From: Pelagicoccus enzymogenes
Lineage (GTDB): Bacteria > Verrucomicrobiota > Verrucomicrobiia > Opitutales > Opitutaceae
Length of the DNA: 64,000 nt
Assembly (NCBI RefSeq): GCF_014803405.1
Contig: NZ_JACYFG010000061.1
Span: 186,001-250,000, forward strand
Reading direction: 5' to 3'
Notes under the pieces: generated by a model
Told to the model about the DNA's origin: nothing
The model's database searches: none
The model's input: the letters and a program-made list of their open reading frames with translations, nothing else
Part shown: one piece after another, positions 1-64,000 of the stretch
How positions within the stretch are numbered: position 1 is the first letter of the stretch
How the letters are laid out: the number at the start of each line of letters is the position of its first letter
Position numbers and translations under genes: made by a program

Positions 1-2
1 GA

Positions 3-1214
3 GTATCAGGTACCATCGTCCTTGAAAGCGATCTAAGAATCACCAACCCATACCTCACCATCGCCGGACAAACCGCCCCCGGAGACGGCATTACGCTCAG
101 GCGCCGCCCTCTACTCATCGACGCGGACGAAGTAATCATTCGCTACATCCGCGTTCGCTTGGGCGACGAGGCGGGCGACTTTCCCGATGCCATCACCAGC
201 AGGTACACCAAAAACCTAATTTTGGATCACGTTTCCGCCAGCTGGAGTATCGACGAAACCATGACGATTTACCATGGTGAGCATACCACCGTGCAATGGT
301 GCATTATTTCTGAAAGCCTCTACGAATCTAACCACGCTAAAGGAAACCACGGTTTCGGCGGCATCTGGGGATCCAACTACAGCAGCTACCACCATAACCT
401 GATTGCCAGCCACTCCAACCGCAGCCCTCGCTTCGCTTCTGGCAGCGGGAACGTCGACTACCGCAACAACGTAGTCTACAACTGGGGCTACGCCTCGACC
501 TACGGCGCTGAGAACGTTCAGCAATCGAATCGAGAGAAATTCAACTTCTCGAACATCAACATGGTTGCCAATTACTACAAGCCTGGTCCCGCGACCTTGC
601 CAGGCGCCATCAGCCACCAACTAGCCGCACCCTGGTCCCGCAATGGAGACAGCGACTACGGGAAATGGTACATCGCCGACAACGTCATGGTCGGTAGCGA
701 GGCCGTTACCAGCGACAACTGGAAAGGCGTTGTGCCATCCCTAACCGCAATCAATGGAGTGCAGAAGCACAATCCGAACAACCTCTCTGCCATCCCAAGT
801 TTGAAGCTTTTAGCGCCCTGGCCCGCCATGCCGATCCGTCAGCAAACAGCCGAAGAAGCTTATCTTTCCGTCCTCGCCGAAGCCGGAGCCAAGGTTCCCT
901 CCCGCGATTCCGTCGACCTCCGGATCATAGATGAAGTGAAAAATGGATACGCAACCTACAAAGGCCTGACCTACGAGAACGACCACGAACTCGCCGCCCC
1001 CTCCCAAATGCACGGCATCATTGATTCTCAAAACGATGTCGGCGGCTGGCCCGTGCTACAAAGCCTTCCCGCCCCAGTCGATTCCGACTCAGACGGCATG
1101 CCCGACGCATGGGAAAACGCTCACGGCCTCGACCCTCTGAACCCAAGCGACGGGAACCAGATAGGCCCTGGTGGATACACTCAACTCGAAATTTACTTGA
1201 ACAGCATCATCTAG
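3..1214 (+). CDS. PL1-type pectate lyase, 5' truncated by the window edge
   Basis: The reading frame is open from the first bases of the window, so the gene begins upstream; the visible 403 residues are the C-terminal part of a secreted polysaccharide lyase. Near the left edge is the motif LTIAGQTAPGDGITL, followed by short hydrophobic beta-strand repeats (DEVIIRYIRVRLGD, RNNVVYNWG) typical of the right-handed parallel beta-helix of family PL1 pectate lyases. The family cleaves de-esterified homogalacturonan by calcium-dependent beta-elimination. The C-terminus has an Asp-rich calcium-binding segment (DSDSDGMPDAWENAHGLDP), like thrombospondin type 3 repeats that often cap secreted Verrucomicrobia and Bacteroidetes enzymes. 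An internal TTG at 159 is not a credible start because homology begins before it. It is first in a tightly spaced plus-strand run of pectin genes, 14 bases before the next start. The family is clear; the subfamily and exact substrate are not. Confidence 0.88.
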   Translation, partial: VSGTIVLESDLRITNPYLTIAGQTAPGDGITLRRRPLLIDADEVIIRYIRVRLGDEAGDFPDAITSRYTKNLILDHVSASWSIDETMTIYHGEHTTVQWCIISESLYESNHAKGNHGFGGIWGSNYSSYHHNLIASHSNRSPRFASGSGNVDYRNNVVYNWGYASTYGAENVQQSNREKFNFSNINMVANYYKPGPATLPGAISHQLAAPWSRNGDSDYGKWYIADNVMVGSEAVTSDNWKGVVPSLTAINGVQKHNPNNLSAIPSLKLLAPWPAMPIRQQTAEEAYLSVLAEAGAKVPSRDSVDLRIIDEVKNGYATYKGLTYENDHELAAPSQMHGIIDSQNDVGGWPVLQSLPAPVDSDSDGMPDAWENAHGLDPLNPSDGNQIGPGGYTQLEIYLNSII

Positions 1215-1228
1215 ATCGAACTACCCAT

Positions 1229-2704
1229 ATGAAAAACATCATAGTTCCCCTCTCCCTCTCCTGTTTCGCCTCGTTCCTCAGCTTCGCTGCCGATTCCCCA
1301 TCTAATAGCCAACCAGCAAACGTCGCGGAGAAGACCCGCGTCATCGTCACCAGCGACGGCGAAGTCGACGACGAATGCTCCCTCGTCCGCTTCCTTCTCT
1401 ACACCAACGAATGGGACGTCGAGGGCATCATCACCTCTAGCTCGCAATACCACTGGCAGGGACATCGCTGGGCGGGCGACGACTGGGCACTGCCCTATCT
1501 CGACGCATATGAGACGGTCTACCCAAATCTCGTCAAACACGATCCAGAGTACCCAACTCCTGAATACCTCAGAGAACGCACCCTGCTCGGCAACGTGAAG
1601 GCAGAAGGCGAGATGGATGAAATAACTCCCGGGTCGCAACGCATCGTCGAAGCCCTCTTGGACACATCCGACCCACGTCCCATCTGGCTGCAAGCCTGGG
1701 GAGGTACCAACACCATCGCACGCGCCCTCAAGACCATCGAGGAGTCTCACCCCGACCGCATGGCTGAAGTAGCCGAAAAAATCCGCTTCTACTTCATTTG
1801 GGAGCAGGACGAGACCTACCAAACCTACATCCTGCCGAGTTGGGGACAGTTCAATATCCCAACCATCATCTCCGACCAATTCTGGGCCGTGGCGTACCAA
1901 TGGAATAAAATCCTCCCCGAAAACGAACAACGCTACCTGCGAGCTGACTGGATGAAAGCCAATATCCTCGAAGGGCACGGTGCCCTTTGCTCACTCTACC
2001 AGGCCCACGTGCCCGGCAGCTACGGATTGAAGGGAGACCTTGACTTTACCCCGGGCGATTTCCGCTCGGAAGGCGATTCACCAGCCTTCCTGCACACCAT
2101 CCCCACGGGCCTACGCAGTCTTGAGTCTCCCGATTACGGAGGTTGGGGCGGTCGCTACACCCTCGTTCGCGGCAACACATGGCTCGACCCCGTACAGGAA
2201 TCTGGATACGAATACCCGGAAGGTCGCTGGTACACTGGCTCTGCTTGGGGCAGAATGTACATGCGAGAACGCTTCCCCGAAGACCAAGACCTCATGGATG
2301 CCTACTTCAAACCCATGTGGAGATGGACCACCGCCTTGCAAAACGATTTCGCAGCGAGAGCGGACTGGTGCGTCAACTCCTTCGAGGACGCCAACCACCC
2401 TCCTGTCGTCAAACTGGCCCACGCCCTCGACTTGAGGGCCAAGCCCGGGCAAAAGGTGTCGCTTAGCGCAAACGGCACGAGCGATCCAGACGGCGACAAA
2501 CTCAAGTATCATTGGTGGCAATACGCCGAAGCTGACTCCTATGCGGGCTCGATCTCTATCTCCAACGCAAACAAACGAAACGCCTCCTTCAAGGTTCCAG
2601 CCAACGCCGCCAAGGGAGAAACCATACACGTCGTCTGTGAGGTCACCGATGCCGGCTCACCAAACCTGACTCGCTACCAGCGCGTCATTATCACCGTCGA
2701 ATAA
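1229..2704 (+). CDS. DUF1593 secreted nucleoside-hydrolase-like protein (first copy)
   Basis: This is a 491-residue secreted protein of the DUF1593/Sde182-like family. ATG 1229 is chosen because it gives a clean signal peptide (MKNIIVPLSLSCFASFLSF, cut near residue 21); the open frame runs further upstream but would overlap the pectate lyase. The N-terminal domain has an Asp-rich strand-loop, VTSDGEVDDECSLVRFLLY (D43, D47, D48), resembling the DxDxxxDD calcium-binding motif of nucleoside hydrolases. The conserved WLQAWGGTNTIA and YGGWGGRY segments follow. The last ~100 residues (from about NHPPVVKLA) form a beta-sandwich-like C-terminal domain containing SDPDGDKLKYHWW. The family is described as cellulose-binding and nucleoside-hydrolase-like; its reaction is not known to me. 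A second copy lies at 5641-7068 in the same run, with the GH140-type and GH105 genes between them. Role in pectin side-chain breakdown is inferred from context. Confidence 0.85.
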   Translation: MKNIIVPLSLSCFASFLSFAADSPSNSQPANVAEKTRVIVTSDGEVDDECSLVRFLLYTNEWDVEGIITSSSQYHWQGHRWAGDDWALPYLDAYETVYPNLVKHDPEYPTPEYLRERTLLGNVKAEGEMDEITPGSQRIVEALLDTSDPRPIWLQAWGGTNTIARALKTIEESHPDRMAEVAEKIRFYFIWEQDETYQTYILPSWGQFNIPTIISDQFWAVAYQWNKILPENEQRYLRADWMKANILEGHGALCSLYQAHVPGSYGLKGDLDFTPGDFRSEGDSPAFLHTIPTGLRSLESPDYGGWGGRYTLVRGNTWLDPVQESGYEYPEGRWYTGSAWGRMYMRERFPEDQDLMDAYFKPMWRWTTALQNDFAARADWCVNSFEDANHPPVVKLAHALDLRAKPGQKVSLSANGTSDPDGDKLKYHWWQYAEADSYAGSISISNANKRNASFKVPANAAKGETIHVVCEVTDAGSPNLTRYQRVIITVE

Positions 2705-2738
2705 GCAATCAGCCCATACCTCAGCCAATCCTGTACAC

Positions 2739-4205
2739 ATGAAAAGAACCATTCAAACCGCTCTTTCGCTCCTTGCCATTTCCCCCTCCCTCCAGCTCTC
2801 CGCCGCGGATTGGGAAGAACACGGCAAACTAGAAGTCGTAGAAAACGCCCATCACATCCAACATGAAGATGGCACCCCTTTTCTTTGGGTCGGCGACACC
2901 GCCTGGGGCATGTTCCAGCAGCTCACCCGCGAAGAGGTAGACCTTTACCTCGACCACCGCCAAGCCCTCGGCTTCACGGTTATCCAATCCGTAGCTCATT
3001 GGTCTCCCCATGGTGGCGGCATCGACCGGAGCCCCGACAACGCTCGCAACGCCTATGGCCACAGCCCCTTCACTGGCACGGAAAGCGAGCCCAACACCGC
3101 CGAACCGCTCGTCGTGAAAGGAGGCAGCTCGACCCGACCCAACGACTATTGGGACAACGCCGACTACGTTGTCGAAGCCGTTCGAAAACGGGGTATGTAC
3201 CTAGCCCTGCTTCCGTGCTGGGCAGCCGAGCTGGTGACTGGGAAAAATGAATACAACATCGAGGAGGCCAAAGCTTACGGGACCTTCCTCGGAAATCGCT
3301 ACCAAGATGAGCCCAACATTATTTGGGTGCTAGGTGGCGATACCAAGGCCATGCTCAAGGGATTCGACAAAAACCAGAACTACCACGACTACGACAACCG
3401 AGCGATCTACCGTTCCATGGCCGAGGGCCTTGCAAAAGGTGTTACCGGCCAAAGCCCCGCTTGGAGCAAAAAGCACCCAGCGTGGGACGAGCTCTTTCTC
3501 ACGTATCACCCAGATGGAGACTCGCGCTACAACTCTTCCCTTTGGTTCCACCAAGACCCTTGGCTCGATGCCAACGGGGTCGAAGTTTGGAAGGAAGTCG
3601 ACGAAGTGCACCGCATCATGCTCGACGAATACGAGCGCGTCGATCCCATCAAACCCTCGCTTTTCCTCGAAGGGTCCTACGAATACGGCACCTATCGCCA
3701 TGAGTGCGGCTGGGTCACGCCCGTACGCATCCGCCGCCAGTTCTACCAAACCTTCTTCGCCGGTGGCGCTGGACACACCTACGGAGCTGGCCCCATCTGG
3801 GCGATGCGAGGGTCCGAGGGCGACTATAATTGTGGATACACTTGGCAACAAGCCCTCGACTTCCCCGGAGCTCGCCAAGTCGCGGTGATTGGACAGGAGT
3901 TCCTGCGCGAGCACAATTGGTTCGAATGGGTACCTGACGGACGCCTCGTTGGCGCTGTAGGCCTAGGCGAGGACCTAAAAGCCGCCGCCTCCACCAAAGA
4001 TGGAAAGCTGGCCCTCGTCTACTTTGGCAACAATACCCATACCTCGATCAACAACATCCTGGAAGGCCCAGCCCAGGCCCACTGGTTCTACCCCCGCGAC
4101 GGACAGACCCAAAAAATCGATACCTTCCAAAAGGGCGAATCACGAGACCTAGCGCCCCCCGCCAAATGGGAGGACGCCATCCTCGTCCTGCGCCTCGCTG
4201 ACTAA
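2739..4205 (+). CDS. DUF4038-domain glycoside hydrolase, GH140-like (apiosidase type)
   Basis: A 488-residue secreted (beta/alpha)8-barrel enzyme: signal peptide in residues 1-23 (ending LSAAD), then the DUF4038 start signature DGTPFLWVGDTAWGMFQQL near residues 45-63. Candidate catalytic acids are D201 (in WVLGGD) and E311 (in LFLEGSYEYG), the positions expected for the acid/base and nucleophile of GH140. Residues from about 395 resemble the small beta domain annotated as putative collagen-binding in this family (PF12904). Characterised GH140 members hydrolyse apiose linkages in rhamnogalacturonan II, but DUF4038 is broad, so the substrate here is inferred from the family and the pectin context. 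It starts 34 bases after the first DUF1593 gene and ends 20 bases before the GH105 gene, consistent with one transcript. No clear Shine-Dalgarno precedes the ATG. Confidence 0.82.
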   Translation: MKRTIQTALSLLAISPSLQLSAADWEEHGKLEVVENAHHIQHEDGTPFLWVGDTAWGMFQQLTREEVDLYLDHRQALGFTVIQSVAHWSPHGGGIDRSPDNARNAYGHSPFTGTESEPNTAEPLVVKGGSSTRPNDYWDNADYVVEAVRKRGMYLALLPCWAAELVTGKNEYNIEEAKAYGTFLGNRYQDEPNIIWVLGGDTKAMLKGFDKNQNYHDYDNRAIYRSMAEGLAKGVTGQSPAWSKKHPAWDELFLTYHPDGDSRYNSSLWFHQDPWLDANGVEVWKEVDEVHRIMLDEYERVDPIKPSLFLEGSYEYGTYRHECGWVTPVRIRRQFYQTFFAGGAGHTYGAGPIWAMRGSEGDYNCGYTWQQALDFPGARQVAVIGQEFLREHNWFEWVPDGRLVGAVGLGEDLKAAASTKDGKLALVYFGNNTHTSINNILEGPAQAHWFYPRDGQTQKIDTFQKGESRDLAPPAKWEDAILVLRLAD

Positions 4206-4225
4206 ATCGAAAGCATTCAATTAAC

Positions 4226-5602
4226 ATGATCCATTCCCTGGCGAAACAAATCGCGGCCGCTAGCCTCGTCGCGACGGCATTATCCGCCGCCCTAAACGCC
4301 CAAGAGAGCAAATTCGAGCGCGTCCCCAACTACTCGGTTCCCTACGAGTATCCAGAGGTTGATGACATCAAAGCGACGCTGGACCGCGTGCGAGCCTACT
4401 ACGACTCGACCAGCTCCCGTGGTATTATCGACCGCGAGAGCGGAGAGGTGATTAACGATTTTTCCACCCCCAATAAAAACGCTCGGGTTGCGCCCGGATT
4501 CGCCAGCGAGTGGTCCTACACCAACGGCGTCGTGCTATCCGCATTTGAGTACATTCACGATGTCACGAGCGACGAATCCTACCTCGCCAACAGCTCCGAA
4601 TTTTTCGATCTGGTCGCCAGCACCTTTCCCTACTTCGAGAAAAATCGCGAGGCCTTCGGTTCGGATGTCCGAGGCTGGGGCCGCATGCCCAACTACCACG
4701 CCCTCGACGACTGCGGATCGATCACCGCGGCGATGATCAAGACGTATTTGAAAAATGGAAACAAGGACTACCTGCCCATCATCAAAAACACCGCTGACTA
4801 CATTTCGCACAAGCAACTCCGGCTCGAGGACGGCACCCTCGCCCGCCACCGTCCCCAATACGTATCCATTTGGGCTGACGATATCTACATGAGCGTCCCC
4901 TTCCTCGCAAACATGGGCAAGCTCACCGGCGACACGAGCTACTACGACGACGCGATTCGCCAGATCCTGCAAATGGCAGAACGACTCTATGTTCCCGAAA
5001 AAGAGCTCTTTGACCATGGCTGGAGCATCACCTCTGGCGACTACGATCCGCGCTTCTTCTGGGGGCGTGCCAATGGCTGGACCATCATGTCCATGGTCGA
5101 GGTCCTAGAAGTTGTGCCCGAGGGACATCCCGGCCGCGACGAGGTTATGCACCTCTACCGCTCCATGGTTCGCAGCTTGGCTGGACTGCAAAGCGGCAGC
5201 GGCTTCTGGCATAACATGCTCGATAAGACGGATACCTACCTCGAGACCTCCTGTACCGCCATGTTCACCTTCGCCATCGCCAAAGGAATCAACGAGGGCT
5301 GGATCAACCACGTCTACGGCCCAGTCGCCCTCACCGGTTGGAACGCCGTCAATACCCGCATCCTCGAGGACGGTGCCGTAGACGGTACTTGCGAAGCCAC
5401 TACCTTCGCTCACGACAACACCTACTACTACAATCGCGGAGCCAGCATCCACGCCACGCACGGTTACGGCCCTACCCTTTACGCAGGAGCCGAAATGATC
5501 CGCCTATTGCAAAACGAAAAACTCAAGGTCGACAAAGCTCGCCCAGGCGCGGTCAACAGCACCTACCACTACAAACTCAAAAGCGAATGGCCCGAGGAAT
5601 AG
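4226..5602 (+). CDS. GH105 unsaturated rhamnogalacturonyl/galacturonyl hydrolase
   Basis: A 458-residue secreted enzyme (signal peptide to about residue 25, ALNAQ) of the GH88/GH105 (alpha/alpha)6-barrel superfamily. These enzymes hydrolyse the unsaturated uronic acid left at the non-reducing end by pectate and rhamnogalacturonan lyases. The family landmarks are visible: WADDIYMSVPFLANMGKL around residues 216-233, with D218/D219 at the catalytic Asp position of YteR-like enzymes, RANGW in FFWGRANGWTIMSM, and the helix GFWHNMLDKTDTYLETSCTAM. It fits directly downstream of the PL1 and PL10 lyases encoded in the same locus, whose products it would trim. The gap to the next gene is 38 bases and includes a reasonable ribosome site for that gene. 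Linkage specificity (rhamnogalacturonan versus homogalacturonan) cannot be read from sequence. Confidence 0.9.
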   Translation: MIHSLAKQIAAASLVATALSAALNAQESKFERVPNYSVPYEYPEVDDIKATLDRVRAYYDSTSSRGIIDRESGEVINDFSTPNKNARVAPGFASEWSYTNGVVLSAFEYIHDVTSDESYLANSSEFFDLVASTFPYFEKNREAFGSDVRGWGRMPNYHALDDCGSITAAMIKTYLKNGNKDYLPIIKNTADYISHKQLRLEDGTLARHRPQYVSIWADDIYMSVPFLANMGKLTGDTSYYDDAIRQILQMAERLYVPEKELFDHGWSITSGDYDPRFFWGRANGWTIMSMVEVLEVVPEGHPGRDEVMHLYRSMVRSLAGLQSGSGFWHNMLDKTDTYLETSCTAMFTFAIAKGINEGWINHVYGPVALTGWNAVNTRILEDGAVDGTCEATTFAHDNTYYYNRGASIHATHGYGPTLYAGAEMIRLLQNEKLKVDKARPGAVNSTYHYKLKSEWPEE

Positions 5603-5640
5603 GGCACCAACTCACATTGCAGAACACAGGAGACACACTC

Positions 5641-7068
5641 ATGAAATTTCCCGTATTGAAAAATACCCTACTTAGCCTCCTCGCTAGCTTTGCCGCCCTC
5701 GCCGCGGCGACCGAAAAGCCTCGGCTTTTCGTCCTCACTGACATCGGTGGCGATCCGGACGACCGCATGTCGATGGTGCGGCTGATGACCTACTCGAACC
5801 ACATCGACATCGAAGGCCTGGTCGCAACGCCTCCGGGCGGAAGCACCCGCCCGGTCCATCCGAAATACATCCAAGACATCGTCACCGCCTTCGGAGAAGT
5901 TCGCGACAACTTGGAACTGCACGAACCCGGGTTTCCAAGCGAAAGCCACCTTCGCTCCTGCATCGCCTCGGGACTGCCTCTGGGCAACATGGAAGCGGTC
6001 GGCGAAGGCAAGGACTCCGCGGGCTCCGAGCTGCTCATCGCCGCCACCGACCGCGACGATCCACGTCCCCTCTGGGTTAACGTTTGGGGCGGTCCCAACG
6101 TCCTTGCCCAAGCCTTGTACAAGGTTCGCTCCACCCGCAGCCCGGAAGAGCTCGCCAAGTTCGTCGCCAAGCTCCGCGTCTATGCCATCTCCGACCAAGA
6201 CAGCAGCGGTCCCTGGATTCGCAAAGAATTTCCCGAACTCTTCTACATCGTCACCCCCGGCGTCAACGCTGGCGGCGGCTTCCACCACGCCACCTGGATC
6301 GCCATCGGCGGCGACAAGTTTCACGGCCGCTTCGGCGGAGCCGACTTCCAGCTGGTTTCCAACGAGTGGCTCGAGCGCAACATCCGCTCCAAGGGTCCGC
6401 TCGGAGCCGAGTACCCACATTGGGAATACATGATGGAGGGCGACACCCCCTCCTTCCTCAACCTCGTCAACAACGGCCTAAGCGTGCCCGAACGCCCGGA
6501 CTGGGGCGGCTGGGGCGGACGCTACGAACTCTACACGCCTCGCACAGAGAAGTGGTTCCTCGAGCCGGAGACCCGCCCCATCTGGACCAACGTGCAAGAC
6601 GAAGTCCTCGGCAACGACGGCGAATGGCATACCACCAACCACGCCACCATCTGGCGCTGGCGCGAAGCCTACCAAAACGATTTCGCCGCCCGCATGGACT
6701 GGACAATCAAATCCTACGATGAGGCCAACCACCCGCCTGTGGCAAAACTCGACCACCCCGCCTACCTCAAAGCCAAACAAGGAGAACGCGTGGATCTCAG
6801 CGCCCTCGCCTCCAGCGATCCCGACGGGGACGCACTCTCCTTCCATTGGTTCTGCTACGAAGAGCCCGGCACCCGTCGCATGTCCAACTCCCGCAGCGGA
6901 AACAAGCACGACATCGTCGGCTTCGACCAAGCCCAAGCCCACCTCACGGTGAAGACCAGCCGCGTCATGCCACCCGGCACCGGCACCATGCACATCATCC
7001 TCGCCGTCACCGACCACGGCACGCCACGTCTCACCCGCTACCAACGCGTAATCATCGACGTCGAGTAA
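5641..7068 (+). CDS. DUF1593 secreted nucleoside-hydrolase-like protein (second copy)
   Basis: A 475-residue paralogue of the protein at 1229-2704. ATG 5641 is chosen over a much longer upstream frame because it is preceded by CAGGAGA at good spacing and starts a signal peptide ending near ALAAA (residue 23). The metal-binding-like loop is closer to true nucleoside hydrolases than in the first copy: VLTDIGGDPDDRMSMVRLM with D34, D38, D40 and D41. The conserved LWVNVWGGPNVLAQ and WGGWGGRYELYTP segments and a C-terminal beta domain (SSDPDGDALSFHWF) follow in the same order. It is the fifth gene of the pectin run and stops 3 bases before the LamG gene. Enzymatic activity is unknown to me; sugar-hydrolase activity is plausible from the fold and context. 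Confidence 0.86.
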   Translation: MKFPVLKNTLLSLLASFAALAAATEKPRLFVLTDIGGDPDDRMSMVRLMTYSNHIDIEGLVATPPGGSTRPVHPKYIQDIVTAFGEVRDNLELHEPGFPSESHLRSCIASGLPLGNMEAVGEGKDSAGSELLIAATDRDDPRPLWVNVWGGPNVLAQALYKVRSTRSPEELAKFVAKLRVYAISDQDSSGPWIRKEFPELFYIVTPGVNAGGGFHHATWIAIGGDKFHGRFGGADFQLVSNEWLERNIRSKGPLGAEYPHWEYMMEGDTPSFLNLVNNGLSVPERPDWGGWGGRYELYTPRTEKWFLEPETRPIWTNVQDEVLGNDGEWHTTNHATIWRWREAYQNDFAARMDWTIKSYDEANHPPVAKLDHPAYLKAKQGERVDLSALASSDPDGDALSFHWFCYEEPGTRRMSNSRSGNKHDIVGFDQAQAHLTVKTSRVMPPGTGTMHIILAVTDHGTPRLTRYQRVIIDVE

Positions 7069-7071
7069 GCT

Positions 7072-7746
7072 ATGGCTTTTAAACATATCCACCTTTCAAC
7101 TACAATCTACCTACTCGCTCTCACGGCCCATTCCGCGAATGCCCAGACGGACTCCATCGTCTGGCGCCTCGACAATCTAGAATCGCTCGACGGCAACACA
7201 CTCGCAGTGGAAGGAAGCCCTCGCCTCATCGATACGCCACGCGGCAAGGCCATCGAGTTCGACGGCGTGGACGACGCCCTTATCCTAGACGTGCATCCGC
7301 TCGAAGGGTGGTCACGCTTCACCGTTGAAGTTGTCTTCAACCCCTACTCGGACGGCCCCGCCGAACAGCGTTTCTTCCACATGCAGGAAAACGAGACGGA
7401 TTCCCGCGTCATGTTCGAAACCCGAATCGTCGACGGCAGTCACTGGTTTCTCGATACATTCATCAAGTCCAGACAGCAAACAGTCGTAAACTATGCCCAG
7501 GACCATCTGCACCCAACGGGCAAGTGGTACCATGCAGCCATCGTAGTAGATGGAAAAACCTTCAAGCACTACGTCGATGGTAAACTTGAAATAAGCCAAG
7601 AGCTCGACTACGTCGCCCAAGGAGACGGCCATATGTCCCTCGGCGTCCGAATCAATCGAGTCAATTGGTTTAAAGGCGCCATCCGCACCATTCGCTTCAC
7701 CCCTCACACTCTCGCCCCAGACGTATTCCTTACCGCTGAGGACTGA
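7072..7746 (+). CDS. Secreted LamG/concanavalin A-like lectin-fold protein
   Basis: A 224-residue protein with a signal peptide (to about residue 24, SANAQ) and a single LamG-like jelly-roll domain filling the rest. The typical features are FDGVDDALILD after the first strands, the central WSRFTVEVVFNPYSD strand, and the late HAAIVVDGKTFKHYVDGKL segment, where the lectin-like fold shows the ligand to solvent. It follows the second DUF1593 gene after 3 bases, so translation is probably coupled. The family often serves as a carbohydrate-binding or structural module attached to enzymes; here it stands alone, without an attached catalytic domain. A role in holding pectic oligosaccharides or as a partner of the DUF1593 protein is inference only. 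Confidence 0.78.
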   Translation: MAFKHIHLSTTIYLLALTAHSANAQTDSIVWRLDNLESLDGNTLAVEGSPRLIDTPRGKAIEFDGVDDALILDVHPLEGWSRFTVEVVFNPYSDGPAEQRFFHMQENETDSRVMFETRIVDGSHWFLDTFIKSRQQTVVNYAQDHLHPTGKWYHAAIVVDGKTFKHYVDGKLEISQELDYVAQGDGHMSLGVRINRVNWFKGAIRTIRFTPHTLAPDVFLTAED

Positions 7747-7821
7747 TACGAAATTCAGCGAAGTCTCCGCAACAAAACCTCCGACAAAGCCCCGCCCCAA
7801 CGATAAGCATCATCCAAATCT

Positions 7822-8679
7822 ATGAAATTTTCATTTCTATTTTTCGCGGCCCTCGCGCTATGGGTCCAAGCCACTCCCTCAATCCGCGCCCAAAACGTTA
7901 AACTCACCGAAGCCGAGTGGCACGGCACTGGTTGTTACAAGATCGAGATGCCTATGGGCATCGTTTATTTCGAGAAAGACAACGGCGTCTCAGGCTTCAA
8001 AAGCTTCATCGACAACGAAGGAAACGACTGGGTCGCCTCCTACCTACCTCCCGGTCCCAATGGAAACTTCCGCGGTTTCCCCAATAGCGTGGGCAACTTC
8101 GGCCACGCCGGACGCGATAGCGGTTCCACCACAACCATCGTCGACGGCATCACAGAAGGCGAACGCGTCATCCTCGAATCGACCAACGGCACTTTCACTT
8201 TCCAGTATTGGTTTTTTCCTGACAGAGTCGCGATCAAAGTGCTGAAGTCCGAGGGAGACTACAACTTCCTGCTCGAGTGCGTGGCTGGCGGCTTCGCGGA
8301 CGCCGAGGACTACTTCGTGACCGCCGACGGGATCAAACGCATCCCGACGGTCGAGGGCGAGCTCGACGACTTCACTCCAGAATGGGTCTACATCGGCGAC
8401 CCCAAAGCGAAAAACGTCCTCTTCTTTGCTAAATCGCCGGACGACGACGCTCCCAACGAAAACCACCGCCAAATCCGCAAAGGCGATATCCACAATATGG
8501 ACCTCTACGGTTTTGGCCGCACGGGAACCGAGCACGGCTACAAGGTCTACGGCATGAGCGGCAATGAACACATCTGCATTATCGGATTTACCGAAGCGGA
8601 CCGTACCCACGAAGAAATGACAAACCTCATCGAGGGGTATCTAGAAGCGCCTTTCGCATCGAACGCTGAGACAAACTAA
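7822..8679 (+). CDS. Secreted protein of unknown function in the pectin locus
   Basis: A 285-residue protein with a clear signal peptide (MKFSFLFFAALALWVQA, cut near residue 24). I do not recognise the mature domain as any named family. It is rich in alternating hydrophobic strands and aromatic residues (FTFQYWFFPDRVAIKVLKS), suggesting a beta-sandwich, and has a Gly/Asn/His-rich stretch, SVGNFGHAGRDSG, around residues 91-103. Later segments, TPEWVYIGDPKAKNVLFFA and GFGRTGTEHGYKVYGMSG, look conserved in style. It is the last plus-strand gene of the run, 75 bases after the LamG gene, and converges with the PL10 lyase after 12 bases. Its position among lyases and hydrolases suggests a carbohydrate esterase, lyase-like or binding role, but nothing in the sequence proves it. 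Confidence 0.7.
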   Translation: MKFSFLFFAALALWVQATPSIRAQNVKLTEAEWHGTGCYKIEMPMGIVYFEKDNGVSGFKSFIDNEGNDWVASYLPPGPNGNFRGFPNSVGNFGHAGRDSGSTTTIVDGITEGERVILESTNGTFTFQYWFFPDRVAIKVLKSEGDYNFLLECVAGGFADAEDYFVTADGIKRIPTVEGELDDFTPEWVYIGDPKAKNVLFFAKSPDDDAPNENHRQIRKGDIHNMDLYGFGRTGTEHGYKVYGMSGNEHICIIGFTEADRTHEEMTNLIEGYLEAPFASNAETN

Positions 8680-8691
8680 GAGAGTGAGGCT

Positions 8692-10068
8692 TTAACGGGC
8701 CAAACGATCATTCAATTCGATGTACTCGCAAAGCACGGCGACATTTCGATTGAACACAGCACTGCTTATTCGATCCATCTCCGTGTATTCGCCGTTCCAA
8801 CGTTGGCCCTTCGGCAGGGTCGCCTTGAAACGGTCGTTACGCGAGATCCACGCGCCGGACGATTCCTGCGCTTCGATGATCTTCTTAACGGATTGAGACA
8901 AGGCCGCCAAGCGTTTCTGCGCAGCCTCGCCTGAGAGCTCCGCCGTTTCCAGCTGCATCAAGCCTTCTTGCCCATGCTCCAGCGCAAGTTCGTACCGTGC
9001 AGTTCCTGCTTCCAAAGCCGAGGATATATTAATCTCGTAGGCGTATCCGGTAGCCCGCTCCGGATGTAGCTCCGCGATACTCTTCACCCGTTTACGCCCG
9101 CGGTCGTAGTAGAGAGCTTTATTGGTTCCGATCTCAACGAAACGCGCCCATTTTCCGTTCTCCAAACGGATTTCCCTGAGCCAACGCAAAGCATCCGGAA
9201 TCGGCTCCAGCAAGGTATCGTCGCCTAGGCAAAGATAAAGATCGATCAGTGTATCCACATTCTTGATCGTAACGGCAGGACAAAGAGACGCGGGCTCGAA
9301 AGTCCGAGCCCAAGCAGGCTGTAGGAATTCGTTGTATTGCTGAGCCCAGCCGGGTTGAGGCGGAGGCAATTGCGATACCACGAGAAAACGGGCTACGCGG
9401 CGCAAGCTTTTCTCAATCTCCGGATCATCTCCGTAGTGGTTGAAAGCCTCAATCATCACCCGTACGCAGTCATTGATACCACCATCGTTGAAAGTAGCGA
9501 AATCGTGATAATTGCCCCTCTCTGGGTACAAATGCGGCCAGCCACCGTTGCTCAACTGCGTCGCAATCATCATGTCTACCGCTCTGCGGGTGGCTTTGGA
9601 GAGAGAGTCATCGTCGACCGCAGCATCCATAGCCAATAGAAAACTGATAGCGGACTGGCTTTGATTGTCGTCGAAGCTGACCGTCTCGTTGCTCAAGTCG
9701 GCAAAGTCGATCGTATGGTCCCAGCCGCCGTGTTTGTTTTGCCCGCGAATCAATGCATTTGCCGCAGCCATGGCGGCATCCAAAGCAGTCCTGTCGCCAG
9801 TTACCTGATACGCCCGTAAAAACGATTGGCCAACCGCTGGCGTGCCTGGCGGCTGCACTTCGATGGTATGCGCGTCCTTCGGCCCCTCTCCCCAACGCAG
9901 CGAGAGGTCGGGAGTCACGTGATAGACGTATCCACCATGCGAATTCAGAGTCTGAAAGTAAGCGACTCCTTTATGCAAGGAAGCGACAGCTTGATCACGG
10001 AACGATTCGGCTCTGAGGGTGCACGAAAGAAAAAACAAAAAGATACAGGGGATGTAGTTCGTTTTCAT
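8692..10068 (-). CDS. PL10 pectate lyase
   Basis: A 458-residue secreted protein (signal peptide to about residue 20, CTLRAES) matching family PL10 pectate lyases, which have an (alpha/alpha) toroid fold. Family-like segments are SHGGYVYHVTPDLSLRWGEG near the N-terminus, PPGTPAVGQSFLRAYQVTGD, NGGWPHLYPERGNYHDFATF, and GINDCVRVMIEAFNHYG. The family cleaves polygalacturonate by beta-elimination with calcium, producing the unsaturated ends removed by GH105 enzymes such as the one at 4226-5602. It is on the opposite strand to the rest of the pectin run and ends 12 bases from the end of the unknown gene. It lies 145 bases downstream of the first TonB receptor gene, whose terminator sits between them, so it probably has its own promoter. 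Confidence 0.87.
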   Translation of the reverse strand: MKTNYIPCIFLFFLSCTLRAESFRDQAVASLHKGVAYFQTLNSHGGYVYHVTPDLSLRWGEGPKDAHTIEVQPPGTPAVGQSFLRAYQVTGDRTALDAAMAAANALIRGQNKHGGWDHTIDFADLSNETVSFDDNQSQSAISFLLAMDAAVDDDSLSKATRRAVDMMIATQLSNGGWPHLYPERGNYHDFATFNDGGINDCVRVMIEAFNHYGDDPEIEKSLRRVARFLVVSQLPPPQPGWAQQYNEFLQPAWARTFEPASLCPAVTIKNVDTLIDLYLCLGDDTLLEPIPDALRWLREIRLENGKWARFVEIGTNKALYYDRGRKRVKSIAELHPERATGYAYEINISSALEAGTARYELALEHGQEGLMQLETAELSGEAAQKRLAALSQSVKKIIEAQESSGAWISRNDRFKATLPKGQRWNGEYTEMDRISSAVFNRNVAVLCEYIELNDRLAR

Positions 10069-10157
10069 GGAACTGGCTTCTTCCTAATACTTAAAACCAT
10101 ACACTCTCCTTGCTAGAACGCCAGCGTAAGACGCATCCTAAGCTTCACTATTACAGA

Positions 10158-10187
10158 ATAAAACCGCCACTCTGAAGAGTGGCGGCG
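10158..10187 (-). terminator. Rho-independent terminator of the first TonB receptor gene
   Basis: Read on the minus strand, a perfect 9-bp GC-rich stem (arms 10164-10172 and 10177-10185) with a TTCA loop is followed by TTTTATT. It lies 27 bases past the receptor stop codon and separates that gene from PL10. Confidence 0.85.
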
Positions 10188-10213
10188 TTACCTATTGATG
10201 TTTATACCAAAGA

Positions 10214-13200
10214 TTACATATCAAACGAAGCTGAGAGAATAAACTGACGGGGATCGATGATTCGATAGACAGAGGTCGATCCATCGAGGAAGGCCTTCGT
10301 GGCCTGCAGACTGCCACCATCTTCGAATGCGTTCTTCACGTTGAGCTGGAAGCTCGCATTCACCTTGTCGTCGAAGAGCTTGGTCTTGTAGCTGACGAAA
10401 AGGTCTACGAAGGTCTCCGCTGGGGAATAAATCGGACGGTAGGTGTCGAGCGTCGTGATCTTGTTCTCCGGAAGGGTCAGGTCCTTAGCTGGATCGTAAC
10501 CCATTCCATAGAAACCGATATTTGCTTTGTCCATCCAGCGTACGGAAGCGCCGACGCTCATGTTCTTGAACACAGCGTTTTCGCTAATGCCAGCCAAGTT
10601 ATACTTGGTATTGAATTTGGCGGAGTACTTGCGGATCTGCGGACGCGGGCGACCCACCAGAGCGCGGAACACGGCCAGCGGCGAATCCACATTGGAGATG
10701 AAGCGAGCTTCCGCATTCGTATTGTTGTGGTAGGGGCCAATCCCGTCGTTGAACTCGGTGCCTGAGATGTACCACCAGAGCAGATTGCCACCTGGACCTT
10801 CTGGGAAATCCGAGTAGTCGCCATCCAGCATGATTGGAGCAACATCGCTCTCGTCCACGTCCGGAGTGGAAAGCCTGTCGACCGGCTTCCAGAAAGTGCG
10901 GAGCTGCTCTTGGCCATCGATCGTCACCGTGTCGTGGTAGAAACGTGGATCTTCGATCGTGGTCCAAACTGGCATACGCTTGGCGATATAGTCATCCACT
11001 GTTTGGCCAGCGGCCGTGTTGATCGCTTCGTTCTTGGTGACAGAAGCGCTGACGGTCCAGTAGCGATTTGGGTTGAAGTTGATTTCCAACTCGTCGCCCT
11101 TGGAGACCATGTCGTTGACCGCCGCGTAGGTGCCATTGTCAGCGAGCTCTTGCAGCCCCTTGTAGAGTTCCACGTCCATTTGCATGAGCGGGGCCATGAC
11201 CTCGGGTACGTCGTTAGATTTGTCACCTCCTTCACGTCCTTCGAGGTTTCTGAGCAATCTTCTAAGGGACTGGTTATCATTGGAGACGAAGCCATCCATA
11301 CGCATGATACGTTGGGCCATCGTACTGATATCGCCATCACGCAGGTCGCTCTGCTTGGTGGTGTAATGGACGTAGCGGATGGAGAGTCTTCCATCCATCA
11401 TGTTCATCCAGAGGCCCTTGTCGGTGGTGGTACCGGTTTGGTTAGGCAGCGGGTTGAGGTCGAGGTCCCAGGCTGGTCCCTTCGCGATGAAGTTGTCCGC
11501 TTCGTTGTAGGTGAGGCTCAAGCCACTGACCGCCTCAGCTAGGAACTTGCTGAAACCGCTGCCTCCATCGACTTTTGACTTGAGGAAATCGAGGTCGCGG
11601 AACGGGCGCGCCACGATAGAGAGGTTCTCGCTCTTGCCACCGGCTTCGCGCCAGCCTTCGTCCCATCGATTGCTCAGCTCGAAGTCGTACTCTCGAAGAT
11701 CGGGAGTCAAGCGAGCAAAGGGAGCATTGCGGTCATAAACTGTGTCTTCACGAGTGCCAAAGGTCGCGATTAGCTTTCCGTCGAGCAAGGTGCTCTGAAA
11801 AACCACACCCGTGGTCTTGATGACATTCTGCAAGGCCGCTTGACCGGCAGACCCATCGGGACTCGGTGTCCAGCCGACCGCAGACACGTCCGAATTTCTC
11901 GAACCTGCTGGTCCCCAATTGAAGGGCACGGTGGCTCCTTCCGGGAAATAGGCCGGCGCGTACTCGATGCCGCCAAATCGGGTGCTACCAACATAGTATT
12001 GTTCGTTTAGACGGGAATAGTTCCCTGCAACTCTGTACTCGGGATCAGTATTAGAAGTCGTGCGATTGCCGAGGAGCGTGTTCGACGCGGCATAGGCCTG
12101 CTGCCAAGGTGTATCCAAAGCGAGCGCTGAGTGGCGATACGCGAAGTGACGGTTTTGGCGATCCTTGTATTCATAATAACCAACCGCTTGCTGGGTACCC
12201 AGCCACTTGGTCCAGCCATCGTCGTCAGCGAAGTTGATACGGTAGACGCCCTGGGCCCGAACCGTATCCCACAGCTGCGACTGGTCGCGCAGGTAGGGCT
12301 CGCTGCTCCTCAAGTAAGGCAGGCCGAAGTACGGATTGGGAGATCCATCCAAGTTCACCATATTCACGTCGACCTGCATCTGGCCCACGTTGCTGTTCAC
12401 GCTCGCTCTCCCCATGGGCTGGTTTTCGATGCGGCTTACGTCCTCGCGCATGAAAGTACCCTGCAAAGCCAAGGTTTGCCTCGGATTGTTTAGGATGAAT
12501 TGGTCAATCTGAGCCATGTAGATGTTTGTATCATCCCATGCCTTGCTATTGCCCATGAGGTTTATGTCGTCCCAGTTGTACAGAGATCTATCCTCGATAG
12601 GACGTGCTAAGGAGTTGAAGAGCGGCTGTTGCGATGCGGAATAAGTATCCGCAGGTCGCGTCGTAAACAAGCCGAGTCCTGTCGTACCCGCTGCGTACGG
12701 ATCCGTATCGGCCAAGCCGCCTGAAGCATATTTATTGGTGGTCCAATAAGGATCTAGATCCGGAGAGATACGGAAGGTCGAGCGGCTTTCTTCGCCGTTG
12801 AAGTAAGATGGCCGACTTGTATAAGGTTCGGTCGAGCCTAAGACATCGCCCTTTCCGTATACATCTCCGTTAGCCATGGTAACCAAGCCAGTGATCGGGT
12901 TCCAGCCCGGCATCCCGTCTTCCAACCAATCGGTATAATAGTCACGAGGCGTGGTGAAGTTCGGACGCACGGACTCGTTCTCGTAGTGGTACCAGGAAGC
13001 GGCAATGGTCGTATTCTCGAAGGGGCGAGCCTTTACCTGCAAACTGAGACGCTTGGCATCCTCACCCGAAGGCTTGCGGACGAAGCCAGTGTGTTGGTCG
13101 GCAAAGCTCAAGCGGACAGCGAAGGAGTCGGACAGCAATCTATTTAAATCGACAGAGGCGCGATAGCCGTCGTAGCTGTCCACCCGCGCTTGCAACTTGG

Positions 13201-13828
13201 TAAATTCGTGGTTCAAGTTGGCGGTCGCAGGAACTTGATTTACAGTACCGGACGCGTTGCCTAGGCCAAATATATTGGCATTCGGGCCGCGGCTGAGCTC
13301 CAAAGAGTCAAGCCAAAGTTTGTCGACAGGAACGCGCCCCGTCATTCCAATATTGTTAAAAGCAATATTCGCATTGCCGATACCGCGTACGCGGTTCGCA
13401 TTGTTTGGATCAAGACTGACTTGGTCTACCACCGCGCCAGTACGATCCGTTTCGAACAATGAGTAGGAACTCGTCCCTTCCGTGCCGGCCATGTGGTCGA
13501 ACACATCGTTGATATCGACCATCGCGAAGTCATTCATTTGTTCCGTGGTCATCACGGTGATAGACTGGGCAAGGTCTTCTACTTTCGTATTCAAGCGAGT
13601 ACCGGACATCGAGTTTGCCTGGAAGTATCCAGTAACATCGGCCACCACTTCGAACGGTGACAGTTCGAAAACTTCATCCTCTGCATCCTCCCCCAAGGGA
13701 GGTGCCGTGGTCGAAGTCTGGGCTAAGAGCAAGCCATGCGAAAGCACACAGGCAGTCGCTACCAAAAACGCGGAGCAACGAGGCGCCCCGCGGGGGCATG
13801 TATATCTAGTAGATACTGATAGTTTCAT
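10214..13828 (-). CDS. TonB-dependent outer-membrane receptor (copy 1)
   Basis: A 1204-residue outer-membrane receptor. The start at 13828 is chosen over 13855 because it aligns the signal peptide (cleavage near HGLLLAQ) with that of the paralogue and both then share the context ACTATATG or similar. After a short linker comes the TonB-box-like segment EVFELSPFEVVAD, then the plug (SGTRLNTKVEDLAQSITVMT, IGMTGRVPVDKLWLDSLELS, RGPNANIFGLGNASGTVN). A long 22-strand-type barrel ends in an aromatic-containing strand (FILSASFDM), as expected for outer-membrane insertion. The family imports large ligands using TonB-ExbBD energy. There is no N-terminal CarboxypepD_reg domain and no SusD partner, so it is not a standard SusC. 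It lies beside the pectin genes, which suggests oligogalacturonide uptake, but siderophore or other ligands cannot be excluded. Confidence 0.9.
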   Translation of the reverse strand: MKLSVSTRYTCPRGAPRCSAFLVATACVLSHGLLLAQTSTTAPPLGEDAEDEVFELSPFEVVADVTGYFQANSMSGTRLNTKVEDLAQSITVMTTEQMNDFAMVDINDVFDHMAGTEGTSSYSLFETDRTGAVVDQVSLDPNNANRVRGIGNANIAFNNIGMTGRVPVDKLWLDSLELSRGPNANIFGLGNASGTVNQVPATANLNHEFTKLQARVDSYDGYRASVDLNRLLSDSFAVRLSFADQHTGFVRKPSGEDAKRLSLQVKARPFENTTIAASWYHYENESVRPNFTTPRDYYTDWLEDGMPGWNPITGLVTMANGDVYGKGDVLGSTEPYTSRPSYFNGEESRSTFRISPDLDPYWTTNKYASGGLADTDPYAAGTTGLGLFTTRPADTYSASQQPLFNSLARPIEDRSLYNWDDINLMGNSKAWDDTNIYMAQIDQFILNNPRQTLALQGTFMREDVSRIENQPMGRASVNSNVGQMQVDVNMVNLDGSPNPYFGLPYLRSSEPYLRDQSQLWDTVRAQGVYRINFADDDGWTKWLGTQQAVGYYEYKDRQNRHFAYRHSALALDTPWQQAYAASNTLLGNRTTSNTDPEYRVAGNYSRLNEQYYVGSTRFGGIEYAPAYFPEGATVPFNWGPAGSRNSDVSAVGWTPSPDGSAGQAALQNVIKTTGVVFQSTLLDGKLIATFGTREDTVYDRNAPFARLTPDLREYDFELSNRWDEGWREAGGKSENLSIVARPFRDLDFLKSKVDGGSGFSKFLAEAVSGLSLTYNEADNFIAKGPAWDLDLNPLPNQTGTTTDKGLWMNMMDGRLSIRYVHYTTKQSDLRDGDISTMAQRIMRMDGFVSNDNQSLRRLLRNLEGREGGDKSNDVPEVMAPLMQMDVELYKGLQELADNGTYAAVNDMVSKGDELEINFNPNRYWTVSASVTKNEAINTAAGQTVDDYIAKRMPVWTTIEDPRFYHDTVTIDGQEQLRTFWKPVDRLSTPDVDESDVAPIMLDGDYSDFPEGPGGNLLWWYISGTEFNDGIGPYHNNTNAEARFISNVDSPLAVFRALVGRPRPQIRKYSAKFNTKYNLAGISENAVFKNMSVGASVRWMDKANIGFYGMGYDPAKDLTLPENKITTLDTYRPIYSPAETFVDLFVSYKTKLFDDKVNASFQLNVKNAFEDGGSLQATKAFLDGSTSVYRIIDPRQFILSASFDM

Positions 13829-14861
13829 ATAGTCTGAGGTTATTTTTCCGATCAATAAGGAAACTCCAAAAAACCAAGCACACTCAGCGCAGAGCTGAAC
13901 CTTAGGTGAGCTCCCTTCGCTAAATATATAAATTGCAAGACATCGCTACCCAGAAAACCATAGCAGTGAGCATACAAAACCTGACGACACTCCTCTGACC
14001 ACAAAGTGGATCAAAAACCATGCACAAAACGTTCACGTCAGACATGAAGCTCCGAATATATTTGAAAACTGATTAAAACCACTATAACAATCCCCACCCG
14101 AAGCTCCACCGACAGAAGACAGGAATGCACTAACGAATCTCTATATTGTTATATAGAAACAGCAAACAAGCGAAGCAACGGATCCTCGATCAAAACAAAT
14201 AGTTTTATCACTATCTAAAATCATGAGGCCGGCATCAGTACGGCTAGTTCCAACCCCCTCGAGCTACACCCAAGCGCAAGGCCCTTGATATACTCGTGGC
14301 TTTAGAACTCGATGACGCTTGACAAATCAACCATCAAAGATGGTGAAATTTGGAGGTAACATAGCTAAACAAATACTGGGGTTGACAAAACCATTTGGGG
14401 TCAAAAAGGCTTAGGTTAGATCAGGTGGTGCAACCCGCCTCGTGTAGGGTTTTAGAGTAACCCATATTCTCCCTTATGACCACGCCTAAAGACGCCTAAA
14501 ACCACCGCGATCCTAAGCTCCTCTCATTTTCCTCCTTCGCCGACGTCTCCATCCACCTAAAGCTACTTCCTGATGGACCTATCTGATGAACCCATCTATT
14601 ATACTTCAGTCTGCTTCGAGCCGACCCTATCCGTACGAATTGCCCCTAGCCCCTTGTCATTCATAGCACTCAACAAATACCCGCAAGGACTTCACCCTAG
14701 CCAACCGTTCAATGGAAACAAATATCCCAGTTTCACTTAAGACGGAAAGGGCATTCAAGAAACAGTGACGGGCATTCAGCGCACATTAATATCACCTGGC
14801 GGAGCGTCCGATCCACCGCCAACCGGGCGCTGCATGCAGCAGAGCATTAACCCATCGGAAT
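13829..14861. other. Gene-free region between the two TonB receptor genes
   Basis: About 1.03 kb with stop codons in all frames and no coding region I recognise. It has lower G+C than the flanks, especially near 13900-14260. It must contain the promoter and leader of the first receptor gene near its left end and the 3' end of the second near its right end. A short AT-rich palindrome lies at 14140-14157. The stretch 14700-14830 has a composition like decayed coding sequence, but no family could be assigned. Confidence 0.5.
14140..14157. repeat. Short AT-rich perfect palindrome
   Basis: TCTATAT and ATATAGA form 7-bp arms around TGTT. It lies about 310 bases upstream of the first receptor start on that gene's strand. 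It could be an operator or a chance hairpin in AT-rich DNA; I see no second copy nearby. Confidence 0.35.
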
Positions 14862-14898
14862 AAAAAAAATCGCCGCTACTTCGAAAAGTAGCGGCGAT
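14862..14898 (-). terminator. Rho-independent terminator of the second TonB receptor gene
   Basis: On the minus strand, a perfect 13-bp stem (arms 14869-14881 and 14886-14898) with a TTCG loop is followed by a run of seven T. It starts 25 bases past the receptor stop codon. This is the strongest terminator in the window. Confidence 0.92.
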
Positions 14899-14922
14899 CG
14901 CCTATATCACTTATTTGGGGAA

Positions 14923-17900
14923 CTAAAGATCGAACGAGGCAGAAAGAATAAACTGCCGCGGATCGATAATTCGGTAAGTCGATGACGTTCCATCAAGAAA
15001 GGCGCTCGTGGCCTGCAATCCGCCCCCATTTTCAAACGCGTTCTTCACGTTGAGCTGGAAGTTCGCGTCCACCTTCTCGTCGAAGAGCTTCGTCTTGTAG
15101 CTGACGAACAGGTCGACGTAAGTCTCGGCTGGCGAATAGATCGGCCGGTTGGTATCAAGCTCCAGAATCTTGTTTTCTGGAAGCCTCAGGTCCTTAGCCG
15201 GATCGTATCCAAGCCCATAGAATCCGATCGAGGCTTTGTCTGCCCAGCGCACCGAACCACCGACGCTCATGTCCTTGAGGAAGGTGTCCTCGCTGATTCC
15301 AGCGAGCCTGTACTTGGTGTTGAACTTGGCCGTGTACTCGCGGATTTGTGGCCGTGGACGGCCGACCAAAGCGCGGAATACCGACATCGGCGCATCTACG
15401 TTGGACTGGAAACGGACTTCAGGAGACTGGCTCGAATCGTAGTTCACCAGATCTCTGAATTCCTGGCCAACGATGTTCCAGTATAGCAGGTGACCAGTTG
15501 GACCAACGGGGAGCTGCGAATAATCGCCTTGCAGGGCGATCGGGCCACCCGCGCTCTCGTCGATGTCCGTAGTGCTCAAGATATCGACTGGAGTGTATGT
15601 CGTGCGTGTAAAGCGTGGATCCTCAATAGTGGTCCAAACTGGAACGCGTGCCGCGTAGTAATCGTCTACTGCGGAACCTGCAGCAGTGTTGATCGACTGG
15701 TTCTTGGTGACCGACGCGCTGACCGTCCAGTAGCGATTCGGGTTGTAGTTGATTTCCAACTCGTCCCCCGTTGAGGTCAGGTTATTGACTGCAGCATAGG
15801 TGTTGTTCGCTACCAGCTCCTTCAAGCCGGAGAACTGATCAACTGGCATTTGCAGCGCCGCTGCCAAAACGTTGTCTGGAGGCGTTTCATTGTCCGAATA
15901 GCCCAGCCAACCTTTGGCGTGCCTCATGAGGCTCTGGCGGTCGTTCGCGACCAAACCATCCATACGCATGATGCGCTGGGCCAAGGTGCTAACATCTCCG
16001 TTGCGAAGGTCGAGCTGCTTGGTGGTGTAGTGGACGTAGCGTAGCGAAAGCTTGCCTTCCATCATACTCATCCAAAAGCCCTTGTCCGTTGTGGTTCCCG
16101 TTTGATTTGGGAGCGGGTTGAGGAAGAGGTCGTAAGCGGGGCCTTGGGCGATGAAGTTGTCCGCTTCGTTGTAAGTAAGGCTCATGCTGCTGATGGCTTC
16201 GCCAAACAGCTTGCTGAAGCCGCTACCGCCCTCCGCCTTGGACTTCAAGAAATCTATATCGCGGAAGGGACGGGCAACAAGCGAGATGTTGGTGGTCTTT
16301 CCACCCGCTTCGCGCCAACCCTCATTCCACTGGTTCGAGGCCGCGAAATCGTACTCGCGAAGGTCTGAAGTCAGGGTCGCGAAAGGAGCGTTGCGATCAT
16401 AAACCGTGTCCTCGCGGGTGCCGAAGGTGCCAATCAACCTGCCGTCGAAAAAGGTGCTCTGCAGTACACCGCCGGTGGTCTTGATGACGCTCTGCTTGTT
16501 GGCTCCACCGCCGCCACCGTCAGGGCTTGGCGTAAAGCCGATCGGGGAAACATCGTAGTTCATCGAACTTGCCGAAGCCCCCCAAACGAAAGGAAGCGTT
16601 GCCCCTTCCGGGAAGTAGGCAGGAGCGTATTCGATTCCTCCATACGGCGTGCTACCGACATAGTATTGCTCGTTGATGCGGGCATAGTTACCAGGAGCGA
16701 TCGGATAGATGTCCTGTACGTTGGTCTGGGTACGATTGCCCAGCGGAGTATTCAAATTAGCATACTTCTGCTGCCAGGCCGCATCAAGGCTTAGAGCTGA
16801 ATGGCGGTAAGAGTACTGGCGGTCCTGCCGGTCCTTGTATTCGTAATATCCGACAACCTGCTGGGTACCCAACCACTTGGTCCAACCGTCGTCATCCGCA
16901 AAGTTGATGCGATATACACCCTGAGCTCGCGAAGTGTCCCACATTTGCGACTTGTCGCGCAGGTAAGGTTCGTTGCTCCGGAGGTACGGACGACCGAAAT
17001 ACGGGTTCGGGCTGCCATCCAAGTTCACCATGTTCACGTCGACTTGAAGCTGGCCGACGTTGCTGTTGACGCTAGCGGGCCCCATGGGCTGGTTTTCGAG
17101 GCGATTGACATCTTCGCGCATGAAGGTGCCCTGAAACGCCAAGGTTTGCTTCGTGTTGTTGAGAATGAACTGGTCGATCTGGGCCATGTAGATGTTCGTG
17201 TCGTCCCAGGCCTTGCTGTTGCCCGCCAGATTGATCTCTGTCCAATCGTAGATCGACTTGTCATCGATGGGGCGAACCACCGAATTAAAGAGCGGCTGCT
17301 GCGAGGCAGTATAACTATCCGAAGAATTTGTATTCAAAAGGCCAACACCGGAATTAGCGCCAGCGAACGGGTCCGTGCCCGCCACATAGCGACCGATCGC
17401 CCAATAAGGATCCGTGTCAGGTGCGATCCGAAAGACCGAACGATTTTCAGGTCCCGCAAAGAACGATGGCGTACCTGTGTACGGCCGTGGGTTGCCGGAT
17501 GAATCGACACCATTGCCCACGATCGTGCCATCCCGTAGGGTCACCAAACGTGTTATCGGATTCCAGCCAGGCATTCCTGCGTCGACCCAATCGGTGTAGT
17601 AGTCGCGAGGGGTGGTGAAGTTCGGGCGTACCGACTCGTTTTCATAGTTGTACCATGAAACCGCCACCGTCGTGTTTTCGAAGGGACGGGCCTTCAACTG
17701 AAGGCTGAGGCGCTGGGCGTCTTCTCCAGACGGCTTGCGAACAAAGCCAGTATGCTGTTTCGCGAAACTCAGGCGCACTGCTACATCGTCGGAAAGATGG
17801 CGGTTGATGTCTACCGAGGCCCGATGCCCGTCATCGCTGTCGACCCGAAGTTGCGTCTTGATGAACTCGTAGTTGAGGTTGGCGGTGGCAGGCACTTGGT

Positions 17901-18486
17901 TGACCGTACCTGAAGCGTTGCCGAGACCAAAAATGTTGGCGTTCGGACCACGACTCAGTTCCAACGAGTCCAACCATAGAGGATCGACCGGCACGCGTCC
18001 CGTCATCCCGATATTGTTGAAAGCGATATTCGCATTTCCGATACCGCGAACACGATTGGAGTTATTCGGATCCAAGCTTACCTGGTCCACCACCGCGCCC
18101 GTACGGTCCGTCTCAAAAAGGGAGTAGGAACTGGTGCCTTCCGTGCTGGCCATGTGGTCAAACACGTCGTTGATATCGACCATGGCGAAGTCGGACATTT
18201 GCTCCGTCGTCATCACAGTGATCGACTGGGCGAGGTCCTCCACCTTGGAGTTCAAGCGAGTGCCGGACATGGAGTTCGCCTGAAAATAGCCGGTCGTGTC
18301 GGCAACTACTTCAAAGGGTGAAAGTTCGAAGACTTCTTCAGCTTCGAGCCCTCCCGAATTTGGAGCATTGGACGCCTGAGCGATCAACGAGGGGCTGGGA
18401 AGGACACACGCGGTGGTTAAAACAAAAGCGGCACGCAAGGGCGTCCCGCGCAGACACAATTTCTGCGAGAAACCGTTAGGGTTCAT
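14923..18486 (-). CDS. TonB-dependent outer-membrane receptor (copy 2)
   Basis: An 1187-residue paralogue of the receptor at 10214-13828. It has the same order: signal peptide (ending SPSLIAQ), the segment EEVFELSPFEVVAD, a plug with long stretches identical to copy 1 (SGTRLNSKVEDLAQSITVMT, DINDVFDHMASTEGTSSYSL), and a barrel ending FILSASFDL. Differences concentrate in extracellular-loop-like stretches, for example around residues 345-400 and in the C-terminal third near the DDYYAARVPVW segment, as expected if the two bind related but different ligands. The start codon has the same preceding bases (ACTAT) as copy 1. Neither a SusD-like gene nor an anti-sigma/sigma pair is nearby. The ligand is unknown; pectin-derived oligosaccharides are a guess from the adjacent locus. 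Confidence 0.9.
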   Translation of the reverse strand: MNPNGFSQKLCLRGTPLRAAFVLTTACVLPSPSLIAQASNAPNSGGLEAEEVFELSPFEVVADTTGYFQANSMSGTRLNSKVEDLAQSITVMTTEQMSDFAMVDINDVFDHMASTEGTSSYSLFETDRTGAVVDQVSLDPNNSNRVRGIGNANIAFNNIGMTGRVPVDPLWLDSLELSRGPNANIFGLGNASGTVNQVPATANLNYEFIKTQLRVDSDDGHRASVDINRHLSDDVAVRLSFAKQHTGFVRKPSGEDAQRLSLQLKARPFENTTVAVSWYNYENESVRPNFTTPRDYYTDWVDAGMPGWNPITRLVTLRDGTIVGNGVDSSGNPRPYTGTPSFFAGPENRSVFRIAPDTDPYWAIGRYVAGTDPFAGANSGVGLLNTNSSDSYTASQQPLFNSVVRPIDDKSIYDWTEINLAGNSKAWDDTNIYMAQIDQFILNNTKQTLAFQGTFMREDVNRLENQPMGPASVNSNVGQLQVDVNMVNLDGSPNPYFGRPYLRSNEPYLRDKSQMWDTSRAQGVYRINFADDDGWTKWLGTQQVVGYYEYKDRQDRQYSYRHSALSLDAAWQQKYANLNTPLGNRTQTNVQDIYPIAPGNYARINEQYYVGSTPYGGIEYAPAYFPEGATLPFVWGASASSMNYDVSPIGFTPSPDGGGGGANKQSVIKTTGGVLQSTFFDGRLIGTFGTREDTVYDRNAPFATLTSDLREYDFAASNQWNEGWREAGGKTTNISLVARPFRDIDFLKSKAEGGSGFSKLFGEAISSMSLTYNEADNFIAQGPAYDLFLNPLPNQTGTTTDKGFWMSMMEGKLSLRYVHYTTKQLDLRNGDVSTLAQRIMRMDGLVANDRQSLMRHAKGWLGYSDNETPPDNVLAAALQMPVDQFSGLKELVANNTYAAVNNLTSTGDELEINYNPNRYWTVSASVTKNQSINTAAGSAVDDYYAARVPVWTTIEDPRFTRTTYTPVDILSTTDIDESAGGPIALQGDYSQLPVGPTGHLLYWNIVGQEFRDLVNYDSSQSPEVRFQSNVDAPMSVFRALVGRPRPQIREYTAKFNTKYRLAGISEDTFLKDMSVGGSVRWADKASIGFYGLGYDPAKDLRLPENKILELDTNRPIYSPAETYVDLFVSYKTKLFDEKVDANFQLNVKNAFENGGGLQATSAFLDGTSSTYRIIDPRQFILSASFDL

Positions 18487-18828
18487 ATAGTTTGCTTTCT
18501 AAGTAAGCCTGAGTCCGGGCGGGGTATTTAAGGGGAAACAAAAACCGCTTGCTGCTACCGAGGCTAGCCGCCAATCCTATCATTTTTCCACGCCCCAATC
18601 TATCGGTAAACCTAAGGATCTCAGACTGTATTCTAATGCGGCTGATAAGCCCTAGCACGGCCTAGACAAAGACTGCTGACCTCCAGCCCGCTATGAACGA
18701 TTCCTAGACAGCTCCGACCAGAGGCCAGCACCACCGTCTCGCCCGCGGAAAGCGATGGATCCACCAGACTTCCTCAGTTTTGGGAGAGGAGCCTCAGAGA
18801 CCAGTGTTGAGGTTTAACGTCCCATTTC
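18487..18828. other. Intergenic region between integrase remnant and second receptor gene
   Basis: 342 bases without a convincing gene. A 60-codon minus-strand frame overlaps the receptor start here but has no recognisable composition or motif. The receptor promoter should lie near the left end. I see no direct repeat that would mark an attachment site. Confidence 0.45.
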
Positions 18829-20135
18829 TCATCCGAGCGAATCAAGAGCCACCCCTGCGATCGGCTTGAACTTCGAATGCAGGTAATGCGACTCGGTCAC
18901 CTTGACGGTGCTGTGCCTCAAGGCCCTGCTTGCTTCGCAGCCTCCATAGCGCTCGTTGATCAGCGAACCGAACTCCTTCCTCAGCTCGAGCGTGGGCCGC
19001 GGCCGGTCGATACCGTTTTCCCGTAACCAACGATTCAATACGTTCTGAGCTTTCGGAGCCCTGTAGTAGACGTAGGTCACCAAATGGCGCTTCGGGGGAC
19101 GCTTCGACTCCAGAACGAAGTCCCCCGTCCGCTTCTTGAAGCAATCCTCGAAGAAGGAACAGACCTCCGGCTGCAGGTAGACGGTCCCCTCGGACGGCAT
19201 CGACTTGAGACCGTAGAACTGGGACTGCTCCACGCGGATGCACCTTTCCTTGAAGTCGAAGGCGGTCCAAAGGAGAAGGTCCGCTTCCGTCCTCAGCAAC
19301 CCGGCCGCGAGAGCGAGAACCATAAGCTTGTATGATTCCGGATGATCCTGGCGAAGCTCCCTATCCGCCTTTTCAAGCAAGGCGTTGCCATCGATGCCCG
19401 CTTGTAGCGGGCGACCTTCTCCTTGAGCAACCGCATCTTTAGTCCCGGCATGGGGTCGGGAAGCGGGATTCGCTCGAGGCGTTCCCGGTGCTCGCCGTTG
19501 AAGACGGACTTGTAGGACCTGATGAGCGCGTTGACCGACATGGGAGACGTTCGGGACGACATGGCTCCGCACTTCCGGCCCTTCGAAAGGCTTTCGAAGC
19601 AGGCGTTCCTCCAGTTGGTGAAGTCCACTTCCGAGAGGTCGACCAAACGCAGCGACTCGACCTTTTTTCCCCAAGCCCTCTTTCGTTCCAGCGACGCCTT
19701 CCTCGTGGGCCTCGGGATTCCCGCAACCTCGGAAGCGAGCGTGAGGACCTTTCTCCGATTGTCGTCGGCGTTCAAGTGGCTGATGCCCGGCCCGTCAACG
19801 CAGGCCGCCAAGTATTCGCCATAGGTTGTCGAGACGAGTTCCTCCTCTGAGGAACCGTTCTCGGTTTCGAGCCGCTTGCGGAACCCTTCCTCGAGAGCTT
19901 CCCATCCATGGCATAGAATGCTCAGCCAAATCTCGAGAGCCCTCCTCGCGGCGGCCATTCGGCAAAGCGTGCCGAGGCTTATCTCCCTTCGCTCGCCGGC
20001 ATGCGAGATCCTCGCGTTGTAGGATTCCCCTTCCCTGCGCTTCCCGCCGCTGGAATGCTTGGGCCGATAGACGGCTTTCTTCCAATACTCCAAGGTTCCC
20101 TTGCCAAAACCCAGCTCCCCTAAAGGCGAGGGCAA
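18829..20135 (-). pseudogene. Tyrosine recombinase (integrase) broken by a frameshift
   Basis: Two overlapping frames together make one integrase of about 430 residues. The first frame starts at a TTG (20135) and encodes the N-terminal part (LEYWKKAVYRPKHSSGG, then ARRALEIWLSILCHGWEAL), the SAM-like core-binding region and LLKEKVARYK. The second continues as IDGNALLEKADREL and runs to 18829. The switch is at about 19396-19400, where one base seems to be missing in a CGGGC context. The catalytic domain also looks damaged: the usual GLRR.E reads GLLRTE, so the first Arg position is Leu, and HxLR reads LELR, so the His is lost. ALRHSTVKV and the tyrosine motif SHYLH are kept. The N-terminus resembles integrases common in Verrucomicrobia. 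A sequencing error could explain the frameshift but not the substitutions. Confidence 0.78.
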
Positions 20136-20167
20136 TTCTCAGTGGACGCGGGCAGATGTGCCGCGCT

Positions 20168-20713
20168 ATGATTCTCCCAATGCCGCAAACTCGCTTCATC
20201 GCTGACCAAGATACTCACAAAGAGGTCATCGTCGAAGCGATCGCCGCCTGCAGTGAATTTCTCTGGATCGCTACCGCGGACATAAAGGACATGCACATCG
20301 CTCGCGGGCGGCGCTCCATCCCCTTCTTGCAACGACTGTCGGAACTCGTGGACGAGGGCGTATCAATCCGTTTGATACACGCAAAGGAACCAGGGCCCGC
20401 ATTTCGAACGGACTACGACCGCTTTCCAAACCTGATTAATGGAATGGAGATGATCCTCTGCCCCAGAGCGCACTTCAAGTCGGTCATCGTGGACGGCAAG
20501 GTAGCATACACCGGCAGCGCCAACCTCACGGGGGCTGGCCTAGGAGCGAAGAGCAAAGACCGCCGCAATTTCGAGGGAGGCATCCTTACTGACGACCCCA
20601 ATCTGATCCGCCCCATCATGCAGCAATTCGACCGGCTCTGGATCGGCGACCACTGCCCTGGCTGCCAGCGCAAGTCACACTGCGTAACCTATCACGAACT
20701 GATACAATCCTAG
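20168..20713 (+). CDS. Phospholipase D-like protein with a single HKD motif
   Basis: A 181-residue protein (start at 20168, or four codons later at 20180; the longer upstream frame runs antisense through the integrase and is discarded). It has one PLD motif, HFKSVIVDGKVAYTGSANLT, with the H-x-K-x4-D pattern and GSAN. Proteins with one such motif usually act as dimers, as in Nuc-type nucleases and phosphodiesterases. There is no signal peptide, so a cytoplasmic nuclease-like role is more likely than lipid turnover. The C-terminal tail has a Cys/His-rich cluster, DHCPGCQRKSHC, that could bind zinc. It is divergent from the integrase remnant. The catalytic motif is clear; the substrate is not. 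Confidence 0.78.
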   Translation: MILPMPQTRFIADQDTHKEVIVEAIAACSEFLWIATADIKDMHIARGRRSIPFLQRLSELVDEGVSIRLIHAKEPGPAFRTDYDRFPNLINGMEMILCPRAHFKSVIVDGKVAYTGSANLTGAGLGAKSKDRRNFEGGILTDDPNLIRPIMQQFDRLWIGDHCPGCQRKSHCVTYHELIQS

Positions 20714-20741
20714 CCCTTCTCAAACCGAACACCTCCTCTAT

Positions 20742-21047
20742 ATGAAAGTAACACTCAAACAGATCCCTCCGCTCCCCGCCGCCAAACTTGTCGCCGTCAT
20801 CTACGGCTGCTTCAGCCTGATCTTCATACCGTTCTTTGCCATCGCGGCGATCGGAGGATTCCTCAGCGGAGAAGAAGGCGCCGGAATCGCCGCCGGGATG
20901 GGAATCGTGATGGCGATCCTCATGCCGCTGTTCTACGTGGCGATGGGCTTCGTTGCGACACTCGTCGGATGCTTCATCTACAATATAGCCGCTGGCTGGG
21001 TCGGCGGGATCGAACTGGAGTTCGACGAGAGCTCAATCGAATCGTAG
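20742..21047 (+). CDS. Small two-helix membrane protein of unknown function
   Basis: A 101-residue protein beginning MKVTLKQIPPLPAAKLVAVI, with a hydrophobic segment at about residues 15-45 and another at about 55-82 (ILMPLFYVAMGFVATLVG). The C-terminal pattern YNIAAGWVGGIELEFDE recurs in many short bacterial membrane proteins similar to DUF3566; I recall the pattern but not a function. It starts 28 bases after the PLD-like gene and may be co-transcribed with it. No other domain is present. Confidence 0.7.
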   Translation: MKVTLKQIPPLPAAKLVAVIYGCFSLIFIPFFAIAAIGGFLSGEEGAGIAAGMGIVMAILMPLFYVAMGFVATLVGCFIYNIAAGWVGGIELEFDESSIES

Positions 21048-21113
21048 GCGCTGGCTCCGAATCGCTAGCGATACGCGCTCGCCAGCTTCCGCAAAAGTAG
21101 CAGGATCCTGCTC

Positions 21114-22028
21114 ATGGTCGTCCTGGAAAGCATCGTCCCCGTTCTCCTCCTTATTTTGTTCGGAGGAGCGCTGTCCCGCATGCGCTTCTTCCAGGAGAGT
21201 TTCTTCAAAGACTTAAATCGACTGACTTACTACTGGGGCTTGCCCTCCCTGCTCCTGTACAAAGTCGCAGAAATCGACCTGCAAAGCGAGGCAGGCTTAG
21301 GATTGCTCTACACCATGCTGATCGTGATCAGCGCATCCATCGCCCTCGCTTACGCCCTAGTTTTCCTGCTGAAAGTTCCTCGCGAATCGATCGGAGCCTT
21401 CGTGCAGGGCAGCTATCGCGGCAACCTGGCCTTCGTGGGCTTCCCCGTGGTCTACTTCGCCCTTGGGCAGGAAGGCCTTGACCTTGGAATGTTCACAAGC
21501 GGGATCTGTATCCTAACTTACAATACAACAAGCGTAACCTTGCTCATCCTTCATTCGAAGGACAAGAGCGGCAGTCCGTGGCAAGCCATTTGGAAACATG
21601 GCCTCCGCAACCCGCTCATCCTCGCCTGTTGTCTGGGATTCGCCCTCAACCTCGCCAGCCTGGAGATTCCCGTCATGGCCCGTCGATCGCTGGTGGCGGT
21701 AGGACAGCTCGCCCTTCCCCTCGCCCTGATAGGCTTGGGCGCAGGGCTCAAGCTCGAGGAGCTGAGAGGAAAGCTCAGCCTGTCGGTCATCGCGTCCCTC
21801 ATCAATGTCGCCTTCAGTCCGCTTCTCGGCTACTTCGTTGGTCGCAGTCTCGGCCTCGATGACACCAGCCTTAAAGTCGCGGTCATCTTCCTGTCCTGCC
21901 CCACCGCCGTCTTTTCCTACGTCCTGGCCGAGATGCTCGGCAACGACGGCATAATGGCCCGCAATATCGTGATCCTCAGCACCCTCCTCTCCATCGTCTC
22001 TCTTGTCATCGCGATCGCAGCGATCTAG
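21114..22028 (+). CDS. AEC-family (auxin efflux carrier-like) transporter
   Basis: A 304-residue inner-membrane protein with about ten transmembrane segments in two repeats, opening with ESIVPVLLLILFGGALSRM and FFKDLNRLTYYWGLPSLLLY, the usual start of the AEC family. The second half contains the inverted repeat (PLALIGLGAGLKLEELR, then SCPTAVFSYVLAEMLGND with the family's Pro-Thr region). Bacterial members export or import small carboxylates and similar solutes; the substrate cannot be told here. It lies 66 bases after the small membrane protein gene, in the same direction. Confidence 0.88.
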   Translation: MVVLESIVPVLLLILFGGALSRMRFFQESFFKDLNRLTYYWGLPSLLLYKVAEIDLQSEAGLGLLYTMLIVISASIALAYALVFLLKVPRESIGAFVQGSYRGNLAFVGFPVVYFALGQEGLDLGMFTSGICILTYNTTSVTLLILHSKDKSGSPWQAIWKHGLRNPLILACCLGFALNLASLEIPVMARRSLVAVGQLALPLALIGLGAGLKLEELRGKLSLSVIASLINVAFSPLLGYFVGRSLGLDDTSLKVAVIFLSCPTAVFSYVLAEMLGNDGIMARNIVILSTLLSIVSLVIAIAAI

Positions 22029-22354
22029 ACGCCAGGGCCAACAACAATCTCGAAACACCGCCCCCACAGCCCACAGGTGCTGTTTGGAATCAGGGGCAGC
22101 GAACCAAGTTCCCACCCCAATTTCGAGCTTGCCGGAACGCAAAAAAGCGAGCCCTGCCTAACAAGGGCCAAACCGGATACGCCAAAGGCCAGGTCACATG
22201 TTAGAGCGCTGCTCGAATTTTTGCCCTTGTGGCGGCCGCGATCCCGTCCAAATTTGAAGCAGTTCTACCCTTAGCTTTCACGGTTCCCCCAGTTATGCGC
22301 CGCCGGATGACCTTCCCGTTCCGGCAGAGCAACCACGAAACGAAAACGACGATC
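22029..22354. other. Intergenic region before the haloperoxidase gene
   Basis: 326 bases. The haloperoxidase frame extends back to 22229, but that stretch has no signal-peptide or family character, so it is treated as non-coding. No hairpin, repeat or RNA gene was recognised. Confidence 0.4.
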
Positions 22355-23614
22355 ATGCTCTCGAAAAAACTTGGTACCCTAGTGGCCTTGCTTGCCCTCG
22401 CCACCCATTCGCTCTCAGCCAACAGCGACTCGCTTTCCGTCGAAAGCTGGAACAATCGCGCCCTCGACGCTATCCGCTCATCGCGCACCCCGCCGCCCAT
22501 GGCTGCCTACGCGTTGGCGCTCTTCCACCTCTCGCTCTACGATACCGTCAATGGCTTCCACGGCGACTACCAGCACTACCTGGTAGAGCCCGAGGCGCCG
22601 GAGGGAGCATCCATAGAGGCGGCATACCATACCGCCGCATACGAAACACTAGCCGACCTCTTCAACCAGTCCGTCAACCCCGCCGTATTCCGCAAGGCCT
22701 ACCAGCAGGAAATCTCGTCCCTCCCCAGAGACGCGTCCTTCGAAAAAGGCGTCGCCTGGGGGAAGCAAGTCGCCGCTGCCTACAAGCAAGTATGCGAAGA
22801 AAGCCGCAAGTACGACGCGGTGGAGTGGAAAACCAAGGCGGACGCCGGCATCTGGCGCGAGACGCCGCCATTTTTCCGCCCTGCCTTGTTGCCGCATTGG
22901 CCCAACGTCAAGCCGCTCGCCATCGAGTCGCCCGACGCTTTCCGTTGCCCACCTCCCCCTCCGATCGACAGCGAAAAGTACGCCCAGGAATGGGCCGAGG
23001 TCAAAGCCCTCGGCGGACGGGACAAGCACGATCGCTCTGGATACGACACCTTAAGCTCCGTCTTCTGGTCAGACGATCTAGGGAGCTCCACCCCTCCCGG
23101 CACCTGGAACCTGATCGCCCAGGAAGTCTGCAAGTCGCAAAGCTACGAGTTCTACAAGCAGGTCCACCTCTTCGCCTTGCTCAATCTCACCATGGCCGAC
23201 GCCGGAATCGCCTGCTGGGACGCAAAGTACTACTACAACTACTGGCGCCCGGAGACAGCTATCCGCCAAGCAGATATCGACAACAACCCTGCCACCGAGG
23301 CTGACGAGAGCTGGATACCCCTCATGGGCAGCCCACCGTTTCCAGAATATCCCTCCGGGCATAGCTCCTTCAGCCGCTCAGCCGCCCAGCTCCTAACGCT
23401 GTACTGCGGCCGCGACGACATCCCCTTCTCCACCACTTCCGACCAGGTTCCCGGCGCCATCCGCTCCTATCCCGGGTTCGACGCCTGCGCCACCGAAGTC
23501 GGCATGAGCCGCCTACACGGCGGTATCCATTTCATGTCCGCGAACCTAGTCGGACAGGAACTCGGCGCCCAAATAGCCCAGTTCGTGCATCAGAACTATC
23601 TTCAGCGAAAGTGA
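22355..23614 (+). CDS. Vanadium-dependent haloperoxidase-type PAP2 protein
   Basis: A 419-residue secreted protein. ATG 22355 is chosen because it opens a signal peptide (MLSKKLGTLVALLALATHSL). All three vanadate/phosphate-binding motifs are intact and spaced as in fungal chloroperoxidase: K291 and R298-P299 in KYYYNYWRP, S334-G335-H336 in PEYPSGHSSF, and R386 with H392 in SRLHGGIH, the last being the vanadium-ligand position. The family oxidises halides with hydrogen peroxide or, in related members, hydrolyses phosphate esters; sequence cannot separate bromide, iodide or phosphatase use. It is followed after 52 bases by the FG-GAP/ASPIC protein in the same orientation. The secreted location suits halide oxidation in sea water, which is inference. 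Confidence 0.88.
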   Translation: MLSKKLGTLVALLALATHSLSANSDSLSVESWNNRALDAIRSSRTPPPMAAYALALFHLSLYDTVNGFHGDYQHYLVEPEAPEGASIEAAYHTAAYETLADLFNQSVNPAVFRKAYQQEISSLPRDASFEKGVAWGKQVAAAYKQVCEESRKYDAVEWKTKADAGIWRETPPFFRPALLPHWPNVKPLAIESPDAFRCPPPPPIDSEKYAQEWAEVKALGGRDKHDRSGYDTLSSVFWSDDLGSSTPPGTWNLIAQEVCKSQSYEFYKQVHLFALLNLTMADAGIACWDAKYYYNYWRPETAIRQADIDNNPATEADESWIPLMGSPPFPEYPSGHSSFSRSAAQLLTLYCGRDDIPFSTTSDQVPGAIRSYPGFDACATEVGMSRLHGGIHFMSANLVGQELGAQIAQFVHQNYLQRK

Positions 23615-23666
23615 CAACAGCGGACCTGCCCCAGTCCGCTTTACCCTAGCCTTACCCAACCAAAAA

Positions 23667-26600
23667 ATGTGTACCCCCAGCCGCACTGCGTCCTTTTGCC
23701 TCTCCCTGGCAATCGGTCTTTCGTCCCTCGCCCACGCGAGTTTCAAGATTCTAGAGGCAGAGAAAACCGGCCTCCACCTAGAGAACGAATACGATGACCC
23801 GCTAATGTGGAGCAGCCGCTTCCGCGAGTTTACCCTCGGAGCGGTCAGCGTCGGCATCGCTTCAGGCGATGTCAACGGCGACGGACGCCCTGACATTTAT
23901 GCCGTGAGCAAAACCGGAGCCAACGGCCTGTACTTGCAAACGGATACGCCACTGGTCTTCGAGAACAAAGCTGCCGAAGCCGGAGTGCTCGGGAGCGACA
24001 ACTGGGAAACGGGAGTTACCTTCGTAGACATCGACAACGACCAGGACCTAGACATTTACCTCTGCGTTTACGACGGCCCCAACCAGCTCTACATCAACGA
24101 CGGAAAAGGCAGGTTTTCGGAGCAAGCCGCCGCGTTCGGGCTCGATCTCCACGACGCCAGCGTCATGGCAGCCTTCGCCGACTACGACCGCGACGGCGAC
24201 TTAGACGTCTACCTTCAAACCAATATCCTGGATTTCGCTAAAAACACCAAAGGCAGCTCTGACTACCTGTACCGAAACAATGGAGACAACACCTTTACAG
24301 ACGTCTCTGGCGAATCCGGAATTTGGGGACGTTCCCAGGGCCACAGCGCCACTTGGTGGGACTACAACAACGATGGATGGCCCGATCTCTACGTAGCCAA
24401 CGACTTCGAAACACCAGATCGCTTCTACAAGAACAACGGAGACGGAACCTTCTCCGACGCCATCGAGGAACTCGTCCCCCTCACCACCTTCTTTTCCATG
24501 GGAGCCGACCTGGGCGATCTCAACAACGACGGGTGGATGGACTTCATGGTCGCCGACATGGAAGCAGCCGACCACTACAAGGACATGACCGGCATGGAAG
24601 AGCGAAGCCGCGGCATCTGGGACACGGAGGCCGTCTTCGAGCTCACACCGCAATACGCACGCAACGCCATCTACCTCAACTCCGGTCTCGATCGCTTCCA
24701 GGAAGCGGCCTACCTCTTCGGCGTTCCCGGTACCAACTGGACCTGGTCGGTCAAGCTGCGCGATCTGGATAACGACGGATGGCTCGACCTCTACATCACC
24801 AACGGCATGGTGCGGAACCTCATCGACGCCGACCTTGTGGACCGCCAAAACACCGCCCGCTCCCTCGCCCACCGCGCCCTCGTGGTCCGAAACAGCGATC
24901 CTCTTGACGAGAGAAACTTCGCCTTTCGCAACACTGGCGACCTCGGCTTCGAAGACGTCAGCTCAGCATGGAACCTAGACCAAGCGAGCGTCGCTTTCGG
25001 TAGCACCATTTGCGACTTCGACCGCGACGGCAAACTCGACATCGCCTACGTCGGCATGGATCAAGCAATCACGCTGGCTCACAATCAGCTCGCCCCCTCC
25101 CAAAACTCGCTGAGCCTACGACTCAAGGGAACCGTATCCAACTCATGGGGACTGGGAGCAAGCGTCACGCTCCACACAAAAAGCGGTCAACAACTTCGCC
25201 AACTTCACCTCGCACGAGGAATAGTGTCCTCCGATGAGCCACTCATACATTTCGGGCTGGGCGATGCCTCCCAAGCAGATCGGATCGAAATCCAATGGCC
25301 CAGCGGACATAGGCAAAAACTGGAAAACGTCGCTGCGAACCAACTACTGGAGGTCGAAGAACCGGCGACCCAATCGCAAGAGTTTCCAACAACCACGCCC
25401 TCAAAAACAGTTTTCCAGGAACGACCAGACCTCGCCGCCAAGTGGCCCCAGCACCGGCAAACCGACACGGGCGAATTCAACCGAGCGTCCCTGCTGCCAA
25501 GGCTCGTAGGCGAAAACGGGCCAGCCCTCGCCCAAGGCGACCTAGACGGCGACGGCCACGACGACCTCTACCTAGGAGGCGGCTTCGCTCAATCAGGCAC
25601 CATCGTCTACTCGCCCCCAAACGGCGAACTCCACAAAGCAGTCCCTCTCGGCCAAGACGAAACGGCAGAAGACATCGCCGCAGCCATCTTCGACGCGAAC
25701 AACGACCGGAAGAACGACTTGCTCGTCATTAGCGGCGGAGCTCCTCGCCCAGGCATCGAACAGTTCTCAGACCGGCTGTATCTAAACAATGGAGACGGAA
25801 CCTTCAGCAGGGCGGGCGACGAGATTTGGCCAGCCGACAAAACGAGCGACAGCAGCCTTGCCGTAGCGGATTACGATAAGGACGGCGACGTAGACGTTTT
25901 CGTAGGAGGATACACAACTCCCGAAAGCTACCCCTTCGCTCACGCAAGCCGCTTGCTGCGCAACGATGCCGGCAAGTTCGTCGACGTGACGGGTTCGACA
26001 AGATTAGGACAGCAGTCGCTTGGGCTCGTGACGGGATCCGCTTGGGTAAACCTCGACGACGAGCAAACGCTTGAGCTCGCCGTGCTTAGCGAATGGAGCC
26101 ACCTGCGCATCTTCAAGTTTGATGGAGCCCGATTCGTCGACGTTTCCGCCCAGTTCGGATTCACGGAACGAAGCGGCATCTGGAAAAGCCTGAGGACAAG
26201 CGACCTCAACAACGACGGGCGACCCGACTTCGTCGTGGGCAACCTTGGACTCAACACGAAGTACAAGGCAAGCGAGGCCGCACCCGCCACACTCTTTGCT
26301 GGCGATATCGACAGCAATGGAAAAAACCACCTCATCGAGGCTTACTACGAAAACGGTAAGCTCTTCCCCCTGCGCGGACGGAGCAAACTAAACTATGCCT
26401 TCCCTTGGATAAAAGAGGCCTTCCCGAAATTCGATAGTTTCGCAAAAGCTGAGGTGATCGACATATTCGGCAAGGAACGACTCTCACGAGCTCGCAAGTT
26501 CGAAGCGATCGAACTGCAAAGCGGAGCTTGGGTTTCAAGTCCAAATGGAAGCTACCGGTTCCTTCCCTTCCCCAGAGCCGCTCAACTGGCTCCAACCATG

Positions 26601-26894
26601 GGAATCGTAGCTGGCGATTGGAACAACGACACTATTGTCGACCTCGTGCTCGCCCAAAACTTCTACGGCCAAGAGGCCAGCACCGGCCGTCTCACCGGTT
26701 CGCTGGGCGCCACGCTCGTTGGAAACGGAGACGGAACCTTCGAAGTGATGCATCCCTCAAAAAGCGGCCTGAAGCTTCCCGGCAACCAAAGAGTAATCAC
26801 CAGCAGCGACCTCGACGGCGACGGCAAAGCGGAAGTCATCGCCACCGAAAACGGCGGTCCCGTCCGCATTTTCAGCTCAAACAAAGCAGAATAA
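23667..26894 (+). CDS. FG-GAP/VCBS repeat protein with ASPIC/UnbV domain (CRTAC1-like)
   Basis: A 1075-residue secreted protein, signal peptide to about residue 24 (SLAHA). It contains many FG-GAP/VCBS-type calcium-binding repeats, seen as D-x-[ND]-x-D-G patterns such as GDVNGDGRPDIY, DYDRDGDLDVY, DLNNDGWMDFM and DYDKDGDVDVF, which fold into two beta-propellers. An ASPIC/UnbV domain at about residues 490-565 (GLGASVTLHTKSGQQL, then IEIQWPSGHRQKL) separates them. Such proteins are extracellular; some carry adhesion or sugar-binding functions, but no enzyme activity is established. It lies directly downstream of the haloperoxidase gene and is convergent with dprA. Confidence 0.88.
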   Translation: MCTPSRTASFCLSLAIGLSSLAHASFKILEAEKTGLHLENEYDDPLMWSSRFREFTLGAVSVGIASGDVNGDGRPDIYAVSKTGANGLYLQTDTPLVFENKAAEAGVLGSDNWETGVTFVDIDNDQDLDIYLCVYDGPNQLYINDGKGRFSEQAAAFGLDLHDASVMAAFADYDRDGDLDVYLQTNILDFAKNTKGSSDYLYRNNGDNTFTDVSGESGIWGRSQGHSATWWDYNNDGWPDLYVANDFETPDRFYKNNGDGTFSDAIEELVPLTTFFSMGADLGDLNNDGWMDFMVADMEAADHYKDMTGMEERSRGIWDTEAVFELTPQYARNAIYLNSGLDRFQEAAYLFGVPGTNWTWSVKLRDLDNDGWLDLYITNGMVRNLIDADLVDRQNTARSLAHRALVVRNSDPLDERNFAFRNTGDLGFEDVSSAWNLDQASVAFGSTICDFDRDGKLDIAYVGMDQAITLAHNQLAPSQNSLSLRLKGTVSNSWGLGASVTLHTKSGQQLRQLHLARGIVSSDEPLIHFGLGDASQADRIEIQWPSGHRQKLENVAANQLLEVEEPATQSQEFPTTTPSKTVFQERPDLAAKWPQHRQTDTGEFNRASLLPRLVGENGPALAQGDLDGDGHDDLYLGGGFAQSGTIVYSPPNGELHKAVPLGQDETAEDIAAAIFDANNDRKNDLLVISGGAPRPGIEQFSDRLYLNNGDGTFSRAGDEIWPADKTSDSSLAVADYDKDGDVDVFVGGYTTPESYPFAHASRLLRNDAGKFVDVTGSTRLGQQSLGLVTGSAWVNLDDEQTLELAVLSEWSHLRIFKFDGARFVDVSAQFGFTERSGIWKSLRTSDLNNDGRPDFVVGNLGLNTKYKASEAAPATLFAGDIDSNGKNHLIEAYYENGKLFPLRGRSKLNYAFPWIKEAFPKFDSFAKAEVIDIFGKERLSRARKFEAIELQSGAWVSSPNGSYRFLPFPRAAQLAPTMGIVAGDWNNDTIVDLVLAQNFYGQEASTGRLTGSLGATLVGNGDGTFEVMHPSKSGLKLPGNQRVITSSDLDGDGKAEVIATENGGPVRIFSSNKAE

Positions 26895-26981
26895 AACCTT
26901 TCAACCTTCCCACTGGTGGACCGGCGCGCTTGCGCGGGCGGCAATTCCGTTCGAGCAATGTGCACACGTCGCTCTCCCCAC

Positions 26982-28112
26982 TCAGCGTACCGCCAGCTCA
27001 AATCTTCCGTCGAGCCGCTTAGCAACCACCCCCCGCAACTCCATCGTCATCAAGAGTACCGACGTTTCGGATACGCTCCTTTCAAGCTTATCGCCCAAAT
27101 CCTCAAGCGACAGAGACTCGCCGCCGGAGAGCAGTTTCGCAACCAACGCCTCTTCTCCCTGCAAAGGCGACAGACGCATTTCCGATTCTAGACTCGATTC
27201 CCCCGTTTCGAGGTCCGGAACTAGCTGCAGGTGAGCGAGCTCCTCTAGCAAGTCGTCGACAGAACGCAGCAGCACCGCGCCGTCCCTTATCAACTGATGG
27301 CTACCCTTGCTCGCCTTCTGGTCAATGCGCCCCGGTATGGCGCAGACCAACCGGCCTTGCTCGCCCGCGAATCGCGCCGTGATCATGGATCCTCCCGAGT
27401 CATCCGACTCCACTACAATCACGGCATGCGACATCCCGCTCACCACGCGATTGCGCATCGGAAAGGTCTGCCGATCCGCCCGACGCCCAAACGGGAACTC
27501 CGAAACGACCGCTCCATTCACTTGTGCCTCTCGGAAAAGATCCACGTTCTCCGGCGGATACACGATATCAATGCCGCAGCCAAAAACGCAGACAGTCGCG
27601 CCCCCTTCCACCTCCAGAGCGCCTTTGTGCGCATAGGTATCAATTCCTCGGGCCATCCCACTGGTCACACAGAAACCGAGTTGGGCGAGTTCTTTGGCAA
27701 AACGCTGCGTAACGCTTTGTCCGTAGAGAGTACAATTTCGAGTGCCAACGATAGCGATAGACGGTTTCTTGAAATCGTATTTGCCAAGTCGATACAGTCC
27801 GATCGGAGGATCGGAAATCTCCTTCAACAAGGGAGGATAGTCCTCGTCTTCGCATGAAACGAAATCGACCCCACGCCGTTCCGCCTGAGCCATCTCACGC
27901 TCCAAGTTGAAGTGTCTCGGCCAATCCAGCAGCACGTCGACCGCTTTTCGCTGCAAGCCTTTGATCGATTCGAGTTCTGGACGCGAAGCAGTCAACGCGC
28001 GACAAGGGTCGCCTGAAAACGCGGCTAGCAAACGATTGAGCGACACTGGCCCAATCGCAGGCAGCCCGTTTAAGGCCCAGAAGGCCTGCCTACGGGAGAG
28101 TTGGAGTTCCAT
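26982..28112 (-). CDS. dprA: DNA-processing protein DprA
   Basis: A 376-residue protein that loads RecA on single-stranded DNA entering during natural transformation. An N-terminal SAM-like helical region (WALNGLPAIGPVSLNRLL) is followed by the DprA Rossmann domain: IAIVGTRNCTLYG, VTSGMARGIDTYAHKGAL, GCGIDIVYPPEN, SEFPFG, FPMRNRVVSGMSHAVIVVE and CAIPGRIDQKASKGSHQLI. The C-terminus (about residues 310-376) is a winged-helix-like DprA tail. It is cytoplasmic. It lies 216 bases downstream of the nnr gene; both could share a transcript, but the gap allows a separate promoter. Length is normal for the family. Confidence 0.95.
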   Translation of the reverse strand: MELQLSRRQAFWALNGLPAIGPVSLNRLLAAFSGDPCRALTASRPELESIKGLQRKAVDVLLDWPRHFNLEREMAQAERRGVDFVSCEDEDYPPLLKEISDPPIGLYRLGKYDFKKPSIAIVGTRNCTLYGQSVTQRFAKELAQLGFCVTSGMARGIDTYAHKGALEVEGGATVCVFGCGIDIVYPPENVDLFREAQVNGAVVSEFPFGRRADRQTFPMRNRVVSGMSHAVIVVESDDSGGSMITARFAGEQGRLVCAIPGRIDQKASKGSHQLIRDGAVLLRSVDDLLEELAHLQLVPDLETGESSLESEMRLSPLQGEEALVAKLLSGGESLSLEDLGDKLERSVSETSVLLMTMELRGVVAKRLDGRFELAVR

Positions 28113-28328
28113 ACCCGCTCACATTGGAAGGACTCGAAAGGAAAGTCCAACAAGTCTGTATACGATCCTCCCAAAACAGGAACAAGATGCGAAGCTCAAG
28201 ACACCGAGAAGTCGCCAGCGACTCGCCTCTCGCCGGTCAGGGGCGAGAATGACTCGGGCTCTCGTGTGGAAAAATTGACAAGCGCACTCAGTCTAGCAAC
28301 GTCCGACCTTGAATACAGGACAAGGGGA

Positions 28329-29876
28329 TCAGCCCTTCGTTCGCAACGCGCGGCCAAGATATCCTAGGAGATCGGTCGTGCGCACCGCCACCTGGCCCCG
28401 GTCTACTGCCAACAAGTCAGCCGCCTTCCCGTGCCAATACACCGCGCGGCACGCGCACTCCAAGGTGGGACAAGCCCCCTGAGCCAACAAACCAGCGATC
28501 AGGCCCGCCAAAATGTCTCCACTGCCACCACGCGCCAAGACTGCATTTCCGCTGGAATTCACGCAAAGAGTCGATCCATCCAATATACGCGTATTCGGTC
28601 CCTTCTTCACCACTACAACCCCCTGGGCTTTTGCATAGGCCGACACTTCAGTATCCAAAGAACTACTACAACCACTCAAACGCATAAATTCGCCGTCGTG
28701 CGGGCTCACAACGATGTCCGTATTTCCAGATTCACGAAAAGCCCGCACCACCTCGGGACGCAACGCATCGGCATCCAGTACCGCGGGAGCATCCCAAACC
28801 TTTCCAACGTCACCCATGAGAGCCAGCGTTTCCGCTTCACTCCCCATCCCAGGCCCAAGCAAGAGGGCGCTAGCCTTGCCTGCCATCGCCTTGACCTGCC
28901 AAAGCCCTTCGAGAGCGAGGCCGCCTTCGGGCGTTTCCGGCCAAGTCCTCCACATCGCCTCCGGCAACTGGCAAGCGAGCTGCGAGACGATCGATTCCGG
29001 AGCAAACACGGTCACCAAGCCCACTCCACTTTGCAAAGCGGCTTTCACCGACATAGCTAAAGCTCCTGGCATGCTCCGAGATCCCGCGAGAATTGCAAGA
29101 TGACCAAACTGACGTTTCTCGCTCGCTGCGGGACGCGGAGCCCTCAAGCGATCCAGTATCGAATCTGTCACTACAACGGATTGCGACGCAACAGACTCGC
29201 TGGTATCGAAAAAACCGATATCAAGGTAGCGAGCCATGCCCACCGCCGAGCTGGTAAGCAGTGGCTCCTTGAAGATTCCTGTGGCAAACGTGACATCCGC
29301 CTGAAAGGGTGTCTCGTCCGACTCGTCTCCCACTCCAGAGGGCAAGTCCACGGCAGATCGAAAGCGAATCGTATCAGAGGCATTGACTGCGTCAATCACC
29401 CTGCGAACGCCATTTCTCAATGGGGGACGAAACTGCATCCCGAGCAATCCGTCCAACGCGATATCGTAGGAATCGCTCAAAACGTCCTGCAAGCGGCCTT
29501 CATTCGGTCGTTCAACGATTCGCAACTTGCAAAGTCCCTCCAACATTTTGAACGCCCGCAAGGTGTGAGGTTTCAGGTCTCCACGCGAGGTTGGGATAAG
29601 CAAGGTCGCCTCTTCCACACGGCCTGGCAAACGAGCCATCTCGCAAAAAGCGAGCAGCGCGTCGCCCCCATTGTGCCCCTTTCCGATCAATCCGAGCAAG
29701 CGCAGTCCGTTTTGAGGGAAGCCAGTCATGGAATAGGCCTTCAGCAGAGCTAGCCCCAAAGCGGTCCCCGCACGGTTCATCGCCTCCCATGAAGCCTCCT
29801 CGCCGATCAACAAACGCTCCTCCAGAGCGAGCGAATCCCTACAGCTCAATACCGGGTGAAAAAAATGCGAGGCCAT
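28329..29876 (-). CDS. nnr: Bifunctional NAD(P)H-hydrate epimerase / ADP-dependent hydrate dehydratase
   Basis: A 515-residue repair enzyme that epimerises and dehydrates damaged NAD(P)H hydrates. ATG 29876 is preferred to a TTG four codons earlier. The N-terminal YjeF_N half has the loop IGKGHNGGDALLAF (the family's NNGGDG reads HNGGDA), and LDGLLGM then SAVDLPSGVG. The C-terminal dehydratase half begins at about residue 235 with LAILAGSRSMPGAL and keeps VSPHDGEFMRL and the kinase-like ARGGSGDILAGLIAGLLAQG. It lies 57 bases after acpS in the same direction as pdxJ and acpS, a common neighbourhood. Confidence 0.92.
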   Translation of the reverse strand: MASHFFHPVLSCRDSLALEERLLIGEEASWEAMNRAGTALGLALLKAYSMTGFPQNGLRLLGLIGKGHNGGDALLAFCEMARLPGRVEEATLLIPTSRGDLKPHTLRAFKMLEGLCKLRIVERPNEGRLQDVLSDSYDIALDGLLGMQFRPPLRNGVRRVIDAVNASDTIRFRSAVDLPSGVGDESDETPFQADVTFATGIFKEPLLTSSAVGMARYLDIGFFDTSESVASQSVVVTDSILDRLRAPRPAASEKRQFGHLAILAGSRSMPGALAMSVKAALQSGVGLVTVFAPESIVSQLACQLPEAMWRTWPETPEGGLALEGLWQVKAMAGKASALLLGPGMGSEAETLALMGDVGKVWDAPAVLDADALRPEVVRAFRESGNTDIVVSPHDGEFMRLSGCSSSLDTEVSAYAKAQGVVVVKKGPNTRILDGSTLCVNSSGNAVLARGGSGDILAGLIAGLLAQGACPTLECACRAVYWHGKAADLLAVDRGQVAVRTTDLLGYLGRALRTKG

Positions 29877-29933
29877 GACGGCTAACAAGTTGGCAGACTT
29901 AATCGCAGGGAGCGAGCCTACTTCGATTCTTCC

Positions 29934-30341
29934 TCATCCAATAACGGCCGCGAATGCGATTGCGGAGTCTTCGGTGTGAGAGAGGCTAATCGAAACGTGA
30001 TTTCCTCCCACCTGAGAAAGGAGCGCTTTACCCAATGCGTCGAGCTCGACTTCAGGCTGTCCCCGCTCTCCGGATACAACTCCAATTGACTTCCAGTTCA
30101 AATGTTCGCCAATCCCAGTCGTAAATGCCTTTGCGACCGCCTCCTTCGCCGCGAATCGAGCCGCGTAGCGCTCGCTTGGGTCTTTAAATTTAGAGCAGTA
30201 CGCCAGCTCTGCAGGCGTGTAAACGCGCTCAAGAAAGCGGTCTCCTTGCCGTTCAATTAAATCGCGAATCCGGGAAACGGATACGATATCGACTCCGATT
30301 CCCAATACAGGGCCCTTGAACGGCAAGCTGATCGCGTCCAT
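29934..30341 (-). CDS. acpS: Holo-[acyl-carrier-protein] synthase
   Basis: A 135-residue enzyme that transfers 4'-phosphopantetheine from CoA to acyl carrier protein. The two family signatures are present: LGIGVDIVSVSRI near the N-terminus (metal-binding D18) and FAAKEAVAKAF (E67). Late HVSISLSHTEDSAIAFA completes the fold. Size is standard for the trimeric AcpS type. Its start codon lies directly against the pdxJ stop codon, indicating coupled translation. Confidence 0.95.
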   Translation of the reverse strand: MDAISLPFKGPVLGIGVDIVSVSRIRDLIERQGDRFLERVYTPAELAYCSKFKDPSERYAARFAAKEAVAKAFTTGIGEHLNWKSIGVVSGERGQPEVELDALGKALLSQVGGNHVSISLSHTEDSAIAFAAVIG

Positions 30342-31103
30342 TTACGCTCCCGCCATCAAGGCCTTCATCTCGCGTACCGCTTCGTCGATACCGAAAAACA
30401 GAGCGCGACTGATAATACTGTGACCGATATTTAGCTCGTGAAGGAATGGTATGGTAATGACTTCGCTCACGTTCACATAATTGATACCGTGGCCTGCGTT
30501 GACGATAAGCCCCAATTCGTCGGCTAGCCTGGCCCCTTCCACCAGCCGGTCGTATTCAGCCTGCCGCTCGCTCGCCATGTAATAAGCATTTGCATAGGCG
30601 CCGGTATGCAGCTCGATGTACTTCGCTCCCGCTTTGGCGGACGCCTGGATCTGCTCGGGAACCGGGTCGATGAAGAGGCTGGACTCGATGCCAGCGTCGG
30701 CCGCCGCCTTCACGATACGCTCGATCCGATCGAATTGGCCCGCAACCTCCAGCCCTCCTTCCGTCGTCACTTCCTCGCGACTTTCCGGCACCACGCAAAT
30801 CGTTTCCGGCACCACCTCGAGAGCAAAAGCCAACATCTCGTCCGTGGCCGCCATTTCCATGTTCAGACGAGTCGCGATGCAGTCCCGCAAGCGGCGCACG
30901 TCCGCTTGCTGGATATGGCGGGCATCCTCCCGCGGGTGAACCGTGATCCCCTGGGCGCCCGCCTTTTCGCAAAGCAAGGCGACCGTGATCGGATCAGGTT
31001 CGACGAACTGGCCGCAGCCTCTTGGGCTGTCCTTGTATCGTGCTTGGCGGACGGTGGCGACATGGTCGATGTTGACGCCGAGGAGGATGCTTTTACTAGA
31101 CAT
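30342..31103 (-). CDS. pdxJ: Pyridoxine 5'-phosphate synthase
   Basis: A 253-residue TIM-barrel enzyme for the ring-closing step of deoxyxylulose-dependent vitamin B6 synthesis. ATG 31103 is chosen since the family begins with ILLGVNIDHVATVRQARY; the frame extends 32 codons upstream without family character. Typical later segments are GAQGITVHPREDARHI, CVVPESREEVTTEGGL, FIDPVPEQI, YIELHTGAYANAY and NAGHGINYVNV, including the catalytic His in the NIDH and VHPRED regions and Glu in PE(S)REE. It is first in the pdxJ-acpS-nnr run and divergent from a membrane protein gene 62 bases away. Confidence 0.96.
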   Translation of the reverse strand: MSSKSILLGVNIDHVATVRQARYKDSPRGCGQFVEPDPITVALLCEKAGAQGITVHPREDARHIQQADVRRLRDCIATRLNMEMAATDEMLAFALEVVPETICVVPESREEVTTEGGLEVAGQFDRIERIVKAAADAGIESSLFIDPVPEQIQASAKAGAKYIELHTGAYANAYYMASERQAEYDRLVEGARLADELGLIVNAGHGINYVNVSEVITIPFLHELNIGHSIISRALFFGIDEAVREMKALMAGA

Positions 31104-31165
31104 ATTCGTATTTTCCGCAAGGTATAGGAGCCGCCTACGCCTGACGCAATCAAAGCTTCCAAAGA

Positions 31166-31897
31166 ATGAGCGACGCTCCCAACGCCACTGCCACCCCAAA
31201 AAAGCAAGAGAACTTCTTCGTTAACCTGCTCTGCAACTTGGCCCTCCCCATCATGGTGCTCAAGTACGCGAGCGGCGAAGATCGCTTGGGACCGGTAGTC
31301 GGCCTCATCGCTGCCCTCGCATTTCCCGTCGGCTATTTCTTCTACGACTTCGCCCAGCGCAAGAATTACAACATCATCTCGATCTTCGGCTTTCTCAATA
31401 TCCTGCTCACAGGCGGCATCGGCCTGATGGAAGCAGAGCCCAAGTGGGTAGTGATCAAGGAGACAGCGATGCCGCTCATGATCGGGGTCTTGGTGCTCGC
31501 CACCGCGAAACGCAAAAACTCGCTCCTCAAGACCTTCCTCTTCAACGACCAAATCTTCGACGTGGAAAAGATCCAAAGCCATATCGATACCGACCAGAAA
31601 CAGGCCGAGCTCGATTCGCAATTCAAGGTGGCGAACTGGTTGCTGGTATTCAGTTTTCTCGTCAGCGCCGCGCTCAATTTCATCCTCGCATCCATGATTG
31701 TGGAGAGCCCCGGCGGAACGGAGAGCTTCAACCAAGAAATCGCCACCTTGACCTGGGTTTCCTGGCTCGTGATCACAGCTCCCACCATGGCAATCCTCAT
31801 CTATGCGCTTTGGCGACTCGTGAAGGGATTGAAAAAGCTCACCGGCCTCGACTTCGAAGGCCTCTTGCACGAGCACCATACGGCCAAGGCCAAGTAG
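31166..31897 (+). CDS. VC0807-family (septation protein A-like) membrane protein
   Basis: A 243-residue inner-membrane protein with about six transmembrane segments, for example GPVVGLIAALAFPVGYFFYD, IISIFGFLNILLTGGIGLM, NWLLVFSFLVSAALNFILA and SWLVITAPTMAILIYALW. The pattern matches VC0807 family proteins, distant relatives of intracellular septation protein A. A charged loop around residues 115-155 (RKNSLLKTFLFNDQIFDVEK) is typical. The function of the family is not established. It is divergent from pdxJ and convergent with the DUF4914 gene, with that gene's terminator between them. Confidence 0.8.
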   Translation: MSDAPNATATPKKQENFFVNLLCNLALPIMVLKYASGEDRLGPVVGLIAALAFPVGYFFYDFAQRKNYNIISIFGFLNILLTGGIGLMEAEPKWVVIKETAMPLMIGVLVLATAKRKNSLLKTFLFNDQIFDVEKIQSHIDTDQKQAELDSQFKVANWLLVFSFLVSAALNFILASMIVESPGGTESFNQEIATLTWVSWLVITAPTMAILIYALWRLVKGLKKLTGLDFEGLLHEHHTAKAK

Positions 31898-31967
31898 GCT
31901 CGAGGAGCCGATCGCCCTGCCCTCGCCCATCGGCAACCGTCTGGACGCAGCAGCCTCCTAGGCGCAG

Positions 31968-31998
31968 AAAAAAGCAGCCACCGAGAACGGCGGCTGCT
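31968..31998 (-). terminator. Terminator of the DUF4914 gene, possibly bidirectional
   Basis: An 11-bp stem (arms 31973-31983 and 31988-31998, one G-T wobble) with a TTCT loop on the minus strand, followed by six T. It starts 25 bases past the DUF4914 stop codon and also lies after the convergent plus-strand gene. Confidence 0.85.
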
Positions 31999-32022
31999 GA
32001 CAAGAACGGAATCGGGACCTGG

Positions 32023-33936
32023 CTACCTCTTGCTAAGGCTTCCGTTACCGAGGAGAGCGTCGTAGTCTTCGACGGTGCCGCCATTCAAGCAGCATTCGAT
32101 GATCTTCCGTCCGAGCGGGTCGAGATCCGGCGAATCGAAGTTCGCCAATTCGCTGCGGAAGAAGTCCTGAAGGATCTTTGCCCCCTGGTCGTAGGCTTCG
32201 ACCCCGACCTCCGGTTGCTTCTCAACGTTGAAGTAGCGGGTTCCGATCTGGCGAGACTCCACCATGATGGAATCAGGATTCCAACCCAGCAGCGAACAGC
32301 GAGAGGCCTTTACCTGCTTTTCGCTGAACTTGGCGCCATTTCTTCTGGCCAGGTATTCGCGAGTGATCCACTGCGGCATGAAGCCCACCTTCCACGCTCC
32401 GATGTGCTGGTTCGGCATAAGGATATAGCTCACTTCCGGAGTGTTCACGATCTGCTGCAAGATGAGATTGGCTTGGTCTACCCGGCGTCCCGTTGCGAAG
32501 GGCCAGTAAGAGCCAACGCCCTCGGAGGACATTCCTCCCGTGTCCACGATGCTCGGATTGGCGTGGCCGCGCGGAGCGACGAGTCGCCAGAGCCAAGCGA
32601 GAGCTGGCGGAAGCACGTGGAACATGCCTATGATGCCATAGCTCGGATTATCGCTCGTACACGGAGGGCAACGCACCCCAAAGCTCCGAATATCCACTTC
32701 AACCGCTTCGTCTACGATATTGGGAATGGCGCTGCGAGGCACCACGACACGCGGATTCGGGCAGGGAGATCCTGGCTCGTCCTCGATGTGTTCCCAGATC
32801 AGAGCGGTGCTGTTCGGCTGGGCCTTGATGTTGAGGAAGAGCAAGTCCTCCGACGGGTGGATGCACATCGACTCCAGGTTCGGGTCCACGCCGTAACGAT
32901 CGATGTGGTTGACCCGCAGGAACCAAGCGTCTTCCGCGTCCATGAGCCCCAACTTGCCGGTGCCATTGTCCAGGGACGGATGGCAGAGCGCCATGTCGTC
33001 GGTGACAGGACGCAAATCGCAAGCCTGAGGCAAGCTGATGGAACGACGGTCGCCGGTGACGAGGTTTTCGCCGAGCAGCAAAGAACCGTCCGGCTGGCGG
33101 TGCACCTGCTCCAAGAGCTCGCTCTTGCCGCCGCCGCTCGCTCCCTCGTGGGAGATAACCACGCGGCCGTCGTAGGGAGTTACGACCTCTACCGTTGAGC
33201 AATGCATGGTAATCCACTTCTCTTGCTCCCCTAGGGTGAGCAACACGCCGTAAATGCCCTTTTTGGCGCTTGGCCCCGGATAGAGGTTGTAGCTGAACAA
33301 CTCGTGCATCCCGTCGAGCCGGTTGTGGACGACCACTTGCTTGCCGTCGAAATGGGTGTGCCTGAACGGCGGCGCCACGTATATGACCGCCTTGGGAGAA
33401 AAGCCTTCCGGAACGTCCTTGGGCTCGATCATACCTTGCAGGAGGGCGAGTCCCAAGGCAAAGAAACCGGCGTTGGCCGGAGCCACCACGATGGCGTCCA
33501 TTCCCTTGCCAGGAAGCCCCGCGTTGAACGGGAATACCGCCAGCGGCTGGGTCTTCAGCCAATCAAAGGTGTCCCCCCGCAGGTCGTCAAAAGGCTTGCC
33601 GTAGCGCCCCTCGAAAGTCGGCTTGTCCGTGCGGCGTGCGTCACCGATCACCATGCAGTCGGGATCGCGGCGACGCATGTAGGGGTCCACATAGTTTGCA
33701 GCGATACCGTTGCTCACCCGGCAAACTCGGGCTTCCAGCACGTCGCCTCGACCAGGAACCTCGTAGGACACGTCGTGCCACCCCTGCTCGTCCGCGTCGC
33801 AAAGCGAGAGACGACGCAGGTCCGCCAAGGTTTCCGGAACCACTACCGAGGGAGCCTCCGAAAGGATCCTCTCTACCTCGGAAGGCAGTTCGAAATTGAT
33901 TAAGGGATGGGTGAAGGGTGCGTTTTCTACTTTCAT
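32023..33936 (-). CDS. DUF4914 family P-loop protein, PEPCK/HPr-kinase-like
   Basis: A 637-residue cytoplasmic protein, recognised as DUF4914. Residues 265-274 read GASGGGKSEL, a Walker-A loop of the type in HPr kinase and PEP carboxykinase. Upstream are segments such as AVFPFNAGLPGKGMDAIVVA and GIYGVLLTLGEQEKWITMHC; downstream GLMDAEDAWFLRVNHIDRYG, a Cys pair RCPPCTSDNP, and MPNQHIGAWKVGFMPQW. There is no signal peptide or membrane segment. The reaction is unknown; a nucleotide-dependent kinase or carboxykinase is inferred from the loop only. It is divergent from an AraC-type regulator 117 bases away and has its own strong terminator, so it is probably a single-gene unit possibly controlled by that regulator. 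Confidence 0.8.
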   Translation of the reverse strand: MKVENAPFTHPLINFELPSEVERILSEAPSVVVPETLADLRRLSLCDADEQGWHDVSYEVPGRGDVLEARVCRVSNGIAANYVDPYMRRRDPDCMVIGDARRTDKPTFEGRYGKPFDDLRGDTFDWLKTQPLAVFPFNAGLPGKGMDAIVVAPANAGFFALGLALLQGMIEPKDVPEGFSPKAVIYVAPPFRHTHFDGKQVVVHNRLDGMHELFSYNLYPGPSAKKGIYGVLLTLGEQEKWITMHCSTVEVVTPYDGRVVISHEGASGGGKSELLEQVHRQPDGSLLLGENLVTGDRRSISLPQACDLRPVTDDMALCHPSLDNGTGKLGLMDAEDAWFLRVNHIDRYGVDPNLESMCIHPSEDLLFLNIKAQPNSTALIWEHIEDEPGSPCPNPRVVVPRSAIPNIVDEAVEVDIRSFGVRCPPCTSDNPSYGIIGMFHVLPPALAWLWRLVAPRGHANPSIVDTGGMSSEGVGSYWPFATGRRVDQANLILQQIVNTPEVSYILMPNQHIGAWKVGFMPQWITREYLARRNGAKFSEKQVKASRCSLLGWNPDSIMVESRQIGTRYFNVEKQPEVGVEAYDQGAKILQDFFRSELANFDSPDLDPLGRKIIECCLNGGTVEDYDALLGNGSLSKR

Positions 33937-34053
33937 GATGAATTAAATATATCGTTATCTTTAATACACTATTTCTAACGCTCAGACTACGCAGATAACG
34001 CCAAGAACACGCATTTATTGACATCAACGTAAGAAACGAAGAATTTTTCGCAT

Positions 34054-34692
34054 ATGCCAAGGTACGCCCTGCAGTTGCTTCAGCGCCGTTTGGAGCGCAC
34101 CCACCTGCTCGACCAGGCTGCTTCGGACGCTCGCATTCTCTTCCGCAAGCGGCTTCGCTTCGTGGCAAGAGACAACGCGAACAGCGATCCTGCGGGCGAC
34201 GACGCGGCGCAGGTTGAGATGAAGGTAGGAGCCGTGCATCTCGGGTGGCTCAGCCTCAGCCCAGGACCGGGAGCTCTCGAGAGAGACGCCTACCGACGCT
34301 GGCTCAAACTGGTGGCGAACGATCTATCTGAGCACCTAAGCTCGCCCCACGGCCACGGGAGAGAAGTACTCCCATCGCGCATCGCGGAAGCGGCTCAGAT
34401 AATTCGCGACCAGCACCAGGAGTCCCTGAGCTTGGGATACGTGGCTAATGCCGTTGGCCTAAGTCGCGAACGACTTTCGCGGCTGTTTCACGAATCGCTC
34501 GGGATTACGTTCTCCGAGTATCTCAACCACGCTCGGCTGGAAACCGCGCGAGCTCTGTTGACGGAAACGGATCGCAGCATAACGGACGTGGCCTTCGAAA
34601 GCGGATTCCAATCCCTGTCCCAATTTCATCGGCGATTCAGGACCTCAGAAAACAAAAGCCCATCGCAATACCGAATCGAGCAGCGTCCGTGA
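34054..34692 (+). CDS. AraC-family transcriptional regulator
   Basis: A 212-residue protein whose C-terminal ~100 residues are a complete AraC/XylS double helix-turn-helix: EAAQIIRDQHQESLSLGYVA, AVGLSRERLSRLFHESLGIT, then the second helix pair ITDVAFESGFQSLSQFHRRF and SPSQYR. The N-terminal ~100 residues are not a recognisable cupin; they are short, with an early coiled region (LQLLQRRLERTHLLDQAA), and resemble the end of a PocR-type or similar sensor, so the ligand is unknown. It is divergent from the DUF4914 gene, the obvious candidate target. No clear Shine-Dalgarno precedes the ATG. Confidence 0.88.
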   Translation: MPRYALQLLQRRLERTHLLDQAASDARILFRKRLRFVARDNANSDPAGDDAAQVEMKVGAVHLGWLSLSPGPGALERDAYRRWLKLVANDLSEHLSSPHGHGREVLPSRIAEAAQIIRDQHQESLSLGYVANAVGLSRERLSRLFHESLGITFSEYLNHARLETARALLTETDRSITDVAFESGFQSLSQFHRRFRTSENKSPSQYRIEQRP

Positions 34693-34745
34693 TCTCAGCG
34701 ATACGTTCATCAGGGCAAGCTCCGGCTTCTCCGTTTCCTGAACGC

Positions 34746-35582
34746 TCATTGCGTTTGTACTGCCTCCCCAGAGGGCATCCTTCGCACCAAGCCCGACAGA
34801 TTGGTCGCGATCGGTTCGCCGCCTTGGGTGAAAAGAAAGACTTTCAGGTCAATGTTGCTCAAAAGCTGTTCTGGCGTCATCACCTCGATGGATACCTCGT
34901 TGGGCACCCCTGCCTGCAAATCCCCCGTCATTTCGAGGCTCGGAACTTGGTACCGTCCGGAAATCGAACCTGAGTCGTCACGTTTGTCGAAACTCACCAC
35001 CACTGCCGCGAACGTATCCTCGAAGTCGGTTTCCGGGACGATCTCGAAAGTCACGTAGATCGTATCAGCCATACGACTGCCCATCGACCCGATAGCGTCG
35101 CTCAACTGGCGACTCGCAGAACTCTCCTGGGAGAGCGACTGGCGAAATTCCTCCTTGCTCATACCTTGAGGCTGTCCTGACACCACAGGTTTATCGGTGG
35201 TGTCGATCTCGTCCATCTTGGCCTGAGCGTATTCGATGTCGGCATCGAGGGCGGCTTGCAGGGCTCCATCGCGCCGGAATTGGGCTCGATTCTCGAAAGA
35301 TAGGTCTAGGTTCGCAATCTCAGCCCTGTGCGCAGTCGCTACGATCGTCTGCCGCAGCGAAACCGAGCCTTGGCCAAAACGGGTTCTCTTCACACCGGAA
35401 CCCGTCTGAATCAAAAGCCGCTTCTTCGCGACTCCAAGCACCGGACACAGCTGCTTCTTGTGGACTTTATACGGAGCGACTCCCGTGAACACATAGCCGC
35501 TGGGAACGTCTTTCTGAGCCTGCGCGATAGCCACGAAACAGAGAGCGAACCAGCCGAGAAGGCTACGTCTGAAACAAAGCAT
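34746..35582 (-). CDS. Secreted protein of unknown function
   Basis: A 278-residue protein with a signal peptide (LLGWFALCFVAIAQAQ, cut near residue 23). No family is recognised. The N-terminal part has basic strands (VHKKQLCPVLGVAKKRLLIQ), the middle a charged helical region (ALQAALDADIEYAQAKMDEI, then a Gln/Ser-rich stretch), and the last third strand-rich sequence, TIYVTFEIVPETDFEDTFA. It converges with the AraC-type gene and stands alone. It is likely periplasmic. Codon use and amino-acid pattern look like real coding sequence. Confidence 0.68.
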   Translation of the reverse strand: MLCFRRSLLGWFALCFVAIAQAQKDVPSGYVFTGVAPYKVHKKQLCPVLGVAKKRLLIQTGSGVKRTRFGQGSVSLRQTIVATAHRAEIANLDLSFENRAQFRRDGALQAALDADIEYAQAKMDEIDTTDKPVVSGQPQGMSKEEFRQSLSQESSASRQLSDAIGSMGSRMADTIYVTFEIVPETDFEDTFAAVVVSFDKRDDSGSISGRYQVPSLEMTGDLQAGVPNEVSIEVMTPEQLLSNIDLKVFLFTQGGEPIATNLSGLVRRMPSGEAVQTQ

Positions 35583-35669
35583 TCTGCGAGGCTGACAAAG
35601 CAGAAGCGCAAACGCACCGTTCCGCTTCGCCTAACTGTAGGATGGGCGCGGGCTTTCGCAGCGAGCACG

Positions 35670-35698
35670 AAAAAGCGGCTCCTCGACAGAGGAGCCGC
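35670..35698 (-). terminator. Rho-independent terminator of gltA
   Basis: A perfect 10-bp stem (arms 35675-35684 and 35689-35698) with a TGTC loop on the minus strand, followed by five T. It starts 30 bases past the gltA stop codon. Confidence 0.9.
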
Positions 35699-35727
35699 CC
35701 GATAAAGTGAGATACGCGGCAAGCGCC

Positions 35728-37029
35728 TTAGCCGCGGCGATTGTAGCTTTCCGGCAAGTCCCGCTCAACTTGACCTTGGTAGACCTGGCGAGGACGGTTG
35801 ATCTTGCCCTTCGGAGCCGACGCGACCTCGTGCCAGTTTGCCACCCAACCTGGCATGCGGCCAATGGCGAACATGACCGTGAACATGTCGAGAGGAATTC
35901 CGATGGCTCGCATCATGATTCCGGAGTAGAAGTCAACGTTCGGGTACAGGTTACGGCTGATGAAGTAGTCGTCGTTGAGGGCTGCCTTCTCAAGATTTCG
36001 CGCGATCTCCAAACAGGGATCTTCGGTCCCGAGAGCTTCGAGCAAGCGCTCGCAGGCCTTGCCGATGATCTTAGCTCGCGGGTCGAAATTCTTGTAGACG
36101 CGGTGCCCGAAGCCCATGAGGCGCTTGCCGCTCTTGCCGCTCTTGGCTTGCTCGATGAATCGGCTGCCGTCGTCCCCTTCCGCGTGGATCGCTTCCAGCA
36201 TCTTGATCACTCCCATGTTGGCGCCGCCGTGAAGCGGACCCCACAAGGCGCAAATGCCAGCAGTGACCGATGCGAAGAGATTAGCTCCGCTGGATCCAAC
36301 CATGCGAACGGTTGAGGTTGAGCAGTTCTGCTCGTGGTCCGCGTGGAGGAGCAAAATGAGATCCAGAGCTTCCGCAACTTCCTTGGGCGCGTGGTATTCG
36401 TCGTTCGGGCTGGAGAACATGAGGTGCAAGAAGTTTTCCGCATAGCTCAGGTCCTTCTTCGGGTAGTTGATGGGGAGCCCATTGGAGATCCGGTAAGACA
36501 TGGCCGCCACCGTCATCACCTTCGAGATGGCAGAGGCGCAGGAGCGGTCGAAATTCTCCAGGTCGAGCACGCGGTCGTTGGTAGAAAGCTCGGGGTAGTA
36601 GCTGCTCAAGGAGCCCATCATGGAAGTGAGGATGGACATGGGGTGAGCGGAAGGAGGAAACGCCTCGAATTGGCGCACCATGCGCGTGTCGATGTTGCAG
36701 GTCTTGATCAGCTCGCGCAGGAAGTCGTGGCGCTCTTCCTCAGTCGGCAGCTCTCCGTAGATGATGAGGTAGGAGGAATCGACGAAGTCGGACTTTTTGG
36801 CAACTTGCTCGATGGGGTAACCACGGTAACGAAGGATTCCCTTCTCCCCGTTGATGAAAGAGATTTCGCTCTGGCAAGACCCTGTGTTCCCAAAACCTTC
36901 GTCGTAGGTGATGTAACCGGTCTGGGCACGCAAGGTGCGCAGATCGATAGCTTTCTCGTTCGCGGTTCCCTCAATAATGGGAAATGCGAGTTCCTTATCG
37001 TCGATTTTGAGAATGGCCTTTTTGCTCAT
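35728..37029 (-). CDS. gltA: Citrate synthase
   Basis: A 433-residue type II citrate synthase condensing oxaloacetate and acetyl-CoA in the cytoplasm. The catalytic triad is intact: H267 in GPLHGGAN, H309 in GFGHRVYKN and D366 in [16 protein letters not shown] lies at 229-235. The N-terminal small beta domain typical of Gram-negative enzymes is present (about residues 1-50), so a hexameric NADH-responsive enzyme is possible. It stands between hisH and a secreted-protein gene and has a strong terminator, so it is probably monocistronic. No Shine-Dalgarno is visible before its ATG. Confidence 0.97.
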
Positions 37030-37104
37030 TGTCAGGCTGAAGTCAGTTTATGGATCTTGGCGGTAATAAGAATCGGGAAGTCCGATTTACGAAAACCCAA
37101 CTAA

Positions 37105-37141
37105 CTAGCCCTCTGAACCCTCCTTGTAAAGGGTGGGCTAG
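37105..37141 (-). terminator. Probable terminator hairpin after hisH
   Basis: Arms 37105-37111 and 37135-37141 (7 bp) enclose a second 5-bp stem (37117-37121 with 37130-37134), separated by a 5-base bulge. The minus-strand tail is only moderately T-rich. It could alternatively lie in the gltA leader. Confidence 0.45.
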
Positions 37142-37191
37142 CCTGAAAAGAGATATTAGCTAAACTACAGCTTCTCAACAATTTCGCTAAT

Positions 37192-37815
37192 CTAAGGGCA
37201 TTGAGCCACAAAGTTGGCGTAGAGCTGCAATCCCTTGGCCTGACTCTTCTCCGGGTGGAACTGGCTGGCCATGAGCGAACCTACCGCTACCGAGCTGGCA
37301 AATTCGCCATCGTAGTCGGTGGTGGTCAACGCGATCGAGGGATCTTCCGGCAAGATATGATAGCTGTGCACGAAGTAGAAACGATCCTCTGCGGGGTCGA
37401 GTTCCGCCCAATACGGCGAGCCGGGCTGCACCAGTCTCGCGTGGTTCCACCCCATGTGCGGAATGGTCAAGCCCGGACGCGACTTGAAGCGAACCACCTT
37501 GCCCGGCAACACGCCAAGTCCGGTGACGTCGTCTTCCTCGGAGTGATCGAATAGCGCCTGCAACCCCAGGCATACTCCCATAAAGGGGCGCCCTTCCCTC
37601 ACCCAAGCGTGAATAAGGTCGTCGAACTTTACGGCTTTCAAGCCATCCACGCAGTCGCGCAGCGCTCCCACTCCGGGCAGGATCAAGCCGTCCGCCTCCC
37701 CTACTTCTTCAGGGGTGGCTACAATTCGTGGCTTGGCTCCGATCTTTGCCAGCGCGTTCTCCACGCTGCGAAGATTACCCATACCGTAGTTAATGACCGC
37801 GATGTCTTTGCTCAT
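37192..37815 (-). CDS. hisH: Imidazole glycerol phosphate synthase, glutaminase subunit
   Basis: A 207-residue class I glutamine amidotransferase supplying ammonia to HisF in histidine synthesis. ATG 37815 is chosen since the family begins DIAVINYGMGNLRSVENAL. The nucleophile C82 is in GVCLGLQALF, with H187 and E189 in SQFHPEKSQ; FYFVHSYH is the interface strand. It follows hisB after 71 bases in the same direction. hisF and hisA are not in this window, so HisH must work with a partner encoded elsewhere. Confidence 0.95.
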   Translation of the reverse strand: MSKDIAVINYGMGNLRSVENALAKIGAKPRIVATPEEVGEADGLILPGVGALRDCVDGLKAVKFDDLIHAWVREGRPFMGVCLGLQALFDHSEEDDVTGLGVLPGKVVRFKSRPGLTIPHMGWNHARLVQPGSPYWAELDPAEDRFYFVHSYHILPEDPSIALTTTDYDGEFASSVAVGSLMASQFHPEKSQAKGLQLYANFVAQCP

Positions 37816-37886
37816 GTTTTTTAAGCGGCTTGTCCTGAAGCGATGAGACAATCCCTCCAGCCTTCTCCCTTCAACCGTCAGCCCTT

Positions 37887-38483
37887 CTACAGCATTCCCT
37901 TGGTCGAGGGCAGACGACCTTTCATGCGCGGGTCGATCCGCGAAGCCGCGTCAATCGCGCGGGCCATACACTTGAAGATGCTCTCCACGATGTGGTGCGG
38001 CTCCTCTCCGTACTCGAGTTCGATGTGCAGGTTAGACCCAAGCGTATTCGAAAAGGCGCGACAGAATTCCTTGATCAGGATAATGTTGAAATCTCGAACG
38101 TAGTTGGTTGGCGAAACAACGTTGTACTGCAAGAACGGACGGTTCCCGAGGTCAATCGCTACACGCGTCAAACACTCGTCCATCGGCAGGATGAAGAAGC
38201 CGTAACGAGCAATTCCAGCCTTGTCTCCCAAGGCCTGCTTGAAGAGATCGCCCAAGACGATGCCGACATCCTCGACGGTGTGGTGATAATCCACATCAAT
38301 GTCGCCTTCCGCCTTCACCGTTAGGTCAAACAAACCGTGACCGGCGAAAAGCGTGAGCATGTGATCGAAGAACGGAATGCCAGTATCGACGTTTGCAATA
38401 CCGGTTCCGTCGATTTTCAGCTCCGCTTCGATCGAAGTCTCCTTCGTCGTGCGCTTGAGGGATGCTATGCGTTCTTCAGCCAT
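37887..38483 (-). CDS. hisB: Imidazoleglycerol-phosphate dehydratase
   Basis: A 198-residue manganese-dependent enzyme for the sixth step of histidine synthesis. The family motifs are [20 protein letters not shown] and [12 protein letters not shown], supplying the metal-binding His residues, and a later [18 protein letters not shown]. It is the single-domain form without the fused histidinol-phosphatase. Its start overlaps the end of hisC by 19 bases, showing translational coupling. Confidence 0.96.
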
Positions 38484-39559
38484 TTTTGGATGGTTTCGCT
38501 CACTCGGAGCATTTGATCTTCGTCGCCCACACTGATTCTCAGGAAGGAGTCAGTCAAGGGGCTGGACGGAAAATAGCGGACAAGGATCTTGTTCGCCTTG
38601 AAAAACTCGAAGAGGTCCTGGGCGACCGCTGCTCCACTTTCACCCGCTGCATTCCGCGGCTCCACGAAGAGGAAATTCGATTGGGAGGGGTAGCAGAACC
38701 AACCCAGCTTCTCCCACTCCGCCCGGTAGTAATCGCGCGTGCGGCAGATCTTCGCAGCGACCGCCTTAAGGTAGCTCTGATCCTTCAGAGCGGCAAGTCC
38801 GCCCGCTTGCGAGAGTCGGTTCACGTTATAGCTGTCGCGAACTCGATCGAGGATTTCGACCACTTCCTTATCCGCGAGCGCATAGCCAAGACGCAAGCCT
38901 GCCAAGCCGTAAGACTTCGAAAACGTGCGCGTAACCACTAGGTTGCGATACTTCGCAAGCAGCTCCGTAGCATTCTCCTCGGCGAAGTCTGCGTAGGCCT
39001 CGTCCACAACCACGATTCCATCGAAACCTTCGATCACTCGCGAGAGATCCGCATTCGAAAAGCCAACTCCCGTCGGAGCATTCGGAGAAGTGATGAAGAG
39101 AATCTTGGCCTCGACTTTCTCCAATGCTTCAAACGGCAGCTCCATCGACCGGTCAAAGGGGACCTCTATCGTGCCCGTATCTTGGATACCGCAAAGAACC
39201 GGATACAAGGAATAACTGGGCAACAAATAGCTGGCAGGACTCTCGCTGGCAAAGGCGCGTACCAAGAGGTTTAGAACGTCATCGGAACCATTGCCAAAGA
39301 TTACCTGCTCGGGCGTGACGCCATGAAGCTTAGCCGCTTCCTCGCGCAGCGCTTCGCTGCGCGGATCCGGATAGAGACGCAGGACATCTCCCATGGCTGC
39401 TTTAAGGGCCGCCTCCACCGCGGGACTGGGAGGATAAGGGTTTTCGTTGGTATTGATCTTAACCCAGCCATCGCCCTTGGGCTGAAAGCCAGGAGTATAG
39501 CCGTGCATTTTTTGGATATGCGGCAAGGCGTATCCAAAAGGTGAATTCGCCGCGCTCAT
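38465..39559 (-). CDS. hisC: Histidinol-phosphate aminotransferase
   Basis: A 364-residue PLP-dependent class I/II aminotransferase. The PLP lysine is K215 in [25 protein letters not shown] near residue 40 and TSPNAPTG at about 158-165 are substrate and cofactor contacts. It converts imidazole-acetol phosphate and glutamate into histidinol phosphate. Its ATG overlaps the hisD stop codon by four bases, and its 3' end overlaps hisB, so hisD-hisC-hisB is one coupled operon. Confidence 0.95.
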
Positions 39560-40851
39560 CCCTCTTTCTCCAGTCGCGAGCTGACGGAACGACCGTGCGC
39601 CGCCAAGCCTTCCATGCGAGCAAAGGCATCGACGGTAGAAGCCGCCTTTCGCAAAGCTGACTTCGAGTAGCGAACAAGGCTAGAGCGACGCATGAAGTCG
39701 CTTATCTGCAAACCGCTGAAATGGCGCCCGGAACGGCCTGTCGGCAATTCATGGCTGGGGCCTGCGACAAAGTCTCCCAGAGCCGTAGCAGACCAGGCTC
39801 CCTGCATGACAGCTCCAGCTGTGGTGATCGACTTGATCAGCTTGTTGAACTGTTTCGGATCGACCTCGAGTTCCATGTGCTCAGGCGCGACGTAGTTCGC
39901 AACTGAGGCCGCTTCATCGTAGTCTTTAACCACGACCGAGAAGAATCCGTCCTTTAAGACGGACTTGATCGCATCCTTGCGCGGCAAGCTCTTGAGTTGC
40001 TCGCGAATAGCAGCACGAATCGCCTTAGTCTTCTCCTTGGAAAGGCTTACCAGGAAAATCTTTTCGCGGCCGGAACCGTGCTCGGCTTGAGCAAGCAGAT
40101 CGGAGGCAACGAAGTCCGCGTCGGCGTGGTCGTCAGCAATCACCAGCAATTCGCTGGGGCCGGGCAGCAAGTCGACCCCGATCGTCCCATAGGCCTGGCG
40201 TTTGGCTTCCACCACGAAAGCGTTTCCCGGACCGTAAACCTTGAGCACTGGCTTGATTGACTCCGTTCCAAATGCAGCCGCGCCGATCGCCATGATACCG
40301 CCAAAACGATAGGCTTCAGTAACACCAGAAAAGTACATGGCGGCCAGACAGCCATCGTTGACCTGTCCGTCTCGCCCACAAGGCGTGAAGGCTACGATCT
40401 CCTCTACGCCGGCCAACTTGGCGAGAGCAGCCGTCATCACAACCGTCGAAACGAGGTCGCGCGGAATGTAGAGACCCACTCTTTCGAGCGGGTAGAAGCG
40501 TTCGCCGATGGTCGCACCATGAGCGTTCTTGGCAGTCCAAGACTGCGGCAAAGCGTGCTTGTGAAACTCGGTGACAGATGCCACCGCATCCTTGATCGCT
40601 TGGACGTCGCCCTTGGGCAAACGTCGCACCGCGGCCTTCATCTCGTCGCGGCTGATGGGGAAGGATTCAGGAGAGAGCGTAACCTTGTCGATTCGCTCGA
40701 GAGCCTTCGCTATGCCGGCATCTCCCTGCTCCCGGACTTCGCCGAGCACCGAGGAAACCGTATCCACAATCGACTGAGGAACCTCAGCTGATTTGCAGAA
40801 AGCGGAAAGCTTATCCCAAAAGGTACGTGAACTGTAGGCCAAGTCTGCCAT
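39556..40851 (-). CDS. hisD: Histidinol dehydrogenase
   Basis: A 431-residue zinc-dependent enzyme for the last two steps of histidine synthesis. I prefer ATG 40851; an ATG twelve codons upstream at 40887 is also possible. The signature KEAKRQAYGTIGVDLLPGPSE-type region reads VDLLPGPSELLVIADDHADA, and the active-site stretch GPSHELPTGRSGRHFSGLQ carries a zinc-binding His. It opens the hisDCB operon. A LolA-like gene ends 18-54 bases upstream of it, depending on the start used, and may share the transcript. Confidence 0.95.
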   Translation of the reverse strand: MADLAYSSRTFWDKLSAFCKSAEVPQSIVDTVSSVLGEVREQGDAGIAKALERIDKVTLSPESFPISRDEMKAAVRRLPKGDVQAIKDAVASVTEFHKHALPQSWTAKNAHGATIGERFYPLERVGLYIPRDLVSTVVMTAALAKLAGVEEIVAFTPCGRDGQVNDGCLAAMYFSGVTEAYRFGGIMAIGAAAFGTESIKPVLKVYGPGNAFVVEAKRQAYGTIGVDLLPGPSELLVIADDHADADFVASDLLAQAEHGSGREKIFLVSLSKEKTKAIRAAIREQLKSLPRKDAIKSVLKDGFFSVVVKDYDEAASVANYVAPEHMELEVDPKQFNKLIKSITTAGAVMQGAWSATALGDFVAGPSHELPTGRSGRHFSGLQISDFMRRSSLVRYSKSALRKAASTVDAFARMEGLAAHGRSVSSRLEKEG

Positions 40852-40905
40852 GGCGACACTTTTGCTATGCGCCTTCACGCATGGCAAAGAGAAAGTTGCG
40901 TTCCC

Positions 40906-41682
40906 CTACTCTCCAACTTGCGGGACTCTGAAGCGCTGCAAATCCACCTCGAGGTTCACTTCCGCCTTGGAGTAGGAAATCTCCATCGTCGATTCCCCGT
41001 ATTGCGAAACGTAAGTCACTAGGACCTTCTTGGGAAAACGAACTCCGTCGACTTCGATATCTCCCTCGTAGGTAAACACCATCCCTTTCGAGCTTTGCAT
41101 GAACATCACTCGCCCGGTCTCCGGGTTGAAATAGCGGCGAAACCAAATCCCATCGCTGTAGACGTAGTTGAGGATGACGGCTTGCTTTCCACGAACCTTT
41201 CCCTTGCCAACGAACTCGATGCGGCCGTTGCGCGTTTTCGGAGCCTTCAAGAATCCAAGGCTGTCAGAGATGGTTGCCTCCAAGTTGCGCAACTCTTCGA
41301 CGTCGTAGAAACTTAAGGTGTACGCGCCCGGCTCACGAAAGTTCTCCAGCTTTCTCCAAGCGCCGGTGGGAGCAAGCGTGGAAGTTTCACGGATACCACC
41401 GATGGAGGATATAAACTGGTAATATCCGGGCTTCTTCATCACCGACTCTACCGTCCCTGACATGCCGCCCGGCTGAACGAGCACCCCTTCGAAACGAACC
41501 GACTGAATGGCATTGAGCTTCGCATCGCCCCCCATGTACTCACGCCCAAGCGCCACCGTTTCCTTTATGATCTTTTCTTTTTCTGCGTCGGATAATTCCG
41601 AGGCTTTCTGGGCAAACGCGTTGCTGGAGAGGATTAGTAGAGTCGCGAAAAAAGCGACGGACTTGGGGAAGATACGATTCAT
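40906..41682 (-). CDS. Secreted LolA-like (outer-membrane lipoprotein-sorting fold) protein
   Basis: A 258-residue protein with a signal peptide (FFATLLILSSNAFAQ, cut near residue 24). The mature part resembles the LolA/LolB-like unclosed beta-barrel seen in lipoprotein carriers and sorting proteins: KLNAIQSVRFEGVLVQ, then strand pairs PGYYQFISSIGG, RGKQAVILNYVYSDG, VMFMQSSKGMVFTYEGD and FPKKVLVTYVSQYGE. The pattern is the broad 'outer membrane lipoprotein-sorting' type rather than classical LolA. It is followed closely by hisD. Ligand and partner are unknown. Confidence 0.68.
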   Translation of the reverse strand: MNRIFPKSVAFFATLLILSSNAFAQKASELSDAEKEKIIKETVALGREYMGGDAKLNAIQSVRFEGVLVQPGGMSGTVESVMKKPGYYQFISSIGGIRETSTLAPTGAWRKLENFREPGAYTLSFYDVEELRNLEATISDSLGFLKAPKTRNGRIEFVGKGKVRGKQAVILNYVYSDGIWFRRYFNPETGRVMFMQSSKGMVFTYEGDIEVDGVRFPKKVLVTYVSQYGESTMEISYSKAEVNLEVDLQRFRVPQVGE

Positions 41683-41775
41683 ATCAGGTAACGGGGCTGT
41701 AATTCTGTGGATGGAAAAACGGAGCAGGATCTCTCCCGCCCCGCAAAAGTCTATAGTAGTTTGGAAGCGGATACG

Positions 41776-43317
41776 CTATTCCCACTCGATGGTGCCGGGA
41801 GGCTTCGAGCTTAGGTCGTAAACGACGCGATTGACACCCTCAACTTCGTTGATGATACGCGTTGAGACGCGCTGCAGCACTTCGTACGGGACACGCGACC
41901 AGTCAGCGGTCATCGCATCCTTACTTTCGACGATCCGAAGGGCGATTACATTGTCATAGGTACGCTCGTCTCCCATCACCCCTACCGTGCGAACCGGCAG
42001 GAAGACGCAGAAGGACTGCCAAACCTTGTAGTAAAGTTCGGATTCCATCATCTCTTCGTGCAGCACCGCGTCCGCCTTGCGCAAGATGTCTAGATTACGC
42101 TTGTTGATTTCTCCCAAAACGCGCACGCCCAAGCCAGGGCCTGGGAAAGGCTGACGCCAGACAACTTCCTTAGGCAAACCAAGTGCCGTTCCAAGAGCGC
42201 GTACTTCGTCCTTGAAGAGCTCGCGGAGCGGCTCGAGCAGCTTAAACTTCATGCTCTTCGGCAAACCACCCACGTTGTGATGGCTCTTGATCGTCGCAGC
42301 AGGATTTCCATCGATCGAGATGCTTTCGATCACGTCAGGATACAGCGTTCCCTGCGCGAGAAACTTGGCGTCGCCTATACGCTTAAGCGAATCTTGGAAG
42401 ACTTTGACAAAGGTCTTACCGATGATCTTACGCTTCTTTTCAGGATCCGTCACCCCTTTCAATGCAGCCAAGAACTTGGAGCCAGCCCGCGCGACGCGAA
42501 CATCCATGTTGAAGTTCCGCTTGTAGAGATCGACCACCAACTCTCGCTCGTGCAAGCGAAGCAACCCGTTATCGACAAAGACGCAAGTCAACTGACGACC
42601 AATGGCCTTGTGTATCAGGGCAGCCGCTACGGACGAATCCACGCCACCACTCAAACCGAGCAATACGCGATCCTTACCAACGATCTTGCGAATATTCTCG
42701 ATCGACTCCCGGGCCAGGTCAGCCATTGACCAGTCTCCCTTGCAACCGCAAATCTTGCGCAGGAAGTTCTCGAGGATATTGATACCGCCTTCGGAATGGT
42801 CCACTTCCGGGTGGAATTGGATACCGTAAATCTTTCGCTTCTCGTCAGAAATGGCGGCGAAACTGGAGTTCTCCGTCGAAGCGATCGCCGAGAAGCCGGT
42901 AGGCAACTTAGCCAAGCGGTCCCCGTGCGAATTCCAAACCCGAAGCTTGTTGGGCAAGCCACGGAAGAGGCTTCCCTTGCGCGAGACGGTCAAAGTTCCA
43001 TGTCCATATTCACGCTCCTTGCTTTTCTCCACCTTTCCGTCGAGCAAATGAGCAATCAGCTGAACGCCATAACAGATACCAAGTACGGGAACTCCAATCG
43101 AGAAGATCTTCTTGTCGGCCTGAGGCGAATTCGGAGCGAGTACGCTGGATGGACCGCCAGAGAGGATAACTCCAATCACGCCGTCCTTCTGCAACTGCTT
43201 AGCGGAAGTCTTATAGGAGTAGATCTTCGAGTATACATTGCATTCGCGAATGCGACGGGCGATTACCTGGGTGTATTGTGATCCGAAATCGAGTACCGCT
43301 ATGGTCTGGTGCTTCAT
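41776..43317 (-). CDS. guaA: GMP synthase (glutamine-hydrolysing)
   Basis: A 513-residue enzyme amidating XMP to GMP. The N-terminal glutaminase has C82 in LGICYGVQL and H169/E171 in FHPEVDH. The ATP-pyrophosphatase domain starts with the P-loop [15 protein letters not shown] (residues 219-233), and the C-terminal dimerisation domain ends in the family hallmark KPPGTIEWE. It is cytoplasmic, between the LolA-like gene and a small zinc-ribbon gene. No clear terminator follows. Confidence 0.97.
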
Positions 43318-43383
43318 GGTAAAGGTTAGGATTAAAGATACTGGCGGGGGCGCTTGTCACTCGTATTCAGCGGGCGCCTCAAG

Positions 43384-43617
43384 TTAAAAGGACAGTTCGA
43401 AGTTGTTGTATCCGCATTTTGGACATTGCTGCCCATCGGACACGTCTTTCTTGCGAATCGAATACAACTCGCCGCACTTCACGCAGTGAAAGACGCGGCG
43501 CTTGCGTCTGATATCGAACACTCTTTTCTCCCTCTTCTCATAATAGAACCACAGGCTGGCGATCGCGATCAGCGCAGAACCAGTGTAGAGTATGAGAAAC
43601 CAAGTGAAGGGATGCAC
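43384..43617 (-). CDS. Small membrane-anchored zinc-ribbon protein
   Basis: A 77-residue protein with a GTG start, a single N-terminal transmembrane helix (FTWFLILYTGSALIAIASLW), a basic patch (EKREKRVFDIRRKRR) and a four-cysteine zinc ribbon, CVKCGELY and CPKCG separated by 16 residues. No family is recognised beyond the ribbon. It sits between guaA and the end of the ribosomal cluster, upstream of guaA on the same strand. Confidence 0.65.
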   Translation of the reverse strand: MHPFTWFLILYTGSALIAIASLWFYYEKREKRVFDIRRKRRVFHCVKCGELYSIRKKDVSDGQQCPKCGYNNFELSF

Positions 43618-43640
43618 GAAAGTGTTAGGTTTTTAAAACG

Positions 43641-43671
43641 CGAAAATGCGTTCTTCGCGGAAGAACGCATT
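43641..43671 (-). terminator. Terminator at the end of the ribosomal protein cluster
   Basis: A perfect 11-bp stem (arms 43645-43655 and 43661-43671) with a 5-base loop lies 38 bases past the rplQ stop codon. The minus-strand tail begins TTTT, with another T-run some bases later. It ends the long rpsL-to-rplQ cluster. Confidence 0.82.
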
Positions 43672-43709
43672 CTCAGGAAATAGGAAAGATTAGAATTTGG
43701 GAGGAGGCC

Positions 43710-44231
43710 TTACTTGGCTTCTTCTTCCTTCTTGGTCTCTTCTGCCGCTGGAGCTTCCGCTTCGGCTGCTGGAGCTTCTTCGGCTGAAGCTTCCGCTTCA
43801 GGAGCCGCTTCCTCAGCTGCTGGCTTTTCAGCCTTCTTAGCCTTAGGCTTGTTCTTCTTGCCGTAGCCTTCGTCGTCAGCGTCGATAAGCTCGATCAAAG
43901 CCATTTCAGCGGCGTCGCCACGGCGTGTGCCGATCTTGTAAATACGAGTGTAGCCACCGTTGCGATCCTTGAACTGCTCAACCTTTTCTTCGAACAACTC
44001 ATGTACGACGTCTACGTCGCGAACGCGAGAGATCGCAATGCGGCGGTCATGCAGGGAGCCCTTCTTGGCAAGAGTAATGACCTTCTCTACGAATGGACGG
44101 AGCGCCTTTGCCTTCTTGAGGGTCGTCTTGATGCGGCCGCGCTGGATGAGCGCTGTTGAAAGATTGGCGAGGAGAGCTTCGCGGTGCTCCTTCTTTACGC
44201 CGAGTTGATTACGATGCTTGCGGTGACGCAT
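43710..44231 (-). CDS. rplQ: 50S ribosomal protein L17 with acidic C-terminal tail
   Basis: A 173-residue protein whose first ~120 residues are normal L17 (MRHRKHRNQLGVKKEHREAL, GRIKTTLKKAKALRPFVEK, TRIYKIGTRRGDAAEMALIE). The usual length is about 116-130. The remaining ~50 residues are a Lys-Ala-Glu repeat-like tail (KKNKPKAKKAEKPAAEEAAP, then Glu/Ala to the end). L17 binds 23S rRNA near the exit tunnel. It is the last gene of the alpha-type operon, 24 bases after rpoA. Confidence 0.95.
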   Translation of the reverse strand: MRHRKHRNQLGVKKEHREALLANLSTALIQRGRIKTTLKKAKALRPFVEKVITLAKKGSLHDRRIAISRVRDVDVVHELFEEKVEQFKDRNGGYTRIYKIGTRRGDAAEMALIELIDADDEGYGKKNKPKAKKAEKPAAEEAAPEAEASAEEAPAAEAEAPAAEETKKEEEAK

Positions 44232-44255
44232 GGCTGTCTGAGTGTAAGGTTACGT

Positions 44256-45257
44256 TTAGAGCTCCTTCTTGTTATCGAGGAGGCGTTCGTCAAATTTCAT
44301 GCCAAGCGAGAGACCGAGGGACTCGAGCTTGTCTTTGATTTCATTGAGAGACTTCTTACCGAAGTTGCGGTACTTGAGCATCTCTTGTTCGCTCTTCATC
44401 GCGAGCTCACCAACGGTGGTGATATTCGCGTTGTTGAGGCAGTTCGCGGCGCGAACGGAAAGTTCGATTTCGTTGACGCTCATGTTGAGCAGCTTGCGGA
44501 GCTTGTTTTGCTCTTCGCTGACTTCGCCACCTTCGTCTTCGAACTCGTAGTTCTCGTCTGAAACGTTGTCGAAGACATCGAGGTGATGCTTCAGGATCGC
44601 ACCTGCTTGCTTGAGAGCGTCGTCAGGCGTGATACGTCCATCGGTCCACACTTCCAGAAGAAGCTTGTCGTAATCGGTGATCTGACCGACACGAGTCGCT
44701 TCAACCGCGTACTTGACCAAGCTGACTGGGGAGAAGAGCGAGTCGATCGCGATCACTCCGATCGGATCTTCTTCGTCCTTGTTCTCGTCGCCTGGGCAAT
44801 ATCCGCGACCCACCTTGACTTCCAACTCAGCCGTAAATGGCATTTCGCGGTCGAGCGTGCAGATGATCTGGTCCGGATTGACGATTTCCACGTTGGAATC
44901 CGGTTGGATGTCCGCAGCGGTAATCGCACCCGAGCGATTGGTGTTGATCATCAACTTTACGCCTTCTCGCTTGTGGCAAACCAGAAGAACCTTCTTCAGG
45001 TTGAGAACGATATCGGTGATGTCCTCAACGATACCGTCCACACTCTGAAACTCGTGGCTAACCCCTTCGATCTTAACCGAAGCGATTGCTGCGCCCTCGA
45101 TCGAGCTGAGGAGGACGCGACGCAGCGAATTGCCAATGGTATGCCCATAACCCGCTTCAAAGGGTTCAGCATGGAACATCGCATAAGTGGAAGAGGAGCC
45201 CTCTTCTACTTTAACAAGGCGGTTTGGCAGTTCGAACTTTCCAATACGTTTCGGCAT
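44256..45257 (-). CDS. rpoA: DNA-directed RNA polymerase subunit alpha
   Basis: A 333-residue subunit with the N-terminal assembly domain (EPFEAGYGHTIGNSLRRVLL, the dimer-forming signature) and the C-terminal domain that contacts promoter UP elements and activators (VRAANCLNNANITTVGELA, RNFGKKSLNEIKDKLESLGL). The linker around residue 235-250 is acidic (YEFEDEGGEVSEEQ). It lies between rpsD and rplQ in the standard alpha-operon order. Confidence 0.97.
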   Translation of the reverse strand: MPKRIGKFELPNRLVKVEEGSSSTYAMFHAEPFEAGYGHTIGNSLRRVLLSSIEGAAIASVKIEGVSHEFQSVDGIVEDITDIVLNLKKVLLVCHKREGVKLMINTNRSGAITAADIQPDSNVEIVNPDQIICTLDREMPFTAELEVKVGRGYCPGDENKDEEDPIGVIAIDSLFSPVSLVKYAVEATRVGQITDYDKLLLEVWTDGRITPDDALKQAGAILKHHLDVFDNVSDENYEFEDEGGEVSEEQNKLRKLLNMSVNEIELSVRAANCLNNANITTVGELAMKSEQEMLKYRNFGKKSLNEIKDKLESLGLSLGMKFDERLLDNKKEL

Positions 45258-45331
45258 GTTGCGTTATGGGCTACGGATGGGCTTAAAATTAGTTGGTCGG
45301 AGTGAAAATAATGGGATGAGTACAGTCGCGA

Positions 45332-45943
45332 TTAGAAGCGGCTGTAGAACTCAACGATCAGCTGCTCGTTGATGCTTGGCTCGAGCTCTTCGCGAGTTGG
45401 CTCACGATTAACGACGCCACGGAATGCTTCGTCTTGACGCGTCATCCAATCAGGAACGTTGCGCATGCGGTTAGCCTCCATGTTGCGAGTAGCCAGCTGG
45501 CGGGAAGAGGTCGCGTTACGAACTTCGATCTCGTCGCCCACCTTTACTTGATAGCTGGGGATATCGACCTTCTTGCCGTTCACGCAGATATGTCCGTGGT
45601 TCACGAACTGACGAGCGGCCTTACGAGTCTTGGTGAAACCGAGGTCGTAAACGATACTGTCGAGCCGTGTCTCGAGGAGTTGCAGGAAGATAGTACCTGT
45701 AACGCCACGAGTTGCCTTTGCCTTGTCGAACGTACGGCGAAACTGCTTCTCCATCAGGCCGTACATGAAGCGAAGCTTTTGCTTCTCGCCGAGACCGATA
45801 GAGTACTCGGACTGCTTGCGACGGAGACGTGGTCCGTGCTGGCCAGGTGGGTAGTTGCGCTTTTCGAGAGACTTGGATGAGCCGAAAATGGGCTGTCCGA
45901 AACGTCGGCTGATCTTGGTAGTTGGTCCGGTATAGCGAGCCAT
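45332..45943 (-). CDS. rpsD: 30S ribosomal protein S4
   Basis: A 203-residue protein with the S4 N-terminal domain (MARYTGPTTKISRRFGQPIF, YPPGQHGPRLRRKQSEYSIG) and the RNA-binding S4 domain (RLDSIVYDLGFTKTRKAARQ, FVNHGHICVNGKKVDIPSY). It has no zinc-binding cysteines in the N-terminal region, so it is the Cys-free form. S4 initiates 30S assembly and is a translational repressor of the alpha operon in well-studied bacteria. Confidence 0.97.
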   Translation of the reverse strand: MARYTGPTTKISRRFGQPIFGSSKSLEKRNYPPGQHGPRLRRKQSEYSIGLGEKQKLRFMYGLMEKQFRRTFDKAKATRGVTGTIFLQLLETRLDSIVYDLGFTKTRKAARQFVNHGHICVNGKKVDIPSYQVKVGDEIEVRNATSSRQLATRNMEANRMRNVPDWMTRQDEAFRGVVNREPTREELEPSINEQLIVEFYSRF

Positions 45944-45987
45944 GATCTTCTTAAATTTGAGAGTTCAGAGTTATCAGCGATCCGCGA

Positions 45988-46518
45988 CTAGACGCGACGA
46001 CGCTTAGGAGGACGGCAGCCGTTGTGAGGGATGGGTGTCGTGTCAGTGATCGAGGAGATCTCGAGACCGAGCGTTTGGAACGCGCGAATCGCGGAGTCAC
46101 GACCCATTCCAGGTCCCTTGACTTCGATCATTACTTCCTTCAAACCGTGCGCCATCGCCGCCTTAGCAGCGTTTTGGGTGACGATCTGGGCAGCGTAAGC
46201 AGTGGACTTACGGGAACCACGAAAATTCATTTTACCAGCGCTGGCCCAAGAGATGGTGTTCCCCTTGAGGTCCGTAATGGTTACGATGGTATTGTTGAAT
46301 GTGGCGCTGACCTTCGCGATGCCGGTAGTAATATTCTTACTACCCTTGGCCTTGCGAATCTTGAGCTCGCCGATCTCTTCCTTGAGGAGATCCTGAGCCG
46401 TTGGTTGCTTCTTGACACCACCAATGAGCTCTTCTTCGACAGGAGCTTCCGCCTCTGCACCTTCGGCAGCGACGTCCTTCGCTTCTTCTTCTTCAGCTTT
46501 TACTTGTTCTTCAGACAT
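45988..46518 (-). CDS. rpsK: 30S ribosomal protein S11 with acidic N-terminal extension
   Basis: A 176-residue protein; residues from about 55 on are typical S11 ([40 protein letters not shown], and the C-terminus [16 protein letters not shown]). S11 is usually near 129 residues, so about 47 extra residues stand in front: [20 protein letters not shown], continuing Glu/Ala-rich to about residue 32, then [12 protein letters not shown]. The ATG 46518 is the first in frame and is 16 bases after the rpsM stop, so the extension is likely translated. Confidence 0.95.
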
Positions 46519-46534
46519 GACGTGATGTTCCTAA

Positions 46535-46906
46535 TTATTTACGGAGCGAGCCCTGTGTCTTAACCTTGCCCTTGCGAGTACGAGCGTTCGTCTTGGTGCG
46601 TTGGCCGCGAACGGGCAAACCACGACGATGACGCAATCCACGGTAGCAGTTGATCGCCTGCAAGCGCTTCATGTTTCCGGTAAGCTCGCGACGGAGGTCA
46701 CCTTCCACAACGTAATGAAGCTCTTGGATCTTGCTCATGATGGCATTGATCTGCTCCTCGTTCAGTTCCTTCGCACGCATGTCTGGATCGATTCCAGTTT
46801 CCGCGAGGATCGTCTTTGAACGTGTTGGTCCGATACCGTAAATGTAACGGAGAGAATATTCGAGCTTCTTATTAGCTGGAATGTCAACGCCTAGGATACG
46901 TGGCAT
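46535..46906 (-). CDS. rpsM: 30S ribosomal protein S13
   Basis: A 123-residue protein of normal length, starting [20 protein letters not shown] and containing [20 protein letters not shown] and the C-terminal [21 protein letters not shown]13 contacts tRNA and the large subunit at the intersubunit bridge. It opens the alpha-type group, 171 bases after secY, a gap in which rpmJ/infA are often encoded but are not seen here. Confidence 0.97.
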
Positions 46907-47077
46907 AGTGTTCTAGCAAGTTATTGGTTTAAAAGTATTTGTGAAGAAGTGCCGTCGAAGCGAAAACGCTCCGGATTTGGCTATATCGCGGCGAAGGTTG
47001 AGCCAATTAAACGCGCAGGTTCTCTGCGATGAGAAAAAGGAGCAAGGAGATGGCCCTTCAGGCCACGAAAGTAAAGT

Positions 47078-48583
47078 TTAATTTGTATAAATCTGGATGA
47101 AATATGCAGCTAGCCCAACAGCGAAGATTGCAAGAACCGCAAAGTAGAGCTGTCCCACGTTCTTCAGTTCAGTCGCGCCACCAAGAGCGGCCTCCGAGCC
47201 CCGAGCTTGATTACGGCCACGAATGCGCCCCTTCTTGAGGAAGCCGTCATAGTGCCGTTGCAAAAGGTGCGTCTCGATTTGCTTCATCGTGTCGAGAGCG
47301 ACGCCCACCGTGATAAGCATCCCGGTACCTCCAAAGAAAATGGCGACGCGCATCGGGATCTCGTAAAGGTACAGCAGCACATCTGGGAAAACCGTGATGA
47401 CCGTGAGGAAAATTGCCCCCGCCAGCGTCAAGCGCGTCATAACAAAGTCGAGAAACTTGGCAGTTGGCTGCCCAGGACGAACGCCCGGGACATAACCTCC
47501 ATACTTCTTGAGATCGTCAGCGATCTGAATGGGACGGAACATTACCGAAACCCAGAAGTAGCTGAAGAAGAGAATCATCAAGCCAAAGACGATGTAATAG
47601 GATGCGGATCCATGAGCGAGGTACATCGAGGCGTCCACCATCCACTGCAACTCCAAGGCCGCCCCGATCTGAGAGATGATCTGCTGCGGAAAGGACAGAA
47701 GAGCCGAGGCGAAGATAACCGGCATAACCCCTGCGTAGTTGACCTTCAGAGGCATGAAGGAGCTTTGACCTCCATAGACCTTGCGCCCTACAACACGCTT
47801 TGCGTACTGCACTGGGATCTTACGCATGGCCTGAATGACCGCCACGAGACCAGCCGTCACCACGATAAGCAAACCTGCCATCAAGAGGCCATGACCGAAG
47901 ACGAGCTTCTTGACGCCTACTGGACCAAAAAACAGGTCATAGGTCGCCTGAGCGGCACCGGGCAAGTCGGCGATGATACCAATGGTGATGAGAATGGAGA
48001 TACCGTTGCCGATACCCAGCTTGGTGATTTGTTCACCAATCCACATCAGCAGCACGACACCTGCAGTGAGAAAAACGGTGGAAGACAAAAGGAACCAAAA
48101 CTTGTCCTCGATGATGATATCACCGTAGCCGTCCGTCGAAAAGCCCGGGAACAGAGTTCCAGGGTTCTGCAGACCCAATATCAACAACACACCTTGGACC
48201 GCCGCGATGATAACCGTTGCGTAACGCGTGTACTGGGATAGCTTTTGGCGCCCCGCCTCCCCTTCTTGCTGCAATCGAGCGAGAGCAGGAAAAACAGCTC
48301 CCATCAACTGGAAGATGATGGAAGCGGAAATGTATGGCATGATCCCCAAAGCGAAGATTGCGCCTCGCAAAAATGCGCCACCAGTGAACATGTTGTAAAG
48401 CCCCACCAGACTGCCGCCACCCGAAGCGGTTTGTTCGGCGAAATAGTCCTGCAACGGCTTCATGTCGAGGCCAGGGAGCGGGATGTTCGCGCCGATTCGG
48501 GCGATGAAAAGAAGAGAGAGCATCAGAAAGATTTTCTGACGAAGCTCTGGAATCTTCAGACAGTTGGTAAACGCAGATAGCAT
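47078..48583 (-). CDS. secY: Preprotein translocase subunit SecY
   Basis: A 501-residue channel subunit of the Sec translocon, longer than the usual 430-450. The family signature regions are GLDMKPLQDYF, GGAFLRGAIFALGIMPYISA (TM2, gate), and the C-terminal cytoplasmic loop region PGVRPGQPTAKFLDFVMTRL. After the normal tenth helix region (TGMLITVGVALDTMKQIETH), there is an extra basic segment (LLQRHYDGFLKKGRIRGRNQ) and one more hydrophobic helix (VGQLYFAVLAIFAVGLAAYF). It lies 30 bases after rplO, in the usual spc-operon place. Confidence 0.96.
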   Translation of the reverse strand: MLSAFTNCLKIPELRQKIFLMLSLLFIARIGANIPLPGLDMKPLQDYFAEQTASGGGSLVGLYNMFTGGAFLRGAIFALGIMPYISASIIFQLMGAVFPALARLQQEGEAGRQKLSQYTRYATVIIAAVQGVLLILGLQNPGTLFPGFSTDGYGDIIIEDKFWFLLSSTVFLTAGVVLLMWIGEQITKLGIGNGISILITIGIIADLPGAAQATYDLFFGPVGVKKLVFGHGLLMAGLLIVVTAGLVAVIQAMRKIPVQYAKRVVGRKVYGGQSSFMPLKVNYAGVMPVIFASALLSFPQQIISQIGAALELQWMVDASMYLAHGSASYYIVFGLMILFFSYFWVSVMFRPIQIADDLKKYGGYVPGVRPGQPTAKFLDFVMTRLTLAGAIFLTVITVFPDVLLYLYEIPMRVAIFFGGTGMLITVGVALDTMKQIETHLLQRHYDGFLKKGRIRGRNQARGSEAALGGATELKNVGQLYFAVLAIFAVGLAAYFIQIYTN

Positions 48584-48613
48584 GCCTTGAGGAGTCGGGG
48601 ATCAGTGCGAGGA

Positions 48614-49066
48614 TTAAGCTTCGGAAACGATGGCTTCGCCACCGGCCTTCTCGATCTTTTCCTTTGCGGAAGCGCTGAACTTAACAGCCTTGACCTTGAG
48701 TGCCTTGGTGATTTCGCCTTCGCCGAGGATCTTGAGCGGCTTGTCGTTCAAGCGAACGAGACCAGCTACCGCAAGAGCTTCGCGATCAACCTCGGTAACC
48801 GAGTCGTCGAGCTTAGAGAGCTCGCCTACGTTGACCGATTCGTAATCCGTGCGGAAGTTCTTGTTGTTGAACCCGCGGATCGGAAGCTTACGGAAGATTG
48901 GCATCTGGCCACCTTCGAAACCGATACGGATACCGCCGCCCGAACGAGCAGTCTGTCCCTTGCCGCCACGTCCACAGGTCTTGCCATGGCCGTTGCCTTC
49001 GCCGCAACCGACGCGCTTGCGACGGTGAGTGGCACCCTTAACGTTAGATAGATTATGAAGTCTCAT
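48614..49066 (-). CDS. rplO: 50S ribosomal protein L15
   Basis: A 150-residue protein starting MRLHNLSNVKGATHRRKRVG, with the Gly-rich region CGEGNGHGKTCGRGGKGQTA and PIFRKLPIRGFNNKNFRTDY. Length is normal. L15 binds 23S rRNA late in 50S assembly. In most bacteria rpmD (L30) lies between rpsE and rplO, but here only 27 bases separate them, so L30 is not encoded in its usual place. Confidence 0.96.
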   Translation of the reverse strand: MRLHNLSNVKGATHRRKRVGCGEGNGHGKTCGRGGKGQTARSGGGIRIGFEGGQMPIFRKLPIRGFNNKNFRTDYESVNVGELSKLDDSVTEVDREALAVAGLVRLNDKPLKILGEGEITKALKVKAVKFSASAKEKIEKAGGEAIVSEA

Positions 49067-49093
49067 TTTATGAAGTTCCTTCTTTGAATTAGA

Positions 49094-49720
49094 TTAACCG
49101 CGGAGACGCTTATAGTCTTCGTAGGTCTTGAGCTTCTTGAGGCCATCGAGAGTCGCCAGCACGATAGCGTTCGGGTTGTTGGAACCGAGAGACTTTGTGA
49201 GAACGTTCTGCACGCCTGCCGCTTCGAGAACCGCACGAACACCGCCACCAGCAATGATACCGGTACCCGTGGTCGCTGGACGGAGAAGAACCTTGCCGCC
49301 ATCGAACTCGCCGAGGACCTCGTGCGGGATGGTGTCACCCTTGAGCTTTACTGGCTCGAGGCTCTTGCGAGCTTGCTCAGTGCCCTTGCGGATAGCTTCA
49401 GGAACTTCGTTCGCCTTGCCGTAACCGATTCCGACTTGACCGGATTGGTCACCAGCGACGACGAGAGCGGAGAAGCTGAAGCGACGTCCACCCTTAACGA
49501 CCTTGGCGCAACGGTTAATGAATACTACCTTTTCGGAGATTCCGTCGTCTTCGCGCTCTTCGCGTTGCCCACGAGGACCGCCGCGACCGCCACCTGGACC
49601 ACGACCGCCTGGACCACGGTTGCCCCCTGGACCACGATTTCCGCCTGGACCGCCTGGGCCGCGGTTACCACCTGGACCAGAACGACCTGGCCCGCCTGTG
49701 TTTTGCTGTGAAGTCATCAT
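49094..49720 (-). CDS. rpsE: 30S ribosomal protein S5 with Gly/Pro/Arg-rich N-terminal extension
   Basis: A 208-residue protein; S5 proper begins near residue 60 ([20 protein letters not shown]) and contains the fidelity-related [20 protein letters not shown] and [20 protein letters not shown]. Ahead of it are about 55 residues of low-complexity sequence built from GPGG, GNRG and RGPGG units ([20 protein letters not shown] and onward). The start has two adjacent ATG codons. No similar tail is known to me for this protein in model bacteria, though Arg/Gly tails on ribosomal proteins do occur. Confidence 0.95.
49562..49696 (-). repeat. Low-complexity GPGG/RGPGG coding repeat in rpsE
   Basis: About 135 bases encode consecutive [11 protein letters not shown] and GRGPGG units. 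On the plus strand this reads as repeated CCTGGACC and CCGCCTGG blocks. Such repeats can expand or contract by slippage. Confidence 0.8.
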
Positions 49721-49727
49721 AGGGCAA

Positions 49728-50090
49728 TTAAAAATCTAGGCCGGCCTCGCGAGCGGCATCTGCGAATGTTTTGACGCAACCATGGTACTTGCGTCCGTTA
49801 CGGTCGAACACGACCTTGCTGACACCCGCTTCCTTCGCCTTTTCGCCGAACAGCTTGCCGAGGGCAGCTGCGCCAGCGACATTGGCCTTGAGGCTTTGGG
49901 AGCGCACGTCCTTGCCGAGGCTGGAAACGAACGCGACGGTGGTTCCCGACTCGTCGTTGATCGCCTGCGCGTAAATGTGCTTGTTGCTGAGGTGGAGACT
50001 GAGGCGTGGGCGCTCGGAAGTGCCGATAACCTTCTTGCGGATACGCCAGCGACGTTTTTGCGCTAGGTCGTTTTTCTTCTGAATTTTCAT
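49728..50090 (-). CDS. rplR: 50S ribosomal protein L18
   Basis: A 120-residue protein of normal length starting [20 protein letters not shown], with [20 protein letters not shown] and [21 protein letters not shown]18 binds 5S rRNA together with L5, encoded a few genes upstream. A short AAGAAGAG sequence precedes the start. It lies 7 bases before rpsE. Confidence 0.97.
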
Positions 50091-50138
50091 CTGTTAACTC
50101 TTCTTTTGGAGTTTGCGGATCAAGTCCTAAGCCGAGGC

Positions 50139-50672
50139 TTAGACCGACTTGCCTTCCTTGCGGATTACATGCTCGCCAACAATGCGAACACCCTTGCCCT
50201 TGTAAGGTTCGATTGGAGCGAACTTCTTGATGGAAGCCGCTGCCTGACCGACCATGTGCTTGTCGATCCCGGAAACCTTAACCTTGGTGCCACCGTCGAC
50301 CGTGATAGTAACGCCCGCAGGGATGTCATAGTTACAATCGTGCGAGTAACCGAGCTTGAGGTTGAGGACGTTGCCTTTGAGGTTCGCCTGGAAACCAACT
50401 CCGGAGATCTCGAGATCCTTGGAATAGCCTTCCACTACGCCCTGCACCATATTCGATATAATGGAGCGAGCTGTGCCGTACATGGCGTTGGCGAAACGTG
50501 TGCTTTCCGCGGGGCTGACCTTGATTTGGTCATCCTCTACCGCGATAGCTACCGCTGAGTTAAAAGTCTTTTCGAGCTTACCCTTGGGGCCTTCAACCTT
50601 AACGGTGGTGCCCTTGACGTCGATCTTGACGCCAGCTGGGATAGCGACTGGGAGTTTTCCGATTCTGCTCAT
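50139..50672 (-). CDS. rplF: 50S ribosomal protein L6
   Basis: A 177-residue protein starting MSRIGKLPVAIPAGVKIDVK, with the two L6 alpha/beta domains and the C-terminal signature PEPYKGKGVR-like stretch, here PIEPYKGKGVRIVGEHVIRK. Length is normal. L6 sits near the factor-binding site that EF-G, encoded at the other end of this cluster, uses. Confidence 0.97.
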   Translation of the reverse strand: MSRIGKLPVAIPAGVKIDVKGTTVKVEGPKGKLEKTFNSAVAIAVEDDQIKVSPAESTRFANAMYGTARSIISNMVQGVVEGYSKDLEISGVGFQANLKGNVLNLKLGYSHDCNYDIPAGVTITVDGGTKVKVSGIDKHMVGQAAASIKKFAPIEPYKGKGVRIVGEHVIRKEGKSV

Positions 50673-50688
50673 TTCTGGTTTTCCTTTC

Positions 50689-51084
50689 TTACCAAACGTT
50701 GCAGATCAGTTCACCGCCAAGCTTTTGGCGACGCGCATCGCGATCCTTCATAACTCCCTTGGGAGTCGTGAGGATGCAAACGCCGAGTCCGTTGAGAACA
50801 CGAGGAATCTCGTTGCTCTTAGCGTACAGGCGAAGACCTGGCTTGGAGACGCGGTCGATACCATTGATGGAGGCTTCCCCATCTACATACTTGAGAGTGA
50901 CCACGATTGTCTTGTGGCCGTTCTCGTCGGTACCGTCCTTCACTTCGCTTACGAATCCTTCGTCGAGAAGAACCTTGGCGATAGCTGCCTTGAGTTTTGA
51001 GTGCGGCGCAGACGTCTCCGCCTTACCGGCACGGGAAGCGTTACGAATGCGCGTTAAGAAGTCGCTGATTGGATCAGTGTGCAT
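50689..51084 (-). CDS. rpsH: 30S ribosomal protein S8
   Basis: A 131-residue protein of normal length: MHTDPISDFLTRIRNASRAG at the start and GVCILTTPKGVMKDRDARRQ near the C-terminus. S8 binds 16S rRNA and represses the spc operon in well-studied bacteria. A 115-base gap separates it from rpsN, longer than most gaps in this cluster, with no gene in it. Confidence 0.97.
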   Translation of the reverse strand: MHTDPISDFLTRIRNASRAGKAETSAPHSKLKAAIAKVLLDEGFVSEVKDGTDENGHKTIVVTLKYVDGEASINGIDRVSKPGLRLYAKSNEIPRVLNGLGVCILTTPKGVMKDRDARRQKLGGELICNVW

Positions 51085-51199
51085 ACTTGTATTAGTGGTT
51101 TGAGGGCCGCGCGATATCCAAACTCACGGCCCGAGATGTAAATATTTGGAAAGGCGGACGATTTGATCGTGTGAAATCAAATCGTCAATGCCTATTCGC

Positions 51200-51505
51200 T
51201 TACCAAGAGGACTTAGTTACGCCCGGAATCTTACCTTGGAGAGCGAGCTCACGGAAAGTGAGTCGAGAAAGCCCGTAGCGGCGAATGAAAGCGCGAGGAC
51301 GTCCAGTGACGTTGCAACGGTTCTTGATGCGGATGGGAGAAGAGTTGCGAGGCAGCTTGGTGAGCTTGTCACGGGCTGCGTAGAACTCTTCGTCGGAAAC
51401 TTCTGGATCCTTCATGATTGCCTTGAGGGCAGCACGCTTTTCGGCGTACTGGGCAACCATGCGCATGCGCTTCTTGTTACGGGCGATAGCTGATTTCTTT
51501 GCCAT
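51200..51505 (-). CDS. rpsN: 30S ribosomal protein S14 (zinc-free form)
   Basis: A 101-residue protein of the long, zinc-independent type: [20 protein letters not shown] at the start and the signature [20 protein letters not shown] with one Cys instead of the CxxC pairs of the short zinc form. It ends GVTKSSW as expected. It lies 12 bases after rplE. Confidence 0.97.
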
Positions 51506-51517
51506 ATTCTAAATGTA

Positions 51518-52096
51518 TTAAGCTGCTGTCGTTTCTTCCTTCTTCTCCTGCTTGCGGAAAGGCATTCCAAGAAGCGTGAGCAACTCCTTGCCTTCTTCGT
51601 TGGTCGCAGCGGAAGTAACGATGGTGAACTCGAGACCGGATTGGTACTTGAGCGTGTCGGTCGCGATTTCCGGGAAAATCGTGATATCGGTTACGCCGAG
51701 CGAGTAGTTGCCATTGCCGTCGAAGCGAGAGTGCACTCCGCGGAAGTCACGGATAGAAGGAAGACCTACCGCGAGAAGACGGTAAAGGAAGTCCCACATG
51801 CGGTTGCCACGGAGAGTAACCTTGCAGCCGATAGGCATACCTTCGCGGAGCTTGAAGTTCGCGATACTCTTGCGAGCGTAGGTACGAACGGCGGCCTGAC
51901 CTGCGATAGCGCTGAGGTTCTTAACCGCCTCTTCAAGGACGGACTTGTCTGCAGAAGCATTGATACCCATGTTGAGCACGACCTTTTCGATCACTGGGAT
52001 CTCCATGTCGTTCTTGTAACCCTGGGACTTCTTGAGGCCCGGTGCTACTACATCGATATAGTGTTGCTTGAGTGCTGGAGTTTCTTGAGAGCTCAT
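51518..52096 (-). CDS. rplE: 50S ribosomal protein L5
   Basis: A 192-residue protein, about ten residues longer than usual owing to a Lys/Glu/Thr tail (FRKQEKKEETTAA). Family landmarks are IPVIEKVVLNMGINASADKS, YARKSIANFKLREGMPIGCK and GNYSLGVTDITIFPEI. L5 binds 5S rRNA and contacts P-site tRNA. Its position between rplX and rpsN is standard. Confidence 0.96.
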   Translation of the reverse strand: MSSQETPALKQHYIDVVAPGLKKSQGYKNDMEIPVIEKVVLNMGINASADKSVLEEAVKNLSAIAGQAAVRTYARKSIANFKLREGMPIGCKVTLRGNRMWDFLYRLLAVGLPSIRDFRGVHSRFDGNGNYSLGVTDITIFPEIATDTLKYQSGLEFTIVTSAATNEEGKELLTLLGMPFRKQEKKEETTAA

Positions 52097-52175
52097 TGGT
52101 TTTTGATGAATCCGGATTTCCGACCCGAATTTCTTGGTTCTCGATGCCGATTACGGCAGCTTGTGTTTTTGAATG

Positions 52176-52427
52176 TTACTTGGCGCGGCGAGCGTCGTAC
52201 TTCTCCGCGGACATGAGGTTGGAAACGTGGATGGATCCTTCGCGTTCAACGATGGCGCCTTCCGGCTTCTCTTCGGACTTCTTCTCGTGACGCTTGATCA
52301 TCATCAAGCCTTCGACGATTGCGCGGTCCTTCGCAGGGAGCAGCTGCAATACCTTGCCGCGCTTGCCCTTTTCCTTGCCGGCGAGTACTACGACTTCCTC
52401 GCCCTTCTTAATGTGTGCAGTAGCCAT
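52176..52427 (-). CDS. rplX: 50S ribosomal protein L24
   Basis: An 83-residue KOW-domain protein: HIKKGEEVVVLAGKEKGKRG and VEGLMMIKRHEKKSEEKPEG. It is shorter than many L24 proteins (about 100) but contains the whole KOW domain. It is one of the few genes here with a strong ribosome site, GGAGGT eight bases before the ATG, placed at the end of rplN. L24 is an assembly initiator of the 50S subunit. Confidence 0.95.
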   Translation of the reverse strand: MATAHIKKGEEVVVLAGKEKGKRGKVLQLLPAKDRAIVEGLMMIKRHEKKSEEKPEGAIVEREGSIHVSNLMSAEKYDARRAK

Positions 52428-52428
52428 C

Positions 52429-52794
52429 TTAGAGTACCTCCGGTGCTAGTGATACGATCTTCATGAACTTCTTGCTACGAAGTTCGCGAGCGACTGGTCC
52501 GAAGATACGGGTGCCCTTCGGGTTGCCATTGTTGTCCAGGATAACGATAGCGTTGGAGTCGAAGCGAAGGTAGCTTCCGTCCTTGCGGCGGATAGGAGCC
52601 TTCGTACGGACGACCACAGCCTTGACGACCGATCCCTTCTTAACGGAAGAGTCGACGCTTGCTTCCTTGATGTTCACGACGATTACGTCGCCTACATCGG
52701 CAGTCTTCTTGTTTTGTCCGAGACGACGGATCATGCAGGCGCGCTTGGCTCCTGTGTTGTCCGCGATCTGGAGAGATGAACGTAATTGAATCAT
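52429..52794 (-). CDS. rplN: 50S ribosomal protein L14
   Basis: A 121-residue protein of exactly normal type: [40 protein letters not shown] and [21 protein letters not shown]14 forms an intersubunit bridge. Its stop is one base before the rplX start, so the two are translationally coupled. Confidence 0.97.
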
Positions 52795-52815
52795 GTTTGG
52801 CTAGTCTCCCCTACT

Positions 52816-53151
52816 TTATGCTTCTGTGCCGGACTCCGCTGCGTGGGCTTCCTGTTCCGCTTCAACTTCAGCAAGAGTCTTCTTGCCGAGCATTGGAGCG
52901 CGCTCCGTTACCTTGACGAGGCGCCAGCGCTTGAGGCGGCTGAGTGGACGAGTTTCCATGATCTCAACCTTGTCGCCGAGGCGCGCGGTGTTTTCCTCGT
53001 CGTGTACGTGAACGACGGTCTTGCGGTTGATTACCTTGCGGTAGCGAGGGTGAGCCTTCTTGTAGCTGTAGGTCACCTTGATGGACTTGTCGCCCATAAT
53101 GGAGGTGACAACGCCCTGAAGGTCTTTTCTCTTGTTACGTGAATTTTCCAT
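52816..53151 (-). CDS. rpsQ: 30S ribosomal protein S17 with C-terminal extension
   Basis: A 111-residue protein, longer than the usual 80-90. The S17 OB-fold is intact (RKDLQGVVTSIMGDKSIKVT, NRKTVVHVHDEENTARLGDK, VEIMETRPLSRLKRWRLVKV), followed by about 25 extra residues ending in an Ala/Glu-rich stretch, EVEAEQEAHAAESGTEA. The tail matches the acidic tails on S11 and L17 in this cluster. Confidence 0.95.
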   Translation of the reverse strand: MENSRNKRKDLQGVVTSIMGDKSIKVTYSYKKAHPRYRKVINRKTVVHVHDEENTARLGDKVEIMETRPLSRLKRWRLVKVTERAPMLGKKTLAEVEAEQEAHAAESGTEA

Positions 53152-53170
53152 TGCCGGATGAATCTAAGGG

Positions 53171-53377
53171 TTAGGCAGACTGCTTCTCAGCAGCGATCTT
53201 CTCGTTACGGATAGTTTCCATACGAGCGATGCTCTTGCGAGCAGCAGTGATCTCGTGGGTCTTTTCCACTTGGCCAGTTTGCTTCTTGAGACGCAGGTCG
53301 AGCAGTTTCTCGCGAGTCTCGCGGATCTTCTTTTCGATCTCTGCAACGGAAAGTTCCTGAATGTCTTTTGTCTTCAT
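53171..53377 (-). CDS. rpmC: 50S ribosomal protein L29
   Basis: A 68-residue, two-helix protein: [20 protein letters not shown] and [21 protein letters not shown]29 lies at the polypeptide tunnel exit next to L23. A GGAAAGGAAA purine run precedes the start. Length is normal. Confidence 0.95.
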
Positions 53378-53398
53378 TATAATGGTTTCCTTTCCGGT

Positions 53399-53818
53399 TT
53401 AGTCGCGATCGCGCTCGATGAAACGCGTCTTGAACGGGATCTTCGCGTCAGCGAGGGACATTGCCTGACGAGCAACGGCGATTGGTACGCCGGCAAGCTC
53501 GAAGAGGATGAGACCTGGCTTGATCGCAGCGACGTAGTGGTCGACTGGTCCCTTACCCTTACCCATACGAGTTTCGAGTGGCTTCTTGGTGATTGGCTTG
53601 TGCGGGAAAACTCGGATCCAGAGCTTACCCTTACGCTTCATGTGACGAGTGATCGCAACACGGGAAGCTTCGATCTGACGGCCGGTGAAATGACCGCGCT
53701 CGAGCGCCTGGATAGCGAAGTCGCCAAATGCGATTGTGTCGCCGCCCTTCGCGTTTCCGCGGAGGCGACCCTTCATTACCTTACGGTACTTTGTGCGAGA
53801 TGGTGTGAGTGGAGGCAT
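53399..53818 (-). CDS. rplP: 50S ribosomal protein L16
   Basis: A 139-residue protein of normal length: [60 protein letters not shown] and [21 protein letters not shown]16 lies by the A-site tRNA. It follows rpsC after 19 bases and precedes rpmC in standard order. Confidence 0.97.
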
Positions 53819-53837
53819 GGCTTGTTACCCTTTCGGC

Positions 53838-54461
53838 TTAGTCTTCCTTGTTGAATACCCAGCACTTGATCCCGATGATGCCGTAAACGGTGCGGGCTTC
53901 AGCAGTGCCGTAGTCGATTTCTTCGCGGAGCGTGTGGAGAGGCACGGAACCCTGACGCTGCACTTCCGTACGAGCGATGTCCGCGCCGCCGAGACGACCA
54001 CCTACTTGAATCTTGATACCGTTCGCCCCCAAAGACATGGCCATCTGGACGGCCTTCTTCATGGCACGACGGAAAGCGATACGACGCTCGAGCTGGAGAG
54101 CAACGTTCTCGGCTACGAGCGTTGCGTCGAGCTCAGGCTTCTTGACTTCCTGGATGTCGAGGAGGATTTCCTTGCCGGTTGCCTTGGCGAGCTCGTCCTT
54201 GATCTTCTCGATTTCCTGACCCTTGCGACCAATAACGATGCCTGGGCGAGCGGTGAAGATCTTAACGCGGACGCGGGCAGAGGCACGCTCGATGAAGATG
54301 CGTGGCACGCTCGCGAACTTGAGCTTTTCCATGAGCTTCTCACGGATGATGTAGTCCTCGTGAAGCGTGTCCGCAAAATCGTTTTTGCGAGCGAACCAGC
54401 GAGACTGCCAGTTACGGTTTACTGCGAGGCGAAATCCGATCGGATGTGTTTTTTGACCCAT
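53838..54461 (-). CDS. rpsC: 30S ribosomal protein S3
   Basis: A 207-residue protein starting [20 protein letters not shown], with the KH type 2 domain ([20 protein letters not shown]) and the C-terminal [20 protein letters not shown]. It is slightly short because it ends directly after the conserved core ([14 protein letters not shown]), without the basic tail many S3 proteins carry. S3 is part of the mRNA entry helicase. Confidence 0.96.
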
Positions 54462-54475
54462 TTTGCGTAATTCCT

Positions 54476-54811
54476 TTAGGCGTTATCAGACAGTACGATG
54501 CGGATGTGAGACATACGCTTCTTGCGCTTGGCAACCCCACCGCGAGCTGCGGCCTTGAAGCGCTTTAGCGCGGGGCCTTGCTCAACCGTGGCGAGCTCAA
54601 CGGTGAGCGAGTCACCAGAAAGGTCGTGGTTGTTTTCAGCGTTAGCGATTGCCGACTGCAGTGTCTTGGAGAGAAGAAGTGCCGACTTGCGGGGAATGAA
54701 CTTGAGCAACTCGAGAGCTGCGTTGGCGTTCTTGCCGCGAATCGCGCGAGCGACCTCGATCACCTTCTTAGGCGACATCCGAGCGTATTTTGTGCGTGCT
54801 TGTACTTGCAT
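54476..54811 (-). CDS. rplV: 50S ribosomal protein L22
   Basis: A 111-residue protein. ATG 54811 is chosen because family sequence begins [20 protein letters not shown]; the frame continues 29 codons upstream into rpsS on another frame and is not homologous. [20 protein letters not shown] and the beta-hairpin ending [20 protein letters not shown], which lines the exit tunnel, follow. Length is normal. Confidence 0.96.
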
Positions 54812-54830
54812 TGCTTTGTTACTCCTCGCG

Positions 54831-55097
54831 TTACTTCTTACCGCCACCGTGAGCCTTGAAGGTGCGAGTCTGCGAGAACTCGCCCAACTTGTGGCCAACC
54901 ATGTTTTCGGTCACGTGGACAGGGATGAATGCCTTGCCGTTGTGTACGTTGATGTTAAGACCGACGAAGTCGGGAGTGATGGTGGAGCGGCGGGACCAGG
55001 TCTGGATCGGCTTGCGATCGTTGCTGGCTTGAGCTTCCTTCACCTTCTTCTCGATGCTGGGGTCTACGAAAAATCCTTTTTTTACTGAACGAGCCAT
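54831..55097 (-). CDS. rpsS: 30S ribosomal protein S19
   Basis: An 88-residue protein of normal length: [20 protein letters not shown], the family signature [20 protein letters not shown] and the end [20 protein letters not shown]19 sits in the 30S head next to S13. Confidence 0.97.
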
Positions 55098-55114
55098 TTT
55101 TTCTATTTCCTCGC

Positions 55115-55969
55115 TTACTTGTTCTTCATTTTCCGTCCGTTACGGCGGACGAGGATGAGGCTGTTGCTCTCCTTGGACTTGCGACGGGTTGGGAAGCCCT
55201 TCGCCAACTGACCCCATGGGGACACGAGCATCTGGCGACCGCCACCACCCTTGGACTTCGCTTCACCACCACCGTTGGGGTGATCGACCGGGTTCATTAC
55301 AACACCACGGACGCGTGGGCGCTTGCCGAGCCAACGGCTACGACCGGCCTTGCCGACGACTACGTTCTTCTTTTCCGCGTTGCTGACGAAACCAACGGTC
55401 GCCAAGCACTTCTTGGAAACAAGACGGATTTCGCCGCTAGGCATCTTGATTTGCGCGGAGTCGCCATCGAGACCGATCAACTCGACTGCATTGCCAGCAG
55501 CGCGAGCGATCTGGGCGCCCTTGCCTGGCAAGAGCTCTACCGCGTGCAGCTTGGTGCTGGGCGGGATGAACTCGAGCGGCATAGCGTTGCCAGCGTTGAA
55601 CTCGATTTGCTTCTGGGAAGACAGAACCGTGTCGCCAGCCTTAACGCCTGCAGGAGCAATGATGTAGCGCTTTTCGCCGTCTGCGTAAGCAACCAGAGCG
55701 ATGTATGCGGAGCGGTTCGGATCGTACTCGATCGCTTGAACCTTCGCAGGGATATCGAACTTGTTACGCTTGAAGTCGATGATGCGGTAGAGCTGCTTGT
55801 GACCACCGCCGCGACGACGCATGGTGATGCGACCGTAGCAGTTGCGACCGGCTTGCTTGCTCTTAGAAGACGTGAGGGACTTCTCCGGACGCTTGTTCGC
55901 AACTTCCTTAACTTGGAGTTGAGCGAAACGCTGCGTCGGCGTGACTGGATTGAAACTCTTAATAGACAT
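55115..55969 (-). CDS. rplB: 50S ribosomal protein L2
   Basis: A 284-residue protein with [20 protein letters not shown], the domain [20 protein letters not shown], and the peptidyl-transferase-centre signature [20 protein letters not shown] containing the conserved His. It ends [12 protein letters not shown]. Length is close to the usual 273-278. Confidence 0.97.
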
Positions 55970-55989
55970 TTTCTAGTAGTCTCCTTCGT

Positions 55990-56280
55990 TTAGGCAGTGA
56001 AATCGATAGCGTCACCCTGCTTGAGAGTAACGATCGCCTTCTTGAATCCAGAACCCATGCTGGATTTGCCGGTCTTGCGGTTGCGACTTGGCTTGCCGAT
56101 CTGGTTGATGACGTTCACGCGAGCTACGGTGACATCGAATGTCTTTTCAATGGCTGCCTTGATGCTGCCCTTGGTAGCTGACTTGAATACCTGGAAGGTG
56201 TACTGGCCCATTTCGGAGGACTGTACGTTGCTCTTCTCGGTCATGTGAACGGATTTGATGATCTTGTCTGGCTGAATCAT
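55990..56280 (-). CDS. rplW: 50S ribosomal protein L23
   Basis: A 96-residue protein: [40 protein letters not shown] and VINQIGKPSRNRKTGKSSMG. L23 is at the tunnel exit and docks trigger factor and SRP. Its start overlaps the rplD stop by four bases. Confidence 0.96.
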   Translation of the reverse strand: MIQPDKIIKSVHMTEKSNVQSSEMGQYTFQVFKSATKGSIKAAIEKTFDVTVARVNVINQIGKPSRNRKTGKSSMGSGFKKAIVTLKQGDAIDFTA

Positions 56281-56912
56281 TTCGAGCCTCCTTTCGCGCG
56301 CTCGACGAGAACTTCGAGGCCTGCACGTGTTACGATGATTGTCTTGAACTGGCAGAGGTCAGTCACGCTTACGAGCGGAGCCTCTTCTAGGTCGACACCG
56401 GCCAAGTTGCGCAGAGCGAGAACAGCTGTCTCGCTGAGTTCCTTGTCGATGACGAGAACCTTGCCGCTAGGAGCGATGCCGCGTACGAGGGCTTCGCCGA
56501 CCTTAGTCTTGGCAGGTGCGATGTCGAGGGCGTCAACAACTACGATAGACTCGTCGTTGATACGGTCGAACAATGCGCGACCGAATGCGAGGGTCTTAAC
56601 CTTCTTGTTGATCTTCTTCGAGTAGTCGCGTGGACGAGGGCCGAACACGACGCCACCGCCAACCCAGATCGGGGAGCGATTGGAACCGGCGCGAGCGCGG
56701 CCAGTACCCTTTTGGCGCCATGGCTTCTTGCCACCGCCGCGAACTTCGCCGCGAGTCTTCGAATTGGCGCTGCCTTGGCGAGCATTGGCCGCCTGAGCTA
56801 CGACTACTTCCTTAACAGCCTGTACGCCCTTGTCACCTTCGAAGACGGGGAGTCCGTCTACTTCAGTTTCGCCGTTGGCGCTGCCGTCGTTCTTGAAAAG
56901 CTTAAGTTTCAT
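56277..56912 (-). CDS. rplD: 50S ribosomal protein L4
   Basis: A 211-residue protein with the extended tunnel loop ([40 protein letters not shown]) and the globular part [21 protein letters not shown]4 regulates its own S10-type operon in Escherichia coli; whether it does so here is unknown. Length is normal. Confidence 0.97.
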
Positions 56913-56929
56913 GGTCGATCAGTCCTTTC

Positions 56930-57568
56930 CTAGTTCTTGGCCTTGATCGAGGAACGGATCATCACGGTGTCGCCATTCGCGCCCGGGATGCCACCCTTAA
57001 CCAGGATTAGGTTCTTCTCGGCGTCGATGCTGACGATCTCGAGATTTTGAATTGTGCGCTGCTTGGCGCCCATGTGACCTGGCATCTTCTGGTTCTTGAA
57101 GACGTGTCCTGGCCATTGGCACAGACCGATCGAACCGATGCGGCGGTGGAACATGGAACCGTGGGAAGCAGGACCACCCTTGGTATTGAAACGCTTCATT
57201 ACACCAGCGAATCCCTTACCCTTGGTCTTGCCGATGATGTCGACCTTCTTGCCGACCTCGAACTTAGACACGTCGAGCACGTCGCCAGGAGCAGCGTCGA
57301 TAGCCTCAGGGCTACGCACTTCCTTAATCACGCGTGGAGCGTGAGCGACGCCAGCCTTCTTTGCGTGGCCGAGAGCAGCCTTGCTGGCGTTCTTGTCCTT
57401 CTTGGAGTCGAAACCGATCTGGATCGCATTGTATCCGTCGGACTCAACCGTCTTTACTTGCAGCACTGGGCAAGGACCTGCCTGCAGTACGGTGACAGGA
57501 ACAACTTCGTTGTCGCTGCCATAAACCTGGGTCATTCCCAGCTTTTTGCCTAATAGCGTATAGTTCAT
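56930..57568 (-). CDS. rplC: 50S ribosomal protein L3
   Basis: A 212-residue protein: LLGKKLGMTQVYGSDNEVVP, the signature VDIIGKTKGKGFAGVMKRFN and MPGHMGAKQRTIQNLEIVSI. The methylated Gln region (GQWP-like CQWPGHVFKNQ) is present. It is 101 bases after rpsJ, one of the larger gaps in the cluster, which holds a 6-bp hairpin but no gene. Confidence 0.97.
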   Translation of the reverse strand: MNYTLLGKKLGMTQVYGSDNEVVPVTVLQAGPCPVLQVKTVESDGYNAIQIGFDSKKDKNASKAALGHAKKAGVAHAPRVIKEVRSPEAIDAAPGDVLDVSKFEVGKKVDIIGKTKGKGFAGVMKRFNTKGGPASHGSMFHRRIGSIGLCQWPGHVFKNQKMPGHMGAKQRTIQNLEIVSIDAEKNLILVKGGIPGANGDTVMIRSSIKAKN

Positions 57569-57669
57569 AGTTCTAAGAGGTAGGTGAAGGCGGATGCCTT
57601 CGTTTTTATTAGACCCACATTAGCGAACGGCGGAATTGCCGATCGAAAGTCTGTATTGTTGGTATCTGC

Positions 57670-57978
57670 TTATACGTTGATGCTGATATCCACGCCGGAA
57701 GGCAGGTTCAGCTTCTTGAGCTCATCGACGGTTTGAGCAGTTGGCTCGATGATGTCGAGCAAACGCTTGTGCGTACGGATCTCGAACTGCTCCATGGACT
57801 TCTTGTCCACGTGCGGAGAACGGTTAACGGATATCTTCTCGATACGAGTCGGAAGGGGTACAGGCCCGGAAACACGTGCTCCGGAACGCTTAGCTGTATC
57901 CACGATTTCTGACGCGGACTGATCGATTACTCGATAGTCGAAACCTTGAAGTCTGATGCGGATTTTTTGTCCTGTCAT
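57670..57978 (-). CDS. rpsJ: 30S ribosomal protein S10
   Basis: A 102-residue protein of normal length: [40 protein letters not shown] and [21 protein letters not shown]10 (NusE) also acts in transcription antitermination. It follows fusA after only 30 bases, with no tuf gene between them. Confidence 0.97.
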
Positions 57979-58008
57979 GATTGTTCGGTAGAAAAGTTAC
58001 GGTGGCGT

Positions 58009-60150
58009 TTACCAACCTTGATTGAGGATTTCGTCGAGTTGCTTTTGGGCAACCACTTCGTAGTTTGACCACTCCATCGTGTAGCTGGCACGGCCTTTGG
58101 AAAGAGAACGAACGTCGGTCGCGTAACCAAACATGGTCTTAAGCGGAACGCTTGCGTAAATATAGGCAAGATCACCTTTGGTATCCAAATTTTGGATCTG
58201 ACCACGGCGGCGGTTGAGATCTCCGACTACGTCACCTTGGAATTCGTTCGGAGTCACGACTTCGACCTTCATCACCGGCTCAAGTAGAACCGGAGCGGCC
58301 TGCTTCATCGCTTCCTTCAAAGCGAAGATGCCCGCCATCTTGAAAGAGGTCTCGGACGAGTCGACTTCGTGAAAGGATCCATCAACCAAGCGCACCTTGA
58401 TATCGATAACCGGATAGCTCGCCACAACGCCATTAAGGGTCGCTTCGCGGATGCCGTCCATAGTAGGCTTGATATACTCTTTGGGAATCACGCCCCCGAC
58501 AGTTTCGTCGACGATCTCAATCCCCTTCCCTAGCTCCTGAGGCTCGATTTCGATAACAGCGTGGCCGTACTGCCCCTTGCCTCCGGTCTGGCGGATGAAC
58601 TTACCTTCGCCGCGAGCTGGCTTCGTAATGGTTTCGCGATAGGCGATCTGTGGCTCGCCGGAACGAGCGCTTACCTTGAACTCGCGGAACAAGCGGTCGC
58701 GGATGATCTCGAGATGAAGCTCGCCCATTCCAGAGATGATGGTCTGACCGGTTTCGGGATTGGAGCTAACCTTGAAAGTAGGATCTTCCTCAGTGAGTCG
58801 CGCCAAGCCAGCTGCCAATTTGTCCTGGTCAGCAGAAGTCTTCGGCTCGATGGTCATGGAAATGACCGGCTCCGGGAAAACGGGCGGGATGAGCGAGACA
58901 TCGTAGCCCTTCGGAACAAGCGTGTCGCCAGTAGCCACATTCTTGATACCTACTAGAGCGCAGATATCGCCAGAGCGTACCAATTCCAAATCTTCGCGGC
59001 TGTCCGCCTTCATTTGAAGGATACGGCTGACGCGCTCGCCCTTGCCGGTGCGAGCGTTGAAAAGCATATCGCCCTTCTTGATCGTGCCCGAGTAGACGCG
59101 TACGAAAACAAGCTTACCCACATACGGGTCGCTCCAGAGCTTGAACGCGAGTGCGGCGGACTTTCCGGAGTCGTCCGCCTCTATCTCAACCGAGGACTCG
59201 TCGCTGGCGTGAGCCTTGGTAGGCGGCAGATCCAGCGGGCTTGGGAGATAGTTTACGACGGCGTCGAGAACGCTCTGCACGCCCTTGTTCTTGAATGCGG
59301 ATCCAGGGATTACGCCGACGAACTTGAGAGCAATAGTCGCTTTGCGGATTGCGAGGATGAGCTGGCTGGCGGAAATATCTTCTCCGCTCAAATAAGCCTC
59401 TGCGAGCTCATCGTCGAAATCAGCAACCGCTTCGATCAGGGACTCACGCAGGCGAGCGGCTTCGTCCGCGACCTCTGCCGGGATGGCGGTCTCGATGGTG
59501 TTGACGCCCATCGAATCCGACTCGTCGAACAAGAAGGCCTTGTTCTGCACGAGATCCACCAGCCCCTTGAAGTCCTCTTCGGCACCGATGTTGAGGAACA
59601 GCGGGTGAGCGTTCGCCCCCAACTTGTTGCGCATGTCTTCGACGGCAGCCTGAAAGTCGGCTCCAACGCGATCCATCTTGTTGATGAACGCGACGCGCGG
59701 TACGTTGTACTTGTCGGCTTGGCGCCAAACGGTCTCGGACTGAGGCTGAACGCCTGCCACCGCACAGAAAACCGCAACCGCTCCGTCGAGCACGCGAAGC
59801 GAACGCTCCACTTCCGCGGTAAAGTCAACGTGCCCAGGAGTGTCGATGATATTGACCAAATGGTCAATGCCCTCGAAAGGACCAACGCGAGCCTTCCAAT
59901 TGCAAGAGATCGCAGCGGAGGTGATCGTTATACCACGTTCGCGCTCTTGCTCCATGAAGTCCGTGACAGCATTCCCGTCATGGACTTCGCCAACCTTGTG
60001 AACTACGCCTGTATAATAAAGGATGCGTTCAGTCGTCGTCGTCTTCCCTGCGTCAATATGGGCAGCAATGCCGATATTACGCGTCCACTCCATCGGCACC
60101 GGTCTGTCGGCGCCGTTTCGTGGCGAATGAGCTGTGAGGGAAACTGACAT
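58009..60150 (-). CDS. fusA: Translation elongation factor G
   Basis: A 713-residue GTPase that drives ribosomal translocation. ATG 60150 ([13 protein letters not shown]) is chosen over 60201 because the frame between overlaps rpsG and has no homology. G motifs are AHIDAGKTT (30-38), DTPGHVDF (103-110) and NKMD (157-160), with the switch region [20 protein letters not shown]. Domains II-V follow, including [20 protein letters not shown] and [20 protein letters not shown]. It lies between rpsG and rpsJ in the str-type segment; tuf is absent from this place. Confidence 0.97.
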
Positions 60151-60194
60151 TGAGAAAGAACAAAACAGGCAAAGCTGCGGGGGTTGGCGTGAGA

Positions 60195-60668
60195 TTACCA
60201 ACGAAGGTGGGCGAAAGCGCGATTGGACTGCGCCATCTTGTGGGTATCTTCCTTTTTCTTAACCACCGAACCGGTGTTGTTGTAAGCGTCAACGATCTCA
60301 GAAGCGAGTGCTTCCTTCATCGGCAGACCGCGGCGATTCGCAGCAGCAGTCACGATCCAACGAAACGCGAGCGACTCTTGGCGATCGTAGGAAATCTCGA
60401 CTGGCACCTGATAAGTAGCGCCACCAACGCGACGGCTCTTCACCTCGAGGCGCGGACGAGCGTTTTCGAGTGCCCCGAGAAGCAGATCGATGGGATCTCC
60501 CTTGCCGAGCTTTTCAGCAACCTTCTCGAAGGCGGAATAGACGATTCGCTCAGCGACAGTCTTCTTTCCGTCACGCATGACGGTATTGACGAGGCGACCT
60601 ACGAGTACGCTGCCGTAGCGGGCGTCTGGCTTAGCTGGTCTTTTAGTAGCTCTTCTGCGACGTGACAT
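60195..60668 (-). CDS. rpsG: 30S ribosomal protein S7
   Basis: A 157-residue protein: [40 protein letters not shown] and [21 protein letters not shown]7 nucleates the 30S head and represses the str operon in E. coli. No Shine-Dalgarno is visible before its ATG. It follows rpsL after 20 bases. Confidence 0.97.
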
Positions 60669-60688
60669 GGTCTTTCAAAAATTAGAGA

Positions 60689-61069
<381 letters not shown>

Positions 61070-61147
61070 GGTGTGAAATTTTGAGAAAAGAGCGTGAACG
61101 TATCGTTTGAAGGTGCTTCGGCAAGTATTTTCTCGCCGAAATAGAAC

Positions 61148-61183
61148 AAAAAACAGAACCAGCCCGTTCACCGGCTGAATCTG
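61148..61183 (-). terminator. Terminator-like hairpin in the rpsL leader
   Basis: On the minus strand, an 11-bp stem (arms 61173-61183 and 61154-61164, one T-T mismatch and one wobble) is followed directly by six T. It lies about 80 bases before the rpsL start. No minus-strand gene lies upstream that it could end, so it is a candidate attenuator. Confidence 0.6.
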
Positions 61184-61386
61184 TCCTTTTCCTACACGTT
61201 TGCGTTGGGCGGAATGCCCTTTCGGGGCCTCCTATGTGATGGGAAATTTTGAAGGACGATGGGTTTGGGGCGCCTTCTCATTCGCTTCAAGCACAAAGGT
61301 ATCAAAAGCCCGATAAAACCTGCAGTCCTGCATTTCGCCCGGGCAACTTGCAGCCAGTCTTCGAAATTAACGAAACCGACACAGGT

Positions 61387-61416
61387 ATTATATATTAGAG
61401 GATCGCTTGCGAAGTC
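61387..61416 (-). promoter_or_regulatory. Possible promoter for the ribosomal cluster
   Basis: On the minus strand TATAAT (61387-61392) is a perfect -10 hexamer; the -35 at 18-base spacing is poor (GACTTC). It would give a leader of about 310 bases to rpsL. AT-rich DNA nearby makes chance possible. Confidence 0.35.
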
Positions 61417-61640
61417 CAAAAGAGCAGTCTATCGAATACTGGAGGTCCCCTGCTGCCCCGGCAAGCGACAGGAAGCCAACGACTTCGATTAACTTTGATC
61501 GCAATGCAGCTGATTTAGAAACGATCCATGCGCTTTCCACACGATGGCACAGCGGGTGCTAACAACGGACCAACGGCTTTCGCGACCTCCTGCCGAGCTA
61601 CCGATACCGCGCTGACTAACCCCCAGTTCACTTCCTCTCA

Positions 61641-63080
61641 ATGCAGATAAAATATGATACCGAGTCCTTCTTCGACGAAATGTTCGACGAAAACGGACGG
61701 CCACGCCCACATTACAAGAACTTCGTAGATCGCTTCAGCGAGCTCACCGAGAGCGAGTTCAATCGAAAGCGAGAGGCGGTCAACCTCTCCTTCCTGCAAC
61801 AAGGCATCACCTTCACCGTCTACGGAAACCAGGAAAGCACCGAGAGAATCTTCCCTTTCGACATGATTCCGCGCATCATCGCGGATTCCGAGTGGAAGCA
61901 GATGGCGCGCGGACTCGAGCAACGCATCCAAGCTCTCAACCTCTTCCTAAAGGACGTCTACCACGAGCAAAAGATCGTCAAGGACGGCGTGGTTCCGGCG
62001 GAAATCCTCAACTCCTCCAAGCACTTTCGCAAGGAGATCGTCGGCCTCGACGTTCCGCGGGACATCTATGTACACATCTGCGGAACCGACCTCATCCGCG
62101 ACAACAAAGGCGAGTACCTGGTTCTAGAGGACAACGGCCGCTGCCCGTCCGGCGTATCCTACATGATCGAGAATCGCCAAGCCATGAAACGGGCGTTTCC
62201 CCGCTTCTTCCCGAAGGCTGGCGTACGCTCCGTGCTCGACTATCCAGAAAAGCTCCTCTCCGCCTTGCAGTACATCGCGCCTCAGGGGAAGGCGAATCCC
62301 ACCGTCGCCGTACTTACCCCCGGAGTCTACAATTCCGCTTACTTCGAGCACTGTTTCCTCGCGCGACAAATGGGAGTGGAAATCGTGGAAGGCCGCGACT
62401 TGGTCGTGGAATCCGACGACTGCGTCTACATGCGCACCACCGAAGGGCTCAAGCAAGTCGACGTGCTCTACCGCCGCATCGACGACGACTTCATCGATCC
62501 GGAAGTCTTCCGCAAGGATTCGCTTCTTGGCGTGCCCGGACTCGTGCGCGCCTACAAGAAAGGAAACATCGGACTCGCCAACGCCCTCGGCACCGGCGTC
62601 GCTGACGACAAAGTCATGTACTGCTTCGTGCCGGACATGATCAAGTACTACCTCGGAGAGGACGCTATCCTCAACAACGTTCAGACTTGGCTGCCCTACC
62701 GCAAAGCTGACCTCGACTACGTCCTGGCGAATGCCGACAAGCTCGTCATCAAAGCCGCCAACGAAGCCGGGGGGTACGGCATGCTGATCGGACCTCACGC
62801 CACCAAAGCGGAAGTCGAGGAGTTCAAGGCCAAGGTCAAAGCCGCGCCCCGCGAATTTATCGCCCAAACCCCAATTTCCCTCTCCCGCCATCCGACCTAT
62901 TGCGACGAAGGATTCGGCGGACGTCATATCGACCTGCGCCCCTATATAATTTGCGGCGAAAAAACGCAGATCATTCCCGGAGGCCTCACCCGCGTGGCGC
63001 TCAAGAAAGGCTCGCTGGTCGTCAACTCCTCCCAAGGCGGCGGCAGCAAAGACACTTGGGTCCTCTACTCGGACGAATAA
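61641..63080 (+). CDS. Circularly permuted ATP-grasp type 2 protein (DUF404/DUF407)
   Basis: A 479-residue cytoplasmic protein of the circularly permuted ATP-grasp family. Landmarks are the N-terminal [54 protein letters not shown] (the family's LEDN-x-R-x-PSGVSY), and the C-terminal [37 protein letters not shown] and [13 protein letters not shown]. The family is predicted to ligate amino acids or peptides using ATP. It is followed after 53 bases by an alpha-E protein, the usual partner in this gene set. Confidence 0.92.
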
Positions 63081-63133
63081 GACCCAAGAAGACCGCCAGA
63101 ACCAAAACCCAATAACTCAAAACCCACTTTACC

Positions 63134-64000
63134 ATGCTTTGTCGCGTCGCTGACTCCCTCTTCTGGATGGCTCGCTATATCGAACGGGCAGAAAACACCG
63201 TTCGCCTCGTAGACGTCACCCTGCAAACCCTCCTCGAATCCGAGCACGCGCCCGAAGAGGACCCCTACAAAAGCTGGATCCCCATCCTCTCCAGCTTGGG
63301 CGACCAAGCCCTCTTCGAATCGCTCTACGAGGACAAGTCGAGCACCAACATCACCGAGTTTCTCACCTTCAACACCGAGAACCCCAGCTCCGTCCTGCAG
63401 TGCATTTCGGCCGCCCGGGAGAACGCTCGCATGATTCGCGACCAGATTTCCTCCGAAATGTGGGAGGTCATCAACCGGACCTACCTCTGGATCAAGAAAC
63501 AAGACCCCGCGAAAGTCTGCGACGAAGCGGACTACGCCTTCTTCCAGCACATCAAGGAATTTTCCCAACTCTTCCAAGGCTTGGTCGACACGACCTTCCC
63601 CCACCAAATCGGCTTCGAGTTCGTCAAGATCGGCGCCAACTTGGAGCGGGCTGACAAGACCTGCCGCATCCTCGACGCCAAACGCTACATGCTCCAGGAC
63701 TCGCCAGCCAAGGATGATGCCTTAGACAACGCCCAATGGGCCGCCATCCTGCGCGGCTGCAGCGCCCACGAGGCCTACCGCCGCGTCTATGTCGCCGATA
63801 TCGAAGGCGATACCGTGCGCGACTTCCTGCTTCGCTCCCGAGACTTCCCCCGCTCCGTGCTCTATTGCCTAACCCGCACCCAGCTCGCCCTGCACGCCAT
63901 TTCCAAGTGCCCGATCACCCACTTCTCAAACGAGGCAGAACGTCGCCTCGGCCAACTGATCGCTCGCCTCAACTACGCCAACCCCAACGACCTCAACGGC
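63134..64000 (+). CDS. Alpha-E domain protein (DUF403), 3' truncated by the window end
   Basis: 289 visible residues of an open frame that runs off the window. The start MLCRVADSLFWMARYIERAE and the later LGFEFVKIGANLERADKTC-like segment (GFEFVKIGANLERADKTCRI) and SVLYCLTRTQLALHAIS are characteristic of the mostly alpha-helical 'alpha-E' domain. These proteins accompany circularly permuted ATP-grasp proteins and often transglutaminase-like proteases in conserved operons of unknown pathway. Typical alpha-E proteins are about 310-320 residues, so only a short C-terminal part is missing. Confidence 0.9.
   Translation, partial: MLCRVADSLFWMARYIERAENTVRLVDVTLQTLLESEHAPEEDPYKSWIPILSSLGDQALFESLYEDKSSTNITEFLTFNTENPSSVLQCISAARENARMIRDQISSEMWEVINRTYLWIKKQDPAKVCDEADYAFFQHIKEFSQLFQGLVDTTFPHQIGFEFVKIGANLERADKTCRILDAKRYMLQDSPAKDDALDNAQWAAILRGCSAHEAYRRVYVADIEGDTVRDFLLRSRDFPRSVLYCLTRTQLALHAISKCPITHFSNEAERRLGQLIARLNYANPNDLNG

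Follow-up and report, generated by a model that had tools for sequence, protein, structure and literature searches.

Is the unusually long C terminus of uS17 in Pelagicoccus enzymogenes a working part of the ribosome, or is it a dispensable appendage? It is easy to write off lineage-specific ends of ribosomal proteins as disordered filler, and extra ends of this kind on S17 are already known from other bacteria. In the stretch analyzed here (64,000 nucleotides of contig NZ_JACYFG010000061.1, hereafter the window), rpsQ lies at positions 52816 to 53151 on the minus strand and encodes a uS17 of 111 amino acids (aa). Within the ribosomal cluster the gene is flanked by those for L29 and L14, as expected of bacterial uS17, and the product matches Pfam PF00366 over residues 13 to 80 (86.6 bits; cutoff, 25.9) and NCBIfam TIGR03635 over residues 8 to 79 (90.4 bits; curated cutoff, 88.7). 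The core, residues 1 to 85 (52897 to 53151, minus strand), is defined by these family profiles, by PDB alignments, and by AlphaFold blocks with pLDDT values of 77 to 92 over residues 11 to 90. AlphaFold2 models it as a five-strand OB barrel (strands 10 to 19, 23 to 30, 43 to 50, 61 to 67, and 75 to 83), and the Foldseek matches of the model were bacterial S17 chains.

Beyond the standard fold, where the profiles have stopped at residues 79 to 80, lies a tail of 26 residues (residues 86 to 111, PMLGKKTLAEVEAEQEAHAAESGTEA; 52819 to 52896, minus strand). The protein is thereby 27 aa longer than the 84-aa S17 of E. coli, in good agreement with the original prediction of about 25 additional residues. 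Among the 60 PDB matches listed of 88, three weak ones (6xyw, 9evs, and 8a22) have a stretch past query residue 89. The tail has no Pfam match, and a search of the genome with this short query found no second copy, the one match being the tail itself. Alanine and glutamate account for 12 of its 26 residues, compared with 15.7% in proteins of the ribosomal cluster (binomial P of 2.4e-4, to be read as post hoc because the tail was chosen for its makeup), and it is acidic, with a median net charge of -4 in the genus. Two parts can be told apart by a short comparison of related genomes: a strongly conserved proximal half, residues 86 to 100 (PMLGKKTLAEVEAEQ; 52852 to 52896, minus strand), and a drifting acidic Ala/Glu end, residues 101 to 111 (52819 to 52851, minus strand). 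A helix is predicted across the junction, at residues 93 to 106 (52834 to 52875, minus strand). In the AlphaFold2 model, built from a 27-row alignment, the barrel is well modeled and this helix has low confidence, with pLDDT blocks of 54 and 52.

The two halves differ in how they evolve. Across six Pelagicoccus genomes with tails of equal length, pN/pS was 0.130 for the core (codon bootstrap, 0.055 to 0.222) and 0.093 for the whole tail (0.017 to 0.203), intervals that overlap and are rough because they come from uncorrected pairwise counts on related genomes. When the tail was split after residue 15, a boundary set after viewing the alignment, codons 1 to 15 gave 0.000 and codons 16 to 26 gave 0.274. 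With all eight genomes of the genus, the proximal value was 0.036 (0 to 0.092) versus 0.142 (0.068 to 0.235) for the core, again with overlapping intervals; 13 of 15 proximal tail residues were invariant, as were 72 of 85 in the core, and tail length differed in 2 of the 8. Synonymous difference in the first 15 tail codons was ~0.61, versus 0.35 to 0.39 in the core, which places the constraint on the protein, with no sign of conservation of the DNA or RNA sequence itself. At the protein level, the proximal 15 residues experience purifying selection no weaker than that acting on the core, and the last 11 drift.

We then compared S17 regions, none longer than 20 kb, drawn from 80 of the S17-positive genomes: 7 from the same genus, 26 from the rest of the family, 17 from other families of the order, 10 from the class, and 20 from elsewhere in the phylum. 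For the class and the phylum, genomes were taken from the best-scoring S17 matches listed (for the phylum, roughly one per family), so this part of the sample leans toward high-scoring S17. Tails of 22 to 26 aa were present in all eight members of the genus, window included, and the other family members all had tails of 13 to 42 aa (26/26). Elsewhere in the order, 16 of 17 genomes had tails of 1 to 9 aa; tails were 0 to 7 aa in 10/10 genomes of the class and 0 to 10 aa in the 19 of 20 phylum rows used (L062, from G152, was misaligned and left out). The exception in the order, G046 (L043), carries a 48-residue acidic tail within an otherwise short-tailed branch, apparently a separate gain. Tails of at least 13 aa also occurred in 47 of 80 named loci, which are the closest matches to the window S17 and in part the same species as the sampled genomes; the best of them, at 98%, belongs to Pelagicoccus sp. 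SDUM812005, in a set from which records of the window's own genome may be missing. The tail is a lineage trait of the genus and family. An S17 of this length is uncommon, as had been supposed, among PDB relatives and the sampled Verrucomicrobiota outside the family. Searching the open-license literature by titles and abstract openings, we found no report of S17 tails in Verrucomicrobiota. Taken together, the Pelagicoccus tail holds up as a genuine extension of a familiar protein, conserved and specific to its lineage, and a modest variant of a feature whose kind is known.

The family does not share a single tail, however. The motif [ST]E.DV is found in the tails of 20 of the 26 other family members and of 34 of the 80 named loci, but in none of the eight genomes of the window's genus; these have PMLGKKTLAE(V/F)EAE instead. 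Within the 54 motif-bearing tails, a set picked by the motif and with some species repeated, the motif begins 7 or 8 residues past the core in every case (54/54) and is followed by [VIL]PTK in 43. These Opitutaceae-type sister tails, mostly with VPTK, have the same position, a similar length, and a conserved proximal segment, as in Pelagicoccus, but their sequence is unlike that of the Pelagicoccus tail, and they may be a separate elaboration. Three metagenome-assembled records titled Akkermansia muciniphila (L101, L129, and L152) also encode an S17 with the [ST]E.DV tail; their names look wrong.

In a tree built by a quick method from twelve other ribosomal proteins (57 rows, with SH-aLRT as its only support measure), the motif-bearing genomes fall on one branch (support, 98) and the genus, together with two allies whose tails are 13 and 16 aa, on another (support, 100). 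The genus branch joins the short-tailed families (support, 95), so that the tree divides what the genome database treats as a single family. On this topology, tail presence requires at least three changes, which may be two gains plus G046 or one gain and one loss plus G046; if the family is truly one branch, a single gain plus G046 is enough. The PMLGKKTLAEVEAEQ type and the [ST]E.DV type may therefore have arisen separately. Two conserved tail types at one spot make a small, testable case of ribosome diversification. A bolder proposal is that the uS17 C terminus was lengthened at least twice in Opitutales by unrelated, individually conserved segments (PMLGKKTLAEVEAEQ and [ST]E.DVA...PTKT), in which case this part of the 30S body would be a hot spot where lineages add a binding element for a putative assembly or regulatory partner; we regard this as a long shot.

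One way to acquire a tail is read-through after stop codon loss, which predicts a shorter S17-L14 gap in tailed genomes. The family as a whole displays no clear shortening, and we rejected this origin as a general account. The median gap was 21 bases in the genus (n = 7), 33.5 in other family members (n = 26), 38 in other families of the order (n = 17), 34.5 in the class (n = 10), and 13 in the rest of the phylum (n = 18 with a gap); short gaps thus occur in tail-less genomes too. For Pelagicoccus itself, a read-through origin is possible.

What might the tail do? That its first half is nearly unchanged among close relatives suggests that the tail is probably a small functional element of the ribosome. 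A parallel is offered by the uS17 of Thermus thermophilus (PDB 1fjg and others), which has a C-terminal helix and tail at the same end and of similar length. According to excerpts of PMC3359968, these elements bring ten further residues into contact, extending the interaction with 16S rRNA helix h11 and reaching h20 and h27 of the central domain, and the helix does not stay helical when simulated apart from the ribosome. The Thermus contacts have been seen, whereas the Pelagicoccus tail is known from sequence and a model, in which it is weakly predicted to be helical. The two tails have no detectable sequence similarity; the phmmer alignment ends at Pelagicoccus residue 86 or 87. Foldseek aligned the model to Thermus S17 over 104 columns at ~14 angstroms rmsd, and the helix is therefore not placed alike in the two. 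Lineage-specific uS17 extensions visible on the ribosome are also described, in the portion of PMC10085706 available, for Cutibacterium acnes and Mycobacterium smegmatis, but those are N-terminal, at the opposite terminus from the Pelagicoccus tail, and make contacts near h7/h9.

We lean slightly toward a reading in which the 30S body is the docking site for the proximal part of this lineage-specific extension, which leads into the weakly predicted helix, and the distal acidic end stays loose. The proximal segment Pro-Met-Leu-Gly-Lys-Lys would pack beside S17, close to h11 and h20/h27, a region occupied in Thermus by the unrelated helix, and could reinforce the connection that S17 makes between the 5' and central domains in assembly; the distal Ala/Glu end probably has no fixed structure and faces the solvent. 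This reading is consistent with the confinement of tails of at least 13 aa (8/8 in the genus and 26/26 in the family, versus 1/17 in other families of the order), with the low proximal pN/pS (0.00 to 0.036, versus 0.130 to 0.142 in the core), with the helix modeled at residues 93 to 106, and, by analogy, with the rRNA contacts of the Thermus helix and tail. The low confidence of the modeled helix, the lack of sequence similarity to the Thermus tail, and the behavior of the Thermus helix in simulation argue against it. Passages of PMC7356742 give S17 a role in 5'-domain assembly and in RsuA binding, and the accessible text of PMC11711686 links uS17 with uS12 and h21; in the part of PMC7203096 available, we found no mention of S17. 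The acidity of the tail does not favor direct rRNA contact beyond what the lysine pair Lys90/Lys91 might make.

If the tail touched rRNA, its presence might be reflected in the 16S helices nearby, and the genomes that could be compared were few: 16S was found in 4 of 57 by RF00177 search and in 20 of 57 by DNA query, none of them the window's own genome. Helix h7 was 22 nt in all order members compared, with G037 and G038 as the sole short-tailed comparators; h11 (47 nt in all) and h9 (also equal) were constant across the order members compared, with G037 as the single short-tailed comparator. No length difference in h20/h21 was seen among three tailed genomes and E. coli, a set that has no short-tailed member of the order. 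Helix h10 does not follow the tail, because it is 12 nt in both short-tailed G037 and G046 with its 48-aa tail and 22 nt in the tailed family. Only for h6 (E. coli positions 61 to 106; L166-L182) is there a weak lead, a longer helix accompanying the tail in the few Opitutales compared: 46 to 48 nt in the tailed family, 56 nt in G046, and 38 to 40 nt in two short-tailed order members. Tail-less E. coli has an h6 of 46 nt, however, and h6 is not among the listed S17 contacts.

Alternatively, the tail could be a neutral, disordered, low-complexity appendage, since at solvent-facing ends Ala/Glu/Lys-rich sequence may come and go at little cost. The distal 11 residues, variable in sequence and length with a pN/pS of 0.27, behave in this way, the pLDDT of the tail is low, related genera have quite different tails, and L17 and S11 carry similar low-complexity sequence throughout the order. 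Such an appendage would not be expected to keep its first 15 residues nearly invariant while synonymous sites differ by ~0.61, nor would sister genera be expected to hold [ST]E.DV at a distance of 7 or 8 residues past the core in every one of the 54 tails of the motif-chosen set, and we consider neutrality of the whole tail unlikely, although it deserves serious weight. A docking site for a lineage-specific protein partner (an assembly factor, a hibernation factor, or another ribosomal protein) rather than for rRNA is more doubtful still. The segment is conserved, acidic, and weakly helical by prediction; its acidity, together with the constancy of h7, h9, and h11 in a thin sample, leaves room for such a partner, and extensions are known in protein-protein use, for example the C. 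acnes bS16 extension that binds uS4 (PMC10085706, same portion). No candidate partner came to light, and the searches of Pfam and of the genome, the latter with a short query, yielded nothing beyond the tail itself. Docking of the proximal half on the 30S body remains our preferred reading.

The original prediction had also grouped S17 with S11 and L17 as proteins ending in the same residue types. This was right for L17, whose C-terminal Ala/Glu/Lys tail covers residues 118 to 173 (43713 to 43880, minus strand; the Pfam L17 match ends at residue 116), but not for S11, which is extended N-terminally by 57 residues ahead of its core (residues 1 to 57; 46348 to 46518, minus strand) and whose C terminus is the normal end of the domain. 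In pairwise alignments of S11, S5, and L17 the extensions were not placed at the ends, and length differences alone were used. In the genus, Ala and Glu do abound in each of the three extensions (S17 tail, median of 46%; S11 N-terminal extensions, 35 to 42%; L17 tails, 49 to 60%), and to this extent a shared trend is present, weakly. Joint enrichment, such as a charge adaptation to salt, would predict that the extensions occur together, and they do not. In other families of the order, all 14 genomes with a listed L17 (of 17) have an L17 tail (23 to 134 aa), and the same 14 have an extended S11 N terminus (13 readable lengths of 48 to 199 aa, counted from the most upstream Met in the open frame, and so possibly overestimates; the fourteenth was judged on the last 24 residues ahead of the core), but 13 of these 14 have S17 tails of only 1 to 9 aa. 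In addition, the S17 tail is of a different type in 20 of 26 sister genomes, and the Ala/Glu-rich end of S17 is its drifting part, without strong constraint. There is no joint Ala/Glu program of the three proteins, and a common adaptive cause is very improbable.

Three other ribosomal proteins in the window merit mention. S5 (49094 to 49720, minus strand) is 41 residues longer than E. coli S5 and has a Gly/Pro/Arg-rich N terminus. For L22 (54476 to 54898, minus strand), the listed TTG start overlaps S19, and an internal ATG 29 codons later, just past the S19 stop, is the likelier start. The S11 extension ends in a conserved segment of 20 residues (38 to 57; 46348 to 46407, minus strand), which looks more conserved than the low-complexity part of the same extension. 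The motif A[EQ][DE]LLKEE occurs within the 24 residues ahead of the S11 core in 8/8 members of the genus and, among the 23 other S11-bearing members of the family, in 21; a looser form resembling ..LL..(L/I/V)..K[IV]R[KR]A is present in order members with S11.
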